From assembly GCA_022825855.1 (NCBI GenBank), contig JAJDWB010000013.1, positions 124,001-188,000 of the forward strand: a stretch of 64,000 nucleotides of DNA, read 5' to 3'. The translations under genes were made by a program, and so were the position numbers. Below the pieces are notes generated by a model. It did not search any database, had not been told where the DNA came from, and saw only the letters and a program-made list of their open reading frames with translations. The first letter of the stretch is position 1. Each line of letters opens with the position of its first letter. Positions 1 through 64,000 of this stretch are shown piece after piece. Source of the DNA: Dehalococcoidia bacterium (GTDB lineage: Bacteria; Chloroflexota; Dehalococcoidia; Bin125).

Positions 1-2005
1 GCGGCAGGGCGAGGATGGCGTCGTGCGACGGTCCGCCGCCGCGGCTGACGGTACCGCCGCGGCCGTGGAAGAACATCAGGTTGATGCCGGCCTCGCGCGC
101 GACTTCGTGCATCAGGTCCTGGGCCCGGTAGAGGCCCCAGAGCGAGGGCAGCACACCGGCGTCCTTGGCCGAGTCCGAGTAGCCGACCATCACTTCCTGC
201 AGGTCGTCGTGGGCCTTGAGATGCCGTCGGTACGCGTCGTGCGAAAACAGCGAGCGGAGCACCGACGGGGCGCGATCGAGGTCGGCGACGCGCTCGAACA
301 GGGGCGCGATTCTGATCTGTCCGCCGGGCGCGCGCAGGTTGACATCGTTCAGCCCCGCCTGACGAGCGACGAGCACCGGGGCGAGCACGTCCGCGGCGGT
401 CTCGCTCATCGAGACGATGCAGGTCTGCATCGCTTCGGGCCCGCAGATGCGCTGGATTCGGCGGGCGGTGCGGAATCGGCGCAGCGTCTCGTCGTCGTGC
501 GTCGACATCGCGTGGCCGACCGGAAGGTAGTCGCGGTCCAGTTCGCGGGCGAGGAACTCCTCGCGCTGGGCCTTGGTGAGATCGAGGTAGCTGCCACCCG
601 GTGGCTGGATATCGAGACCGCGCAACACGGCGTCGGCTGCCGCGTGAAAGCGGTCGGCGTGATCGCGGATGTCGAGCGTGGCCAGGTGGAAGCCGAACGC
701 GCGGGCGCGATCAATCAGCGGTTGCACGACGGTGTCGGCCCCGGCGTTCGCTCCGTGGAGCCTGAGGCTATCCGCAATCGCTTCGAGGTCCTCGACATAT
801 TCTCCGGGCGAGTCGTAGGCGGCGCCGTCGGGTTCTTCGGCGCTGAGCCTGGCGTCGTGGATCGTTGCGGCCCGGGTGTCGAGCAGCGCGTAGTCCGCCT
901 CCAAAGTCGCCTCGAGCCGCGCTGCCATGTAACGAATCTTGTGGCGGTACCGCTCGGCCTGGTTGCGGTGCTCGAGCCGCGCCTCGACCCTCGGCATGCG
1001 CCGCGCGTCTCGCTGCAGCGACTCCTCAAGCGAGGCTGAAGCGGCGACCCGGCGCACGGAGTGAGGCAGCATCGTGTCCATCGCGCGAACGGCCTGCAGG
1101 TGCAACCGCAAGACGCGTGCGCGCATGGTCAGGGCCGTTTGCCAGGTCAGGTCCGGCGTCACGTTCGGATTGCCGTCGGCGTCGCCGCCCATCCACGAAC
1201 CGAGGATGACCGGCGCAGGCGCTTCCTCGGCGGTAACGCCGGTGGCGCGCCTGAATCGCCCGGTCACATCCGGCACGGCGTCCCAGAGCGTGGTCTCGAA
1301 GGTGCGCAGCAGCAACCGTGACTCTTCCAGCACCGTGGGACGCCGATGGCGCAGGTGATCGGCCTGCCAGAGGCCCTCGATATGCGTGCGCAGGGCGGCG
1401 TCGATCTCGTCCAGATCCGAGGGAATCGCGTGTTCGCGGTCGAGCAGCAGGCGGTGCAAATCCTGCAATGTGCCGAGCATGGTCAGTCGCTGAGACTCCG
1501 TTGGGTGCGCGGTGAACACCGGCTGCAGGTGGATGCCTGCGGCCTGCTCGCGAACCGTTGATTCGTCGATGCCGCGCGAGAGGAGCTGTTCGACCACGGC
1601 GGGCAGCGAACGCGGCGCGGCATGGCTGTTGCTCGAGCGCAGCCGCCGGCGGCGAATCCGGTGCGCTTCCTCGGCTGTGTTGGTAAGCAAGAAGTAAGTC
1701 AGGAATGCGTTGCCGACCTCTGCCGCCAGCCACAGCGGCCAGCTATGCACGAGCTGCACGATTTCGGCGGTGAGCTGCGGTTCCGGTTCCTGGCGGATGC
1801 CTCGGCGACGCTGAGCCAGCCCCCGCAACTGCTCGACCGCGTTGAACACCTCTTCTCCGTCGACGCGCCGAATCGTATTGCCCAGCAGACTGCTGAGCAG
1901 GCGCACATCGGCGGCCAGCGGAGCGTCGACCAGGCGGCGGTCTTGATTGGCCTGTGCTGCTGCCTCAATCGTGGTGCGGGCGCTGGCCGGTCGTTGTGAG
2001 GTCAC
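1..2005 (-). CDS. ppc: Phosphoenolpyruvate carboxylase, C-terminus cut off by window edge
   Basis: Carboxylates PEP with bicarbonate to oxaloacetate, an anaplerotic cytosolic step that feeds the TCA enzymes encoded at 10-16 kb. The visible 668 codons contain the signature VFTAHPTES with the catalytic histidine near residue 167, GSWMGGDADGNPNV around residue 245, VMVGYSDSAKDAG, and the glycine-rich loop GRGGTVSRGGGP near residue 645. Family members usually run 850-950 residues, so about a quarter is missing beyond position 1. The start is a GTG at 2005: a TGA stop lies in the same frame two codons upstream, and GAGAGG precedes it. The 88-bp gap to the divergent peptidase gene probably holds promoters for both. 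Confidence 0.95.
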   Translation of the reverse strand, partial: MTSQRPASARTTIEAAAQANQDRRLVDAPLAADVRLLSSLLGNTIRRVDGEEVFNAVEQLRGLAQRRRGIRQEPEPQLTAEIVQLVHSWPLWLAAEVGNAFLTYFLLTNTAEEAHRIRRRRLRSSNSHAAPRSLPAVVEQLLSRGIDESTVREQAAGIHLQPVFTAHPTESQRLTMLGTLQDLHRLLLDREHAIPSDLDEIDAALRTHIEGLWQADHLRHRRPTVLEESRLLLRTFETTLWDAVPDVTGRFRRATGVTAEEAPAPVILGSWMGGDADGNPNVTPDLTWQTALTMRARVLRLHLQAVRAMDTMLPHSVRRVAASASLEESLQRDARRMPRVEARLEHRNQAERYRHKIRYMAARLEATLEADYALLDTRAATIHDARLSAEEPDGAAYDSPGEYVEDLEAIADSLRLHGANAGADTVVQPLIDRARAFGFHLATLDIRDHADRFHAAADAVLRGLDIQPPGGSYLDLTKAQREEFLARELDRDYLPVGHAMSTHDDETLRRFRTARRIQRICGPEAMQTCIVSMSETAADVLAPVLVARQAGLNDVNLRAPGGQIRIAPLFERVADLDRAPSVLRSLFSHDAYRRHLKAHDDLQEVMVGYSDSAKDAGVLPSLWGLYRAQDLMHEVAREAGINLMFFHGRGGTVSRGGGPSHDAILALP

Positions 2006-2093
2006 GTCTCATCCCTCTCGCAGCGTGTCCGGGCGAGCTGATCTCGGATCCTCGCCTACGATGATTGCAGGTTTCTGGAGAGATGGGGCCACG

Positions 2094-4064
2094 ATGAGTG
2101 AACATTCGGGCAATCCAACAGTCGCGCCGTACGGCTCCTGGGAATCGCCGGTCGCCACGGAGATGCTTACGCAAGGCGCGCTGAGGTTCGACGAGCTTGA
2201 TGTCGACGGCGACGACCTGTATTGGGTCGAGTCTCGGCCGGACGAGCAAGGCCGCTACGCGGCGATGCGGTACACCACAGCGGGCGAGCTGAGCGAGGTC
2301 ACGACCTCCGACCTCAGCGCCCGCACGTTGGTCCACGAGTACGGCGGCGGGTCGTTGGCCGTGTCGAACGGCGTCGCCTACTTCTCGAACTTCAGCGACC
2401 AGCGTCTCTATCGGCGCAGCGTGGACGGCTCTGATGCTCCGACGCTGCTGACTCCCGAGATCGACATTCGATTTGCGGACGCGACGATCGACGACGAGCG
2501 CGGACGGTTGATCTGCGTGGCCGAGGATCATCGCCGCGAGGGTCTGGAGGCGGAGAACTACCTCGCCTCGATTCCGATCGACGGCAGCGCTGCGAATGGG
2601 GAAGAGATCACCCGGCTGCACGAGGGCTTTGACTTCTGCTCGTCTCCTCGGCTGAGTCCCGACGGCCGGCGGCTGGCCTGGATCTGCTGGAACCATCCCA
2701 ACATGCCCTGGGACGCGACCGAACTCTGGCTGGCCGAAGTTGCCGCCAACGGTTCGCTGCTCTCACCTCGGCGGATTGCCGGAGACGCACGGGGCAGCGT
2801 TTCGATCACCGAACCGCAGTGGGGGCCGGACGGCACGCTGTTCTGCGTCTCGGACGCCTCGGGTTGGTGGAACATCCAGCGATTCGACGGCAGCGATCTG
2901 ATACCCGTCGTCAGTTTGGACGCGGAGTTCGGCCAGCCGCAATGGGAATTCTCGATGTCGAGCTACGCCGTCATGGACGAGTGTTGCCTGGTCGCGCAGT
3001 ACGGCAACGCCGACGGTCGCAAGCTCGCCGTGGTGGATCTTGAAGTCGGCGAACTCCGACCGATCGAGACGCCTTTCAACAGCTTTGGCTACTTCACCGC
3101 TGCCTGCGGACCGCGGGTGATCTGCGCCGCCGCCGGACCGGATGTCGGCGCGGCGATTGTGGCCATTGACGTCGATACCGGCGAGGTTGAGACCATCCGC
3201 GCCTCGGCCAGCCCCGAACTCGACCCCGCTTACTTCTCCCAAGCCGAAGCGATTACGTATCCCACCGCCGGCGGTCTGATTTCTCATGCCTACTACTATC
3301 CGCCCACGAATCCCGACTTTGCGGGACCTGAGGATGAACTGCCGCCGCTGGTGACGTTCATCCACGGAGGACCGACCAGCGCCACCAATCCCGGCTTCGC
3401 CCTGGCGATTCAGTACTGGACCACGCGCGGATTTGCCGTCGTCGACGTCAACTACCGCGGGTCGACCGGGTACGGCACCGAGTATCGGCGTCAGCTCAAC
3501 GGCAACTGGGGCATCGCCGACCGTGAGGATTGCGAAGCGGCGGCGCGCTACCTGGTCGACCGAGGCGATGTCGATCCGGCGCGGCTGGCAATCCGCGGCG
3601 GCTCGGCCGGCGGCTACACGACGCTCTGCGCGCTGACCTTCGGCGATGTGTTCACCGCCGGCGCGTCCTACTTCGGCGTCTCCGACGCTGCCGCACTGGC
3701 CGAGGACACACACAAATTCGAGTCGCGCTACCTCGACTCGCTGATTGGGCCGTATCCCGAGCGGGCCGAGCTGTACGAGCAGCGTTCGCCGATTCACTCC
3801 GTCGACCGGCTCTCCTGCCCGGTCATCTTTCTGCAGGGTCTGGAGGACAAGATTGTCCCGCCCAACCAGGCCGAGCGGATGGTGGACGCGCTGCGCAAGA
3901 AGGGCCTGCCGGTCGCCTACATCGCGTTCGAGGGCGAACAGCACGGATTCCGTCAGGCGGCCAACATCCAGCGCGCGACCGAGGCGGAACTGGACTTCTA
4001 TGGTCGCATTTTCGGATTCAGCCCCGCCGGAGAGATCGAGCCGGTCGAGATCGAGAATCTCTGA
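2094..4064 (+). CDS. S9 family prolyl oligopeptidase / acylaminoacyl-peptidase-like serine peptidase
   Basis: Cytosolic serine peptidase of 656 residues that should cleave short peptides. The N-terminal 390 residues look like the beta-propeller that gates access. The C-terminal alpha/beta hydrolase domain carries GGSAGGYT with nucleophile Ser504, Asp585 in LEDKIVPP, and His617 in GEQHGF, so the catalytic triad is complete. ATG 2094 was chosen because GGAGAG lies 11 bases upstream and homologous sequence begins here; the frame is open further upstream to 1947, but that would run into the divergent ppc. The stop overlaps the amidase start by one base (TGATG), so the two are translationally coupled. 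No signal peptide is seen. Confidence 0.93.
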   Translation: MSEHSGNPTVAPYGSWESPVATEMLTQGALRFDELDVDGDDLYWVESRPDEQGRYAAMRYTTAGELSEVTTSDLSARTLVHEYGGGSLAVSNGVAYFSNFSDQRLYRRSVDGSDAPTLLTPEIDIRFADATIDDERGRLICVAEDHRREGLEAENYLASIPIDGSAANGEEITRLHEGFDFCSSPRLSPDGRRLAWICWNHPNMPWDATELWLAEVAANGSLLSPRRIAGDARGSVSITEPQWGPDGTLFCVSDASGWWNIQRFDGSDLIPVVSLDAEFGQPQWEFSMSSYAVMDECCLVAQYGNADGRKLAVVDLEVGELRPIETPFNSFGYFTAACGPRVICAAAGPDVGAAIVAIDVDTGEVETIRASASPELDPAYFSQAEAITYPTAGGLISHAYYYPPTNPDFAGPEDELPPLVTFIHGGPTSATNPGFALAIQYWTTRGFAVVDVNYRGSTGYGTEYRRQLNGNWGIADREDCEAAARYLVDRGDVDPARLAIRGGSAGGYTTLCALTFGDVFTAGASYFGVSDAAALAEDTHKFESRYLDSLIGPYPERAELYEQRSPIHSVDRLSCPVIFLQGLEDKIVPPNQAERMVDALRKKGLPVAYIAFEGEQHGFRQAANIQRATEAELDFYGRIFGFSPAGEIEPVEIENL

Positions 4065-5479
4065 TGTCCGAGATCCACGAGCTCTCAGCTCAGGAACTGC
4101 GCGCCGCCTACGACTCGCGTAGCCTCTCGCCGATCGAGGTCGTTGAAGCGCTCTTTGATCGCATCGACCGCCTGGAGCCGTCGCTGCACGCCTTCATCAC
4201 ACGGACTCGAGAGTCGGCGTTGTCGCAGGCTCGGGTCGCCGCTCGCGAGTGGCGCTTCCGCGAGTCGGACGATCCGCCCGCGCTGCTGGGCATTCCGCTC
4301 ACGATCAAGGACCTGGTCGACGTGCAGGGCTCGCCCACGACGATGGGATCGCTGGCGACATCGCGCGAACCGGCAGAGCGGGACGAGCTGTTCGTCGAGC
4401 GTCTCCGCGACGCCGGCGCCGTGTTCCTGGGCAAGACGAACACCTCCGAATTCGGACTCGCGGCGCAGACGATGAACCGACTGGGAGCGCCGACCGCGAA
4501 TCCCTGGAACCTTGAACGGACCGCGGGCGGCTCGAGCGGCGGCGCGGCGGCGGCCTGCGCGGCGAGATACGGCCCGCTGCATCACGGCACCGACGGCGGC
4601 GGTTCGGTGCGCCTGCCTGCGGCCTACTGCGGTGTTGTCGGGATCAAGCCAACCGGCAGGCGCATTCCGCGCCGCGTGCGCGGCGCTGGTATGTCGCAGA
4701 TCTCCACCGACGGTGTCCTCGCCCGAACTCTGAAGGACGCTGCGTTGATGCTGGGCGTGATGGCGGGTGAAGACTCGAGAGATCCGGTGGCCTATCGCTC
4801 GGAACCAATCGACTTCATGCAGGTTGCCGAGCCCAGTGTGCTGGACGGCGTCCGAGTAGCGTGGACGACTCAACTCGGTTGGCCGACGCCGTGTGAGCCG
4901 GAGATTGCCAAGCGCGTGGCTGAGGCAGCCGAAGTACTGCAGGCTGCCGGAGCGAAGGTCGAGTCGGCAACGCCGCCGATTCGCGACCCGAATGAGGTCT
5001 TTCCGACGCTTTCCGCCGTCGGCGCGGCTGCCAACTATGGCCGTCTGTGCATAGGCCGCGAAGATGACCTGAGCGACTACACGCGAGGCAGCCTGAGACG
5101 CGGTGCTGGTCTGACCGGAGTGCAGGTCGCGGAAGCCTACGCGGCTCAGGATCGCCTGAAGCGGCAGATGGACGCCTGGTTCGACGACTATGACGTTCTG
5201 CTCACGCCGACCAGCGCGATCGCCGCGCCGAGACATGACGAGCGGATCGAGGAGATTGCCGGCACGTCGGTGAGCCCCTGGACCACGTCAATCCTCTACA
5301 CACCGCTGGCCAACCTGATCCAGGCTCCGGCGATTGCGATGCCTGCCGGCCTGGGAAGTGAGGGGTCGCCGCTCTCGGTGCAGATCGCGGCCCGCGAAGG
5401 CAGCGACGCCATGGCCATTCGCTGTGCCGCAGTCCTGGAGGATGCCGGCTTCGGCGCTAGTCCTGCAGCACCAGTGTGA
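4064..5479 (+). CDS. Amidase signature family protein
   Basis: Hydrolyses an amide bond; the substrate cannot be told. The 471 residues contain the Ser-cisSer-Lys triad: Lys82 in TIKDL, Ser157 in GGSSGG and Ser181 in GTDGGGSVRLPA, with the 24-residue spacing between the two serines typical of the family. The start overlaps the upstream peptidase stop by one base, suggesting a peptide or amide degradation pair. It is unlikely to be GatA even though gatB is elsewhere in the window: gatC is absent, it pairs with a peptidase, and the nucleophile loop is GTDGGGS rather than GSDTGGS. The 3' end overlaps the convergent exonuclease III gene by 23 bases. Confidence 0.9.
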   Translation: MSEIHELSAQELRAAYDSRSLSPIEVVEALFDRIDRLEPSLHAFITRTRESALSQARVAAREWRFRESDDPPALLGIPLTIKDLVDVQGSPTTMGSLATSREPAERDELFVERLRDAGAVFLGKTNTSEFGLAAQTMNRLGAPTANPWNLERTAGGSSGGAAAACAARYGPLHHGTDGGGSVRLPAAYCGVVGIKPTGRRIPRRVRGAGMSQISTDGVLARTLKDAALMLGVMAGEDSRDPVAYRSEPIDFMQVAEPSVLDGVRVAWTTQLGWPTPCEPEIAKRVAEAAEVLQAAGAKVESATPPIRDPNEVFPTLSAVGAAANYGRLCIGREDDLSDYTRGSLRRGAGLTGVQVAEAYAAQDRLKRQMDAWFDDYDVLLTPTSAIAAPRHDERIEEIAGTSVSPWTTSILYTPLANLIQAPAIAMPAGLGSEGSPLSVQIAAREGSDAMAIRCAAVLEDAGFGASPAAPV

Positions 5480-6233
5480 CCGGCGCGTGATCGGACGGTT
5501 TGTCGCCGTCGCCTTCCATCCGCCGTTCGTCGATGTCGATCTCGACCGCCGCAGCTCGCTCGACCAGCGGCGCGCTGATCAGATGATGATCAATGCGCAG
5601 GCCTACGCCCTGCATGACTCCCCCGGTGCGGTAGTCCCACCACGTGTAAACCCCTGCCGACTCGTCGAACAGGCGCAGCGCGTCGGTCAGGCCCCAGTCG
5701 ATCAGTCCATTGAGACGCTCGCGTTCAGGTGTGGAGCAGAGATTGCGCTCGTGCCAGAACTCGGGATCGTTGACGTCGCGGTCGTCGAAAGTGATGTTGT
5801 AGTCGCCGGTCAGGACGAGTTCGCTTGACTGCTCCTGACCATCCAGCCAGGCGCGCAGGCGGTCGAACCACTCCAGCTTGTAGCGGTACATCTCGTGACC
5901 GACCTCGCGTCCGTTGGGACAGTAGAGGCTGACGACGCGAACGCCGTTGATGTCGGCGGCGATGCCGCGCGACTGGTCGTCGTCGGGCCAGGGCACGGCA
6001 ACCTCAACATCGTCGGGAAAGTCGAGCGAGGCGATAGCGACGCCGTTGTACGACTTCTGGCCGTGAATCTCCACGTTGTAGCCGAGCGCGTCGAAGCCGT
6101 CGAACGGAAACTGCTCCTCGGTGCACTTGAGTTCCTGCAAGCAGAGCACATCGGGCTGATGTTGATCGAGCCAGTTGAGGACTCGATCCTCGCGCGCGCG
6201 GATCGAGTTCACGTTCCAGGTCGTGATTCTCAT
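5457..6233 (-). CDS. xthA: Exodeoxyribonuclease III (AP endonuclease)
   Basis: Mg-dependent apurinic/apyrimidinic endonuclease and 3'-5' exonuclease of base excision repair, 258 residues. It opens with MRITTWNVNSIRAR. Metal ligand Glu34 sits in CLQELKC, followed by the YCPNG motif, GDYNI with the catalytic Asp/Asn pair, and the terminal SDHAP with the catalytic His. The order and spacing match the EEP-family ExoIII fold. The ATG at 6233 overlaps the stop of the upstream RNA methyltransferase (ATGA), so the two are co-translated. Continuing the frame upstream gives arginine-rich shadow sequence, not ExoIII. Confidence 0.95.
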   Translation of the reverse strand: MRITTWNVNSIRAREDRVLNWLDQHQPDVLCLQELKCTEEQFPFDGFDALGYNVEIHGQKSYNGVAIASLDFPDDVEVAVPWPDDDQSRGIAADINGVRVVSLYCPNGREVGHEMYRYKLEWFDRLRAWLDGQEQSSELVLTGDYNITFDDRDVNDPEFWHERNLCSTPERERLNGLIDWGLTDALRLFDESAGVYTWWDYRTGGVMQGVGLRIDHHLISAPLVERAAAVEIDIDERRMEGDGDKPSDHAPVTLVLQD

Positions 6234-7012
6234 TGAGGGCTCCCCTCGATACCCGGTTGACTCGCATGGTGCAGGATGATGCCCGCGGCGACATTGACGT
6301 TCAGTGAATCGACGCCTTCGCGAATCGGGACGGCGACTCGCTTGTCGATCAACGGGTCCAGTTCCGGATTGATGCCCGATCCTTCGTTGCCGAACAGCCA
6401 GGCGGCGCGGTCGGGAATTGGTATCTGGTCGAGCGAATCTCCGGCGCGTTCGGCCGCGTAGATCGATGCGCCGGCGGCTCTCAACCGAGTCAGGTCGTCG
6501 GCCAGACTCCCGGATCTGGCGATCTGCACCCGAAACCATGCGCCGGTGGCTGCGCGGGTGACCCGTGGATGCGTGGGGTCGGCGCTGCCGGGCCCGACGA
6601 TCACCGCGTCGGCGCCGAACGCGGCCGCCGAGCGGATGATGCCGCCGACATTGCCGGCATCCTGGACGCCGTCCAGTACGACGACCTGCCAGGCATCGCT
6701 CCCGGGAACTCGCAACGGTTCGAGGCAGTCACGGACGACCGCGAAGTGTCCCTGCGGGGTGCGGGTGTCGGAGAGCCGTTCCGAGTCCGCCTGGCTGAGC
6801 TTGAGGACCGAACACGGCGCGTCCGGCCACTCCTCCGGCGAGAGGCTGAGGATTTCGGTGATTGGCGCTGCGGAGGCCAGGGCGTCGCGGACCAGCTTGA
6901 GGCCGTCGAGCAGGAACGACTGCTGCTCGCGGCGGCCTCTGGCTGTCTGCAACTGTTGGAACTGGCGCAAGCGGGCGCGTGTCAGTGGTTGTGGATCCCG
7001 CCCGCTGCTCAC
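6230..7012 (-). CDS. TrmH/SpoU family RNA 2'-O-methyltransferase
   Basis: SAM-dependent ribose methyltransferase acting on rRNA or tRNA, 260 residues. The N-terminal ~80 residues resemble the SpoU substrate-binding domain. The SPOUT knot follows, with motif 1 around DGVQDAGNVGGIIRSAAAFG, motif 2 LFGNEGSGI and motif 3 LNVNVAAGI. The specific target base cannot be decided (RlmB, TsnR and TrmH-like enzymes all fit). The start is GTG at 7012, 26 bases after the LLM oxidoreductase stop. Its 3' end overlaps the exonuclease III start by four bases. The order DinB, LLM, SpoU, exonuclease III runs in one direction and may be one transcript. Confidence 0.88.
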   Translation of the reverse strand: MSSGRDPQPLTRARLRQFQQLQTARGRREQQSFLLDGLKLVRDALASAAPITEILSLSPEEWPDAPCSVLKLSQADSERLSDTRTPQGHFAVVRDCLEPLRVPGSDAWQVVVLDGVQDAGNVGGIIRSAAAFGADAVIVGPGSADPTHPRVTRAATGAWFRVQIARSGSLADDLTRLRAAGASIYAAERAGDSLDQIPIPDRAAWLFGNEGSGINPELDPLIDKRVAVPIREGVDSLNVNVAAGIILHHASQPGIEGSPQ

Positions 7013-7038
7013 GACGCCCGCTGTTCCAGAACTCTCAC

Positions 7039-7887
7039 CTAGCCGCCGTTGAACTCGGCCTTGACTTCGTTGTAGCGGTCGAGCAAGGGGATCACGGTTC
7101 CAGCGTCGGCCGGCGGCAGGCCGAAGATGATCCGCTGGAAGCCGATGTCGATCAGCTCCTGGACCTGCTTTGGGTCCGGTCCAACGCCGAAGACGGTGCG
7201 ATCGATCGTGTCAAAGTCGCGTTCGGCGCGGTCGGCCGCGGCCTTGAGCTGCTCCATGTCGGCTCGCATGTCGCCGCGCAAGGCGATCGGCAACCAGCCG
7301 TCGCAGTAGTCAACGACGCGGTCGAACGCCCACTTGGACTGAGCGCCGAGCAAGATGGGCACGTCGCCGTCGACCGGCTTGGGGTAACTCCAGACGGGGT
7401 CGAAGTCGATGAACTCGCCGTGGAACTCGGGTTCGTCCTTGGACCAGAGCTCGCGCCAGGCGAGCACGATCTCGCGGGTCACCTTCCAGCGGTCCTTGAA
7501 ATCCCAGCCGTGATTTTCGAGTTCCTCCGCGTTCCAGCCGGCGCCGATCCCGAGGATCAGGCGGCCGCCGGAGATCATGTCGAGCGAGGCGGCCGACTTG
7601 GCCGCCACGAGCACGTCGTGCTCGGGGACGAGCAGGATGCCGGTGCCGACCTTGATCGTCTCCGTGGCAGCGGCGGCGGCCATCAGCGAGACGAACGGGT
7701 CGTGCGTGTGCCAGTACTCCTGGGGCAGGTCGCCGCCGCCCGGCCAGGGCGATCTGCGGGAGGTGGGAATGTGGGTGTGCTCGGGGAACCAGAGCGATTC
7801 GAAGCCGCGCGCTTCCACCTCGCGGGCGAGTTCAGGCGGCTGGATCGCGTAGTCGGTCGGGAACATCGATACGCCGAAGTCGGTCAT
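7039..7887 (-). CDS. LLM-class (luciferase-like) flavin/F420-dependent oxidoreductase
   Basis: TIM-barrel oxidoreductase of 282 residues in the bacterial luciferase superfamily. It starts MTDFGVSMFPTDYAI and contains FPEHTHIP, the barrel strand TIKVGTGILLVPEH, and GGRLILGIGAGWN, all typical of the F420-dependent subgroup (TIGR03619-like). The cofactor (F420H2 or FMNH2) and substrate are not determinable. AGGA lies eight bases upstream of the ATG. Together with the LLM gene at 35508, the PPOX gene at 9556 and the DUF385 gene at 36429, it suggests that this organism uses deazaflavin F420. Confidence 0.88.
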   Translation of the reverse strand: MTDFGVSMFPTDYAIQPPELAREVEARGFESLWFPEHTHIPTSRRSPWPGGGDLPQEYWHTHDPFVSLMAAAAATETIKVGTGILLVPEHDVLVAAKSAASLDMISGGRLILGIGAGWNAEELENHGWDFKDRWKVTREIVLAWRELWSKDEPEFHGEFIDFDPVWSYPKPVDGDVPILLGAQSKWAFDRVVDYCDGWLPIALRGDMRADMEQLKAAADRAERDFDTIDRTVFGVGPDPKQVQELIDIGFQRIIFGLPPADAGTVIPLLDRYNEVKAEFNGG

Positions 7888-7966
7888 GAACGGTCCTGTC
7901 TATTGGCCTGCATCGGTTCGTGACTGAGGATATCGCCTGCCGTCGCGCCAACGGCACGCGAAGCAA

Positions 7967-8494
7967 TCAGATCGTCAGGCCGCCCAGTCCGAGCAGGCCG
8001 CGGGCGTGCTCGACCTCGCCGACGTGGCGGTAGCCGTGGTAGAGCAGCATGCCGGTCAGCGCCTGCCAGATCGACATCGGTGGCGTAGGTCGGATCACGA
8101 TTTCTTTGGGCAGGTCGTCCTCGGTCAGGGTCGAGACCCACTCGCGCGTCACGACCCAGACGCCCTGCTGGTAGGTCAACCAGGCGTCCACGTCGTTGAG
8201 CAGCACGGCGTCGGCCTCCGCCTTGCTCATGCCCGTGCCCTGCGAGGTCCGGTGCAGACCGAAGTGCTGGTCCCACTGGCCATCGAGCCAGACGGTGGGG
8301 CGTCGGTGGACCACCCAGTTGACGATGTTGTCCTCAGTCCGCACGTAGTGCCAGAGCGAGAAAAATGCGCTGACGCCGTCGTCGGCGGGCCGCGCGTTCC
8401 ACTGGTCGGCAGTCATGTCGGGCACGGCTCGATCGAGCATCGCGTGCATCCCGTCGAGACCTTCCTGGATCACCTCAAGTTGGGACAATGGCAT
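7967..8494 (-). CDS. DinB-like four-helix-bundle protein
   Basis: 175 residues fitting the DinB/YfiT metalloenzyme-like superfamily: a helical bundle with metal-ligand-type histidines in SLWHYVRTEDN near residue 50 and in LYHGYRHVGEVE near residue 155. Some relatives act as thiol-dependent transferases, but most are uncharacterised, so no reaction is assigned. AAGGAG stands eight bases before the ATG, a strong ribosome binding site. It lies upstream of the LLM oxidoreductase on the same strand with a 79-bp gap. The region 8495-8569 separates it from the divergent cupin gene and should carry promoters for both. Confidence 0.75.
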   Translation of the reverse strand: MPLSQLEVIQEGLDGMHAMLDRAVPDMTADQWNARPADDGVSAFFSLWHYVRTEDNIVNWVVHRRPTVWLDGQWDQHFGLHRTSQGTGMSKAEADAVLLNDVDAWLTYQQGVWVVTREWVSTLTEDDLPKEIVIRPTPPMSIWQALTGMLLYHGYRHVGEVEHARGLLGLGGLTI

Positions 8495-8569
8495 CGGCTC
8501 ACTCCTTCACGTAGCCGGGCAACGGGCTGATCATATGCTGAACCGACGATCCAGAGCGAGGGGGCGATC

Positions 8570-8875
8570 ATGGCGAGTCGGGTGGGGCCGGATGAGTATC
8601 AGGAGATGCTGCGTCACGGGACGATGTCGGTGGGGTTGTACACGCCGCGTGAGGTCGACAAGCAGTCTCCGCACGAACAGGACGAGGTCTACATTGTGGC
8701 GTCGGGGACGGGCGTGTTCGCGCTCGGGGAACGGCGGATGGAGTGCGCGCCGGGCGACACGTTCTTCGTCGGCGCGGGAGTGTCGCACCGATTCGAGGAG
8801 TTCAGCGACGATCTGGCAGTCTGGGTCGTGTTCTACGGTCCAGAGGGCGGCGAGCACGGTGCTGGAGCCGGCTGA
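8570..8875 (+). CDS. Small single-domain cupin protein
   Basis: 101 residues forming one conserved beta-barrel cupin. The first motif region is SPHEQDEVYIVASGTG, followed by a turn rich in acidic and glycine residues (ERRMECAPGDTFFVGAGVSHRF) that matches the second motif. Such proteins often bind a metal and act as isomerases or sensors; no substrate can be proposed. GAGGGGG lies five bases before the ATG. The stop overlaps the start of the following membrane protein by one base (TGATG), so the two are translationally coupled. Confidence 0.82.
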   Translation: MASRVGPDEYQEMLRHGTMSVGLYTPREVDKQSPHEQDEVYIVASGTGVFALGERRMECAPGDTFFVGAGVSHRFEEFSDDLAVWVVFYGPEGGEHGAGAG

Positions 8876-9357
8876 TGGCGGATCAGCACTCGATTCAACG
8901 AGTAGCTCTCGATATGGCGCTCGCGCGCCAACTGGAACAGACCTCATACCGGTCGACGTTGGATACGCGGGTTGGCCAGTCGTTTGCGTTGGGCGCGGCA
9001 ATGATCGCGTTGATGGGGTCAGCCCTGCTGATTGCCGATCAAGATCTGCGCGATTCGGTCCGAGGCGGTTTTTCGGTGGCCGCCGGACTATTCATCGCCA
9101 GCATCGTCACATCAACGTGTGCGTACGTGATGTCACGTTGGCGAACGGCGCCGTCGTCCGCGGACTTGCTGTTGACGCTGACGATTGACGAAGAGGACGA
9201 GCTTCAGGTGCTGAGAGATATGACGGTCACGATCCTGACCGTGATCGATCAGAATGAGCCCTGGCTTCGCGCGAAAGCGGCATTGGTCAATACCTCGATC
9301 GTGCTTACCGCCGCCACGGCCATTTCCATCGTCGCTTCCGCGTTGACGGCTCTGTGA
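8875..9357 (+). CDS. Small integral membrane protein of unknown function
   Basis: 160 residues, not recognised by name. After a charged N-terminus (about 35 residues, with SYRSTLDTRVGQ just before the first helix) there are three likely membrane helices, roughly residues 40-58, 65-88 and 138-160, and an acidic cytoplasmic stretch DEEDELQ between helices two and three. The layout resembles a loosely defined group of bacterial small membrane proteins with an LDTKAG-like motif ahead of the first helix. The start at 8875 is fixed by one-base overlap with the cupin stop. The last 53 bases overlap a small reading frame on the other strand. Confidence 0.7.
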   Translation: MADQHSIQRVALDMALARQLEQTSYRSTLDTRVGQSFALGAAMIALMGSALLIADQDLRDSVRGGFSVAAGLFIASIVTSTCAYVMSRWRTAPSSADLLLTLTIDEEDELQVLRDMTVTILTVIDQNEPWLRAKAALVNTSIVLTAATAISIVASALTAL

Positions 9358-9508
9358 GCGACACGCGTTCGAAGGCCTCGTCCGGCTTCAGTCGCCACAG
9401 GCTGGAAATGGGTACCCAACCACCGCGATAGATGATGTCAGCTTCGTTGGACAGGATCTTGACTTCAGGTCTCGGTTGACCGTTGGGCAGCGTTGCTTGA
9501 CGGGCCAT
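9305..9508 (-). CDS. Small hypothetical basic protein, 67 residues
   Basis: A short frame that looks real rather than a shadow. GAGGTGA sits about six bases before the ATG at 9508, and the product has a plausible composition (LPNGQPRPEVKILSNEADI, then RGGWVPISSLWRLKP) ending in a strongly basic, tryptophan-containing tail RKRRWKWPWRR. The frame also has an upstream ATG at 9532, but that start has no ribosome site. It overlaps the 3' end of the convergent membrane protein gene by 53 bases. No family is recognised. The tail could bind nucleic acid or membrane, but this is a guess. Confidence 0.5.
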   Translation of the reverse strand: MARQATLPNGQPRPEVKILSNEADIIYRGGWVPISSLWRLKPDEAFERVSLTEPSTRKRRWKWPWRR

Positions 9509-9555
9509 GGTCGGCTCACCTCTGAGGCTCATGCTACCCGCTTTTTCGCGACGAC

Positions 9556-10035
9556 TTAGTAGACGCCGCCGAGCTTGTTGTGGTCCCAGCTGTAGACGCG
9601 GGTGGGGTTGATGCGAACGACCGCTCGCTTCGAGGCCTGGCGGACTCGCTGTTCATCGTCCATCGGCGTCGACGAGCGGCCCTGGGCGTTGGGGTTTCGC
9701 TTCTCGCCGGTGGCGTCCTGGACGGCCATCACGAGCTGGGGGTCGTTCTCGATCACGTCGGCTTCGCCCTCGATCACGAGACCCTTGATCTTCGAGTACT
9801 CGACGCCGGATTCCAGCATCACCGTGATGCGTGGGTCGCGCTTGAGATTGAGCACCTTCTGCGCCTTGGCGTAGGTGGTGAAATGGATCTTGTCGTCGAT
9901 CACGCCGTACCACATGGCGACGAGGTGGGGAAACCCGTTGTTGCCGTTGGAGGCGACCTGCAGGGTCCAGCCGGTCTCAATGAACTCTTTGGCTTCCTCG
10001 TCGGTCATGGCGATCATGTTGCGTCGGCTGGGCAT
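9556..10035 (-). CDS. PPOX-class split-barrel flavin/F420 oxidoreductase
   Basis: 159 residues of the pyridoxamine-5'-phosphate-oxidase-like split barrel. Recognisable segments are NGFPHLVAMWYGVIDDKIHFTTY, QKVLNLKRDPRITVMLESG and KGLVIEGEADVI, characteristic of small F420- or FMN-binding reductases of the PPOX superfamily. ATG 10035 was chosen because GGAG lies eight bases upstream; the longer open frame to 10104 would overlap the end of fumC. It is the last member of the leftward central-carbon block, 35 bp after fumC, though a metabolic link is not evident. Confidence 0.83.
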   Translation of the reverse strand: MPSRRNMIAMTDEEAKEFIETGWTLQVASNGNNGFPHLVAMWYGVIDDKIHFTTYAKAQKVLNLKRDPRITVMLESGVEYSKIKGLVIEGEADVIENDPQLVMAVQDATGEKRNPNAQGRSSTPMDDEQRVRQASKRAVVRINPTRVYSWDHNKLGGVY

Positions 10036-10070
10036 GGCGTCTCCGATTCCTGGTTCGTGTTGTCGGCAGT

Positions 10071-11459
10071 CTAGGGGCGGGTCATCTCTTCCGGCTTGAC
10101 CCACTCGGCGAACTGCTCTTCGGTGAGCAGGCCGAGTTCGAGGCCGGCGGAGAGCAGGGTGCCGTTGTCGGCGTGGGCCTTCTTGGCGATCGCGGCGGCA
10201 TTGTCGTAGCCGATGTGCGGGTTGAGCGCGGTGACCAACATCAGCGAAGAGCGCATCAGCTCGTCGATCCGGCCGTGGTTGGGCTCGATGCCGACGACGC
10301 AGTTGTCGGTGAAGGAGACGGCGGCGTCGCCGAGCAGCTTGATGCTCTGCAGGTTGTTGAAGGCCATGACCGGCTTGAAGACGTTGAGTTCGAAGTGTCC
10401 GTTGGAGCCGCCGACCGAGACGGCGACGGCGTTGCCCATGACCTGCGCGCAGACCATGGTCAGCGCCTCGGACTGGGTCGGGTTGACCTTGCCGGGCATG
10501 ATCGAGGAGCCGGGCTCGTTTGCCGGCAAGACGAGTTCGCCGAGGCCGGCGCGGGGGCCGGAGCCGAGCATGCGCACGTCGTTGGCGATCTTCATCAGGG
10601 AGACGGCGATCGTGTTGAGCACGCCGGCCAGTTCGACCTGGGCGTCGTGGGCGGCGAGGGCCTCGAACTTGTTCGGCGCGCTGACGAAGGGCAGGCCGGT
10701 GAAGTCGGCAATTTCCTCGGCGACCTTGAACGCGTAGTCGGGGTGCGAGTTGATGCCGGTGCCGACGGCGGTGCCGCCCAGCGCGAGTTCATAGAGGCGC
10801 GGCAGCGACTGTTCGGCGCGCTGGATGCCGTAGGCGACCTGCTGGACGTAGCCGCTGAACTCCTGACCCAGCGTGAGCGGGACAGCGTCCATGAAGTGGG
10901 TGCGGCCAATCTTGACGATGTTGGTCCATTCCTCGGCCTTGGCCTGGAGCGCGTCGTGCAGGTAGCGCAGGCTGGGAATCAGGTGCTGGACGGTCTGCTC
11001 GGCGGTGGCGATCGCCATGGCGCCGGGGAAGACGTCGTTGGACGACTGCGACATGTTGACGTGGTCGTTGGGATGGACCGGCGACTTGGAGCCGATCTCG
11101 CCGCCGAGCAATTCGATCGCGCGATTCGAGATTACCTCGTTGGCGTTCATGTTCGACTGGGTGCCGGAACCGGTCTGCCAGACGACGAGGGGGAAGTGGT
11201 CGTCCAACTCGCCGTCGATCACCTGCTGACCAGCCGAGCGGATGGCGTCGGCGAGTTCGGCGTCGAGGCGGCCCAGCTTCTGGTTGGCGCTGGCCGAGGC
11301 GTGCTTGACGATGCCCATCGCGCGCAGGATCGAGCGGGGCATGCGCTCGCCGCCGATTTTGAAGTTCTCCAGCGAGCGCTGCGTCTGCGCGCCCCAGTAG
11401 CGGTCGGCGGGAACCTCGATCGTTCCCATGGTGTCGGATTCGACTCGGATCTGGCTCAT
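10071..11459 (-). CDS. fumC: Fumarate hydratase class II
   Basis: Reversibly hydrates fumarate to L-malate in the TCA cycle; soluble homotetramer of the iron-free type. The 462 residues contain the substrate-site stretches [17 protein letters not shown] and [12 protein letters not shown], and the family signature [11 protein letters not shown] with the catalytic serine. The length matches E. coli FumC. GAGGA is seven bases before the ATG. It follows malate dehydrogenase by 114 bp, and that gap is filled by a 10-bp-periodic repeat array (11491-11571) whose last unit is about 30 bases upstream of this start codon, so the array may lie in the fumC leader. Confidence 0.97.
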
Positions 11460-11490
11460 GTTCAGTCCTCAGCGGGGTTTCGGCGTTCTC

Positions 11491-11571
11491 AGCGATCGGA
11501 TTCGATCGGATTTGATCGGGTTTGATCGGTTTCTGTTCAGGATTGCTCAGTTTTGCTCGACGAGTGATCGG
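11491..11571 (-). repeat. Helically phased 10-bp repeat array A, upstream of fumC
   Basis: Eight 9-base units begin at 11491, 11501, 11511, 11521, 11532, 11542, 11552 and 11563 on the + strand, so the steps are 10, 10, 10, 11, 10, 10 and 11. The core reads GATCGG in five units and GTTCAG, GCTCAG, GCTCGA in the others, with a T-rich lead (TTTGATCGG). On the minus strand, in the sense of fumC, the form is CCGATCAAA. It fills nearly the whole mdh-fumC gap. The mean spacing near 10.3 bp puts every unit on the same helix face. No known operator or repeat family is recognised. Confidence 0.85.
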
Positions 11572-11573
11572 GC

Positions 11574-12521
11574 CTATTCGCCGTTGTTCTGGCTCAGTCG
11601 GGCCATATCGTCGACCAGACCCTGCACGGCGTCGGCCGAGTGCTTGAGCTGGGCCTGCTCATGGTCCGTGAGATCGATCTCGAGGATCTGCTCGATGCCG
11701 TTCTTGCCGAGGACGACGGGGACGCCGATGAAGAGGCCGTCGACGCCGTACTGACCCTCGAGCAGCGCGGCGCAGGGGAGGATGCGGCGCTTGTCGAGCG
11801 CGATCGCGTCGACCATCTGCGCGACCGCGGCGGAGGGGGCGTAGAAGGCGGAACCGGTCTTGAGCAGGTTGACAATCTCCGCGCCGCCGTCGCGGGTGCG
11901 CTGGATGATCTGGTCGAGCTGGTCCTGCGGCAGCAGCTTCGTGATCGGGATGCCAGCGGCAGTGGTGTAGGAGGCGAGCGGAACCATCGTGTCGCCGTGG
12001 CCGCCGAGAACGAAGGCGTTGATGTCCTCGACCGAGATGTTGATCGCCTCGGAGAGGAAGGAGCGGTAGCGGGCGGTGTCGAGGATGCCGGCCATACCGA
12101 CGACGCGCGAGCTGGGGATGCCGGCGGCGTCGTAGGCGACGTGGCACATGGCGTCGAGCGGGTTGGAGACGACGACGATGGTCGCGTCGGGCGATTCGGC
12201 GACGGCGGCTCGGGTGACCGAGTCGACGATGCCCATGTTGATTTGCAGCAGGTCGTCGCGCGACATGCCCGGCTTGCGGGCGACGCCCGACGTGATCACG
12301 ACGATGTCGGAGCCGGCAGTCGGACCGTAGTCGGTCGTGCCGGTGATGCAGGAGTCGACGCCGATCACGGGTGAGGCTTCATACATGTCGAGCGCCTTGC
12401 CCTGGGGCAGGCCGTCGACGATGTCGACGAGGACGACATCGGCGTAACCGCGCTCGGCGAGTCGCTGAGCGGTGGTCGCGCCGACATTGCCGGCTCCAAT
12501 GACGGTCACCTTCGTTCGCAT
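11574..12521 (-). CDS. mdh: Malate dehydrogenase (LDH-like NAD-dependent type)
   Basis: Oxidises malate to oxaloacetate with NAD in the TCA cycle. The 315-residue product starts [18 protein letters not shown] (NAD-binding Rossmann loop) and has [11 protein letters not shown], the substrate arginine region [14 protein letters not shown] and the active-site histidine in [11 protein letters not shown]. This is the LDH-like malate dehydrogenase type common in Chloroflexota. ATG 12521 is used because the protein family begins here; AAGG is nine bases upstream, and the open frame upstream to 12584 gives unrelated sequence. It sits between aconitase and fumarase. Confidence 0.96.
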
Positions 12522-12642
12522 GGGAGTAGACCTTTCTGGGCACGGGCAGCCATACCCCTGTGGGAAGTGACGGGGCTTGTCCAATTGTTATCCGATGCTC
12601 GGCCTTGAGTCTGCTACGTGCGTGGCTGAGGAGCGCTCGCGA

Positions 12643-14910
12643 CTACTGCGAGGCGGCGATCTTGTTGAGGGCGCTGCCGGCCTGGAACCAGGTGATCTGT
12701 TCCTCGGTGAAAGTGTGGTTGACCGAGACCTCGTCGCTGGAGCCGTCCTCGTGGTCGATGCGCAGCGTCAACGGTTGGCCGGGGGCGAACCCATCGAGGC
12801 CGAGCACGCTGATCCGGTCGCGCTCGCCGACCAGGTCGTAGTCGGCGGGATCGCTGAAGGTGAGGGCGAGGATGCCCTGCTTCTTGAGATTGGTCTCGGC
12901 GATGCGGGCGAACGATCGCGCGATCACGGCGTAGCCGCCGCTCCAGCGGATCTCCATCGAGGCGTGCTCGCGGCTGGAGCCCTCGCCGTAGTTCTCGTCT
13001 CCCACGGCGACCCAGCGAATGCCGGCGTCCTTGTAGGCGCGGGCGACCTCGTTGATCGGCTGGTCGGCCTGACCGCTGATCTGGTTGAGCGTCGTGCCGG
13101 TGTCGCCGGAGTAGGCGTTGACGCCGCCGCTGAAGAGGTTGCCGGAGATGTTCTCGAGGTGTCCGCGGAAGCGCAGCCAGGAGCCGGCGGGCGAGATGTG
13201 GTCGGTGGTGGTCTTGCCCTGCGTCTTGATCAGGACGGAGAGGTAGCTGTAGTCCGCGCTGTCCCAGGCCGGGAAAGGGGTCAGACGCTGAAGGCGGTTG
13301 CTCTCGGGGCTGACAATCACGTCGACGCCGCTGCCGTCGTCGGGCGGGGCGATGTAGCCCTCGTCGCCGGCGTCGAAGCCGGTCGGGGGCAGCTCGTCGC
13401 CGGTCGGCGCGCTGAAGCGAAACTCGCCGTCCTCGGTGGCGATGGCGTCGGAGCGCGGATCGAAGCCCATCTCACCGGCGAAGGCGGTCGCGACGACGAG
13501 CTCGGGCGAGCCGATGAAGGCGAGCGTGTTGCGGTTGGCGTCGTTGCGTCCGGGGAAGTTGCGGTTGAAGGAGGTGACGATCGTGTTCTGTTCGTCGCCC
13601 TCGAGGTCTTCGCGTTTCCACTGGCCGATGCAGGGTCCACAGGCGTTGGCGAGCACGGTCGCCCCGGCCGACTCGAAGGCCTCGATCTGGCCGTCGCGCT
13701 GGATCGTGGCGCGGATCTGCTCGGAGCCGGGCGTGACCAACAGGGGCGCGCGGAGTTCGAGACCGGCTTCGGCCGCCTGCCGGGCGATGTGTGCGGCGCG
13801 GCTCATGTCTTCGTACGAAGAATTGGTGCAGGAACCGATCAGGGCGTTGGTCACGTTGAGCGGGTAGTCCTCGGACTCCATGAATCCGCGGACCTCTGCG
13901 ACCGTGTTGCGCAGGTCGGGCGTATGCGGTCCGACCCAGGCTGGTTCGAGTTCGCTGAGATCGATCTCGATCACGCGGTCAAAGATCTCGCCGCGCGCGT
14001 CGGCGACGCCGTCGTCGGCGCGCAGGTGCTCGGCGTTCGCCTCGGCCAGTTCGGCAATGTCGCCGCGACCGGTGCTGCGCAAGTAGTCCGCAGTGCGTTC
14101 GTCGAAGGGGAAGAGCGACGTGGTGGCGCCGATTTCTGCGCCCATGTTGGTCACGGTGCCGCGGCCGGTGGCGCTCATCGAGGCGAGTCCGGGACCGAAG
14201 TACTCGACGATCGCGCCGGTGCCGCCCTTGACGGTGAGTTCGTCGGCGACGCGCAGGATGACGTCCTTGGGCGAGGTCCAGCCGTCGAGCGCGCCGGTCA
14301 GGTGGACGCCGATCAGCCTGGGCATGGTCACGCCCCAGCCGAGTCCGGCCATCACGTCGACCGCGTCGGCGCCTCCGACGCCGATCGCGATCATGCCCAT
14401 GCCGCCGGCATTGGGCGTGTGCGAGTCGGTGCCGATCATCATGCCGCCGGGGAAGGCGTAGTTCTCGAACACGACCTGGTGGATGATGCCGGAGCCGGGC
14501 TTCCAGAAACCGGCGCCGTAGCAGGCGGCGGCGGTGCGCAGAAACTCGTAGACCTCTTCGTTCTCGGTCACGGCGACCTGGAGGTCGGTGTCCGCGCCGA
14601 CGCGGGCCTGGATCAGGTGGTCGCAGTGGACGGTCGTGGGGACGACGACGCGCTGGAGTCCGGCAAGCTCGAACTGGAGCAGGGCCATCTGCGCGGTGGC
14701 GTCCTGCAGGGCGACGCGGTCGGGCTGCAGCGAGGCGTGGTCGGTGCCGCGTCCGAGCGGTTGGTTGGCCGGATCGACGAAGTGGCCGAAGAGGATCTTC
14801 TCGGCCAGGGTCAGTGGCCGGTCGATGCGCTGACGCGCGGCCTCGATGCCGTCGCGCAGCTTCGCGTACGCGGCGTCGATGCGCTGGAGGGCGTCGGATT
14901 CGTATGCCAT
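12643..14910 (-). CDS. acn: Aconitate hydratase
   Basis: Isomerises citrate to isocitrate through a [4Fe-4S] cluster. The 755 residues fit the mitochondrial-type aconitase length rather than the ~890-residue AcnA. Cluster ligands are visible in IGSCTNSSYEDM and NACGPCIGQW; the substrate-binding arginine region GSSREHASMEIRWSGG and the swivel C-terminal domain (from about residue 560) are intact. VHCDHLIQA and GTDSHTPNAGG are also present. The upstream 74 bp to the carboxylase gene show no clear ribosome site, only GGA near the ATG. Part of the TCA block with mdh and fumC. Confidence 0.96.
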   Translation of the reverse strand: MAYESDALQRIDAAYAKLRDGIEAARQRIDRPLTLAEKILFGHFVDPANQPLGRGTDHASLQPDRVALQDATAQMALLQFELAGLQRVVVPTTVHCDHLIQARVGADTDLQVAVTENEEVYEFLRTAAACYGAGFWKPGSGIIHQVVFENYAFPGGMMIGTDSHTPNAGGMGMIAIGVGGADAVDVMAGLGWGVTMPRLIGVHLTGALDGWTSPKDVILRVADELTVKGGTGAIVEYFGPGLASMSATGRGTVTNMGAEIGATTSLFPFDERTADYLRSTGRGDIAELAEANAEHLRADDGVADARGEIFDRVIEIDLSELEPAWVGPHTPDLRNTVAEVRGFMESEDYPLNVTNALIGSCTNSSYEDMSRAAHIARQAAEAGLELRAPLLVTPGSEQIRATIQRDGQIEAFESAGATVLANACGPCIGQWKREDLEGDEQNTIVTSFNRNFPGRNDANRNTLAFIGSPELVVATAFAGEMGFDPRSDAIATEDGEFRFSAPTGDELPPTGFDAGDEGYIAPPDDGSGVDVIVSPESNRLQRLTPFPAWDSADYSYLSVLIKTQGKTTTDHISPAGSWLRFRGHLENISGNLFSGGVNAYSGDTGTTLNQISGQADQPINEVARAYKDAGIRWVAVGDENYGEGSSREHASMEIRWSGGYAVIARSFARIAETNLKKQGILALTFSDPADYDLVGERDRISVLGLDGFAPGQPLTLRIDHEDGSSDEVSVNHTFTEEQITWFQAGSALNKIAASQ

Positions 14911-14984
14911 GGTCGGATCCAGTTCGGTGCTGACTTGCTCAAGGTCAGGCGGGGTCGAGGACGGTCGGTGTCAGGAGCAGGGCC

Positions 14985-16571
14985 TCACAGAGGAATGTTG
15001 CCGTGTTTCTTGGGCGGCGAGGTGTCGACCTTGTCCGCGAGCATATCGAGGGCGCGGAAGATGGCGGTGCGGGTCTCGCGCGGGTGGATCACGTCGTCGA
15101 CGAATCCCAGTTCGGCGGCCTGGTAGGGGCGGTAGAACTCGGCCTCGTACTCGGCGATCAGCTTGGCCCGCTCGGCGACCGGGTCCTCGGCCGCGGCGAT
15201 CCGGCGGCGGTGAATGATGTTGACCGCGCCGTCCGAGCCGGTGACCGCGATCTGCGCGGTCGGCCAGGCCAGGTTGACGTCCGAGCGCAGGTGCTTGCTG
15301 CTCATCACGACGTAGGCGCCGCCGATCGACTTGCGCAGCGTGACCGCCACCTTGGGCACGGTCGCCTCGGCGTAGGCGTAGAGCAGCTTGGCCCCGTGGG
15401 CGATGATTCCGCCGTATTCCTGCTGGGTGCCGGGCAGGAAGCCGGGCACGTCGACCAGCGTGACGATGGGAATGTTGAAGCAGTCGCAGAAGCGGACGAA
15501 GCGGGCCGCCTTGCGCGAAGCGTCGATGTCGAGCACACCGGCGAGCGAGTCGGGGTCGTTGGCAACAATGCCGACGCCGTAGCCGCCCATGTGGGCGAAG
15601 CCCACCGCGACGTTGCGCGCCCACTGGGCCTGGATCTCCATGAACTGCCCGTTGTCGACGATCTCGCGGATCACGCGGCGGATGTCGTAGGGACGGGTGG
15701 AATCGGCCGGGACGATATCGACGAGATTGTCGAGCTTGCGGTCGGGCGAGTCGCCGGTGTCGGTCCAGCGCGGGTCTTCCATGTTGTTCTGCGGCAGGAA
15801 GGTGAGGAGCTGGCGGACGCTGTTGAGCGTCGCCTCTTCGCCCGGGATGCAAAAGTGGGCGACGCCGGTCTTGGTTGCGTGGGTCATCGCGCCGCCGAGC
15901 TCTTCGTGGGTGACTTCCTCGCCCGAGACGGCGCGGATCACGTCGGGGCCGGTGATGTACATCTGCCCGGTGCCCTGGACCATGAAGATGAAGTCCATGA
16001 TCGCGGGCGAATAGACGCCGCCGCCGGCGGCCGGTCCGGCGCAGACCGCGATCTGGGGCACGACGCCTGAGGAGAGCGTGTTGCGCAGGAAAATCTCGCC
16101 GTAGCCGCGCAGCGAGGTGACGCCTTCCTGGATGCGCGCGCCGCCGCCGTCGTTGATCGCCACGATCGGCGCGCCGACCTTCATCGACAGGTCCTGGATC
16201 TTGGCGATCTTCTCGGCGGCGGCCTCCGAGACGGAGCCGCCGAAGAGGGTGAAGTCCTGCGCGTAGGCGAAGACGGTGCGTCCGTCGACCGTGCCGTGTC
16301 CGACGACGACGGCGTCGCCCTCGGGCCGGTTGTTCTCCAGTCCGAAGCCGGCGCCCCGGTGCTTGACGAACGGGTCGATCTCGGTGAACGAGCCGGCGTC
16401 GAAGAGGATGTCGAGCCGCTCGCGGGCGCTCAGCTTGCCCCGGCCGTGCTGTCGTTCGAGCGCCGCCGCGCGGGTCGATTGGGCGTTGCCGTTGAGCCGG
16501 CGCTGGGCGACCTCTTCCAGCAGAAAATCAATCCCCCGCTGCGAAGATTGCTGCGCAGGTTCAGAGACCAT
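14985..16571 (-). CDS. pccB: Acyl-CoA (propionyl/methylmalonyl-CoA) carboxylase carboxyltransferase subunit
   Basis: Transfers carboxyl from biotin to acyl-CoA, most likely propionyl-CoA, giving methylmalonyl-CoA for entry into the TCA cycle. The 528 residues have two crotonase-like halves: N-terminal GGSVSEAAAEKIAKIQDLSM with GGGARIQEG, and C-terminal GYGVGIVANDP, VDVPGFLPGTQQEYGGIIAHGAKLLYAY and YVVMSSKHLRSDVNLAWP. AAGGGG lies seven bases before the ATG. The biotin carboxylase and carrier subunits are not in this window. It heads the leftward block acn-mdh-fumC; a separate acetyl-CoA role cannot be excluded. Confidence 0.9.
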   Translation of the reverse strand: MVSEPAQQSSQRGIDFLLEEVAQRRLNGNAQSTRAAALERQHGRGKLSARERLDILFDAGSFTEIDPFVKHRGAGFGLENNRPEGDAVVVGHGTVDGRTVFAYAQDFTLFGGSVSEAAAEKIAKIQDLSMKVGAPIVAINDGGGARIQEGVTSLRGYGEIFLRNTLSSGVVPQIAVCAGPAAGGGVYSPAIMDFIFMVQGTGQMYITGPDVIRAVSGEEVTHEELGGAMTHATKTGVAHFCIPGEEATLNSVRQLLTFLPQNNMEDPRWTDTGDSPDRKLDNLVDIVPADSTRPYDIRRVIREIVDNGQFMEIQAQWARNVAVGFAHMGGYGVGIVANDPDSLAGVLDIDASRKAARFVRFCDCFNIPIVTLVDVPGFLPGTQQEYGGIIAHGAKLLYAYAEATVPKVAVTLRKSIGGAYVVMSSKHLRSDVNLAWPTAQIAVTGSDGAVNIIHRRRIAAAEDPVAERAKLIAEYEAEFYRPYQAAELGFVDDVIHPRETRTAIFRALDMLADKVDTSPPKKHGNIPL

Positions 16572-16632
16572 GACACACCCCTTGCCCCTCCCGCGGGACC
16601 CACCCGGTCGCCGCTCCGCAGACAGTGAGGCT

Positions 16633-16660
16633 ACTACAGGGGTATCGAGGGAACAATCAA
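16633..16660 (-). promoter_or_regulatory. Possible sigma70-type promoter for pccB
   Basis: Read on the minus strand, TTGATT (16660-16655) and TGTAGT (16638-16633) are separated by 16 bases, and the start codon of the carboxylase is about 60 bases downstream. Each box matches four of six consensus bases, so this is a moderate prediction. The rest of the 138-bp gap between pccB and the LysM gene shows nothing else. Confidence 0.4.
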
Positions 16661-16709
16661 GCGAGCGCCACGCGGACAGGACTGAGCCGTGGGTTCACGC
16701 CGGGTTCCG

Positions 16710-17387
16710 TTAGCCGGGCGGCTCGGATGGAGATTCCTCTTCGACCGCCTCCGCCTGCTCTTCGGACTCGGTCGGCGGGGGCGGAATGATCAGCGCCTGA
16801 CCAATCTGCAGATTGGTTGCCTGGGCCTCGGTCAGTCCGTTGTAGTTCATCAGGTCGACCCAGGTGAAACCGTAGGCGGCGGCGATGTCGGCCAGCGTGT
16901 CGCCCGCTTCGACGATGTAGATCTCGCCCGGCGGCCGGGCGGGCTGCTCGTCGGCCGCCGAGTCGTCCGCCTGCGCGCTCTCCGGCGCCGCGGCGCCGCA
17001 GCCACCCTCGCGGATCGGTATCCGCAGTTCGTCGCCGATGTCGAGCGCGTTGATGTCAACGATCGTGTTCAGGCGCTGGATCTCTTCGACGGTGATGCAG
17101 AACCGATCGGCGATCGCGGCGAGGCTGTCGCCGGGCTGGACGACGTAGGTGGTTTCCGTAATCGGCGCTTGCTCCACGGTGACATCGTCCTCGATCAGAT
17201 GCGGCGCCGGCAGTGGATCCGGCAGCGCTTCGACGGGAATGTCTTCGTTGACGACGGCGATTTCCGATGCCGCAGCCGGGTCGGTCGGCGTCGGCGTGGA
17301 GGCCTCGCTGTTGCAGGCGACGCCGATTGCCGCTATCGGCAGCGCGATGGCGAAGAGCAGGCGGGGCAGGTTGCTGGGTGGATTCAC
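16710..17387 (-). CDS. LysM-domain lipoprotein
   Basis: 225-residue exported protein with two LysM modules that probably bind peptidoglycan or another N-acetylglucosamine polymer. An N-terminal signal (LPRLLFAIALPIAAIGVAC) ends in a cysteine in a relaxed lipobox, so it is probably lipid-anchored. LysM1 spans about residues 75-130 (YVVQPGDSLAAIADRFCI) and LysM2 about 155-205 (YIVEAGDTLADIAAAYGF); linkers and the tail are acidic and proline-rich. The start is GTG at 17387. It follows the M28 peptidase by 43 bp on the same strand, and both share a similar VAC lipobox. Confidence 0.85.
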   Translation of the reverse strand: MNPPSNLPRLLFAIALPIAAIGVACNSEASTPTPTDPAAASEIAVVNEDIPVEALPDPLPAPHLIEDDVTVEQAPITETTYVVQPGDSLAAIADRFCITVEEIQRLNTIVDINALDIGDELRIPIREGGCGAAAPESAQADDSAADEQPARPPGEIYIVEAGDTLADIAAAYGFTWVDLMNYNGLTEAQATNLQIGQALIIPPPPTESEEQAEAVEEESPSEPPG

Positions 17388-17430
17388 AGGTCTAGTGTCT
17401 CACGTCGCAGCGTGACCGGACGGCGGAACG

Positions 17431-18927
17431 TCACTCGCCGCATGACGTGTCCGGCCTGACCGGACTTCCCGCGCGCAGCAGCAGGCAGGCCAGGATGCCG
17501 TGGTTGAGTACGGCAATGTCCTCGAAGACCTCGTGGTTGAAGTTGGCGAGATTGTCCAACGGCGTGTGCAACGTCGCGCCGGGAGGGAAGACGAAGACGA
17601 CCGGCACACCCGCCGAGTGAAAACTGGAGTGATCGGAGCCCAGCATCATCGGCAGTGAGCCGCCGCCGGCGAAGATCTGCAACTCGGCGGCGACCGCGTC
17701 GGCAATCGACTGGAGTTCCGACGAAGCGATGATGTGATAGGGAGCGCGGCCGTCGCCGATCGCGTCGAGGTTGAGCATCGCGCTGACCTGGTCGAGCGTA
17801 GCCGAGTCGCGCAGCGAGCGGACAAAGGCTACCGAGCCGTGCAGACCTTGCTCTTCGGCGCCGAAGCCGACGAAGCAGATGTCGGCGGCCGCGGGATGGT
17901 CGGTCCATGCTTCGGCGAGCGCGAGCGTCAGCGCCGTCCCGGAGGCGTTGTCGTTCGCGCCGCTGACTTCAGGAACCGTGTCGTAGTGTCCGCCCACGAC
18001 GACGCGGCAGGCCCCATCGGGCTTGCGGGCGATCACGTTCTGTGACTCGCCCGACCGCGGCGCCGAGGCCGGGATGGTCGCCGTCTCAAGCAGGCGGCCG
18101 CGCAGTGCGTCGCCGGCTTCCCTCGTGATCTGGAGCACCGGGATCTGGCTCGTGTTGGGGCCGAACGTGCCGCCCAGCGACTCGTTGTCGAAGCGGTTGA
18201 CCACGATCAGGGCGACGGCCCCGGCAGCCTCCGCGTTGACCGCCTTGGCGTGGAACTCGATCGCGCCGCGGTTGACGATCGCGACCTTGCCGAGCGCATC
18301 GACCGACTCGAAGTCGGCGGGCTCGCCGAATCCGGGAACGTCCACCAGCACGCCTCTCACGGCCTGGTCGCCTGAGCCGGTGAAGCGGAAGGCCAGCGTG
18401 CTGGAGCCGTCGTCCAGGTCGATCCGACCGACGCTGAAGCGGACGGTGTAGCTGAACTCCTGCACCTCGACGATGTAGCCGAGCCGCTCAAACGTCTCGG
18501 CCAGATACGCGGCGGCCGCCCGTTCCTGCTCGGTACCCGTCGTGCGCGGTCCCAGTTCACCGGCCAGGTACTCGACATAACGGCCGGCCGCTTCGACACT
18601 CAGGCTGGGCGCCGGGATCGCGTCCTCGGACGGTGTCAGCGGAGGCGCAGCCTCCGCTGATTCGTCCTGCGTCTGAGCAGGTTCAGTCTGTTGCGGCTCC
18701 GGCTGACCGGATTCTGGCTCGGCAGACTGAGCCTCGAGCTGTTCATCGCTCTGGACGGCCGGTTGCTCGGGCGGCGCGGGCTGTTGAGCCGGCTGTTGCG
18801 CGGCCTGTTGAACCGGTTGCGAGACATCCTGCGACGTCTCGCCCGCGGTTGGCTGCGCGTCCTCCGAGGCGCACGCGACGGATATCGTCGCCGCGATGAC
18901 CATCGCGGGGAGCAGTCGTCGGATCAC
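17431..18927 (-). CDS. M28-family zinc aminopeptidase, lipoprotein, with PA domain
   Basis: Exported metallopeptidase of about 498 residues. From GTG 18927 the signal reads VIRRLLPAMVIAATISVAC, giving a proper twin-Arg-charged lipoprotein signal; later starts lose it. A Gln/Glu/Pro-rich linker covers residues ~25-95. A protease-associated domain follows (GKVAIVNRGAIEFHAKAVNAEAAG). The M28 catalytic core has zinc ligands in GGHYDTV, the ANDNASG aspartate, GAEEQGLHG, the NLDAIGDG aspartate and DHSSFHSAG. The upstream small membrane-protein gene ends seven bases before this GTG. The acidic or glutamine-rich linker suggests that the enzyme is held away from the membrane. Confidence 0.88.
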   Translation of the reverse strand: MIRRLLPAMVIAATISVACASEDAQPTAGETSQDVSQPVQQAAQQPAQQPAPPEQPAVQSDEQLEAQSAEPESGQPEPQQTEPAQTQDESAEAAPPLTPSEDAIPAPSLSVEAAGRYVEYLAGELGPRTTGTEQERAAAAYLAETFERLGYIVEVQEFSYTVRFSVGRIDLDDGSSTLAFRFTGSGDQAVRGVLVDVPGFGEPADFESVDALGKVAIVNRGAIEFHAKAVNAEAAGAVALIVVNRFDNESLGGTFGPNTSQIPVLQITREAGDALRGRLLETATIPASAPRSGESQNVIARKPDGACRVVVGGHYDTVPEVSGANDNASGTALTLALAEAWTDHPAAADICFVGFGAEEQGLHGSVAFVRSLRDSATLDQVSAMLNLDAIGDGRAPYHIIASSELQSIADAVAAELQIFAGGGSLPMMLGSDHSSFHSAGVPVVFVFPPGATLHTPLDNLANFNHEVFEDIAVLNHGILACLLLRAGSPVRPDTSCGE

Positions 18928-18934
18928 GGCTGAA

Positions 18935-19339
18935 TCAGCGGCTGCGGCGGAAGAGGCGTCGCAGCGGATTGCCCGATTGCGGCTCGTAGCTGATGTAGCG
19001 GTCGCGCCAGTAGCCGCCTCGCGGTTGTCCGCCGCCGCCGCCACCGCCGCCTCGCGACGCCCAGAACAGACCGATCACGAACACCACAATGCCGCCCACC
19101 GCCAGCCACATCCCGCCGCCGCGCAAGATCAGCCCCACGATCAACAGCGCTGCGCCCAGCAGCAGCAGGTGATTCGCGGTCAACGAGGCGGCGCGGTTGA
19201 CAATCGCGCCGGCGAAGCGCTGGAAGGCGATGCGGATCGGGCCGGGACGCCGCGACTGCCTGCGCCTCCAGTCGAAATCATCGATGTTGGAGAGCACTTC
19301 TTCGACATCGCGTTCGAGTCGGTCTGAGCCGTCCGGCAT
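18935..19339 (-). CDS. Small membrane protein with glycine run, unknown function
   Basis: 134 residues, no family recognised. A charged N-terminus (VEEVLSNIDDFDWRRRQSRRPGP) is followed by two close hydrophobic helices (about residues 53-70 and 75-92), then a run of eight glycines and a basic tail ending RRLFRRSR. AGGAG stands five bases before the ATG. It is the first gene of a probable operon with the M28 peptidase, whose start codon comes seven bases after this stop. The gene is probably expressed; its role is unknown. Confidence 0.7.
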   Translation of the reverse strand: MPDGSDRLERDVEEVLSNIDDFDWRRRQSRRPGPIRIAFQRFAGAIVNRAASLTANHLLLLGAALLIVGLILRGGGMWLAVGGIVVFVIGLFWASRGGGGGGGGQPRGGYWRDRYISYEPQSGNPLRRLFRRSR

Positions 19340-19382
19340 GGTCGCTCCTGCACTTCCCGTGGATGCAAGTTTAGCGCCCCAC

Positions 19383-20990
19383 TCAGCGTGTCGGGGGCGC
19401 GCCCCAGCCGCCTCCGCCGGGAGTTTCGAGTCGGATTATCTCGCCCGCCTGCACGTTGATCGTGACTTTACCGGGCAGCTTGCGCCGCGAACGCAGCCGA
19501 CCCTCCACGGATCGTTCCAGGCTGTTCTGGCCGCTCGTGCCGGGCAGCCCGCCCTGCACGCCCCAGGGCTGCATCACGCGTCGTTCGCTGATGATCGTGA
19601 CCTGCGCCGGAGCGAGGAACTCGGTGCGCCGGGTCAGCCCGTATCCGCCGCGGTGCTCGCCGGCCCCCGACGAACGCGCGCGGATGCTGTTCTCGACCAC
19701 GCGCAACGGATAGGCCAGCTCCAGCGCCTCGGCCGGCGTGTTCAGGGTGTTGGTCATGTGCGAGTGGGCCGCGTCGAGTCCGGGACCGGATGGACCGCCG
19801 CCCAGCCCGCCTCCGGAGGTCTCGTAGTAGGCCCAGGGTTGGCCGCTGCGCGGATCGATCCCGCCCGCGGTGAGATTGTTCATCGTGCCCGATGAGGCCG
19901 CCGGCATGCGATCGGGCAGGACCTGGGCGAACGCGCCCCAGACGGTATCAACGATGCGCTGCGAGGTCTCGACATTGCCGGCCGCGACGGCGACCGGCGA
20001 TTGCGCGGCCACGACCGATCGCTCGGGCAGCGTGAACGTGATCGGCCGGAACAGGCCCGAGTTCATCGGCGTATCGGGCGGCAGCAGGCAGCGGATCACG
20101 TAGTAGCAGGCCGACCGCGTCACCGGTGCGACGGCATTGATCGAGGCCGCGCGTTGCGGCGCGCTGCCGCTGAAGTCGAAGTGGGCGCGATCTTCCGCCA
20201 GGGTCAGAGCCAGCCTGATTGGCACCGGCTCCGGCTCGTGCCCGTCGTCGTCGAGCGCGTCCTCGAAGGTCCAGGAGCCGTGCGGCAGCTCGCGCAGGTA
20301 GGCGCGCGTCAGCCGCTCGCCGTAATCGAGCAGCGCGCTCGTGGTCTGCCGGTAACCGTCCTCGCCGTACTCGGCCCGCAAATCCGCGAGCCGCCGCTCG
20401 CCCAGCCGCTGCGCAGCAATCTGGGCGTTGAAGTCGCCGCGCCGCTCGTCCGGCGTGCGCACATTGCGCAGGATTAGGCGCATCGCCTCGTCCACGAGCT
20501 CGCCGCGCCGATACAGCCGGATCGGCGGAATCACCAGCCCTTCCTGGATCAGTTCCTGCGCGACCGGCATCGATCCGGGCGCCATGCCGCCGATGTCGGC
20601 CTGGTGTGCGCGGCTGGCGACGTAACCGATCGGGATGTCGTCCGCTTGAGCGTCGTGCGCAAACACCGGCGAGACCATCGTCACGTCGGGCAAGTGCGTG
20701 CCGCCCAGGAACGGATCATTGAGGATCGCCAAGTCGCCCGGCTGCCAGGGCGCCAGCGACTCGACCGCGCGCACCGACTCGGGCATCGCGCCCAGGTGCA
20801 CCGGGATATGGGCAGCCTGGGCGAGCAACTGGCCCGCTTGATCGAAGACGGCGCAGGAAAAGTCGGCGCGTTCCTTGATGTTCGGCGAGAGCGCCGTATG
20901 CCGCAGCGCGGCGCCCATTTCCTCCGCGATCGAGCTGACCAGCGAGTCGAAGATGGCAAGCCGAGCGGGATCGACGTTGGCTCCAGGCAT
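19383..20990 (-). CDS. hyuB: Hydantoinase B / oxoprolinase family subunit
   Basis: 535 residues of the hydantoinase B/acetone carboxylase alpha/5-oxoprolinase family, which with HyuA hydrolyses a cyclic amide using ATP. Hallmarks: SPNIKERADFSCAVFDQAG, AHIPVHLGAMPESV, LNDPFLGGTHLPDVTMVSPVF, and the C-terminal RSSGAGEHRGGYGLTRRTEF. It starts one base inside the hyuA stop (TGATG), indicating obligate coupling with hyuA. The substrate (5-oxoproline, hydantoin or N-methylhydantoin) cannot be read from sequence. There is a 43-bp gap to the neighbouring membrane-protein gene. Confidence 0.93.
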   Translation of the reverse strand: MPGANVDPARLAIFDSLVSSIAEEMGAALRHTALSPNIKERADFSCAVFDQAGQLLAQAAHIPVHLGAMPESVRAVESLAPWQPGDLAILNDPFLGGTHLPDVTMVSPVFAHDAQADDIPIGYVASRAHQADIGGMAPGSMPVAQELIQEGLVIPPIRLYRRGELVDEAMRLILRNVRTPDERRGDFNAQIAAQRLGERRLADLRAEYGEDGYRQTTSALLDYGERLTRAYLRELPHGSWTFEDALDDDGHEPEPVPIRLALTLAEDRAHFDFSGSAPQRAASINAVAPVTRSACYYVIRCLLPPDTPMNSGLFRPITFTLPERSVVAAQSPVAVAAGNVETSQRIVDTVWGAFAQVLPDRMPAASSGTMNNLTAGGIDPRSGQPWAYYETSGGGLGGGPSGPGLDAAHSHMTNTLNTPAEALELAYPLRVVENSIRARSSGAGEHRGGYGLTRRTEFLAPAQVTIISERRVMQPWGVQGGLPGTSGQNSLERSVEGRLRSRRKLPGKVTINVQAGEIIRLETPGGGGWGAPPTR

Positions 20991-23020
20991 CAGTCGCTCC
21001 CCTCGCTGTCTCGGCGAAGCAGCAGGCTGCCTTCGGCCAGCGGCTCCGCCGACCAGCCCGGCGGCACCGTCACGGTTGTATCGACCTGCGTCACGATCGC
21101 CGGACCGTGCAGCGTCTCCGATACGGCCGCTCTGGGCAGTACCGTGGTGCTGCGCGCCCGATCCCAGGTCACATCTTCCTGCCGCGATGCGGCGTCGGAC
21201 GCGTCATGACCGACGCCGAGGCCGCCCTGGAGTCCGGGGTGCCGCGCCTTGGCCCGGGCAATGACCACTTCGACCGGAACGTCCGCGGAGTCGAAGCCGA
21301 AGCGTTCCCGGTGCGCCGCGTGGAACGCCTCGCGTACCGACTCCGCGTCGCAGCCGGCCGGCAGCCGTACCGTGAGCTCGTGCGACTGTCCCCGATAGCG
21401 CAGATCGGCCGCGAACTCGACTGCGACGCCGCTGCGGTAGCCGTCTTCGCCGATCGCCTCGGTCGCCTGCCGCTCAACGGCCGCGAACGCTTCGTCCAGC
21501 GGTGGGACCGCTCCGGCGTCCGCCGGATCGATGGCGAGATGCAGACCGCGTTCGGCGTCGCGCGTGATGTCGGCAATCAACATGCCCGCGGCCGAGAGCA
21601 CGCCCGGCGCGGAGGGAATCAGCACCTGGGGAATGCCGACCGCGTCGGCCAGTTCGCAGGCATGCAGCGGGCCGGCGCCGCCAAAGGCGACCAGCGTGAA
21701 GCGCGCCGGGTCGTGACCGCGCTCGACCGAGATCACCCGCAAGGCTCGCGCCATGTTGGCGTTGACGACGTCGATCACCGCCTGCGCCGCCGCTTCGGTC
21801 GAGCCGAACGGCTCGGCGAGCGTGGCGATCGCCGCCTTGGCGCGCAGGACGTCCAGCGACACGGTCCCGCCGAGTTGCTGCTCGGGACGCAGGCGGCCGA
21901 GGACGACATGCGCGTCGGTGACCGTCGGCAGCCGGCCGCGACCGTAGGCCGCGGGCCCCGGGTCGGCACCCGCCGATTGCGGACCAACGCGCAACGCGCC
22001 GCCGGCGTCGAACCAGGCTATCGAGCCGCCGCCGGCGCCGACCGTATGCAGGTCGACGGCCGGCGTGCGGATCGGCATGTCGTCGACGATCAGGTCGGTC
22101 CGCTCCAGCAAGCGCCCCGGACACAGCGACACGTCGGCGGAGGTGCCGCCCATGTCGAAGGTGATGGCGTGGTCGAAGCCGTCGGCCCGGGCTGCGGCGA
22201 ACGCCCCGGCGACGCCGCCGGCGGGGCCGGAGAGCACGGTGCGCACCGCATGACGTCCCGCCGATCCGGCCGAGAGCGAACCGCCGTTGGACTGCATCAC
22301 GCGCAGCCGCACCGTTTGGTCGCGGGACTCGTTGAGCCGCGCCTCCAGCGCGTCGAGGTAGGAAGTCATCACTGGCGCGAGATACGCGTTGGCTGTGGTC
22401 GTGCTCATCCGCTCGAACTCGCGGTGTTGGGGCAACACTTCGTACGAAGCGGAGACGTCGAATCCGCGCGCCCGCGCGCGCTCAGCGGTGAGCCGTTCAT
22501 GTTCGGGATTGATGAAACTGAAGAGGAAGCAGATCGCGACGCTGTGAGCGCCGGAACGCCCGATCCGATTGAGCACGGCGTCGATGTCGTCGAGCACGAT
22601 CGGCGTCACCACGGATCCGTCCGCGGCGATCCGCTCTTCGATCTCGTAGCGCCGCCGACGCGGCACGAGCGGGTCGCGCCGCTGCGGGTGCAGCGCGTAC
22701 AGGTCGGGCCGCGCCTGGCGGCCGATCACCAGCGTGTCGCGAAAACCGCGCGTGGTAATCAGAGCGACGGACGCGCCGGTCCGGGTCAGCAGCGTGTTGG
22801 TCGCCACGGTGGAGCCGTGGATCACTTCTTCGGGTGACCAGCCGAACTCAGCCAGACCATTGAGGATGGCGCGGCCGGGATCGTCCGGCGTTGACGGGCG
22901 CTTGGCAATCTCGACCCGGCCCTCGCGCAGGAGAACGAAGTCGGTGAACGTGCCTCCGACATCGACGCCGAGCAGTTGCTCCCGCGGGACGTCGGCGGCC
23001 TCGTCGAAGGTGGTCGTCAT
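20990..23020 (-). CDS. hyuA: Hydantoinase A / oxoprolinase family ATP-binding subunit
   Basis: 676 residues; the actin-like ATPase half of a two-subunit ATP-dependent hydantoinase or oxoprolinase. The N-terminal phosphate loop LGVDVGGTFTDFVLL appears at residues ~16-31, STVATNTLLTRTG follows, and the second ATP motif FDMGGTSADVSL plus VGAGGGSIAWFD and GPAAYGRGR complete the fold. ATG 23020 is where homology begins; upstream in-frame sequence to 23257 crosses the divergent rplY promoter and is not protein-like. The operon is hyuA-hyuB. Such pairs are often expanded in marine Chloroflexota, which is knowledge and not shown here. Confidence 0.93.
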   Translation of the reverse strand: MTTTFDEAADVPREQLLGVDVGGTFTDFVLLREGRVEIAKRPSTPDDPGRAILNGLAEFGWSPEEVIHGSTVATNTLLTRTGASVALITTRGFRDTLVIGRQARPDLYALHPQRRDPLVPRRRRYEIEERIAADGSVVTPIVLDDIDAVLNRIGRSGAHSVAICFLFSFINPEHERLTAERARARGFDVSASYEVLPQHREFERMSTTTANAYLAPVMTSYLDALEARLNESRDQTVRLRVMQSNGGSLSAGSAGRHAVRTVLSGPAGGVAGAFAAARADGFDHAITFDMGGTSADVSLCPGRLLERTDLIVDDMPIRTPAVDLHTVGAGGGSIAWFDAGGALRVGPQSAGADPGPAAYGRGRLPTVTDAHVVLGRLRPEQQLGGTVSLDVLRAKAAIATLAEPFGSTEAAAQAVIDVVNANMARALRVISVERGHDPARFTLVAFGGAGPLHACELADAVGIPQVLIPSAPGVLSAAGMLIADITRDAERGLHLAIDPADAGAVPPLDEAFAAVERQATEAIGEDGYRSGVAVEFAADLRYRGQSHELTVRLPAGCDAESVREAFHAAHRERFGFDSADVPVEVVIARAKARHPGLQGGLGVGHDASDAASRQEDVTWDRARSTTVLPRAAVSETLHGPAIVTQVDTTVTVPPGWSAEPLAEGSLLLRRDSEGSD

Positions 23021-23065
23021 CGTGGCGATAGTGTACGGCGAGACTCCCAAGAGTCCGTGTGCTGC

Positions 23066-23094
23066 TTGACCGGCCTGTATCGCGCTCATAGCGT
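23066..23094 (+). promoter_or_regulatory. Possible sigma70-type promoter for rplY
   Basis: TTGACC at 23066-23071 and TAGCGT at 23089-23094 are separated by 17 bases, in the 139-bp divergent gap between hyuA and the L25 gene. The -35 box matches five of six consensus bases; the -10 box is weak. The start codon lies about 65 bases downstream. Confidence 0.4.
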
Positions 23095-23159
23095 CGATTG
23101 ATAAGCTCTGGCAGGACGACAACACACACCCCGGCGCGGGTTGAGATGGATGGTTGGAC

Positions 23160-23810
23160 ATGGCTGATGCTGCGGAAGTGATCTTGCATGTGGAGCGTCG
23201 CAGCGTCCTGGGCAAGCGGGTCAAGCGGCTGCGCCGCGACGGTTGGATTCCGGGCAATCTCTATGGTCGCGGGCGCGAGTCGCAGTCGATCCAAACGGCG
23301 GACAGCGAGGTCCGGCGAGTCTTTTCGGCGGTCGACCGCAACGCGGTCGTACCGATTGCAATCGACGGCGCCGAAGACACCATTCCCGTCGTCCTGCGCG
23401 AGGTGCAGCGCCATCCCGTGAGCCGCCAGATCCTGCACATGGACTTCTACGAGGTCGACCTCACCCGGCGCATCCACTCCGAGGCGCGCCTGGTCCTGAT
23501 CGGTAGCTCCGAGGCGGAATCGCGCGGCGGCACCGTTGTGCAATCGCTGGAGCACGTCGTGCTGGAAGCGCTGCCGACGGAGATGCCCTCGGTGCTCGAA
23601 GTGGACGTCAGCGGCCTGGACGACTTCGGACAGTCGGTCCTGGTTCGCGATCTGGCGCTGCCCGACGGCGTCGAATCGCTGACCGACGACACGGTCGCGG
23701 TCGCCACCGTGCTGGCGCCGCGTGTCGCAGAAGAAGACGAGGTCGAGGAAGAGGAACTGCTCGAAGGCGAAGAGGGCGAAGTCGAGGAAGAAGAGGAAGA
23801 AGAGGAGTAG
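23160..23810 (+). CDS. rplY: Large ribosomal subunit protein L25 (Ctc/general-stress form) with acidic tail
   Basis: Binds 5S rRNA in the 50S subunit. The 216-residue product has the N-terminal L25 domain (LGKRVKRLRRDGWIPGNLYGRG, HPVSRQILHMDFYEV) and the TL5/Ctc beta domain (residues ~95-185), followed by a tail of about 30 mostly glutamate residues. ATG 23160 is preferred; a TTG two codons upstream is also possible. The tail is encoded by an almost pure purine run on this strand (about 23727-23808). The gene is convergent with rlmN with only 19 bp between them. Confidence 0.93.
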   Translation: MADAAEVILHVERRSVLGKRVKRLRRDGWIPGNLYGRGRESQSIQTADSEVRRVFSAVDRNAVVPIAIDGAEDTIPVVLREVQRHPVSRQILHMDFYEVDLTRRIHSEARLVLIGSSEAESRGGTVVQSLEHVVLEALPTEMPSVLEVDVSGLDDFGQSVLVRDLALPDGVESLTDDTVAVATVLAPRVAEEDEVEEEELLEGEEGEVEEEEEEEE

Positions 23811-23829
23811 GCGCACGCGCGCCGATTGC

Positions 23830-24886
<1,057 letters not shown>

Positions 24887-24894
<8 letters not shown>

Positions 24895-25837
24895 CTTCCG
24901 AGCCGAATCGAAGGCCTGCGAGATCTCGCACGCCTCGGGCGAACTCCTCCGCGCTCAACTCGCGTTTGCCCGCGCGCTGCAGCCGTTGGATCTGGAGCGT
25001 CCCCGACCCGGTTGCGACCGCGATCACGCTGCCAACCTCGGCGATCGTTCCCGGCTCCGCGTTTACAGATTCCGTCGCACCGGTCGCCGCGGTCACGCGA
25101 ATGGTCGAGTCTCCGAGCGTCGTGGTTGCCGCCGGCCAGGGCGTGTAGGCGCGGACGTGCCTGGCGATCTGGTCGGCCGGCTGACTCCAGTCGATCCTGC
25201 CCTGCCGCTTGGTCACGCGGCGCGCCCTCGTTGCCCGTTCCGAATCCTGCGGCTCCGGCCCGATGCCGCCTGCGATCCAGTCCGGAATCGTCTCGAGCAG
25301 CAACGCCGCCCCCATCTCGGCCAGCCGGTCGCTGAGCTGTCCCGCGTGTTCCATCTCGTCGATCGGCGTGGCGCGTTGACGCAGGATCGCGCCCGTGTCC
25401 TCGGTCTCGTCGACCAGCATGATCGTCACGCCGGTCTCCGCGTCGCCGTGCAGAATCGCGGCCGAGATCGGCGACGCCCCCCGCCAGCGCGGAAGCAGCG
25501 AGGCGTGCACGTTGAGCGATCCGAACGCCGGCAGCTCCAGGATCTCCACGGGAATGATCTGGCCGTAGGCGGCGACGATCTGCAGGTTGGGCCGCAGGCT
25601 GGCAATCTGGGCAATCGCGGCGCCGTCACGCAGCCGGGCCGGCTGAATTGCGGGGATGCCGTGCTCGGCGGCAACCTCCTTGACCGGCGGCGGTTGCATG
25701 CGGCGGCCCCGACCCGAGCGCGCGTCGGGCTGCGTCACGACGGCCACCGGCCGCCAGGGGCTGTCAATCAGCGCACGCAGCGTGGGCACGGCGAAGTCGG
25801 GCGATCCGTAGAAGAGGACTCGCGGTGAATCGGACAT
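24887..25837 (-). CDS. fmt: Methionyl-tRNA formyltransferase
   Basis: Formylates initiator Met-tRNA using 10-formyltetrahydrofolate. The 316 residues contain the Rossmann core with VLFYGSPDFAVPTLRAL, the catalytic set in SLNVHASLLPRWRGASPI (Asn and His) and MLVDETEDTGAIL (Asp), and a C-terminal OB-like tRNA-binding domain from about residue 210 (VRAYTPWPAATTTLGD). No good ribosome site precedes the ATG. It overlaps rlmN by eight bases and follows secG by 28 bp. Confidence 0.96.
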
Positions 25838-25865
25838 GGTCAGGCCGGATGCTGAACAGGCCGGA

Positions 25866-26090
25866 TCAGACCTGGGTCGCGGCGATGCTGAGACCGACGA
25901 ACACCAGCATCAGCACGATCGTGCCGCGGAACAGCGTGCGCTCGATGCCGCGTCGCGTGCGGTACGACTCGCCGCCGGCGCCGCCGAAGATGTTGCCCAG
26001 CCCCGCGCCCTTGGCCTGCAGGATGACCGCGCCGATCACGACCAGCGCAACCAGGATCTGAAAGACGTTGAGGATGTCTGACGTGCTCAC
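25866..26090 (-). CDS. secG: Preprotein translocase subunit SecG
   Basis: 74-residue membrane subunit of the SecYEG channel. Two hydrophobic helices (about residues 6-26 and 53-72) flank the conserved loop LQAKGAGLGNIFGG, the SecG hallmark. The start is GTG at 26090. It lies between yvcK and fmt on the same strand with gaps of about 30 bp, consistent with one transcript. Confidence 0.92.
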   Translation of the reverse strand: MSTSDILNVFQILVALVVIGAVILQAKGAGLGNIFGGAGGESYRTRRGIERTLFRGTIVLMLVFVGLSIAATQV

Positions 26091-26120
26091 GTAGTGTTCG
26101 TATCCCTGCGCGCTGAACGC

Positions 26121-27530
26121 CTATTGCTCGGTAACGCCGACCCGCTGCGGCCTGCGCGGACGCACGCCGGCCTCGCGTCCCTCATGGTATGCGGTCATGA
26201 TCGCGTCGGCGAGCTTGGCGCTGTCATGTCGGTAACGGTTGCCGGTGTCGACGATGTCCGCCTCGATCAGCCGCAGCGAGTCCGGCAGCCGCGACTCCTC
26301 GCCGTCGCGGGCGATCCGCACCGGCTCGGACCTCCAGCCACGCGGTAGCCGCGCTCGGCTGTTGTTGTTGGCGACGACCGCGTCGAACGGCAAACCGCCG
26401 ATGTGATCGGCAATCACGCGGACGTGGTCCTGCACGGAGAAATGGTCGGTCTCGCCGTGCTGGGTCGCAACGTTCGAGACGTACAGCTTCATCGCGCCCG
26501 ACTCCTGGAAGGCCAGCCTCAGGTCCGGTACCAACAGATTGGGCAGCACCGACGTGAACAGCGAACCGGGACCGACCACGATCAGATCCGCATTCCGGAT
26601 CGCGTTCAGCGTCTCGGGATACGCGGCCGGATGTTGCGGCTCAAGGTCGAGGTGCGCGATGCGCTGCCCGGCCTCAGTGATCGAGGACTCCCCGCGGATG
26701 CGCTCGCCGTCGTCTGTGGTCGCGGCCAGGCGGATGTTCTCCAGCGTCGAGGGCAAGATCTTGCCGCGCACCGCCAGCACCCGCCCCGTCTCGTGGATCG
26801 CTTCCTCCATCGACCCCGCCACATCCGACATCGCGACGATGAACAGGTTGCCGAACGAATGCCCCTCGAGACCGTTGCCCGATCCCTCGGGAAAGCGGTA
26901 CTGGAAGAGCCGCGTCATCAACGGCTCGGCGTCGGCCAGCGCGGCGATGCAGTTGCGCAGATCGCCGGGCGGAATGATCCCCATGTCGCGCCTCAGCCGA
27001 CCCGACGAACCGCCGTCGTCGGCCACGCTGACCACGGCCGACAGATTGTCGGTGTACGCCTTCAGCCCGCGCAGCAGCACCGAGAGTCCGGTGCCGCCGC
27101 CCATGCACACGATCCGAATCCCGCGCCCGGCGAATCGCTGCCGGTGCAACAACTCGACCAGCGGCTCCTCGACTCCCGCGCGGCTGTCGGACGACCGCGC
27201 CGCAACCACCAGCCCGGAGGTGAATTTGCCAATCCCGATGCCCACGCAGAGGACCGCCAGCCCGATCAGCACCGCGCCGCGAACCGCGTACGGCAGAAAC
27301 TGCAGCGTGATGTAGTAAAACGCGTCCGGCAGCGTGACCGTCAGATACAGCTCGCGGGCCAGGAACGACACGCCCAGACCGAGCAGGCCCATGCCCAGCA
27401 GCAGCAGCACGAACCAGCGCTTGATCCCGATCCCCGGCGCCAGCCACTTGCGCAAGTGCCATTCCGGTCGGGAGCCGTTGCCGTTGGGCACGTCCGCAGG
27501 CGGACCCGAACCTCGGCTGCGTCGGAACAT
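26121..27530 (-). CDS. yvcK: YvcK/CofD-like protein with N-terminal membrane anchor
   Basis: 469 residues. The C-terminal ~320 residues are the YvcK (gluconeogenesis factor) domain: MGGGTGLSVLLRGLKAYT, VSVADDGGSSGRLRRDMGI, PPGDLRNCIAAL, GHSFGNLFIVAM and VGPGSLFTSVLPNLLVP. In Firmicutes and Mycobacterium, YvcK/CuvA binds UDP-GlcNAc and tunes cell-wall synthesis. Unlike B. subtilis YvcK this protein has an N-terminal extension with two membrane helices (about residues 38-62 and 78-104). The ATG lies six bases after a TATAGT box on the minus strand with no ribosome site, so the message may be leaderless. Confidence 0.92.
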   Translation of the reverse strand: MFRRSRGSGPPADVPNGNGSRPEWHLRKWLAPGIGIKRWFVLLLLGMGLLGLGVSFLARELYLTVTLPDAFYYITLQFLPYAVRGAVLIGLAVLCVGIGIGKFTSGLVVAARSSDSRAGVEEPLVELLHRQRFAGRGIRIVCMGGGTGLSVLLRGLKAYTDNLSAVVSVADDGGSSGRLRRDMGIIPPGDLRNCIAALADAEPLMTRLFQYRFPEGSGNGLEGHSFGNLFIVAMSDVAGSMEEAIHETGRVLAVRGKILPSTLENIRLAATTDDGERIRGESSITEAGQRIAHLDLEPQHPAAYPETLNAIRNADLIVVGPGSLFTSVLPNLLVPDLRLAFQESGAMKLYVSNVATQHGETDHFSVQDHVRVIADHIGGLPFDAVVANNNSRARLPRGWRSEPVRIARDGEESRLPDSLRLIEADIVDTGNRYRHDSAKLADAIMTAYHEGREAGVRPRRPQRVGVTEQ

Positions 27531-27536
27531 AACGCC

Positions 27537-27542
27537 ACTATA
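27537..27542 (-). promoter_or_regulatory. -10 box immediately upstream of yvcK (possible leaderless start)
   Basis: On the minus strand TATAGT ends six bases before the yvcK ATG. It is the centre of a perfect 10-bp palindrome CACTATAGTG (27536-27545). With a usual 6-7-base gap from -10 to the transcription start, the mRNA would begin at or next to the ATG. No convincing -35 hexamer was found. Confidence 0.45.
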
Positions 27543-27625
27543 GTGCCGTGCGTCGGCAAGACGGTAGCTTGTTCCAGCAGAACCAATCGATTCGGCATCA
27601 CGCCGACTGGACAGGACTCTTGACG

Positions 27626-28645
27626 ATGGAACAGCGACGATTCGGGAACAGCGACCTGGTCGCCTCGGCGGTGGGATTCGGCACCTGGGAGATGAGCGGC
27701 AACATGTACGGTCACATCGACCGCACCGAGGCCGCCCGAGCCGTGAACATGGCCATCGATCGCGGCATCACCCTCTTCGACACCGCCGAGGTCTACGGAC
27801 CCAACCACTCCGAGGAACTGCTCGCCGAAGGACTCGGCAGCCGCCGCAACGAAGTCGTCCTCGTCACCAAGGTCGGCTTCGACTACAACGACGTGCCCCA
27901 GGTAATCGGTCTGAACTCGAAGAAAGACCACATCATCGAGCACACCGAAGGCTGCCTGCGCCGCCTGCAGACCGACTACGTCGACCTGATGCTGATCCAC
28001 TGGCCTGACCACGACACCCCCTTCGACGAGACGATGGAAGGTCTCGAGGAACTCAAGCAGGCCGGCAAGATCCGCCACTACGGCGTCTCCAACTTCAACA
28101 TCGACATGATGGAGGAGTGCCAGCGCCACGGCACGATCGTCGCCAACCAGGTCGGCTATCACATGTTCGACCGCCGCATGGAATCCCGCGTGCTGCCCTG
28201 GTGCATGGCCAACGGCGTCGGCTTCATGTCCTACGGATCGCTCGCCTTCGGCCTGCTCACCGCCGCCTTCCAGCCCGATCACCAGTTCGACGAGGGCGAT
28301 TGGCGCGCCAACGGCGTCGCCTTCAACCTGCCCCTGTTCGAGGGCGAGCGCTTCAAACAGGAAGTCGAAATCGCCAACCGCCTCGCCGAACTCGCCGACG
28401 GCTACGGCAAGACCTGCGCCCAGCTCGGCATCGCTTGGGTCCTCGACCACCCCGGCGTCAGTTGCGCGCTGGTCGGCATGCGCAACGAACGCGAGCTCGA
28501 GGAAAACGTCGCCGCCACCGACTGGAAGCTGACCGAGGAAATCCGCAGCGGCGTCAACCAGATCTTCGACGACGTCGGCGTCCCCACCTACCAGAACCTC
28601 GACCAGGTCGTCCACGTCGCCCGAGCCACCGGCCGCCGCCGCTAG
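27626..28645 (+). CDS. Aldo/keto reductase
   Basis: NADPH-dependent TIM-barrel oxidoreductase of 339 residues. The catalytic tetrad region is visible: Asp and Tyr in GITLFDTAEVYGPNHSEEL, Lys in VLVTKVGFDYND, and His in DLMLIHWPDHDTP. The cofactor pocket GVSNFN and the C-terminal phosphate-binding SCALVGMRNERELEENV are present. This is the voltage-gated-K-channel-beta/YajO-like subgroup; the substrate is unknown. ATG 27626 begins the family homology; only a weak AGGACT precedes it. Divergent from yvcK; convergent with the fibronectin-III gene. Confidence 0.92.
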   Translation: MEQRRFGNSDLVASAVGFGTWEMSGNMYGHIDRTEAARAVNMAIDRGITLFDTAEVYGPNHSEELLAEGLGSRRNEVVLVTKVGFDYNDVPQVIGLNSKKDHIIEHTEGCLRRLQTDYVDLMLIHWPDHDTPFDETMEGLEELKQAGKIRHYGVSNFNIDMMEECQRHGTIVANQVGYHMFDRRMESRVLPWCMANGVGFMSYGSLAFGLLTAAFQPDHQFDEGDWRANGVAFNLPLFEGERFKQEVEIANRLAELADGYGKTCAQLGIAWVLDHPGVSCALVGMRNERELEENVAATDWKLTEEIRSGVNQIFDDVGVPTYQNLDQVVHVARATGRRR

Positions 28646-28674
28646 GCGACGGCGCCACTCCGTCAACCCGGTGA

Positions 28675-28699
28675 ATTCCTCCCCCTAGTGGGGAGGAAT
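28675..28699. terminator. Convergent hairpin between aldo/keto reductase and FN3 gene
   Basis: ATTCCTCCCC (28675-28684) pairs perfectly with GGGGAGGAAT (28690-28699) around the five-base loop CTAGT. It lies in the 39-bp convergent gap and runs into the FN3 gene: the loop contains that gene's TAG stop (complement of 28685-28687). There is no T-run on either side, so intrinsic termination is uncertain; it may be a bidirectional 3'-end stabiliser. Confidence 0.55.
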
Positions 28700-31477
28700 G
28701 AACACCTGGTACCCGGGCCCGAACAGCGTCTCGCCCCGGAACCTCGGCGGAGATGTGATCTCGACGGTCAACTCCGCTCCCTCGGGCACGTCATCGAGTA
28801 CGGCCGTCTCGACCGCATCGCCACTCGGCCGGTGCAGTCGCCACCAACTCTCGTGCGGACCCTGAAGCCGCACCAGATACAGCCACGCGTCCGGCTGAGC
28901 CGTCCAGCTCACGCTGACGCGGCCCTCCGTGCGCTCGATACGCGCGTCATCGACGTCCTCCAGCGTGGTGAACGACGAGACCGTCGACCACTCCTTCGGC
29001 TCCGAGCCGTCGTCGAAGAACGGCCGGTACGCCAGTTGAAACTCATACCTGGTTCCCGGCCTCAGATCCGGCCATACCCATCGGCATTGGTTGCGGGATT
29101 CGTATCCCGGTGATCCCCTTTCGATCTCTTGGTACTGCCAGGCACCAGAGCCGGACCAGCGCCAGCGCAGCAAGAACGTTAAGGGTGGCCTTGGAGCATA
29201 GCCGAGTACGCTCCAGATATGGCAGGGCCACCCCAGGTGAGCCTCTCGCTCATCGACGCTGAAGACCCTCGCTTGAGGCACGGGCACGCTTCGGTCTTGT
29301 TCATCGCCATAGAGCGGCGCATGCCGAATCTCCCTGGTGAGAGTGCTTGTGCGACTACGGGCGTCGACCAGGCTAATGACTACTGATTCCGACAACGGTT
29401 CATCGTCGTCGGGAGGTAGTTCACAGGGCACGATTTCGATTCCCTCGCGTTCGGACGTCTCGTATGCCTCGCGATTCCCGACCGCAATGAAGAATGGCGC
29501 GACGCCCCCACGAACTTCCCAAGGAATCGCCGCCGGCAGACCGCTGTAAGGATCGCACATGATGTAGTCGTTGTAGTACCGGGCGAAGTGCAGTTCGGGA
29601 GGAGCACCGGGTGAGATGGTGACAGTCCGTGAGCGGTGTCCTGTCCCGTACTGGCGATGGTATGAGGCGATTTGAATGCCGACAGGGTTACCACGGGCAG
29701 GCATCGGGATACTCAACCTGGTCCCGGTCCCGGCGTCGAACTCCACTTCCTCGCCGGACTCAAAGGTCAGATACACCCGATATCCGTCGGCAGGCGTGAG
29801 GGAGTAGGGGACAGGATTCCACTCGATGTGCCACTGATCATCCTGTTCATAGGCTTGGATGCTGTAGTGACTCGGTGGAACCGGAGTCGTGCTCCGATAC
29901 TGCCAAGGCGTCCAATCGGTCCATTGATCCTTGACGCGGAGTCTGGAGCGGAACCTGTAGCTGCCTGGATGTGCGACTTGAATGACTATCGGAGCGGCGC
30001 CAAACGAGTGCATGGTGCGACCTCGTGTCTGCCATTGAACTTGCGCATACCGAGCAGGGAGCGCCGGCTCCCACTTGACGATAAAGGTGTTGCGTATCCC
30101 GTCGTCGTTGGCGGTGCCTCTCCAATCGACGAACAGCTCCGAGATGCCCGTCTCCCGGTTTAGATTGGTTCGTACATCCTCAAATCTTGCCCGGGTCTCA
30201 ACAAAGACCTCATCGCGAGTGCGATGCAGGTCGTCGTACGCAACCACGACGCGGTACAGCGTGCCCGGCCGTACGTTGGCGATCCACAACTGGTTCTGGT
30301 CGGATTTGACCCTCCGGATCTCCTGGTAGTCGATAGGAGTGCCGAACTCATACGCGTAGACCAGGACCTCGATGTCATCGTCGAGCAGAGGAGCTTCCCA
30401 TTCGACTGCGATCACATCCCTGCCATCGGGTTGGTAGACAGAAGTGATGACCGGTCCCGCGTAGGCTCGCGATGCGTCTGTCCGTTCAGGTCCCGTGCGA
30501 ATGTCGAACGTCGCTTCGGGCAACACGATCCCCGACCAGTTCTGCAGCGAGATTGAGTAATCGTGTTCGGGTCTGAGATTGTCAAACTCAACCCGGTACG
30601 AGTGCTGGCCTTTGACCACTTGGGTCTCGCTGGCGTAGTATCCGCGTCCAGCCCGCTCGTCGTCCTCAAGTGTCAATCTCCAATAGGTGTCTGTCCGATT
30701 GGCGCGCCAGCTTACGACCGCGCTGTCGCCCGACGTCCGAACCGTCACGTCGTTCGGTGGACCGTCGCTGATCGCCGTCAGCGTTCGGGTCCAGCGCAAC
30801 GCATCGGGGGTCTCTCGCTCGATCGGATCACGTAGCTGACTGATTTGTACCTCGTACCGTGTGCCCGAAGCATGCTGGTGCAGTTGCTGCGAGAAGAACG
30901 AATCAGACGTTGATTCATCATGCGAGTGGTAGGTCCAAGTGTTGCTTCCGGCCTGACGCCAACGAAACAGAAACAGGGACGGAGGCGGCGCTTGGTACTG
31001 GTCTTCTGCGAAGTGCCGATTTACGCCGGCATACAGCCCGGCGAAGCGGTAATCGCTCCATTCCTGCCCGGCGCCGGCAAAGGCCCTGCGCGGCGGCGGA
31101 AACGGCTGCGTCAATGGCAGCACGAGACTGTCGGACGCTCCTTGATTCGACGCATCCGTCACCGTCGCCCGGATCACCGTCCGCTCGAATGCGTACAACT
31201 GCGAGGGATCGGTGAGACCCTCCGCCAGGGCGCACAGCACCCGTTCGCTCGCGGCGTCAGGATCGACCGCCACCCCGTTGACGGCGACCTCGTACGGAGC
31301 CGTCCCGCCCGAGATCCGCCACGAGACGTCCGTCAAGGTCCCGACCGTGCATGTTTCCCGCGAGCTGGAGATCGAGATCGAAAGCGGTTCTTCCGCCGAG
31401 GTCGGGTTCGGCAGCAGCAACAGGCCAACCAGCGCAACAAGCGGCCCGAACAACCCCAAGCAACGCCGTATGCCCAT
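28685..31477 (-). CDS. Large secreted protein with fibronectin type III-like repeats
   Basis: 930 residues, no close named homologue recognised. It has a clear signal peptide (RRCLGLFGPLVALVGLLLLP, cleavage near TSA-EEP). The first mature segment resembles an Ig-like domain (TDVSWRISGGTAPYEVAVNG) and a similar one recurs near residue 620 (PWEVRGGVAPFFIAVGN). Between and after these are several fibronectin-III-like modules, shown by recurring LRPGTRYEFQLAY-type strands (NVRPGTLYRVVVAY, NLRPEHDYSISL, DLRPGTRYEFQLAY) and alternating W-R-x-W motifs. No transmembrane anchor, LPXTG or enzymatic motif is seen, so it is probably an extracellular binding or structural protein. It follows gatB by 38 bp; the start lacks a ribosome site. 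Confidence 0.8.
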   Translation of the reverse strand: MGIRRCLGLFGPLVALVGLLLLPNPTSAEEPLSISISSSRETCTVGTLTDVSWRISGGTAPYEVAVNGVAVDPDAASERVLCALAEGLTDPSQLYAFERTVIRATVTDASNQGASDSLVLPLTQPFPPPRRAFAGAGQEWSDYRFAGLYAGVNRHFAEDQYQAPPPSLFLFRWRQAGSNTWTYHSHDESTSDSFFSQQLHQHASGTRYEVQISQLRDPIERETPDALRWTRTLTAISDGPPNDVTVRTSGDSAVVSWRANRTDTYWRLTLEDDERAGRGYYASETQVVKGQHSYRVEFDNLRPEHDYSISLQNWSGIVLPEATFDIRTGPERTDASRAYAGPVITSVYQPDGRDVIAVEWEAPLLDDDIEVLVYAYEFGTPIDYQEIRRVKSDQNQLWIANVRPGTLYRVVVAYDDLHRTRDEVFVETRARFEDVRTNLNRETGISELFVDWRGTANDDGIRNTFIVKWEPALPARYAQVQWQTRGRTMHSFGAAPIVIQVAHPGSYRFRSRLRVKDQWTDWTPWQYRSTTPVPPSHYSIQAYEQDDQWHIEWNPVPYSLTPADGYRVYLTFESGEEVEFDAGTGTRLSIPMPARGNPVGIQIASYHRQYGTGHRSRTVTISPGAPPELHFARYYNDYIMCDPYSGLPAAIPWEVRGGVAPFFIAVGNREAYETSEREGIEIVPCELPPDDDEPLSESVVISLVDARSRTSTLTREIRHAPLYGDEQDRSVPVPQARVFSVDEREAHLGWPCHIWSVLGYAPRPPLTFLLRWRWSGSGAWQYQEIERGSPGYESRNQCRWVWPDLRPGTRYEFQLAYRPFFDDGSEPKEWSTVSSFTTLEDVDDARIERTEGRVSVSWTAQPDAWLYLVRLQGPHESWWRLHRPSGDAVETAVLDDVPEGAELTVEITSPPRFRGETLFGPGYQVFIPPH

Positions 31478-31515
31478 GGTCAACAGACGACGGCGGGACG
31501 GGAGTTGTTCCCCGG

Positions 31516-33006
<1,491 letters not shown>

Positions 33007-33013
33007 GGACGCC

Positions 33014-33019
33014 AGTGTA
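33014..33019 (-). promoter_or_regulatory. -10 box immediately upstream of gatB (possible leaderless start)
   Basis: On the minus strand TACACT ends seven bases before the gatB ATG, and no Shine-Dalgarno sequence lies between. This matches the TANNNT pattern placed the same way before yvcK and before the small gene at 54753. A good -35 hexamer is not evident. Confidence 0.35.
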
Positions 33020-33139
33020 ATCCGGCATACCCACATGCCCGCCCAAGAACGTATATGCTGTTACAGAACAGGCGTGCATCCACCGTCGCGCCGGGAGCAG
33101 ACACGGAGAGATCGATGCCCGCAACCTCGCCGCACGCGG

Positions 33140-33283
33140 TCGCACAGGGCCGCTCTGCTTCAGCGAAACCCGCACAGGATCGCACAAATTCGAACAAAAA
33201 CCGTACACAATCGAACAAAATCGAACAAACCAACCTGCGAAAACCCGTCAAAATCTGGCCCCAATTGATCAAAATTGATCGCC
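33140..33283 (+). repeat. Helically phased 10-bp repeat array B, in gatB / metallophosphoesterase gap
   Basis: The 453-bp divergent gap 33007-33459 holds a degenerate array. Block 1 has units of the form YCGNACAAA starting at 33140, 33170, 33180, 33190, 33201, 33211 and 33221 (steps 30, 10, 10, 11, 10, 10), e.g. TCGAACAAA. Block 2, weaker, has units at 33235, 33245, 33255, 33265 and 33275 (steps of 10), including TTGATCAAA. The A-tracts in register every helical turn should bend the DNA. On this strand the repeats point toward the metallophosphoesterase. A 5-bp hairpin CCAGT-AAAAC-ACTGG follows at 33299-33313. The rest of the gap shows no gene. Confidence 0.75.
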
Positions 33284-33459
33284 CTGATTGCGCGATCCCC
33301 AGTAAAACACTGGAAATCGGCGTCCGGACCGGCCGGAGGAAAAAAAGTGACCTGACCGCCCACTGACCGACCATGCGGCCTTTTTCCCAATCCGCACAGG
33401 CCCTAGTCTGCAAAGACCAATGCGCCGTGCGGGAGCGGCGTCGGGGATGTGTGCGCCGC

Positions 33460-34311
33460 ATGAGTACTGATGTCTATCCACCGCGAGCCGGCCTGTCGGG
33501 CGGCGTATCGAGCGCCGGGCCGGAGGTCCGACCGCTGCGGATGCTGCACACCTCCGATGTGCACCTCGGCGCCTACACCTCGCAGCCCTACCGCGAAGAG
33601 CCCGACGGCTCCGAGTCGCTCGAACCGGCGCTGAACGCCTTCAAGCACGTGCTCGAGCTGGGCGTCGAAGCCGATGTCGACGTCGTCGCCATCGCCGGCG
33701 ACTTCTTCGACCATGTCCGCGTCAAGCGCCCCTACGTCGAGGTCACCGGCGAACTGATGGCCGCCGTCGGCCGCCCCGTCGTCGTCCTGCCCGGCAACCA
33801 CGACCCGCACATGCCCGAAGGCATCTACCAGAAGTTCGCCGACGCCTTCCCCTCCAACGTCCACATCATCGCCTCCGCCGAGGGCGAACTGGTCCTGCTC
33901 AAGGAGCACGGCGTCCAGTTCTGGGGTCAGGCCCACGAGAGCTACAACGACTTCTCCCCCGCCTCCGCCCAACCCGCCTGGTCCGACGACGCCGAACGCT
34001 ACATCTGGCGCGTCGCCATGGCCCACGGCTACTACGTCGGCACCGGCGAGTCGCGCTACTCCTACCAGATTCACTCTTCGGAGATCCAATCGCTCGCCGC
34101 CGACTACGTCGCGCTCGGCCACATCGACGTCCACGAGGGCGTCGGCGACGGCACCGTCCCGGCCTACTACCCCGGCGCCCCGCGCCACTCCGGCGGCGCC
34201 ACCATCGTCGACTTCAGCGCCAAGGGCGTCGTCGTCCGCCACGAGCTCCACGACGGCGCAGCATCCGACCCGCAGACGGCCAACCCAATGGAAGCCGCCC
34301 GCCTGCACTAA
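33460..34311 (+). CDS. Calcineurin-like metallophosphoesterase (SbcD/Mre11-like)
   Basis: 283 residues with all five metallophosphoesterase motifs in order: TSDVHLG, AIAGDFFDHV, LPGNHDPH, AMAHGYY and ALGHIDVHE. The arrangement and the start RMLHTSDVHLG resemble the nuclease domain of SbcD/Mre11 more than generic phosphatases, but it is short, lacks the SbcD capping domain and has no sbcC neighbour, so nuclease activity is only a possibility. ATG 33460 has only a weak upstream GGGGAT; starts further up or the internal ATG at 33541 are possible. It lies downstream of repeat array B and ends 14 bp before the repeat element at 34325. Confidence 0.8.
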   Translation: MSTDVYPPRAGLSGGVSSAGPEVRPLRMLHTSDVHLGAYTSQPYREEPDGSESLEPALNAFKHVLELGVEADVDVVAIAGDFFDHVRVKRPYVEVTGELMAAVGRPVVVLPGNHDPHMPEGIYQKFADAFPSNVHIIASAEGELVLLKEHGVQFWGQAHESYNDFSPASAQPAWSDDAERYIWRVAMAHGYYVGTGESRYSYQIHSSEIQSLAADYVALGHIDVHEGVGDGTVPAYYPGAPRHSGGATIVDFSAKGVVVRHELHDGAASDPQTANPMEAARLH

Positions 34312-34324
34312 GCAATCCAAAATC

Positions 34325-34472
34325 CCCTCTCCCTCTGGGAGAGGGCTAGGGTGAGGGTCCCCGCAAATGCGGGAATCTTCCCCCCGCAAGGGCGGGAAGC
34401 TTCCCCCCGCGCAAGCGGGAAACTTGCCCCGCGAAGGCGGGGAGCCTGCCCCCGCAAAGGCGAGGGAGAGGG
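34325..34472. repeat. 148-bp REP/MITE-like element: inverted termini enclosing five hairpin units
   Basis: The ends are 11-bp perfect inverted repeats, CCCTCTCCCTC (34325-34335) and GAGGGAGAGGG (34462-34472). The left end continues as GGGAGAGGGCTAGGGTGAGGG, a form widespread in bacterial intergenic repeats. Inside are five short hairpins of the type CCCCGCAANNGCGGG starting at 34359, 34382, 34405, 34427 and 34450 (steps 23, 23, 22, 23), joined by AANCTT-like linkers. It ends 22 bases before the start codon of the AcuI-like gene. No transposase is present; it is probably a non-autonomous mobile repeat. Confidence 0.85.
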
Positions 34473-34494
34473 CTCCCATGAATCAGGAGTTGCA

Positions 34495-35484
34495 GTGAGC
34501 TATCGAGCATTCGTGGTCAACAAGGACGGCGACGACTTCACAGCCTCGGTCCAGAGTCTCGACGAGTCGGCATTGCCGCAAGGCGACGTGACCGTCGCCG
34601 TCGAATGGTCCGACCTCAACTACAAGGACGGCCTCGCCTGCACAGCCAACGGCCGCGTCGTCACCAGCTATCCGATGACGCTGGGCATCGACTTCGCCGG
34701 CGCCGTGGTCGAATCCTCCGACTCCCGCTACGCGCCGGGCGACGCCGTCGTCGCCACCGGCTACGACCTGGGCACGGGACACCCGGGCGGCTACGCCGAA
34801 CGTGTCCGCGTCCCGGCCGACTGGCTCTCGCCGCGCCCCGACGGCATGTCCGCCGAAGAAGCGATGACCCTGGGCACCGCCGGTATCACAGCCGCGATGT
34901 CGATCGATGCAATCGAGAAAGCCGGCATCGGACCCGACGCCGGCCCTGTCATCGTCTCCGGCGCGACCGGCGGCGTCGGCTCGACGGCGGTGGCGATGCT
35001 GGCTGCTCGCGGTTACACGGTCCACGCCAGCACGGGCAAGGCGTCCGAGCACGACTTCTTGCGCGACCTCGGCGCTACGGAAATCCTCGACCGGGAAGAA
35101 CTCTCCGCCGAGTCACGCCGGCCGCTGGAGTCGGAGCGCTGGGCCGCCGGCATCGACCCGGTCGGCGGTCCGACCACGGCGACCATGCTGCGCCAGACCA
35201 GGTACGGCGGCGTCGTGGCGGTCTCCGGTCTGGCCGGCGGCGTCGCGGTCGGCACGACCGTGATGCCCTTCATCCTGCGCGGCGTTTCCCTCGTCGGCAT
35301 CGAGTCGGTCTACTGGCCGGGCGAGGATCGGCCGCGCCTCTGGGCCCGCATGGCCGAGGACTTCAGCGCCCGCAACCTGTTGGACCTCGTCGAAGCGCGG
35401 ATCGGACTCGAAGACGTGCCCGAAGCCGGCGCGCGCATCCTCGCCGGCGGCGTTCGCGGCAGAGTCCTCGTACAACCCTCGTAG
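34495..35484 (+). CDS. acuI: MDR-family NADPH reductase, acrylyl-CoA reductase (AcuI/YhdH) type
   Basis: 329-residue medium-chain oxidoreductase without the zinc site. The N-terminal domain has WSDLNYKDGLACTANGRV and PMTLGIDFAGAVV; the NADP site reads VSGATGGVGSTAVAMLAARG, followed by the subgroup marker GKASEHDFLRDLGA. These define the YhdH/AcuI group, which reduces acrylyl-CoA to propionyl-CoA; this would suit the propionyl-CoA carboxylase at 14985, but that link is inference. The start is GTG 34495 with AGGAG six bases upstream. A 23-bp gap separates it from the LLM gene on the same strand. Confidence 0.88.
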   Translation: MSYRAFVVNKDGDDFTASVQSLDESALPQGDVTVAVEWSDLNYKDGLACTANGRVVTSYPMTLGIDFAGAVVESSDSRYAPGDAVVATGYDLGTGHPGGYAERVRVPADWLSPRPDGMSAEEAMTLGTAGITAAMSIDAIEKAGIGPDAGPVIVSGATGGVGSTAVAMLAARGYTVHASTGKASEHDFLRDLGATEILDREELSAESRRPLESERWAAGIDPVGGPTTATMLRQTRYGGVVAVSGLAGGVAVGTTVMPFILRGVSLVGIESVYWPGEDRPRLWARMAEDFSARNLLDLVEARIGLEDVPEAGARILAGGVRGRVLVQPS

Positions 35485-35507
35485 GCAGTCAGAACCGGAG
35501 GCGGAAC

Positions 35508-36428
35508 ATGCAAATCGGAATCTTCATCGGCGGTGCGGGCCCCGCGCCGAGCGTCCACGACATCGTCGAGCAGGCGCAACGCGCCGAAGCCGCCGGCTTC
35601 TCGACCTTCGGCATGGCCAACATCTTCTCCCACGACGCAATGGGCGCGCTCACTCTGGCCGGCGCCCAGACTGAGTCGATCGAGCTGATGACCGCCGTCG
35701 TGCCCACCTACCCGAGACATCCCCACGCCATGGCGCAGCAGGCGCTGACCGTGCAGGCCGCCTCGGGCGGGTCGCGCTTCGTGATGGGCATCGGCCTCTC
35801 GCACCAGATCGTGATCGAGAACATGTTCGGCTACTCCTTCGACCGTCCCGCGCGGCACATGAAGGAATACCTCGACGTGCTCCTCCCGCTGCTCAACGGC
35901 GAGCCGGTCAAGACCGACGGCGAACACTACCGAGGCCAGGTCAGCCTCGAGATCCCCGACGCCGCCAAGCCGGTCTCCTGCATGCTCGCCGCCATGGGTC
36001 CGGCCATGCTCCGGCTGGCCGGCGCGCGCACCGACGGCACCATCCTCTGGATGACCGCCGCCGGCGTCGTCGAGTCCTACATCGCGCCGACGATCAACGC
36101 CGCCGCCGAAGCAGCCGGACGTCCGCTGCCAAGAATCGTGGTCGGCCTGCCGGTCATGCTCCACTCGGACGTCGACGCCGCCCGCGCCACCGCAGCCGAA
36201 CAGTTCTCCAACTACGGCAATCTGCCCTCCTACCGCTCGATGCTGGACAAGCAGGGCGCGGCCAACCCCGAGGATGTCGCCCTGCTCGGTACCGAAGAGC
36301 AGATTGAGACCCAACTCCGGCAGTTGCAGGATGCAGGCACAACCGACTTCGTCGGCGTCACCTTCGGCTCCGAGGATGAGCGATCGCGGACGGAAGAGTT
36401 CCTGGGCTCGCTCGCGCCGACGCTCTAG
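35508..36428 (+). CDS. LLM-class flavin/F420-dependent oxidoreductase (TIGR03564-like)
   Basis: 306-residue luciferase-like TIM barrel starting MQIGIFIGGAG, with TFGMANIFSHDAMGALTLAG, VVPTYPRHPHAMAQQALTVQ and GSRFVMGIGLSHQIVIENMFG. These fit the TIGR03564 group of probable F420-dependent enzymes. GGAGG lies seven bases upstream of the ATG. It is the second LLM enzyme of the window and is only distantly similar to the one at 7039. Its TAG stop is immediately followed by the stop of the convergent DUF385 gene, with no bases between. Confidence 0.9.
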   Translation: MQIGIFIGGAGPAPSVHDIVEQAQRAEAAGFSTFGMANIFSHDAMGALTLAGAQTESIELMTAVVPTYPRHPHAMAQQALTVQAASGGSRFVMGIGLSHQIVIENMFGYSFDRPARHMKEYLDVLLPLLNGEPVKTDGEHYRGQVSLEIPDAAKPVSCMLAAMGPAMLRLAGARTDGTILWMTAAGVVESYIAPTINAAAEAAGRPLPRIVVGLPVMLHSDVDAARATAAEQFSNYGNLPSYRSMLDKQGAANPEDVALLGTEEQIETQLRQLQDAGTTDFVGVTFGSEDERSRTEEFLGSLAPTL

Positions 36429-36893
36429 TCAGCCGCTGCGGTTCAGGCGAATGACCTGGATCTCGCGCGGTTTGGCGCGCTCCGCGTACTCGACGTAGGG
36501 CGGCCAGACCTCGGTCGCGGCGCTCCAGATCCGCTCCCGCTCCTCGCCATCGAGGAATTCCGCCTCGACCGGATGCCGCTTCCGATCGACGAACACCCAG
36601 GCATGGGGATTGGCCCGCAGGTTGTGCACCCATGACGGATGCTGCGGTCGTCCGCCGACCGAGCCGATGATCACCCAGCTCTCGCCGTCGGGGACGTAGA
36701 AGAGGACCGCGTCGCGCAGGTCGCCCGACTTCGCGCCGACCGAGCGCAGCATCAACGAGTCGACATACGGAACGCCTTCGTTCCAGGTGATCATGCGTCC
36801 CAGCAGCGAGTAGCCGCTCAACCTGACCGATGCTTCTTCGAGCGGCCGGAGTAGCCCGTCACGGCGCAGAAGATTCGCGAGTTGCTGCCACAT
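36429..36893 (-). CDS. Nitroreductase-family deazaflavin (F420)-dependent protein, DUF385/Ddn-like
   Basis: 154 residues of the F420H2-dependent quinone reductase/Ddn split-barrel group: LMLRSVGAKSGDLRDAVLFYVPDGESWVIIGSVGG, then HPSWVHNLRANPHAWVFVDRKRHPVEAEFL, the stretch that contacts the deazaflavin in this family. Probably reduces quinones or nitro compounds with F420H2. It ends base-to-base against the LLM gene on the other strand. A GGAG sits very close to the ATG. Only 21 bp separate its start from the rpoD stop upstream on the same strand. Confidence 0.88.
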   Translation of the reverse strand: MWQQLANLLRRDGLLRPLEEASVRLSGYSLLGRMITWNEGVPYVDSLMLRSVGAKSGDLRDAVLFYVPDGESWVIIGSVGGRPQHPSWVHNLRANPHAWVFVDRKRHPVEAEFLDGEERERIWSAATEVWPPYVEYAERAKPREIQVIRLNRSG

Positions 36894-36914
36894 GGCTCCA
36901 CCCGTTCAGGGGCG

Positions 36915-39062
<2,148 letters not shown>

Positions 39063-39132
39063 GGTCGTGGTCCCTTCTCTCAACGTGCTCTCAGCGTGGT
39101 CCCCCAGCGCGTGGCGCGGTCATGATCAACAA

Positions 39133-41010
39133 TCAGTCCGACCCCGAGAGGGTTGGCTGATGCAAGCTTCGGGCGGAGTTGCGGATCTCTACGAGCGAGC
39201 CGGCGGCTTCGGCCAGTTCGGGATCGCAGAGTTCGTCGTTGACAAGTTGTGCGGCGGCGCGGGCGAGTTGGTCGGCGCCGAGTTGACGCTCGCGCTCGCC
39301 GATTTCCAGGTTCTTCAGACGAAGGCCTTCTTTGCTTCGAGTCCTACGAATACGTGCAACGGCGTCGGCAACGGCCTCAACGGCCTCTGCGTCACTGTAG
39401 GGCGGCAGACGTTCCGCGTCACGCAGGAGAGCCCCGATCCGCGACTCGGAATCGGTCAGGTCGGCGGCCCAGTCGTCCTCGGACGAGTTCAACCGGGCCT
39501 GGAGAATGCTGCGATCCTCGCTGTCTTCAATCAGGTCGATGGCCTCGAACTCGAACGCGTTGCGGACTGCTTCGAACCTCAGGGCGAGCTGCAGCAGGAA
39601 CGACTGCCGTCGGTCGTGCCGTCGGCCGCCTGTCGAAGCATCATGCCGATCCTCGCCGCCATTCCGGCGACTCGGGCCGGAAGACGGCGAGTATCGCGCG
39701 TTCAACGACGCGGGATCGACGCGCCCCCAGGCGGCGAGCCGGTGCAGATACTCCTCGCGCACCACCGCGTGGCCAATCGTGCGGAACGTGGGCAGCAGTT
39801 CATCGATGAAGCGGGAGCGGCCGCGAGGAGTGTCGAGATCGTGCTGCGCCCGAACGTGGTCCATCAGCCAGTCCAGGAACGTCGGCGCTGTGTCGACCAA
39901 CTCGCGCCAAAGATCGGGCTCGGAGCGGATCAGGTCGTCGGGATCGCGGCCGCCGGGCAGCGGAATGATGCGGATGTCGCTGGCCAGCTGGTTCTGCAGC
40001 GCGCCGACGTGACGCCAGTCGGTGGACACCTGCTGTTCCGCGCCCAGGGCCTGACGAGCGGTATCGATGCCCCTGCGGGCAGCCGCCTGCCCCGCCGCGT
40101 CCGGATCGAGCGCCAGCCGCAAGTCGTTGGCCAGCGGCTTGATCAGGCCGACCTGGGTGTCCGTCAGCGCCGTGCCCATGGATGCGACGGTGTTGAGGCT
40201 GCCGTACTCATGCGCGCTGATCACGTCGGTGTAGCCCTCGACGATGATCACAAACCCGGCGTCGCGAATCGCCGAACGTGCCAGGTCGAATCCATACAAG
40301 AGATCGCGCTTGCGGAAGAGGTCGGATTCGGGAGTGTTGACGTACTTGGCCGGCTCGTCGATCAACGTGCGGCCGCCGAAGCCGACGGTCTCGCTCCTGG
40401 CGTTGCGAATCGGGAAGATGAGCCGATCGCGGAAGCGGTCTCTGGGTCCGTGTTCGGTGTTGAGGATCAGGCCGGCCGCTTCCGCGTCCGAGAGTTGGTG
40501 ACCGCGTGCGGAGAGATGGTGAGCGAGCCCGTCCTGGTCGGAACCGGCGAGGCCCAGGTTGAAACGCTGCGCCGCCTCGGCCAAGATGCCGCGTTCCCTC
40601 AGATACGCCTGCGCATCGCGTCCGGTGACCGGATCTTCGAGCAGGCCGCGCCAGTAGTGAAGCGCGGACTCATTGGCGCGCAGCAGCCGCTGCCGCTGCT
40701 CGTCGCGGCGCGCTTGTTCCTCGGTCCTGGGACGTAACTGGACGCCGGCGCGTTGGGCCAAACGCTGCAGCGCCTCGCGGAAGTCGACGTTGTGGCGCTT
40801 CATCTCCCAGCTAAAGACATCGCCGCCCTCGGAACAGGCGCCGAAGCAGTGCCAGGTCTGTCGATCCGGATTGACGATGAAGGAGGGCGTCTTCTCTGCG
40901 TGGAACGGGCAGGGCGCCTTGTAGGATGCGCCGCTCCGCTTGAGCTGGACCTCGGAGGCGATCAAATCGACGATGTCGATCTTCGCCTTGACTTCCTCTG
41001 CTACCGACAT
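39133..41010 (-). CDS. dnaG: DNA primase
   Basis: Synthesises RNA primers at the replication fork. The 625 residues begin with the CHC2-type zinc-binding domain (CPFHAEKTPSFIVNPDRQTWHCFGACSEGGDV), then the catalytic core with AKYVNTPESDLFRKRDLLYG and the Toprim motifs VEGYTDVISAHEYG and LALDPDAAG. The usual FDSD/FDGD acidic pair here reads LDPD. The C-terminal helicase-binding region (residues ~440-625) is divergent and contains a basic, Gly-rich linker. It lies 70 bp upstream of rpoD and is preceded by a strong promoter at 41061-41089. Confidence 0.96.
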   Translation of the reverse strand: MSVAEEVKAKIDIVDLIASEVQLKRSGASYKAPCPFHAEKTPSFIVNPDRQTWHCFGACSEGGDVFSWEMKRHNVDFREALQRLAQRAGVQLRPRTEEQARRDEQRQRLLRANESALHYWRGLLEDPVTGRDAQAYLRERGILAEAAQRFNLGLAGSDQDGLAHHLSARGHQLSDAEAAGLILNTEHGPRDRFRDRLIFPIRNARSETVGFGGRTLIDEPAKYVNTPESDLFRKRDLLYGFDLARSAIRDAGFVIIVEGYTDVISAHEYGSLNTVASMGTALTDTQVGLIKPLANDLRLALDPDAAGQAAARRGIDTARQALGAEQQVSTDWRHVGALQNQLASDIRIIPLPGGRDPDDLIRSEPDLWRELVDTAPTFLDWLMDHVRAQHDLDTPRGRSRFIDELLPTFRTIGHAVVREEYLHRLAAWGRVDPASLNARYSPSSGPSRRNGGEDRHDASTGGRRHDRRQSFLLQLALRFEAVRNAFEFEAIDLIEDSEDRSILQARLNSSEDDWAADLTDSESRIGALLRDAERLPPYSDAEAVEAVADAVARIRRTRSKEGLRLKNLEIGERERQLGADQLARAAAQLVNDELCDPELAEAAGSLVEIRNSARSLHQPTLSGSD

Positions 41011-41060
41011 GCGCAGAGGCCCGGCAGGCTGGTCGAGCGGATCGGGAACGGCATACGTCG

Positions 41061-41089
41061 AATTTACGTTGATGCGGAACTTTTATCAA
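41061..41089 (-). promoter_or_regulatory. Sigma70-type promoter for dnaG-rpoD
   Basis: On the minus strand TTGATA (41089-41084) and TAAATT (41066-41061) are separated by exactly 17 bases, in the 125-bp gap between the CARDB-like gene and dnaG. Both boxes match the consensus well. Transcription would start near 41054, about 44 bases before the dnaG ATG. Confidence 0.65.
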
Positions 41090-41135
41090 TGATCACGACC
41101 AGGATTGGCCCAAAATCAATGGAACTGTTGGCGGA

Positions 41136-43058
41136 TCAGGGCACCTCATAGGTCTGAGTGTTGTCGCCGAGGTTGCGCTCGCCGTCGGACGAGCTGGCGA
41201 CCACCGTGATCACGACCGTTCCGGAGTGCGGCAGGAGACTGGTCAGGATTTCGGCGGCGCCGGGTACGAGCGGTTGACCGTCGGCGTCGCGGCGGGAGAT
41301 GGTCTCCAGTTCTGTACCGCTGCCGTCGGCGATCACGATTGTGAACGTGCTGGCCTCACCGTCGCCGTTGTTGATCACCGTCAAGAGCACATAGCCGTCA
41401 CTGGTGGCCCGGATGTCGAGCAACGCCAGGTCGGGCGCAGGGCCCGGCTCAGCCGGTTCCTGCGGCTGCCGGTCCTCCGACTCCTGTTCCTGTTGCACTG
41501 CTTCATCTTGCGCGGCCTGTTCTTGCTGCTGGGCCTGATCCGGCTCGGCCTGGGCCGGCACCGCGGCGAGCGTGACCGGGAAGACGTTGTTGGCCGCGTT
41601 GCTGTCGGCGCTGGCTTCGAGCAAGACGAGCGCCTGGACTTCGACGCCCGTTTCAAGCTTGAGGTCGAGCGGAATCGTACGCAGGTCCTGCGACTCGATG
41701 CCCAGCGTCACTTCGGCCACGGCGAGCTCAGAGCCGTCGTTGGCGTCGGCAACGGTAATCAGGACATCGACCCGCTCGATGTCAACGCTGCTGGAGTTGG
41801 TGATCGAGACGTTCAGGCGGGTCGGATCATCGTCTGCCTGCCGAGCCGTGACAATGGCCAGGTCCACCTCGTCCGACAGTTCCGAGTCGGGCGGCGACGG
41901 TTGGTCTTCGTCTCCGGCGTCGGCGACGACGTGGAACCTGATTCGGTGGTCGTACCGATCCTGCTCGGGCGTGAACACGACCAGTTGCAGTTCGTAGGTG
42001 CCGGAGCTGGTGATCCATTGCTCGACGTCTTCGACGCGCTCACTGAACTCTGCGCCGCCGTTGCCTTCGGAAGAGTGGATCAACACCGAGTTGCCCAACG
42101 TGTTGTTGGGCGCGACCGGAGTCAGGTAGAGCAGGGTGCTGGCTACGGGTCCCACGCCGCGAGCAACGACTTGTACGTCAATGGCGAGATTGGAGTCGAG
42201 CGTGAACCGAGCGCCGTCTTGTGGAGACTCGATCCGGGCCAGCGCCTCACCGTCGTCCAACGCTGCCTCCGCTTCCTGAGGAGCGTCTTCGGAGTCAGTC
42301 CCCTCATCTGCTTCGGTCTCTTCGTCGCCGGCGGGGTCCAGGCTGCCCTGCGGCACGATGACGACGGGAATGGTCTGCGACTCTTCGCGTCCGTCAACAT
42401 CGATGGCGGCAATCGTGACCTCGACCTCTCCGGTTTGCAGCGGCGTCCACTCGATCGCGGCGATGTACTGTCCCGACTCGTCCAGCACCGGTGTGACCGA
42501 GACCACGTGCTGGCCGTCGACCAGCATGTCGAAGCGTTCGATGGGCTCGCTGCCAGTGGCAGAGATCGCGAGGCGAATGCCGCCGCCTGCCGGAAACTGT
42601 TCGAGTGGAGATATACCGAGGACCTGGACACGGAGCGCCGCCGCGACTCTCGCCTGGTCATCGGTGACTTCGACCTGGATCAAGCGGGTGGATTCCACTC
42701 CCTGCTCATCCAGCGTCACAATCTGTACGTTGGCGAACCCGAGCCGCTCCGGAGTCCAGACGAAGGAGCCGATCCAGGCGCCGCGTTCTGCGGAGTAGGG
42801 CGGAATGACCTCGGCGACCTTGGCCTCGTCAACCAATAGCTCGAGCGTGGCGATTGGGCTGCCGGAAGAGATAGTCACGGTGATGCTCTGCGGCTCGTTG
42901 AGCAGGACGAGTTCACCGTCGTCCAGCGAAACGACGATGACCGGGGCATCGGGTTCTCCGGTGTTGAGCAGGTCGAGCCGGGTAATGATGACCACGACGG
43001 CGGCCACGATCGCGCCGATGACGAGAAGGATGGCGATTGAGCCGATGCGGCTGCCCAT
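41136..43058 (-). CDS. Membrane-anchored extracellular protein with Ig-like and CARDB-like domains
   Basis: 640 residues, no named homologue recognised. One N-terminal membrane helix (SIAILLVIGAIVAAVVVIIT, residues ~7-26) anchors a large outer part. Two Ig-like domains end in similar strands (GSFVWTPERLGFANVQIVTLD and AAIEWTPLQTGEVEVTIAAID), followed by an acidic linker, a domain at ~265-385, a CARDB-like domain (VDLAIVTARQADDDPTRLNVSITNSS to ADSNAANNVFPVTL), a Gln/Glu-rich spacer and a final CARDB-like domain (LALLDIRATSDGYVLLTVINNG). GGAG lies five bases before the ATG. Between ppsA and dnaG, probably with its own transcript. Confidence 0.8.
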   Translation of the reverse strand: MGSRIGSIAILLVIGAIVAAVVVIITRLDLLNTGEPDAPVIVVSLDDGELVLLNEPQSITVTISSGSPIATLELLVDEAKVAEVIPPYSAERGAWIGSFVWTPERLGFANVQIVTLDEQGVESTRLIQVEVTDDQARVAAALRVQVLGISPLEQFPAGGGIRLAISATGSEPIERFDMLVDGQHVVSVTPVLDESGQYIAAIEWTPLQTGEVEVTIAAIDVDGREESQTIPVVIVPQGSLDPAGDEETEADEGTDSEDAPQEAEAALDDGEALARIESPQDGARFTLDSNLAIDVQVVARGVGPVASTLLYLTPVAPNNTLGNSVLIHSSEGNGGAEFSERVEDVEQWITSSGTYELQLVVFTPEQDRYDHRIRFHVVADAGDEDQPSPPDSELSDEVDLAIVTARQADDDPTRLNVSITNSSSVDIERVDVLITVADANDGSELAVAEVTLGIESQDLRTIPLDLKLETGVEVQALVLLEASADSNAANNVFPVTLAAVPAQAEPDQAQQQEQAAQDEAVQQEQESEDRQPQEPAEPGPAPDLALLDIRATSDGYVLLTVINNGDGEASTFTIVIADGSGTELETISRRDADGQPLVPGAAEILTSLLPHSGTVVITVVASSSDGERNLGDNTQTYEVP

Positions 43059-43106
43059 GCGTCTCCAACGAGCGGATTGCGGCGCGAGCGCCGAACGTCG
43101 GTAGGG

Positions 43107-43125
43107 GAGTGACTCGCCGTCACTC
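43107..43125. other. Inverted repeat next to an alternating palindrome, ppsA-CARDB gap
   Basis: GAGTGAC (43107-43113) pairs with GTCACTC (43119-43125) around TCGCC. Immediately beside it lies TATATCGCGATATCGCG (43127-43143), itself made of nested palindromes. Both are in the 99-bp gap between the ppsA stop and the CARDB-like start. They could be a terminator for ppsA (no T-run follows) or an operator for the downstream gene. Confidence 0.4.
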
Positions 43126-43157
43126 TATATCGCGATATCGCGGCCGGCCCCAGTCGC

Positions 43158-45449
43158 TTAGCTGGAACGCCGCGCTTCGGCGTTCGCGACCAACTGGCGG
43201 GTCTGCTCAATCACGTCGGGCGTGACGGAGATCGAAGTAATGCCCCAGTCAACAAGACGCTGAGCGAGGTCCGGATGTTCCGACGGGCCCTGGCCGCAGA
43301 CGGAAACCGTGATGCCGCGCCGCTTGGCCGTCATGATCACGTGCTCGATAGCCCTCAGCACCGCCGGGTTTCGCTCGTCGAATGTGTCGGCGAATCGCTC
43401 GGAGTCGCGGTCGATGCCGAGCGTCAGTTGGGTCAGGTCGTTGGAACCGATCGAGACGCCGTCGATACCGCAGTCGATGAACTCATCCAGGAGCAGCACG
43501 TTGGAGGGCACCTCGACCATCATCCAGAGCTGGAAGCCGCCGGGCCGGTCTGCCTGGCGTTCGAGTCCATAGGCGTCGACCTGACTGACGACCTGGGCCA
43601 TTTCGTCCGGCGTGCGCACGAACGGGATCATCAGGTGCAGGTTGGGATGATCGGCGCGGACGTGCTCCAGCGCTCGCAACTCCAATTCAAAGAGGTCCGG
43701 TTCGCGGATGTAACGCGCCGCGCCCCGGTAGCCAATCATCGGGTTCTCTTCGTCGGGCTCGTAGATGTCTCCGCCGGTCAGGTTGGCGTACTCGTTCGTC
43801 TTGAAGTCCGTGGCGCGGTAGACGACGGGGCGCGGGTCAAACGCCGACGCGATCTTGCGCATGCCTTCGGAGAGGCGGCGCACATACTCGTCCTGGCGAC
43901 CGGTGTTGATAAAGCTGCGCGGATGCTCGCCCATGCGGGCGATGATGAACTCGGCTCGCAGCAGACCGACGCCGTCCACATCGCGGTCCGCGACCCGGTC
44001 GGCGATTTCCGGTTCGGCCAAGTTGACGTAGAGCTTGGTCTCGGTGGCGACCGGCGCGTAGAGCTCTTCTTCGCGGTCGTGCCACCAGTCAAGCAGCGCG
44101 GTCTGGACGCCGTCGTAGACGAGCCCGGAGGCGCCGTCCACGGTGACTTCTCGGCCGTTGGCCAGCGTAGCGGCGCCGACCGCTCCCACGACGCATGGCA
44201 CACCGAGTTCTCGCGAGATGATCGCGGCGTGACAGGTGCGGCCGCCGCGCTCGGTGATGATCGCCGCCGCCCGCTTCATCGCCGGGACGAAGTCCGGCGT
44301 CGTCATCTCCGCGACCAGCACATCGCCCTCTCCGATCGCCGCCGTCTCATGCGCATCAACGATGACCCGCACGCGCCCCGTTGCGATTCCGGGTGAAGCG
44401 GGCGAGCCGCCGAGGATGGGCTCCTCCGTCGGTGTCGGCGCAGGATTGTCGCCGTTGGTCCTGGCCGACGGCGCCACGGTCGTGATCGGTCGGGTCTGCA
44501 GCAGGTAGAAGCGGCCGTCAACAAGTCCCCACTCGATGTCCTGCGGGGCGCCGTAGTGCGCTTCGATCCGCTTGCCAACTTCGCTCAGTTCGAGGACTTC
44601 CCCGTCGCTCAACTTTTGGGCGGAGCCAGCGGTTTCCGACAGAGTCTGCCAGGTGTTGTGTCCGTGCTCAGAGTCAATCCTGCCGTCCAGGGAGCGCACC
44701 AGCATGCGGTCCTGTGTAAAGACCTGCTTCTGGGAGATGCTCGCCGCCGCCTTGTCGACTTCGAAGTGGTCCGGCGACACGAGACCGCCGACGACTGCCT
44801 CGCCGAGGCCGAACGCGGCCTCGATGACCACGGTGTTGTGGTCGTTGGTGATTGGGTCGACCGTGAACATGACGCCGGACGACTGGGACTGAACCATCTG
44901 CTGGACGGGTACGGCCAGATCGACATCAAGGTGTCCCCAGCCGGCCTGCTCGCGATAGAAGATGGCGCGCGGTTCGAAGAGCGAGGCCCAGCAGCGCTGC
45001 ACGGCCTCGACTACCTGCACTCCGCCTTCGACGTTGAGGAAAGTCGCCTGCTGGCCGGCAAAGGAGGCTTCGGCGAGGTCTTCTGCCGTGGCTGAGCTGC
45101 GCACGGCGACCGGTCCTTCGCCGAGCTGGGCATAGGCCGCGGTGATCTCCTGCTGCATTGTGGCCGGCATCTCCGCCTGCTCCACGGCGTGCTGGACGGC
45201 GCGGGCCTTACGGTTGAGCTGCTCATCGTCGTTGACGTCAAGGCCGTCAAGAATGCGCCGCAGGACGTGGTCGAGTCCGCTGTGGTCGATGAACTCTCGA
45301 TAGGCGCGAGTGGTGACGACAAACCCGGGAGGTACGGGGATCTGCGCGCGGGTCAACTCACCCAGATTCGCGCCCTTGCCGCCGACCAGCGGTACCGAGT
45401 CCCGCCCGACTTCCGCGAACCAGACGATGTGCTTGGAATCTGAGGTCAT
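43158..45449 (-). CDS. ppsA: Phosphoenolpyruvate synthase
   Basis: Converts pyruvate and ATP to PEP, AMP and phosphate (gluconeogenesis). The 763 residues have the N-terminal ATP-binding domain (VGGKGANLGELTRAQIPVPPGFVVTT, GPVAVRSSATAEDLAEASFAGQQATFL), the swivelling phosphohistidine domain with His407 in GGRTCHAAIISRELGVPCVVG, and the C-terminal PEP-binding barrel (VEVPSNVLLLDEFID, IGSNDLTQLTLGIDRD, SVCGQGPSEHP with the catalytic Cys). Length and order match E. coli PpsA. Together with ppc it can link pyruvate, PEP and oxaloacetate. Confidence 0.95.
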   Translation of the reverse strand: MTSDSKHIVWFAEVGRDSVPLVGGKGANLGELTRAQIPVPPGFVVTTRAYREFIDHSGLDHVLRRILDGLDVNDDEQLNRKARAVQHAVEQAEMPATMQQEITAAYAQLGEGPVAVRSSATAEDLAEASFAGQQATFLNVEGGVQVVEAVQRCWASLFEPRAIFYREQAGWGHLDVDLAVPVQQMVQSQSSGVMFTVDPITNDHNTVVIEAAFGLGEAVVGGLVSPDHFEVDKAAASISQKQVFTQDRMLVRSLDGRIDSEHGHNTWQTLSETAGSAQKLSDGEVLELSEVGKRIEAHYGAPQDIEWGLVDGRFYLLQTRPITTVAPSARTNGDNPAPTPTEEPILGGSPASPGIATGRVRVIVDAHETAAIGEGDVLVAEMTTPDFVPAMKRAAAIITERGGRTCHAAIISRELGVPCVVGAVGAATLANGREVTVDGASGLVYDGVQTALLDWWHDREEELYAPVATETKLYVNLAEPEIADRVADRDVDGVGLLRAEFIIARMGEHPRSFINTGRQDEYVRRLSEGMRKIASAFDPRPVVYRATDFKTNEYANLTGGDIYEPDEENPMIGYRGAARYIREPDLFELELRALEHVRADHPNLHLMIPFVRTPDEMAQVVSQVDAYGLERQADRPGGFQLWMMVEVPSNVLLLDEFIDCGIDGVSIGSNDLTQLTLGIDRDSERFADTFDERNPAVLRAIEHVIMTAKRRGITVSVCGQGPSEHPDLAQRLVDWGITSISVTPDVIEQTRQLVANAEARRSS

Positions 45450-45570
45450 GGAGGCTGTCCGCGAGGGTAGGTAGGAACGTAGACGGCTCGCGGGGGCAGG
45501 ATATCACCGCGTTAACGAAACTCGACTGTCGCCTGGCTGACTGACGGCCGGGAGTGCAGGTTCGCGATGT

Positions 45571-47427
45571 TCACTCGACGGTGACCGTCTTGGCCAGATT
45601 TCTCGGTTGATCAATGTCCAGTCCGCGAGCTAGCGCGATGTGATAGGCGAGGAGCTGGATCACCGGCGTCAGCGCGAACGGTGTGAGCAGGTCGGACGCG
45701 GGCGGTACGCCGATGTAGTGATCGACCAGGCCGGCGAGTTCGTCGTCGCCTTCGTCGCCGACGGCGATCACCGGCGCACGCCGGGCGCTGACCTGTTGAA
45801 TGGCCGACATCATCTTGTCGAAGAGCGGGCCACGGGTCGCCAGCGCAATGACGGGAAACTGCTGGTCGAGCAGCGCGATCGGGCCGTGCTTCATCTCACC
45901 GGCGGCGTACCCCTCGGCGTGAACGTAGGAGATTTCCTTGCACTTGAGCGCCGCCTCCATCGCGAGCGGGTGCTCGATACCGCGTCCGAGTACGAGGAAA
46001 TTGGTTGAACCCGTGTAGGACCTGGCAATCTCGTTGCACTGATCAGACAGCGCGAGACCGCGTTCCACCAGTGACGGTGAGGTGAGGAGCTGTTCCAGCG
46101 CTTCGCCTAGGTCGGCATCACCGAGTGAGCCGCGAGCCTTGCCGATCCGGCAGGCGAGCAGGTACAGCGCAGCCAGCGAGCCAAGGAACGTCTTAGTCGA
46201 CGCCACACCGACCTCGGGACCGCAGCGCATCAGGATCGACGCGTCCGCTTTGCGCGTGGCTTCCGAACCTTCGACGTTGGTGACCACGATCTGGGGCGCG
46301 CCCCAGCGATCGCGGACGTGATCCATGGCGCCGAGCGTGTCGATGGTCTCTCCGGATTGGGTCACCGAAACGACCAGCGTGGCGGGGCCAATCACCGGTG
46401 CGCGGAAACGAAACTCCGAGGCGTTGTCGAAGTCTGCCGGGATGCCGGCGATCTGCTCGATCCACCATCGGCCGATCATGGCCGCGTGCAGGGACGTACC
46501 CATGCCAATGACGAGTACGCGCTCGACCGAGCGGAGCGTCGCGTCCGAAATCTCGAACTCGTCAGCCAATGCGCTCGGCGGATCGAGCCTGGCCCGTCCG
46601 CGGATGGTGTCCGAGAGCGCGCGCGGCTGCTCGAAGATCTCCTTGAGCATGAAGTGCCGATAGGGCCCACGCGCTACGGCAACCGGGTCGAGATCCACTT
46701 GCCTCGGCTCGGGACGGTGTCTGGGCCGATCGGCCCGGTGAATGAGTGCGCCCTGCGAATCGATGACCGCGATCTCGCCATCCTCGAGGTGGTACACATC
46801 GGTCGTGTGCGGTAGCAGGGCTGGCAAGTCGCTGGCGAGAAACATCTCGCCGTCGCCGTAACCGATCACCATGCCGCCCGCCGAGCCCTTGCGGGCCGCA
46901 TAGATCCGCGTCGGATCGGCTCGATGAAACGCCGCGATCGCATTGGCGCCGCGCAGACGGGCGATAGCGGCTTGCAGCGCCTCCTCGAACATTTGCCCGC
47001 GAGCGAGCTCACGGGCGATCAGCTCTGGAATGACTTCGGTGTCGGTATCGGACAGCCAGGAACGTCCCTGCGCTGCCAGGGTCTGCTCCAGTTCAGCCTT
47101 GAGGCTGCGATAGTTCTCGACGATACCGTTCTGCACGACGATCACGTCGCCGGAACTGGAGGCGTGTGGATGGGCGTTGCGGTCGGACGGCACGCCGTGT
47201 GTTGCCCAGCGAGTGTGGCCGATGCCGGCGCCGCCCGACGGCATCGCGACGATGGCTGCTTCGAGATCGCGCAGCTTGCCCTGCCGCTTGAGCACGGCCA
47301 GCGAACCGTCGCGATCGAGCACAGCGATGCCCGAAGAGTCGTAACCGCGATATTCGAGTCGCTGCAGACCCTCCAGCAGGATGGGTCCGGCCGACTGATG
47401 ACCGACGTAACCGACGATGCCGCACAT
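45571..47427 (-). CDS. glmS: Glutamine--fructose-6-phosphate aminotransferase (isomerizing)
   Basis: Makes glucosamine-6-phosphate, the first step to UDP-GlcNAc. The 618-residue product begins MCGIVGYVG, so Cys2 becomes the N-terminal nucleophile after Met removal. The glutaminase domain has GIGHTRWATHG and NGIVENYRSLK; two SIS domains follow (VIGMGTSLHAAMIGRW; VTQSGETIDTLGAMDH; LGRGIEHPLAMEAALKCKEISYVHAEGYAAGEMKHGPIAL). It ends with the conserved DQPRNLAKTVTVE. ATG 47427 is fixed by the required Met-Cys. It is the last gene of the operon, 14 bp after the DUF512 gene. No glmS riboswitch space is present upstream. Confidence 0.97.
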   Translation of the reverse strand: MCGIVGYVGHQSAGPILLEGLQRLEYRGYDSSGIAVLDRDGSLAVLKRQGKLRDLEAAIVAMPSGGAGIGHTRWATHGVPSDRNAHPHASSSGDVIVVQNGIVENYRSLKAELEQTLAAQGRSWLSDTDTEVIPELIARELARGQMFEEALQAAIARLRGANAIAAFHRADPTRIYAARKGSAGGMVIGYGDGEMFLASDLPALLPHTTDVYHLEDGEIAVIDSQGALIHRADRPRHRPEPRQVDLDPVAVARGPYRHFMLKEIFEQPRALSDTIRGRARLDPPSALADEFEISDATLRSVERVLVIGMGTSLHAAMIGRWWIEQIAGIPADFDNASEFRFRAPVIGPATLVVSVTQSGETIDTLGAMDHVRDRWGAPQIVVTNVEGSEATRKADASILMRCGPEVGVASTKTFLGSLAALYLLACRIGKARGSLGDADLGEALEQLLTSPSLVERGLALSDQCNEIARSYTGSTNFLVLGRGIEHPLAMEAALKCKEISYVHAEGYAAGEMKHGPIALLDQQFPVIALATRGPLFDKMMSAIQQVSARRAPVIAVGDEGDDELAGLVDHYIGVPPASDLLTPFALTPVIQLLAYHIALARGLDIDQPRNLAKTVTVE

Positions 47428-47441
47428 GGTGAGCCCTGCGT

Positions 47442-48863
47442 CTACCCCGCCGCGGGCGTTGTCCAACTTCGACCGTTGGAACGCAGATTGGGCCGAGGCT
47501 GCCTGTGGTCGCGGCCTTCCTGTTCAACGCCTTCGATGATCGACTCTAGTAGCTCGGACATGGAATAGACAAAAGACAACGGACGACCGAGCTGAGATTC
47601 CAGTTCCTTCGGCGTGAGATCGTCGAGGAACTTGTTGCCGAAGTAGTCGAGCGACGCGCGGGGCAGAAACACCCGCTCGGGGAGTTCGCGGCCATCAAAC
47701 GCAGCCAGGAAATCCAGTCCCGGTATCAGGCCGCTGACATTGACACGTGAGCCGAAGAGCGTGTTGTCAACCGCTACGACATCGAATCCGCAGCCGGTTA
47801 GCTCCGCGGCCTCGTCGCACAATCGACGAAGCGTCGGAGCAATCAGCGTTCCGCACGCGATCAGGGCGCGTGTCGGGGGCACGTGCAGCCGGCCCGCGCG
47901 GATCTTGCGGCGTGTCCTGACCCAGTCGTCGATCAGCGCGCGGGTCATGCCGATGCCGTTCTCGTACTGGGGGAAGCCGTCGTAGCGGCTCGCGGAGGGA
48001 AGCCGGGATCCGGCGGTGAGATAAAACTCGTCGCTGGGGAACACGACCGACGCCTCGCGCTCTGCGCGAGCGACACGCTGCCATCGCCGGAGCTGGCGAA
48101 CCACCGCCTTCGCCTCGTTCATGCTGTGCGCGCGCATGCCGGCGTCGTTGATCCGAGCCTCGCCTTCCAGCGAGGAGCCCACCGGAACGACGCCGATTGA
48201 GAGCACATTGTCGTGACGCAGCAGGTCGGACACGGTCTGGTCGAGGGCGTCGCCGTCGTTGATGCCCGGGCAGAGCACGACTTGCGTATGCGCTTCGATG
48301 CGCATGGCGGCGAGGCGTTGGAGTTGGTTGAGGATGTCGGGCGCCATTCTGTTGCCTAACAGACGCCGGCGCAGGTCGAGGTCGGTCGCGTGCACGCTGA
48401 TGTGCAACGGGCTCAGTCGCTGCTCTTCGAGACGTGACCAGTCGTCGTCGCTGAGATTGGTCATGGTGACAAAATTGCCGTGCAGAAAAGACAGACGATA
48501 GTCGTCGTCCTTGATGTAGAGCGGACGTCGCAGGCCCTTGGGCAACCCTTTGAGGAAACAGAAGAAACACTTGTTGTTACAGATGCGAGTTCCGTCGAAG
48601 GCGTCGTCGTCGAACTCGATCCCGAGCGGTTCGTCGATCGGCTTCTCGAACTCGACAAAGCCCACGTCGCCGTCGTGGATGACCTCAAGCTCGACGAGCT
48701 GTTCAGTCGTCTGGAAGCGATAGTCGACCGGATCGCGGATCGGTTGCCCGTTGACGGAAAGCACCTGATCGCCGGGTTGCAGGCCGGCCTCGTTGGCCAG
48801 CGAACCTGGATCCACAGCGCTGATCGCGCCGGCTGGGACTCGGGAGCGGCGCGGTGGGGGCAT
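47442..48863 (-). CDS. PDZ / radical-SAM-like DUF512 protein
   Basis: 473 residues with an N-terminal PDZ-like domain (ISAVDPGSLANEAGLQPGDQVLSVNGQPI), then a radical-SAM-like region with Cys95, Cys99 and Cys102 (CNNKCFFCF) that could hold a [4Fe-4S] cluster, and a C-terminal DUF512 domain (SVVFPSDEFYLTAGSRLP, DGFPQYENGIGMTRALIDDW, SRVNVSGLIPGLDF, DDLTPKELESQLGRPLSFV). The function of this family is not established. The start at 48863 is 20 bases after the ispH stop and lacks a ribosome site; the frame further upstream overlaps ispH. Located between ispH and glmS in one operon. Confidence 0.9.
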   Translation of the reverse strand: MPPPRRSRVPAGAISAVDPGSLANEAGLQPGDQVLSVNGQPIRDPVDYRFQTTEQLVELEVIHDGDVGFVEFEKPIDEPLGIEFDDDAFDGTRICNNKCFFCFLKGLPKGLRRPLYIKDDDYRLSFLHGNFVTMTNLSDDDWSRLEEQRLSPLHISVHATDLDLRRRLLGNRMAPDILNQLQRLAAMRIEAHTQVVLCPGINDGDALDQTVSDLLRHDNVLSIGVVPVGSSLEGEARINDAGMRAHSMNEAKAVVRQLRRWQRVARAEREASVVFPSDEFYLTAGSRLPSASRYDGFPQYENGIGMTRALIDDWVRTRRKIRAGRLHVPPTRALIACGTLIAPTLRRLCDEAAELTGCGFDVVAVDNTLFGSRVNVSGLIPGLDFLAAFDGRELPERVFLPRASLDYFGNKFLDDLTPKELESQLGRPLSFVYSMSELLESIIEGVEQEGRDHRQPRPNLRSNGRSWTTPAAG

Positions 48864-48883
48864 CGGCAGTTTGGCGATCTGGC

Positions 48884-49759
48884 TCAAACCGTGGCGGAGG
48901 CGAGTTGGTCGATCTCTTCGATCCGCGCGACAACGGCGTCGATCGAGAAGTCGGGCGTCGAGGCGCCGGCGGTGACGCCGATGTCCTCGTGTCCCTCGAA
49001 CCACTGTGGTTCAAGCTCCTCGGCGGTCTCGACGTGATAGGTCTCGATGCCGTTAGCGCGCGAGAGTTCGGCCAGGTGCCGGGTGTTGGCGGAGTTGTGG
49101 CCGCCGACCACGATCATCAGGTCCACATCCTCGGTCAGGTCTCTGGTCGCCGCCTGCTGGGAGGTGGTCGCATTGCAGAGGACATTGACCACGCGAATCT
49201 CGGTGATCTGGTCAATCCGCGCGCGCATCAGATTGGAGACGAACGCCGCGAACCGCTCGGGCGTGTGAGTCGTTTGAGAGATGACCCCGATCTTCGCGGG
49301 CAGATAGTCGGGCAAGTCTTCCAGCGACTCGTTCTTGATCACGATGCCGCGGCCCCGGCACCAGCCCAGCACGCCCTTGACCTCGGGATGGGTCGGGTCG
49401 CCGAAGATGATCACGGTGAAGCCGCGTTCGGCCAGATTGCGCGCAGCCCGTTGCGAGCGTGAGACGAACTGGCAGGTCGTGTCGATTACCTGCAGACCGC
49501 GATCTTCGATGTCGCGCACTACGGTTTCTCCGACCCCGTGCGCGGTGATCGCCACGGTTTCCGTGTCGACACCCTCGGCCGAACGGTCTTCCTTGACGGT
49601 GATGCCGGTCTTCTGCAGTTCGGCCACGACCTGCGGATTGTGTACGACCTGGCCCAAGGTTGTAACCCTGGTCCCGTTGGCCGCCGCCTCCTTCATCATG
49701 TCAACGGCGCGACGAACGCCAAAGCAGAAGCCCATGTCGCTAGCTCGGTGAATGTTCAT
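48884..49759 (-). CDS. ispH: 4-hydroxy-3-methylbut-2-enyl diphosphate reductase
   Basis: Last enzyme of the MEP isoprenoid pathway, giving IPP and DMAPP. The 291 residues have the three cluster cysteines: Cys12 in MGFCFGVRRAV, one in VIDTTCQFV and one in NVLCNATT. Also visible are the active-site ITAHGVG and the histidine/glutamate in GDPTHPEVKG. The C-terminal GVTAGASTPDF matches the family end. The start overlaps the plsC stop (ATGA). Its presence shows use of the MEP rather than the mevalonate route. Confidence 0.96.
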   Translation of the reverse strand: MNIHRASDMGFCFGVRRAVDMMKEAAANGTRVTTLGQVVHNPQVVAELQKTGITVKEDRSAEGVDTETVAITAHGVGETVVRDIEDRGLQVIDTTCQFVSRSQRAARNLAERGFTVIIFGDPTHPEVKGVLGWCRGRGIVIKNESLEDLPDYLPAKIGVISQTTHTPERFAAFVSNLMRARIDQITEIRVVNVLCNATTSQQAATRDLTEDVDLMIVVGGHNSANTRHLAELSRANGIETYHVETAEELEPQWFEGHEDIGVTAGASTPDFSIDAVVARIEEIDQLASATV

Positions 49760-50580
49760 GCCGCTGCTCCTGGCTCTTGGGGCGTCTGCGATACCGACTC
49801 CGACTGGCTGGTCGACGTGTCCTGATCGTCGTCGACCAAGTGCGCATATACGCCACGATACGCGGGGGGTAGCTGTTCGGCAATGGCGCGCATGATCGTG
49901 GCGTGGGCGCGGTCGATATCGGCGCGGGTGATGCGTTTGCCGGTGGACTCGACGACGAATGGATGTGAGGCGGTCATGCGAACACGGGTGCGGGCGAACA
50001 GCGCGCGCCATCCGCCACGTAATCGCTCGGATCCGGTGATCCCGACGGCAACCACAGGCGCCCGCGATCGCAGCGCGAGCAACGCCGTGCCCGAGTGCGC
50101 CTGCATCATCGCACCCGTGTCGGAACGGTGCCCTTCGGGGAACATGCCCACGGCTGCCCCTTCGTTCAGCAGGCGCTCGGCTTCACGGATCGCCAGCCGA
50201 TCTCCGGCCCCGCGCCGCACCGGGAACGCGCCCGACAGGGCAAAGAGGTAGCCAATGACCGGCGCCTTCTGGAACAACTCGACCTTGGCCATGTAGCGCG
50301 GAGAACGCGGGTAGATCGCGGAGGCCATCATCGCAGGGTCGGCGGAAGACACGTGATTGGACGCGATGATCACTGCGCCCCGGGGAATACGCTCGAAGTG
50401 GTTCCACTCGCAACGCACGATGCGCAGGAACGCCAGACGGGCGAAGAATCCGGCGACCAGGAACCAGACACGGGACGCGTTGGGCATGCCCGTCATGCCG
50501 ATGTTGACCAGGGCCTCGTACTCGCCGAAGAACAGGCGGGTAAGTTGTCGCGTCGTCCAACGGTAGGCGCGGCGTCGCAT
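49756..50580 (-). CDS. plsC: 1-acyl-sn-glycerol-3-phosphate acyltransferase
   Basis: Adds the second acyl chain to make phosphatidic acid. 274 residues with the catalytic HX4D motif in ASNHVSSADPAMM, the FPEGHRSDTG glycerol-phosphate-binding motif and PVVAVGITGSERL. One hydrophobic stretch precedes the catalytic site (FLVAGFFARLAFLRIV). The ribosome site GAGG lies in the last codons of cmk, whose TAA is three bases before this ATG. The final ~25 residues are acidic and disordered. Overlaps ispH by three bases. Confidence 0.94.
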   Translation of the reverse strand: MRRRAYRWTTRQLTRLFFGEYEALVNIGMTGMPNASRVWFLVAGFFARLAFLRIVRCEWNHFERIPRGAVIIASNHVSSADPAMMASAIYPRSPRYMAKVELFQKAPVIGYLFALSGAFPVRRGAGDRLAIREAERLLNEGAAVGMFPEGHRSDTGAMMQAHSGTALLALRSRAPVVAVGITGSERLRGGWRALFARTRVRMTASHPFVVESTGKRITRADIDRAHATIMRAIAEQLPPAYRGVYAHLVDDDQDTSTSQSESVSQTPQEPGAAA

Positions 50581-50583
50581 TGG

Positions 50584-51324
50584 TTAGCCTCGCGCCGGCG
50601 GGATTGCTCGGCCCGGTTCCGCCAATTCGGGCATCTGCCGTCGAACGATTCGCTCGGCTTCGTCGATCGACTCTTCGAGGGTGAGGTTGGATGTGTCGAG
50701 GACGACTGCATCGGCAGCCGCGATCAACGGCGACGTCTCGCGGCCCCGGTCCCTGGCGTCGCGACGGCGGGTAGCAACGAGCACTGCCTGTTCGTCGTCT
50801 CCGTTGTGTTGTTCCGCGGCGCGGCGACGGGCGCGGACCTCTTCGCTGGCCTCGAGGAAGATCTTCACCGGCGCGTCGGGCAGGACGACCGTGCCGATGT
50901 CTCGGCCGACTACGATCATGCAGCCCTGTGCAGCCTGTTGTTGCTGGATGCGGACCATCAGACGGCGCACTTCGGCAATCGCGGCGACGGTTGGCACGCC
51001 GGATTCGACCGCTGACTCTCGCAGGTGGGGTGTCGCGTTCTCACCGTCAACGTGCACCTCAAGCTCGGTCGAGTTCCGATCGGGGCACGGCACGAGTTGG
51101 AAGTCCGAGGCGCCGATCAGGTCAGTGACCGTCTCGTGTTCGTCGAGGTGCACAGCGTGACGCTGGGCCTTCCATGTGGCGGCGCGGTACATGATCCCGG
51201 TGTCGAACAACCGCCAGCCCAGGCGCTGGGCCAAGGCTCGGCCAACGGCGGTCTTGCCCGAGGCGACGGGCCCGTCGATCGCGACCACCCGGCGTTCACA
51301 TTCGGACGCAAGGGCTTGTGTCAT
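50584..51324 (-). CDS. cmk: Cytidylate kinase
   Basis: Phosphorylates CMP and dCMP. 246 residues with P-loop GPVASGKT at 18-25, FDTGIMYRAATW, VGRDIGTVVLPDAPVKIFLEAS and the Lid arginine region RRRDARDRGRETSPL. ATG 51324 starts close to the usual family N-terminus; an in-frame ATG at 51348, directly after the upstream stop, is also possible, and neither has a clear ribosome site. The gene lies between a pseudouridine synthase and plsC. Confidence 0.95.
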   Translation of the reverse strand: MTQALASECERRVVAIDGPVASGKTAVGRALAQRLGWRLFDTGIMYRAATWKAQRHAVHLDEHETVTDLIGASDFQLVPCPDRNSTELEVHVDGENATPHLRESAVESGVPTVAAIAEVRRLMVRIQQQQAAQGCMIVVGRDIGTVVLPDAPVKIFLEASEEVRARRRAAEQHNGDDEQAVLVATRRRDARDRGRETSPLIAAADAVVLDTSNLTLEESIDEAERIVRRQMPELAEPGRAIPPARG

Positions 51325-51348
51325 GCGGCCATGGTAACGGTGGCCCAT

Positions 51349-52128
51349 TCAGGCTTCGGTGTCCGAAGAGTCGCCCGCGAGTCCGGCCGCGCGGCGCAGG
51401 AGTCGGATTTCCCGCCGGCTCAGGGGACGCACGGCGCCGACGGGCAAGTCTCTGAGCAAGAGCGGCCCAAAGCGCACACGGCGGAGCGTCACGACGCGGT
51501 GGCCGATCGCCTCGCAGAGGCGGCGCACTTCGCGTTTGCGTCCCGTGTGCAGGGTGAGCGTCAGCCAGGACGTCCGTCTCCCGTTGTCGAGCGGCCGCCC
51601 GGGCCGCCGCGAGCGAGCGGGTCTGGCGCGAAGCATATCTCCGTCGTCCTCGATGCCCTCATTGATCTGGCCGAGCATCGCATCGGTTGGATCTCCAATG
51701 ACTTCGGCGAGGTAGACGCGCGGGACCTCTCTCGACGGGTGCAGCAGGCCTGTGACCAGGGGTCCATCGTTGGTCAGCAGGATGAGTCCTTCGCTGTCGA
51801 GGTCGAGGCGGCCGACGGGAACGCAGCGCGGGGCCTTCTTGGGGAGCAAGTCAACAACAGTTTGCCGGCCGCGGTCGTCTCGGGCGCTGGAGAGGACGCC
51901 CCTGGGCTTGTGCAGCGCGTAGTAACGGAGCGGTTCGGACTTGGGTAGCGGCGCGCCGTCGAGTGTGATCTGCTGTGCGTCTGGATCGACGCGCAGCGAC
52001 AGGTCTGTCGTGACCACTCCGTCTACGGCGACGCGGCGCTCTCGGACCAGCGTCTCCGCACCCCGACGCGACGCGCGACCGCTGCGCGCAATGGCGACAG
52101 CGATGCGTATGCGGTCGGAGTCAATCAT
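51349..52128 (-). CDS. RsuA/RluB-family rRNA pseudouridine synthase
   Basis: 259 residues with an N-terminal S4 RNA-binding domain (IRIAVAIARSGRASRRGAETLVRERRVAVDG) and the catalytic domain holding the conserved aspartate in PVGRLDLDSEGLILLTNDG. YALHKPRGVLSS and KREVRRLCEAIGHRVVTLRRVRFGPL confirm the RsuA/RluB/E/F group; RluB-like 23S specificity is likely but not certain. It begins in a four-base overlap with the lamin-tail gene (ATGA), so both are co-translated. Confidence 0.93.
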   Translation of the reverse strand: MIDSDRIRIAVAIARSGRASRRGAETLVRERRVAVDGVVTTDLSLRVDPDAQQITLDGAPLPKSEPLRYYALHKPRGVLSSARDDRGRQTVVDLLPKKAPRCVPVGRLDLDSEGLILLTNDGPLVTGLLHPSREVPRVYLAEVIGDPTDAMLGQINEGIEDDGDMLRARPARSRRPGRPLDNGRRTSWLTLTLHTGRKREVRRLCEAIGHRVVTLRRVRFGPLLLRDLPVGAVRPLSRREIRLLRRAAGLAGDSSDTEA

Positions 52129-54518
52129 TGCCGCGGGTTCTCAGAGTCGCGTTCGAGCTCCAACTCCGGCTCGCGCTGCTGCGGTGCTCCCGTGTACTCA
52201 TCGGGCTCCGCGGGAGCATCCAGAGGCTCCGGACCTGGTTGCCAACGGCGCAGCGACAATGTCAGGATGACGCCGATCAGGGCGAAGCTGACAATCATCC
52301 AGGCATTGACTCCGTCGTCGGGCGGCGACTGGACCACGGGTAGCCGGCCTTCGTCCGATTCTGGTTGCCTGATCGCCGCTGCTCGGAACGAGTCTTCGAG
52401 CAGCGGCAGGACCTCGCTCGTGCCAGGGGAAGGACGCGCCGTGACGACCCAGCGCGAGGGATCGAGCGCGACCGACAGGCCTCGACCCGGCGCCGCAAGC
52501 TCGTCGGTGCCGTACGAGACCCGATCCACTTCGCGCCCGTCTTGGTCGAACAGGACGACGGTGTCGCCGTTGTTGTTGAGTCCGTTGCCGATCCGTTCGA
52601 CCACGAGGACGGGAACGTCGGAGTCGAGCGGCAACGACCCGACCACCAGGCGACCGCCGGCCGGCAACGTCCCGGACAGCTCGGTGCGGCCTGCCAGGTC
52701 GCCCACCGACCAGCCGCCCAGATCGATAGGTCGGTCGGAGGCATTGGCGATCTCGATCCACTCGGGCTGACCGGCCAACGGAGCCGGCAGGATCTCGGTA
52801 ATGCTGACCTGGTACGTGAGTGCCGAATCCTGATCAGAACTCGGTTCAGCTTCCTCGGCTGCCTCAGTGGATCCTGCCTCGGCGAGCGAATTGGTCGCCT
52901 GCTCCTCTTGTGAATGAGTCGACGAAGCGTCTGTTGGAGCGTCGCCCGGAGTCGGCGCGCCGACCGTCGGCATGCCGTCGGGGCTGTTCCGCTGGATTGA
53001 CCGAGTCTCGTCCGGCGCCTTCACGTTTGAATAGGTTCGGTCGTTGCCCCAACTGATCGAGCTCACGACGATCCCGTCCGGGTCGATCAATGTGAGTCGA
53101 TCGCCGGCATTGGCCAGACCATTGCCGATGCGACCGTCGCTGACTATCGAGTTCACTGATTCGAGGCCATCGCCGGAAACGCCGACGACTACGGAGGATC
53201 GAGCCGGTGCGACCAGTCCGTCGAGAGGGTCGCTGGACGTGTTGTCCTCGATGGTCCATCCCGTCAGATCGATCTCCGTGTCGCTCCAGTTCGTGATCTC
53301 GAACCACTCGAATCGAGCGTCCTCACGGCCTCGGCCCGTGTTTGGATAGACCTCGCTGATCCACACAGAGGGCGCGTCATGCGGGACGTCCTGCTTCGGG
53401 ATCGGTTCCGGTTGTTCGGTCAGCATCCGGTAGGCGATGTTAGAGGCGCAGAACTGGCAAGATTCCAAGTCAGCCGCTGCGAGGTGATAGCGGAACGGTC
53501 CGAAAAATGGTTCGTGCCAGGGAATCCGTGGATGCGTTCTGGCCAATGGATTGAAGCGCAACTCCAGCCCGGGATCCGGCGCTGGCTGGCGATGAAATGT
53601 GTGATCGTCGCCCCAACTACCGGTCGCGAGCCAGTTGCCATGTTGATCGCGGAGCACCAGATGGCCGCCACTGCGCGCCAGGCCGGAGCCAATCCGGCCG
53701 CCCGGTTGGCGGATGACATGCGAGTCGCCTGGGAGAATCCGGACCGAACGGAGCTTCACGAGCGAGGAGCCGGCGGTGAGGGTCCAGTTGATTGTCAAGA
53801 CCGGTTCATCACCGAAGTTGCGGACGGTGACGCTCTCCGCCTCGCCCTCGGGAGGATCGATCAGTGCCGCGGTGATCCGCAGCTTCGTATCCGGTCTGGG
53901 ATGCTCGTGTCGGTGCGGTTGGGCACTGATCGTCTGCGGGGCGGTCCACGGTGTGAGTTCCTCCGAGACTCGCTGGTGTCCGTGAGCAGTGCGAGTGATG
54001 GATTGACTCGGTTCCGGCGGTTCCATGAACTGGGGGCTGCGGACATCGCCCCAGCTCACGGCGTCGTAGCGAATGCCATAAGGACTGACGAGGGCGACGC
54101 GGTCGCCGCTGTCGCGCAGCCCCGTGCCAATTGCGGGAGAGTCGAGGACGATTAGTGTGCTGCCCGGGGGCACGGCCATCTCCGCGTTGCGTCCGACGAC
54201 GAGCACGGCGGCTCGAGGGCCGAGGTCGAAGTCGGGGAGGCGAGCGATGGCCTGAGCGTCTTCTACGATCCATCCTGAGAGATTGACCCGGTGGGATTCG
54301 AGGTTTCTGATTTCAATCCACTCGTTGGTCTCGATCGATGAGCCGACCTCGAGTGTGTTGGGGTAGACCTCGCTGATGACTAGTCGCGGGTTGTGCGACG
54401 CGGTTGTGGTACGGGGACTGTCGCCCAGCGAGCACAGGACGATGGCGAGCGTGACCGGGAGGAGGATTCTAGGAGAGGACAGTGACTCGACGGCGAACCG
54501 TCGTTTGTTCTTCAACAA
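52125..54518 (-). CDS. Surface protein with four lamin-tail domains and C-terminal membrane helix
   Basis: 797 residues. A probable signal (ILLPVTLAIVLCSLG) is followed by four lamin-tail (LTD) beta-sandwich repeats, roughly at 44-155, 215-310, 390-500 and 575-685; each has an ISEVYPN/SITEILPAP-like opening, WIEI-type strand and SGW/TGW turn and ends in a SWGD/SYGTD strand. A membrane helix lies near residues 738-758 and the last ~38 residues are acidic and proline-rich. LTD proteins are usually cell-surface or secreted. Start TTG 54518 gives the full signal; it overlaps the preceding small gene by 50 bases. It heads an operon of rRNA, nucleotide and lipid enzymes, an odd place for a surface protein. 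Confidence 0.85.
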   Translation of the reverse strand: MLKNKRRFAVESLSSPRILLPVTLAIVLCSLGDSPRTTTASHNPRLVISEVYPNTLEVGSSIETNEWIEIRNLESHRVNLSGWIVEDAQAIARLPDFDLGPRAAVLVVGRNAEMAVPPGSTLIVLDSPAIGTGLRDSGDRVALVSPYGIRYDAVSWGDVRSPQFMEPPEPSQSITRTAHGHQRVSEELTPWTAPQTISAQPHRHEHPRPDTKLRITAALIDPPEGEAESVTVRNFGDEPVLTINWTLTAGSSLVKLRSVRILPGDSHVIRQPGGRIGSGLARSGGHLVLRDQHGNWLATGSWGDDHTFHRQPAPDPGLELRFNPLARTHPRIPWHEPFFGPFRYHLAAADLESCQFCASNIAYRMLTEQPEPIPKQDVPHDAPSVWISEVYPNTGRGREDARFEWFEITNWSDTEIDLTGWTIEDNTSSDPLDGLVAPARSSVVVGVSGDGLESVNSIVSDGRIGNGLANAGDRLTLIDPDGIVVSSISWGNDRTYSNVKAPDETRSIQRNSPDGMPTVGAPTPGDAPTDASSTHSQEEQATNSLAEAGSTEAAEEAEPSSDQDSALTYQVSITEILPAPLAGQPEWIEIANASDRPIDLGGWSVGDLAGRTELSGTLPAGGRLVVGSLPLDSDVPVLVVERIGNGLNNNGDTVVLFDQDGREVDRVSYGTDELAAPGRGLSVALDPSRWVVTARPSPGTSEVLPLLEDSFRAAAIRQPESDEGRLPVVQSPPDDGVNAWMIVSFALIGVILTLSLRRWQPGPEPLDAPAEPDEYTGAPQQREPELELERDSENPRQ

Positions 54519-54753
54519 GGATCGTTTGCTTGTGCTGTGGCGCCGGGGCGATGATCTGGCGTGCGGAGTCGATTAACGCCGGTGCAGCATATCGGGCGGT
54601 GAACTCGGCGACGGCAGCGGCCGCCAGGATGCCGACCACGTTACGTATGGCGGGGACGAACGGCGCGAGGTCTTCACGAATCGCGGGAACGAGCGCAGTG
54701 GAGCGCGGCTCGACCAGCGTCGGAGTCAGCACGGGCACGTGATCGTCGGTCAT
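54469..54753 (-). CDS. Small hypothetical protein, 94 residues
   Basis: First gene of the long operon, no family recognised. It has one moderately hydrophobic segment (IRNVVGILAAAAVAEF, residues ~36-51), is flanked by repeated PAIR motifs (LVPAIREDLAPFVPAIRN) and ends in a charged, threonine-rich tail. A consensus-like promoter lies directly upstream, with TATGAT only six bases before the ATG and no ribosome site, which supports a real, possibly leaderless, gene. Its 3' end overlaps the lamin-tail gene by 50 bases. Confidence 0.6.
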   Translation of the reverse strand: MTDDHVPVLTPTLVEPRSTALVPAIREDLAPFVPAIRNVVGILAAAAVAEFTARYAAPALIDSARQIIAPAPQHKQTILVEEQTTVRRRVTVLS

Positions 54754-54759
54754 GGCGCG

Positions 54760-54789
54760 ATCATATAGTTATTCGCCTACGCGCGTAAA
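54760..54789 (-). promoter_or_regulatory. Sigma70-type promoter of the lamin-tail/rsuA/cmk/plsC/ispH/glmS operon
   Basis: On the minus strand TTTACG (54789-54784) and TATGAT (54765-54760) are 18 bases apart. The TATGAT box ends six bases before the ATG at 54753, so transcription would begin at about the start codon. The palindrome TACGCGCGTA (54778-54787) overlaps the -35 box and could be an operator. Confidence 0.55.
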
Positions 54790-54828
54790 CAGTTCCTGCA
54801 TAGTGTCCTCAGTTGACATAACGCTGAG

Positions 54829-55617
54829 TCACGCACTGGCTTGCGACCGCAGTTCCTTTTCGACAAGGTCGGTGATCTCCGAGCCGGCCGAGCTTGATTG
54901 AGGACCGGGAATCTTCGCGATTCCCTCGGCAATCGCGTGCAGGGATTGCAAGACGAACGCCGGCTCGCGCTGCGCGCCGGCCTGGCGGATGGCCTGGAAG
55001 AGCGGGGTTTCGTTCTCGGCATCGCCGCCGTGTTGCTCCCAGAGCGGCCGAAAGTCTGTTCCCTGAATCGGATATTGCGCCCAGGTGACGGTCGGTCCGC
55101 GGTCCAGCTCTGTCGTCACCCGCTGCAGGACCATGCCGGAACGGTGGGCCCGCTCGGCGATGAGCTGCTGAATCACCTGTTGCCACGTGCCGATTGGACC
55201 ATCGGGCAAGGCGGGATGCAGATTGAGAGAGGCGAGGTTATCGCAGATCACATCGGTCACGACCAGCATGTATCCGGCCAGCATGGCGATCTCCGGGCGA
55301 TGACCGGCGATGCGTTCGTACAGGTAGGTGTCATAATCCCGACGCCAGGCGGCCAGCCCCTGGAGAGGGTCCGAGATCTTGCCGCCGACCGACTTGCGCC
55401 ACTCGCCCGAGCTTCGGGCGATCAGCGGAATGCCGGCGCGCTCGACATCGTCGAGGAAGGCGTCGGTGTTGGACGACTGACCGCGCTCGCGGTTGCAGAC
55501 GACGCAGACGATTTCGGCATCGAGGCGGCCATCGGCGATTGCGGCCTGAGCGGCGTTGAGCAGCTTGCGGGAGCTTGTGCCCCTGGCGGTGGCGAACCAG
55601 GCGATTCGGAGCGTCAT
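54829..55617 (-). CDS. purN: PurN-like formyltransferase (phosphoribosylglycinamide formyltransferase)
   Basis: Probably formylates GAR in purine synthesis with 10-formyltetrahydrofolate. 262 residues of the formyltransferase Rossmann fold: RIAWFATARGTSSRKLL at the N-terminus, CNRERGQSSNTDAF, the catalytic pair Asn/His in SLNLHPALP and the catalytic Asp in TELDRGPTVTW. It is longer than E. coli PurN (about 212), with extra C-terminal helices and an insert (GGKISDPLQGLAAWRRDYD), so another formyl acceptor is possible. No ribosome site. Repeat array C lies about 80 bp upstream in the same orientation. Confidence 0.8.
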   Translation of the reverse strand: MTLRIAWFATARGTSSRKLLNAAQAAIADGRLDAEIVCVVCNRERGQSSNTDAFLDDVERAGIPLIARSSGEWRKSVGGKISDPLQGLAAWRRDYDTYLYERIAGHRPEIAMLAGYMLVVTDVICDNLASLNLHPALPDGPIGTWQQVIQQLIAERAHRSGMVLQRVTTELDRGPTVTWAQYPIQGTDFRPLWEQHGGDAENETPLFQAIRQAGAQREPAFVLQSLHAIAEGIAKIPGPQSSSAGSEITDLVEKELRSQASA

Positions 55618-55697
55618 CGGTACGGATCCGATGATCGGACGAGAATCTCAGAGCAGGTGCAAGAATCTGCCTTGTGTAGCTTGGAAGTGCGGCTTGG

Positions 55698-55797
55698 CGT
55701 GTTCAGATTTATCCAGTTTTGTCCAGACAAGTCCAGCTCAGTCCGGCCTTGAGAGGCGTTGATCCAGCCGAATCCAGGGAGGTCCGGGCTCGTCCAG
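55698..55797 (-). repeat. Helically phased 10-bp repeat array C, upstream of purN-like gene
   Basis: In the 281-bp gap 55618-55898, ten units start at 55698, 55708, 55718, 55728, 55738, 55748, 55759, 55769, 55779 and 55789, steps of 10 with one of 11. The + strand core TCCAG or TCCGG occurs in eight units, at 55712, 55722, 55732, 55742, 55763, 55773, 55783 and 55793; the first unit has TTCAG at 55702 and the sixth (CTTGAGAGG) is degenerate. On the minus strand, in the sense of the purN-like gene, the form is CTGGACAAA. The core is conserved while the bases between are not, which argues against simple slippage. Nothing else is seen in the gap. Confidence 0.85.
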
Positions 55798-55898
55798 AGG
55801 GCTGAAATGTTCATCGCGGATGCCTCTTCGATCATTCCTGTGGGCGGGCGTCGACCATCTTATACGTACTGTCGTTCTACTGGGCCAATTGTGATGCG

Positions 55899-56096
55899 TC
55901 AGGCTTCGTCATTGAGTGCGTTGATGCGAAGTTCGGCGTCGGCGAGGAGTTGTTGCGCTTCGCGGCTGAGCTTGACGCCGTGCTCGTAGGCGTCCAGCGC
56001 CTTGTCCAACGGCAGACCGCCATCCTCGAGCTGGGTGAGGACGGTTTCGAGGTCGTCGACAATCTCCTCGTAGGAGCGCTCAGGTTCGTCGGGCAT
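55899..56096 (-). CDS. xseB: Exodeoxyribonuclease VII small subunit
   Basis: 65-residue helical-hairpin subunit that, several copies per XseA, forms exonuclease VII for degradation of single-stranded DNA. YEEIVDDLETVLTQLEDGGLPLDKALDAYEHG and the tail KLSREAQQLLADAELRI match the XseB family closely. ATG 56096 has GAGG nine bases upstream; an ATG three codons earlier is also possible. The gene overlaps the end of xseA by 17 bases. Confidence 0.94.
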   Translation of the reverse strand: MPDEPERSYEEIVDDLETVLTQLEDGGLPLDKALDAYEHGVKLSREAQQLLADAELRINALNDEA

Positions 56097-57441
56097 GCTG
56101 ATCATCCTCGTTGGTGGTTCTCGCGGCGACGCGGCCATCGGCGAATTGGATGGTGACGTCTTCATTCGGACTGAGCGCGGATGCGGCGGCGACGACCTGT
56201 CCGCCCGGCCGGGAGACGATGGTGTAGCCGCGTTCGAGAGTGGCGCGAGGGTTGAGTGCGGTCAAGCGAGAATCGCGGGCGGTCTGGCCGGCGCGCCAGA
56301 GCGCCACCTGACGTTCGATCACCTGGCTGAGATCGCGCCGCCGCCGTTCGACCTCGATCCTGAGCGTCGGCGCGTGCGGCGCGCCGCGTTCGAGTCGTTC
56401 GCGATAGAGCGCGACCTGTTGACCGTGCTGTGAGATCCGGCTGTCGACCGCGGCCTGGGCGTACTGCCGCAGAGCTGCCACGCGCGTCGCCTCTTCGACC
56501 CGATCGGGCACGGCCAGCTCGGCGGCCGCCGACGGGGTGGGCGCGCGCAAGTCGGCGACATGATCGGCGATCGACACATCGGTCTCGTGGCCGACGGCGG
56601 AGATGACCGGAATATCGCTGGCGAAGATTGCTCGTGCGACCGGCTCCTCGTTGTAGGCCCAGAGGTCCTCGGGCGAGCCGCCGCCTCGGGCGACGATAAT
56701 CACCTCAGGCTCGTCGACGGTCAGCAGATTCAGGTCTCGAATGGCCTCGGCGACAGATTCGGTCGCGCCCGCGCCCTGAGTCAGGCAGGGGGAGAGCAGC
56801 AATGAAGTCAGCGGCCAGCGTCTGGCGACCACCTGTTGGATATCGTGCCAGACGGCGCCGCTGGGTGAAGTGACCACGCCGATGCGCCTCGGATAGGTCG
56901 GAATCGGACGCTTGCGATCGGGATTGAACAGGCCCTCGGCTTCGAGGTTGCGGAAAAGCCGCTGGAACTCGGCCTGCAGGACGCCCTCGCCGATCGGCCG
57001 CAGCGCGTTGACGATGATCTGGAGGCTGCCCCGGGGCAGGTAGACATCGGCGCTGCCGTGGACGAGCACCTGGTCGCCCTGCGCGACCCTGATGCCCCGG
57101 TTCTGGTTGCGGAAGAACGCACAGGAGAGGGCCGCGTCGGTCTCGGCGTCGGCGAGGTCGAAGTAGTAGTGACCCGCGCCAGAGCGGTTGAAGCTGCGGA
57201 CCTCGCCCTCGATCCAGACATCGTTGAGTTGCGGATCGGACTTGAGCTGCGTGCGGATGTGCCGGGCGATATCGCCAACCGGCCGCGATTGCGGCGCGGC
57301 GGTTGGCGCAGGGTCGTCCCAGTCGATGTGGCGCTGCTGGGCGCGGCGGACGTTGAAGCCGGTCGGAGGTCGCTTGGGCATTGGTCGGTTCTTTGGTCGG
57401 TTGCCCTGGTCGTACGGAGTGTCACCCGTTGCCTTCGGCAT
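56080..57441 (-). CDS. xseA: Exodeoxyribonuclease VII large subunit
   Basis: 453 residues. An N-terminal OB-fold ssDNA-binding domain (VWIEGEVRSFNRSGAGHYYFDLAD) precedes the catalytic domain (YPRRIGVVTSPSGAVWHDIQQVV, IIVARGGGSPEDLWAYNEEPVARAIF, PVISAVGHETDVSIADHVADLRAPTPSAAAEL) and a helical C-terminus with the NPRATLERGYTIV motif. The first ~45 residues are a poorly conserved basic extension; an internal ATG at 57381 could be the start. A GC hairpin (57447-57461) sits right upstream of the 57441 ATG and includes its only purine-rich ribosome-site-like run. It follows efp by 89 bp. Confidence 0.94.
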   Translation of the reverse strand: MPKATGDTPYDQGNRPKNRPMPKRPPTGFNVRRAQQRHIDWDDPAPTAAPQSRPVGDIARHIRTQLKSDPQLNDVWIEGEVRSFNRSGAGHYYFDLADAETDAALSCAFFRNQNRGIRVAQGDQVLVHGSADVYLPRGSLQIIVNALRPIGEGVLQAEFQRLFRNLEAEGLFNPDRKRPIPTYPRRIGVVTSPSGAVWHDIQQVVARRWPLTSLLLSPCLTQGAGATESVAEAIRDLNLLTVDEPEVIIVARGGGSPEDLWAYNEEPVARAIFASDIPVISAVGHETDVSIADHVADLRAPTPSAAAELAVPDRVEEATRVAALRQYAQAAVDSRISQHGQQVALYRERLERGAPHAPTLRIEVERRRRDLSQVIERQVALWRAGQTARDSRLTALNPRATLERGYTIVSRPGGQVVAAASALSPNEDVTIQFADGRVAARTTNEDDQHARRT

Positions 57442-57446
57442 CTCCC

Positions 57447-57461
57447 CCCCGCCGAGCGGGG
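57447..57461. other. GC hairpin just upstream of xseA
   Basis: CCCCGC (57447-57452) pairs with GCGGGG (57456-57461) around CGA, inside a polypurine/polypyrimidine stretch. On the minus strand it lies between efp and xseA, a few bases before the xseA ATG. It resembles a single decayed copy of the hairpin unit in the 34325-34472 element. Confidence 0.45.
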
Positions 57462-57530
57462 AGAGAGGGGATCTGGGCTCACCTTAGCCCGCGGAGCTGG
57501 AGGAGAGGATCTGCGGGAGCAGGGATCGAC

Positions 57531-58088
57531 TCAGGCGCGTTCGAGATACTGGCCGCTGCGGGTGTCAACCTTGATCGTGTCTCCGGGACCGATGAAGAGA
57601 GGAACGTTGACGGTGAGGCCGGTCTCGAGCGTGGCCGGCTTGGTCGCGCCGGTGGCAGTGTCACCCTTGACGCCCGGATCGGACTCCGAGACGACCAGCG
57701 GAACGGCGGCGGGTAGCTCGACGGCGACGGGATTCTCGCCGACGATCAGCACTTCGACCTCCGCGTTCTCGGCAAGGTAGTGGACCGAGTCGCCGACGAC
57801 CTCCAGCGAGAGCGGTTCCTGGTCGAAAGTTTCGGTGTTCATGAAGTAGAGCAGGTCGTCCTCGCGGTAGAGGTACTGCATGGTCCGGTGCTCGGTACGG
57901 ATGCGGCGGAACTTGGTGCCGGCCTGGAACGTGCGCTCGATCGTATGACCGCCGCGAATGTCGCGCAGCCTGAGCCGGGCCTGCGCCGAGCCGCGACCAA
58001 CCTTGATGTGTTCCCAATCGACGATCTGGTACTCGTTGCCGTCGAGTTCGATCACGAATCCGCGCTTGAGGTCGCCGGTGGAGATCAT
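57531..58088 (-). CDS. efp: Elongation factor P (Arg32 type)
   Basis: Relieves ribosome stalling at polyproline. 185 residues with the KOW-like N-terminal domain and two OB domains; the C-terminal TGATKPATLETGLTVNVPLFIGPGDTIKVDTRSG is the EF-P signature. The loop tip reads KVGRGSA with Arg at residue 32 where E. coli has the modifiable lysine; this is the pattern of Thermus EF-P (KLGRGGA). AGG stands six bases before the ATG. The gene comes 38 bp after pepP/Q. Confidence 0.96.
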   Translation of the reverse strand: MISTGDLKRGFVIELDGNEYQIVDWEHIKVGRGSAQARLRLRDIRGGHTIERTFQAGTKFRRIRTEHRTMQYLYREDDLLYFMNTETFDQEPLSLEVVGDSVHYLAENAEVEVLIVGENPVAVELPAAVPLVVSESDPGVKGDTATGATKPATLETGLTVNVPLFIGPGDTIKVDTRSGQYLERA

Positions 58089-58126
58089 CTTCTGCCTGTC
58101 AGTTGTGCGCCGTTGAGTCTGCCGAG

Positions 58127-59230
58127 TTAGGAGACGAAGCGAAGCTTGGGCGTGCCGGCAAACGAGTGAAAGCCGTCTTCTTCGAGCAGGCCCATGTCTT
58201 CGATCCGCACTCCGCCCCAGTCCGGCAAGTAGATTCCCGGTTCAATCGTAATGACCATCCCGGCTTCCAGGGTGTCGGTGGAGGTGATACCGAGGTGTGG
58301 CGTCTCGTGGATCTGCAGTCCGACGCCATGTCCGAGGCCGTGACCGAAGTGTTCGCCGTAGCCGGCGTCTACGATCACCTGCCGCGCGAGCTGGTCGGCG
58401 ACCTTACCCGACATGCCCGGCTCGATCATCTGAGCAGCCGTATCGTGCGCGGCGAGCACAGTGTCGTAGATACGGGGGAATTGCACGTCAGGCGGTCCGA
58501 GGACGATGGTACGGGTCATATCGGCGCAGTAACCGCGATAGCGCGCGCCCATGTCGATCACGATGGGCTCAGCCTCGCCGATTGCTTCGTCGCGGGGACG
58601 CGCGTGGGGGCGAGCGCCCCAGGGTCCGGCGGCGACGATGGACTCAAAGGCCATGGCTTCCGCGCCATGACTGCGGGCATACTGCTCGATCTCCCAGGAC
58701 ACGCGGGTTTCGGTCCAGCCGGCTTCCATCGTTGACTCGACATGGGCGAAGGATTCGTCCGTGAGTTGGGCCGCGCGGCGCAGCAGGGCGAGTTCGGTTT
58801 CATCCTTGCACGCCCGGACCGATTCCACGATCTGGTTGGTCTGGACCAGGGCGGGGCGCTGGCCGGCGGGCAGCTTGGCGTTGATGTCTCGAAGCTGCTT
58901 GTGCGCCGCGACGGTAATGGCGCCCGACTCGAATCCCAGCCGGACCCTGCCGAGCGGTCTGGCCAGTTCTCCCCACCACTGCTCCATCTTGCCCTTCATC
59001 TGCACGACTTCGAAACTCGGGGATTCCTGCGCGGCCTGTTCGAGGTAGCGAAAGTCGGTGGCGAGGACGGGCGGACGCGAATCGTCGGCGGCAATCACAA
59101 GCCAGCCATTGGAGCCGCTGAAGCCGGATGCATAGCGGCGGTTGTAGGGGTCGGTGATCAGCAGCGCGTCAACGTCGGCCTCGGTCAGGCGTTCGCGGAT
59201 GCGCTCAACTCGGCTAGGGGTGGAGGTCAT
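58127..59230 (-). CDS. Xaa-Pro aminopeptidase / dipeptidase (M24B)
   Basis: Cytosolic metallopeptidase cleaving X-Pro bonds. 367 residues: creatinase-like N-terminal domain (residues 1-130) and pita-bread domain with metal ligands in IDMGARYRGYCADMTRT (two Asp), HFGHGLGHGVGLQIHE (His), TIEPGIY (Glu) and GGVRIEDMGLL (Glu). PepP and PepQ cannot be separated by sequence alone; the length fits both. It starts in a four-base overlap with aroQ and precedes efp, a common gene order in Gram-positive bacteria and Chloroflexota. Confidence 0.93.
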   Translation of the reverse strand: MTSTPSRVERIRERLTEADVDALLITDPYNRRYASGFSGSNGWLVIAADDSRPPVLATDFRYLEQAAQESPSFEVVQMKGKMEQWWGELARPLGRVRLGFESGAITVAAHKQLRDINAKLPAGQRPALVQTNQIVESVRACKDETELALLRRAAQLTDESFAHVESTMEAGWTETRVSWEIEQYARSHGAEAMAFESIVAAGPWGARPHARPRDEAIGEAEPIVIDMGARYRGYCADMTRTIVLGPPDVQFPRIYDTVLAAHDTAAQMIEPGMSGKVADQLARQVIVDAGYGEHFGHGLGHGVGLQIHETPHLGITSTDTLEAGMVITIEPGIYLPDWGGVRIEDMGLLEEDGFHSFAGTPKLRFVS

Positions 59231-59709
59231 GGACTTGATTCGGGATCGGGGCGCTGGGCAGGTTCGTCGCGATTGAGTCGTTCCTGCAGCATCGGCACGA
59301 GGGCATCGAGGGCGGCGAGGTAGCCGCGCCAGCCGAGTCCGGCGACGACGCCGTCCATGATCGGGGCAGTGACGAGGTTGTGTCGGAACTGCTCGCGGGC
59401 GTGGACGTTGGAGAGGTGGACTTCCATCTTGCCGCCGGGGAAGGCTTCGAGCGCGTCGCGGAGCGAATAGCCGTAGTGAGAAAGTGCGCCGGGATTGATG
59501 ATCAGGCCTTCGGCCGAGCGCTCCTGCTGGATGAAGTCGATGATCGCGCCTTCGTGATTGGACTGGTAGGGGCGAATCGTGACCCCCCACTCCTTGGCCC
59601 GCTTGGCGACGAGGTCCTCGATGTCGGCGAGCGTCTGGGTCCCATAGATCTCGGGCTGGCGCTGGCCGAGGATGTTGAGGTTGGGTCCGGAAATGAGCAG
59701 GACTTTCAT
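59227..59709 (-). CDS. aroQ: 3-dehydroquinate dehydratase, type II
   Basis: Third step of the shikimate pathway. 160 residues with ISGPNLNILGQRQPEIYG (flexible loop, catalytic Tyr22), RPYQSNHEGAIIDFIQQ, IINPGALSHYGYSLRDAL and EVHLSNVHAREQFRHN (catalytic His region), in the order of the family. The overlap ATGA with the M24 peptidase start indicates translational coupling. The recombinase gene ends 10 bases upstream. Confidence 0.96.
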   Translation of the reverse strand: MKVLLISGPNLNILGQRQPEIYGTQTLADIEDLVAKRAKEWGVTIRPYQSNHEGAIIDFIQQERSAEGLIINPGALSHYGYSLRDALEAFPGGKMEVHLSNVHAREQFRHNLVTAPIMDGVVAGLGWRGYLAALDALVPMLQERLNRDEPAQRPDPESSP

Positions 59710-59719
59710 GGCGGTGGCT

Positions 59720-60673
59720 CTACTCGTCCAGTTCCCGGCTGCGTCGTTCGCGCAGCAGGTCGGCGATGCCGTCGAGGGCGTGTTCAATGGTCTCGCGGCG
59801 AGCGGCGTCGCTGACGTGGGTGTAGATCTGCGTGGTCGACACGGAAGCGTGACCGAGCAACTCCTGGACCACCCGGACATCGGCGCCTCCATCGAGCATA
59901 TGAGTGGCGAAAGAGTGCCGCAACAGATGGGGATGCAGGTCCGGTGGGAGGCCGGCGCGTTCGGCACAGCGCTTGACCAGGAGCTGGACGGCGCGGGTCG
60001 AGAGCGGGCCGCCAAAGCGGTTGAGCCAGAGCCAGGACTCGGACCTGGCGGAGACCAGCCCAGGGCGACCGTCGCGCAGGTATCTCCTGATCCAACGGCG
60101 GGCCGCGGTTCCGATCAGCGCGACGCGCTGCTTGTCGCCCTTGCCGTTGACGATGAAGGCGTTGTGGTCTGCGTCGTAGTCGGACGTGTGCAGGCCGGTC
60201 AGCTCGGAAACGCGCAGCCCGGCGGCATAAAGGCATTCGAGGATGGCGCGGTCGCGGATGCCCGACGGGGTCGACGTGTCGGGCGCGGCGAGCAGCGCTT
60301 CAACCTGTTTCGGGCTGAGGACGGCAGGCAGGCGGGAGGCGGCCTTGGGCGTGGCGGCCAGGGTGAGCGGGTCGCGCTCAAGATCGCCGGCTCGCTTGAG
60401 GTGTCGAGTGAATGAGCGGATGGATGATGCGCGACGCCTGATCGAGGCTTCGGCGACTGCGTTGTCCTGCAGGGATGCGAGGTACTCGCGGTAATCGGCG
60501 CGCGTGAGTTCCGACAACTCGCGATCCTGGCCACGCAGCCAGTCGAGGAAGTGGGTGATGTCGGTGCGGTAGTTGCGGATCGTGTGGGAAGAGAGCCCGC
60601 GTCCATGTTCGAGCAGGGCGAGGTAGTGGTCGAGAGACGGATACTGAGTCGTCGCAGGGGCGTCGGTCGTCAC
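59720..60673 (-). CDS. Tyrosine recombinase, XerC/XerD type
   Basis: Chromosome dimer resolution recombinase. 317 residues with the SAM-like N-terminal core-binding domain (YLALLEHGRGLSSHTIRNYRTDITHFLDWL) and the catalytic domain: AGLRVSELTGL (Arg), NGKGDKQRV (Lys), HLLRHSFATHML (His-x-x-Arg), LGHASVSTTQIYTHV with Tyr284. The start is GTG 60673 without a ribosome site. Position after topA and dprA is the usual one for XerC/CodV in Gram-positive bacteria. Confidence 0.92.
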   Translation of the reverse strand: MTTDAPATTQYPSLDHYLALLEHGRGLSSHTIRNYRTDITHFLDWLRGQDRELSELTRADYREYLASLQDNAVAEASIRRRASSIRSFTRHLKRAGDLERDPLTLAATPKAASRLPAVLSPKQVEALLAAPDTSTPSGIRDRAILECLYAAGLRVSELTGLHTSDYDADHNAFIVNGKGDKQRVALIGTAARRWIRRYLRDGRPGLVSARSESWLWLNRFGGPLSTRAVQLLVKRCAERAGLPPDLHPHLLRHSFATHMLDGGADVRVVQELLGHASVSTTQIYTHVSDAARRETIEHALDGIADLLRERRSRELDE

Positions 60674-60710
60674 GGATTCACTGTAGGGCGGACGGGCGGG
60701 TGCGGGCGAC

Positions 60711-63206
60711 TCAGGAACGCCGACGCCCGCGGCTGCCGCGCGGCCGTCCTCTGCCCCGGCGTTGCGCTCTTGGTTCGGCAAGCAGGGCCAGGGCGCGGTC
60801 GAGTTCGATGGTCTCGAGATCGTCATCGTCCTTGAGATTGCGGCGTTCGTCGCCGGACTGGACGTAGGGGCCCCAGCGTCCCGGTCGGACGGCGACTTCC
60901 TCGCCGGTCTCGGGGTGAGTGCCGAGGGTCTTGGGCCAGCGAAGCCACTCGATGGCGTGTTCCAGGTTGACTTCGGAGAGCTCCATGTCCTTGGGTACCG
61001 AGGCACGCCTGGGCTTGGGTTCTCCGCGCTTGGGCCGGCCGACCGCTTCTCCGATCTGCACGAAGGGGCCGAATCGGCCGTTGAGCAGCCAGACGTCGTC
61101 CTCGTACTCGGGGTGTCGGCCCAGGCGGCGGGGCAACTGCAGGGTCGTTTCGAGGAGTTCGTCGGCGCCGGAGAGGGTGAGGTCGGCCGGGGCCAGATCG
61201 GGCGGGAGGGGAGCGGTGCGCATGTCGTCGCCAACGCCGCGGCGGAGGAAGGACTGGCCGCCGCGCACGCGGACCTGAATGTCGTCGGGTCCGATGTGGG
61301 CGTCGTCGGTATCGGGATCGAGGGTCAGGCCGTCGGCGGTGAGGTTGAGCGCCCAGAAGGGAATCGTGTCGATCTTCTCGGCGACGCGGCCCTTGAGTCC
61401 GTTGGTTGCGTCGTCGTCGCCGAAGTAGAAGGCGTGCAGGTGTTCCTCGCTGCGGGTTTCGCCGCGTGCGATCTGGTCGAGGTGCTCTTCCATCTCGGCC
61501 GTGAATTCGGCATTGACGAGGTCGGCGAAGTGCTGGGTAAGGAGGTCGGTGACGGCGAAGCCGAGGAAGCTGGGAATCAGGGTGCGTCCACTTCGATTGA
61601 CGTAGTTGCGGTCAGTAAGGGTCTTGATGATGGCGGCGTAAGTGCTGGGCCGGCCGAGGCCGTCGTCCTCGAGCTTCTTGACCAGGGTCGCCTCGGTGTA
61701 GCGGGCGGGGGGTTGCGACTCGCTCTTGCGAGGCTCGAAGCTTGCCAGCCTGGCGGCGTCGCCCTGGGAGACGTCGGGCAGAAGCTGCTGTCCGTCGCCG
61801 CGCGGTGGGAGCACTTCGTACCAGCCGGGGAAGACGACGACCTGGCCGTTGGCGACCATGACGGCGGGATTGTCGTCCGGGCGATCGGGCAAGGATGCTT
61901 GCAGCTCGATGCGCGTTCGTTCGACCTGAGCATCGGCCATCTGGCAGGCGACGGAGCGGCGCCAGATCAGGTCGTAGAGGGCGAAGTCGTCGCCGTCAAG
62001 CAAACCCCGCAGGGAGTCCGGCGTGCGTGCGATGTCGGTTGGACGGATCGCCTCGTGGGCCTCTTGAGCGTTGCGGGAGCGAGTTCGGTAGGTGCGGAAC
62101 TGGTGGTAGTCCTCGCCGTAGGTGTTCTTGATATAGCTGGAGGCTTGGGCGAGGGCCTGGTCGGAGAGGGTGACCGAGTCGGTGCGCATGTAGGTGATCA
62201 GTCCGACCCGCTCCGCGCCGAGGTCGACCCCCTGGTAGAGCCGCTGCGCCGCGGCCATGGCGCGGGCGGCTCCCATGCCGAGGCGGTTCGACGCCGCCTG
62301 CTGCATGGTGGACGTGGTGAAGGGCGGCGCCGGGCGCATCCGGGCGCGGGTCTTGGCGACGGTCGACACGGTCCAGTCGGCGGCGTTCAGGGCGGGACGG
62401 AGGCCTTCGAGCGATTGCTCGGTCTCCCAGCGCTTTTCGGTCGCGGAGAGTTGACCGGTTGCGGAGTCGAAGTCCGAGGTCTGGCTGGCAAGTTCGCGGT
62501 CGGCGAGCGAGAAGAGGCGGGCGCCGAGCTCGCTGTCGCCGACCTCGAAGGCGGCGTTGGCGCCCCAGTACTCGGCGCTGACGAACGCCATGCGCTCGCG
62601 CTCGCGGTCGACGAGGAACTTGAGCGCCACGCTCTGCACACGACCGGCGGAAGTGCCCTGTCCGAGCTTGCGCCAGAGCACAGGACTGAGCGAGTAGCCG
62701 TAGAGGCGATCGAGGATGCGGCGCGATTCCTGCGCTTCGACGAGGTGCTCGTCGATCTCGCGGGGCGACTCGAGCGCAGACTCGATGGCTGAGGCGGTGA
62801 TCTCGTGGAAGACGATCCGTTCGTAGGGCACCTTGGGCTTAAGCACTTCTACGAGATGCCAGCCGATCGATTCGCCTTCGCGATCTTCGTCCGTGGCGAG
62901 CAGCACGCGATCTGCCTGCTTCAGTTCCTTGCGCAGGCGGGTGACGTGTTTCTTCGATTCGCCGGGGACGATGTAGTAGGGCTGGAATCCGTGGTCGACA
63001 TCGACGGAGAAGTCGGCCCAGGGCTGACCCTTGATCTTGGCCGGGCGCTCGGCCGCGCGGCGGGGCAGGTCGCGAATGTGGCCGAAACAGGCAGTGACGA
63101 CATAGTCGTCGTCGAGGAAGCGGGAGATCGTCTCGGCCTTGGCGCCCGACTCGACGATGACCAGTGTCTTGCCGTCGCGGGTTGCGTTCCGATCAGCGTC
63201 GGGCAT
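60711..63206 (-). CDS. topA: DNA topoisomerase I
   Basis: Type IA topoisomerase relaxing negative supercoils. 831 residues: Toprim domain (LVIVESGAKAETISRFL, TDEDREGESIGWHL), RLYGYSLSPVLWRKL, the active site tyrosine Tyr339 in LITYMRTDSVTLS, and GYEVLP-type and EDGLGRPSTYAAIIKTL motifs. The C-terminus has topoisomerase C-terminal repeats (LNGRFGPFVQIGEAVGRPKR; RPGRWGPYVQSGDE) instead of zinc ribbons, and ends in an Arg/Gly tail. It overlaps the end of dprA by 14 bases. Confidence 0.96.
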   Translation of the reverse strand: MPDADRNATRDGKTLVIVESGAKAETISRFLDDDYVVTACFGHIRDLPRRAAERPAKIKGQPWADFSVDVDHGFQPYYIVPGESKKHVTRLRKELKQADRVLLATDEDREGESIGWHLVEVLKPKVPYERIVFHEITASAIESALESPREIDEHLVEAQESRRILDRLYGYSLSPVLWRKLGQGTSAGRVQSVALKFLVDRERERMAFVSAEYWGANAAFEVGDSELGARLFSLADRELASQTSDFDSATGQLSATEKRWETEQSLEGLRPALNAADWTVSTVAKTRARMRPAPPFTTSTMQQAASNRLGMGAARAMAAAQRLYQGVDLGAERVGLITYMRTDSVTLSDQALAQASSYIKNTYGEDYHQFRTYRTRSRNAQEAHEAIRPTDIARTPDSLRGLLDGDDFALYDLIWRRSVACQMADAQVERTRIELQASLPDRPDDNPAVMVANGQVVVFPGWYEVLPPRGDGQQLLPDVSQGDAARLASFEPRKSESQPPARYTEATLVKKLEDDGLGRPSTYAAIIKTLTDRNYVNRSGRTLIPSFLGFAVTDLLTQHFADLVNAEFTAEMEEHLDQIARGETRSEEHLHAFYFGDDDATNGLKGRVAEKIDTIPFWALNLTADGLTLDPDTDDAHIGPDDIQVRVRGGQSFLRRGVGDDMRTAPLPPDLAPADLTLSGADELLETTLQLPRRLGRHPEYEDDVWLLNGRFGPFVQIGEAVGRPKRGEPKPRRASVPKDMELSEVNLEHAIEWLRWPKTLGTHPETGEEVAVRPGRWGPYVQSGDERRNLKDDDDLETIELDRALALLAEPRAQRRGRGRPRGSRGRRRS

Positions 63207-64000
63207 AGGTCATTGGTCCTACCTGATGGATCAGTCCCTTGAGTTCCAGCGTGGCCATGGCTGCCGCGGTTTCGTGGACGGGTTGCCCGAGCAGCCTCGA
63301 GAGCTCGTCCACGTGGATCGGCTCGCTGCCGATCTGCTGCAACAGCATGGCCTCAACCGGGTCCTCGGGCAACTGCTCGGCCAACTCGGCCTGCCGTTCG
63401 ATGGGTCCGACGTTGAGTTCGTCCAGCACATCCTGGGCGCAAGAGACGAGCTTACCTAAGCCACGCTTGATGACGTTGTTCGCGCCAGTGGACTGCTCGG
63501 AGGTGATGGGTCCGGGGACCGCGAAGACCTCGCGGCCCTGGTCGAGCGCCGAGGTCACTGTATGCCAGGTGCCCGACTTTTCACCCGCCTCGGTGACCAA
63601 CGTCCCCAGGGTGACTCCGGCGATGATCCGGTTTCGGCGTGGGAAGAACCGGGCGTCAGGGCGCGTGCCGAGCGGATACTCGCTGAGCAGTGCGCCGCCG
63701 GACTCGAGGATCTGCGCGGAGAGACGCTGGTGTTCAGGCGGATACACAAGGTCAAGTCCGCAGGCCACCACGGCGACGGTTCGGGCGCCGCGCTCCAGCG
63801 CGGTCTCGTGGGCAATGCCGTCGACGCCGCGCGCGAGTCCGGAGACGATTGTCAATCCGGCGTCGGCCAGCTCGCCAGTCAGCGACCGCGTCACCTGTCG
63901 GCCGTAGGCGGTAGGCCGCCTGGTGCCGACAATGGCAATCGACCATTCGTCGCGCTCGGCCAACTCACCCTTGAGATAGAGCAGCGGCGGCGGATCGGCG
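63193..64000 (-). CDS. dprA: DNA-processing protein DprA, N-terminus beyond window edge
   Basis: Loads RecA onto single-stranded DNA during natural transformation. The Rossmann-like core is visible: IAIVGTRRPTAYGRQVT, GLTIVSGLARGVDGIAHETALE, TVAVVACGLDLVYPPEHQ, LLSEYPLGTRPDARFFPRRNRIIAGV and REVFAVPGPITSEQSTGANNVIKRG. A C-terminal winged-helix (DprA_WH-like, EAMLLQQIGSEPIHVDELSRLLG) follows. The frame is open to position 64000 with LLYLKG just upstream, so the N-terminal part lies outside the window. Order dprA-topA-xer is common in Firmicutes and Chloroflexota. Confidence 0.95.
   Translation of the reverse strand, partial: ADPPPLLYLKGELAERDEWSIAIVGTRRPTAYGRQVTRSLTGELADAGLTIVSGLARGVDGIAHETALERGARTVAVVACGLDLVYPPEHQRLSAQILESGGALLSEYPLGTRPDARFFPRRNRIIAGVTLGTLVTEAGEKSGTWHTVTSALDQGREVFAVPGPITSEQSTGANNVIKRGLGKLVSCAQDVLDELNVGPIERQAELAEQLPEDPVEAMLLQQIGSEPIHVDELSRLLGQPVHETAAAMATLELKGLIHQVGPMTYARR

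Follow-up and report, generated by a model that had tools for sequence, protein, structure and literature searches.

A decamer array in the purN leader of a Dehalococcoidia bacterium as a candidate multi-site binding array related to a family of HTH proteins

We consider it somewhat probable that the decamer array upstream of a purN-like gene in a Dehalococcoidia bacterium (array C; positions 55702..55797, minus strand, of the 64,000-nucleotide stretch analysed, here called the window) is a partly decayed multi-site binding array, belonging to a system in which clade-specific words would be bound by helix-turn-helix (HTH) proteins and would serve both feedback on HTH synthesis and modulation of purN; the binding is predicted from sequence comparison. 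Decamer arrays occur in gene leaders genome-wide, mostly sense to the downstream gene. Their words match HTH protein clades, they are distributed across species together with the HTH family, and they are retained upstream of orthologous genes.

Array C lies in a 281-bp gap between an xseB-like gene (55899..56165, minus strand), upstream, and a purN-like gene (phosphoribosylglycinamide formyltransferase; 54829..55617, minus strand), downstream of the array. The genes were called from codon usage in the present analysis, and we take both names from the initial annotation. With the two genes encoded on the minus strand, the repeat unit reads CTGGA(C) in the direction of transcription, and the array comprises eight good copies of a sense unit CTGGA(C)NNNN. 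On the forward strand, TCC(A/G)G starts at 55712, 55722, 55732, 55742, 55763, 55773, 55783, and 55793, exactly where the initial annotation had placed it, with a weaker unit, TTCAG, ahead of these cores at 55702. The steps are three of 10 bp, one of 21 bp over a degenerate unit, and three of 10 bp, which bears out the earlier description of two runs 21 bp apart. At lag 10, the highest-scoring 40-bp segment of the gap has 26 matches; dinucleotide shuffling of the gap, repeated 5,000 times, never reached this score at any lag from 7 to 14, and the total of lag-10 matches in the gap gave p = 0.0002 against dinucleotide shuffles. A Fourier test, the check proposed originally, was not significant on its own (mononucleotide test on the 100-bp block, with the maximum taken over periods 8-13; peak 10.2, p = 0.125), so the periodicity comes from the recurring word, not from a general rhythm of bases. 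Since shuffled sequences failed to match the array and the orthologous gaps in five other species keep the same kind of word at 10-bp spacing, the claim that the array is non-random stands.

Orthologues of purN were found in all 15 genomes of the genus, which form the comparison set and are related, not independent. The purN leader contains an array in six species, xseB abuts purN in eight, and in one species the region is cut by a contig end. The six leaders with an array have in common a promoter-like motif, a Shine-Dalgarno-like sequence, and an ATG. The motif (GAACGACAGTACGTATAAGAT; 55857..55877, minus strand; GAACN4GTNC with a -10-like TATAAG) has a pairwise identity of 77% in the leader alignment vs 41% just downstream. 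The ATG, at 55814, opens a leader ORF of 66 codons (55614..55814, minus strand) that holds array C and whose stop codon overlaps the purN start (ATGA); the start codon is kept in all six species and the overlap in five of the six. When the ORF was tested for protein-coding selection, neither a codon-position signal nor a third-position excess was seen. Invariant columns make up 33 of 108 in the array vs 9 of 86 in the 3' part of the leader. The GAACN4GTNC motif was found in 36 of 77 HTH-gene promoters, 24 of 86 array leaders, and 2 of 255 controls, the leader windows being longer than the control windows. This palindromic motif, which HTH genes and array leaders have ahead of them (as at 55857-55877), resembles the Gram-positive SOS box; an SOS/LexA reading is at best tentative, as no such box was found upstream of recA in the source genome (G000). 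Separately, a dispersed repeat (CCCTCTCCC..GGGAGAGGGTTAGGGTGAGGG) adjoins arrays in three purN leaders (L095, L097, and L099) and in other gaps.

Array C is one of many. A lag scan of the window and of its 333-kb contig gave three and seven lag-10 clusters, respectively; lags 7, 8, 11, 13, and 14 gave none there, and lag 10 was the only short lag, multiples of 3 aside, with several clusters. All seven arrays on the contig have the same sense relative to the following gene, and their words are CGAAC, CGATC, CTGGAC, CTGAC, and CTGAA. Sister arrays in the window include a CGATC array (reverse complement GATCG; 11478..11550, minus strand), which G006 has retained ahead of the same gene, and a CGAAC array (33178..33231, plus strand) from the lag scan. 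Other arrays also keep their place upstream of orthologous genes across species, mostly at 85-97% protein identity. At one orthologous leader the word has switched with the spacing unchanged (L041 vs L107/L149), so that a model pairing arrays with HTH proteins needs regulator switching. The literature searched for such repeats in Chloroflexi, whether decameric or helically phased, yielded no description of them. A further decamer array (L272; G000:C17:166851-166879, minus strand) lies inside an open frame of a presumably recG-like gene, and the window holds a tandem repeat (CCCCGCAAAGGCGGGAAGCTTCC; 34359-34462; about 4.6 copies of a 22-23 bp unit).

The initial annotation had taken array C as the cleanest evidence for selected helical phase. 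That description is not supported, and selected phase itself is supported only in part: the spacing is a rigid 10, not 10.5, and the pattern is strictly strand-specific. Because a 10.5-bp phase predicts a mixture of 10- and 11-bp steps and steps across arrays are overwhelmingly 10 (for CGAAC, 85 steps at 10 and 7 at 21), helical phase fits poorly. Among pairs at exactly 10 within HTH coding sequences, 125 are sense and 0 antisense, a bias that helical phase leaves unexplained and that further weakens the claim, as do the invariant columns of the purN leader alignment, where a test for 10-bp rhythm was not significant (p = 0.20). The bases between cores are unrepeated in array C, as first described; because relatives repeat an AAAT spacer, this lack of repetition looks like decay.

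The arrays occur together with a family of HTH proteins limited to the genus. The A3 profile of the family matched in 10 of the 15 genomes, and arrays are found with the family in those ten species and are almost absent from the five without it. These five have 0-4 copies of a dyad element that accompanies arrays (described below), and an A4 profile gave one marginal match each in two of them; over the 15 genomes, the HTH family and dyad copies are correlated (rho 0.91). The HTH genes are scattered over many G000 contigs. Pfam gave weak HTH_23/HTH_38 matches and otherwise only generic family matches, and AlphaFold2 modelled a confident N-terminal HTH (helices 10-52) and long helices (pLDDT 91).

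Arrays also lie inside the HTH genes. A strong lag-10 array was detected in 32 of 39 family-2 HTH coding sequences vs 0 of 201 ordinary genes, with almost none at other lags; because a period of 10 is not a multiple of three, selection on the protein is an unlikely cause. Nearly every HTH gene with an array has a single word, and the word (CGAAC, CGATC, CTGGAC, CTGAA, or CCAACC) follows the protein clade: on the family-2 tree, 7 word changes are required vs 16.9 after shuffling, and none of 200 shuffles was as low, the labels having been assigned by pattern and, for the tree, two of them by hand. Ten CTGGAC-word proteins form one branch, which G000 L176 adjoins; an eleventh, L261, has a long branch and an unsure place. 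In the recognition helix, Pro goes with CGATC in two branches; this residue-word association is at most suggestive, because most columns follow phylogeny. Nine near-identical G000 paralogs (L166-L174; contigs C10, C13, C22, C9, C19, and C17) and some others have no clear array. These nine share an approximately 80-bp promoter within a unit that starts at CTCCGCAAACCAC, ends near the stop codon, and has unrelated flanks, with neither terminal repeats nor target duplications seen at its ends. In some family-1 HTHs (L164, L190, L199, and L200) a SEC-C metal-binding motif comes right after the array-encoded segment.

The words of arrays agree with those in HTH genes of the same genome in the case of CGATC and CGAAC; CTGGAC agrees likewise in G002, G005, G006, G010, and G012. 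CGATC triples number 10 in G000 and 15 in G006, with one two-mismatch match elsewhere (G014), and a CGATC-word HTH gene is found in just these two CGATC-array genomes. CTGGAC-type triples number between 23 and 58 in G002, G005, G010, and G012 (58, 48, 25, and 23 in descending order of count), 7 in G006, and 0-4 in other genomes; they are numerous only in genomes with CTGGAC-word HTH genes. An exception is G009, which has such a gene and no intact CTGGAC triple. Array C is the sole intact triple of this type (CYRGAC x3) in G000, where no CTGGAC-word HTH gene was found and the coding sequence of the clade gene, L176, has CTGAC, with units that match a G000 array at C10:89200. Because the only CTGGAC triple thus occurs in a genome whose clade gene now has CTGAC, array C is best read, from these comparisons, as a worn, decaying member of the genus-wide set, and its matching protein may have moved to another word. 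For the same reasons its partner in G000 is uncertain; some genomes are fragmented, so HTH genes that appear missing may be unassembled.

A conserved dyad (CCCAGYAAAACACTGGRRAYC) comes after many of the arrays; it is present in 24 copies in G000, with 0 matches to the reversed control pattern; one copy (CCCAGTAAAACACTGGAAATC; 33298..33318, plus strand) follows the CGAAC sister array in the window. The dyad is typical of the genus: counts per genome there range from 0 to 52, and ten genomes outside it have 1-3 each, about the reversed-control level. All but one of the G000 intergenic dyads with a called downstream neighbour share its orientation, and over three genomes 62 dyads are in the same sense as the downstream gene and 17 opposite. 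Six lie in frame within genes of the HTH family described above. In 65 copies the dyad symmetry is accompanied by imperfect pairing, five of the eleven pairs forming in fewer than 60%, and by little covariation in the stem; on these grounds an RNA hairpin was rejected, and the pattern would fit a DNA site. In L050, L055, and L058 the 5-bp centre is inverted with respect to the array, the ortholog of L050 (L150) having the other orientation, and L148 (G014:C40:1594-1950) contains three tandem dyads at exact 168-bp steps.

In the model that we favour, the decamer arrays would be specific to the genus and would each offer several binding sites to paralogous HTH proteins. Every clade of paralogs would have its own 4-6 base word, placed every 10 bases in its own coding sequence and in transcribed leaders, and array C would carry the word of the L176 clade. 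We infer binding, oligomerization, and regulation together with its sign: several HTH subunits would line up on adjacent units along one DNA face, as the period of 10 suggests; binding immediately 3' of the purN leader promoter would modulate purN transcription; and an array within an HTH gene would give feedback on that protein's own synthesis. Words and proteins look like matched, newly described protein-and-site pairs, and word and clade could also be travelling together by descent. More tentatively, and at rather less than even confidence, there may be a lineage-specific scheme in which each paralog's out-of-codon-register array is made up of its own recognition word, also present in dozens of cellular gene leaders, with protein and word co-diverging as insulated regulatory or self-dispersing channels.

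Two other explanations of the arrays are unlikely but have evidence on their side. The array might act in the transcript, for example by loading Rho (YC at 10-nt intervals) or as a leader-ORF attenuator. The units are C/A-rich with YC each 10 nt, CTGAA arrays place stop codons in all frames, and the leader start codon and Shine-Dalgarno-like sequence are conserved; most arrays are in sense with the downstream gene, and the strict sense rule inside HTH genes is what chiefly keeps a role at the RNA level or in the direction of transcription under consideration. However, YC spacing alone cannot account for the conservation of a 5-6 base word, nor for the correspondence between word and HTH clade, array C has no C-over-G bias, arrays within coding sequences lie in translated regions, the dyad pairs poorly as RNA, and Rfam found only tRNAs, and no known structured RNA or riboswitch, in seven array-bearing stretches of contig C10. 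It is similarly doubtful that the arrays have a selfish or mutational origin, being remnants of HTH-gene units that dispersed with their promoter, start codon, and array, their spacing maintained by local tandem duplication and without function in the purN leader. Leaders and HTH genes do have these three parts in common, words homogenise inside an array, and the nine near-identical HTH units, with their sharp ends, were recently dispersed; set against this, the leaders show no visible HTH remnant, arrays hold position upstream of orthologous genes, and promoter and ATG are conserved above the intervening sequence.

Intrinsic curvature, with A-tracts phased at 10 bp and no specific protein, is very improbable: many units carry AAA at 10-bp steps, but array C has few A-tracts, and curvature requires neither strand bias, nor specific words, nor an HTH partner. 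Chance, to which the Fourier result would leave room if taken alone, is scarcely conceivable as the origin of array C, being contradicted by the lag-10 shuffles and by the orthologous, sister, and HTH-gene arrays.

The proposed binding arrays resemble several known systems in part. Phage small terminases (TerS) and their pac sites, as in SPP1/SF6, are alike in having an HTH protein, and a repeated site suits HTHs displayed by several subunits; here, however, sites are also dispersed in cellular gene leaders and words are paralog-specific. The array-linked proteins do have an N-terminal HTH domain, but PHROGs and Pfam gave no TerS family or fold (one sub-threshold Phage_terminase HTH match), Foldseek gave no significant match to PDB or viral structures, and no relatives were found in IMG/VR contigs, so a terminase reading was rejected. 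Operators of the OmpR/PhoB type are likewise tandem direct repeats of about one helical turn, with several units near genes; the units of PHO boxes are 11 nt, whereas the period here is 10, the array lies downstream of a promoter-like motif and inside the putative regulator's coding sequence, and the HTH proteins lack a receiver domain in Pfam scans. In lambda, the ori iterons bound by O protein sit inside gene O, as the arrays are embedded in the coding sequence of their putative binder; those iterons are longer and serve one replication origin, whereas the decamers are found with many paralogs and in dispersed leaders. BOX and STRR are modular short repeats with a palindrome, dispersed in gene gaps and limited to particular lineages. 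REP is also a class of repetitive extragenic element (PMC3733652). The arrays share these traits with all three and differ in that their copies are not near-identical, their words go by HTH clade, they are oriented with transcription, and their position is conserved among orthologs.

If this interpretation is true, the genus would offer many natural pairs of HTH protein and DNA word, with the word inside the protein's own gene, and thus a data set from which to learn HTH recognition rules and the way regulator-operator pairs diverge once duplicated. It would also mean that overlooked arrays with a 10-base period can fill dozens of gene leaders in uncultured Chloroflexota.
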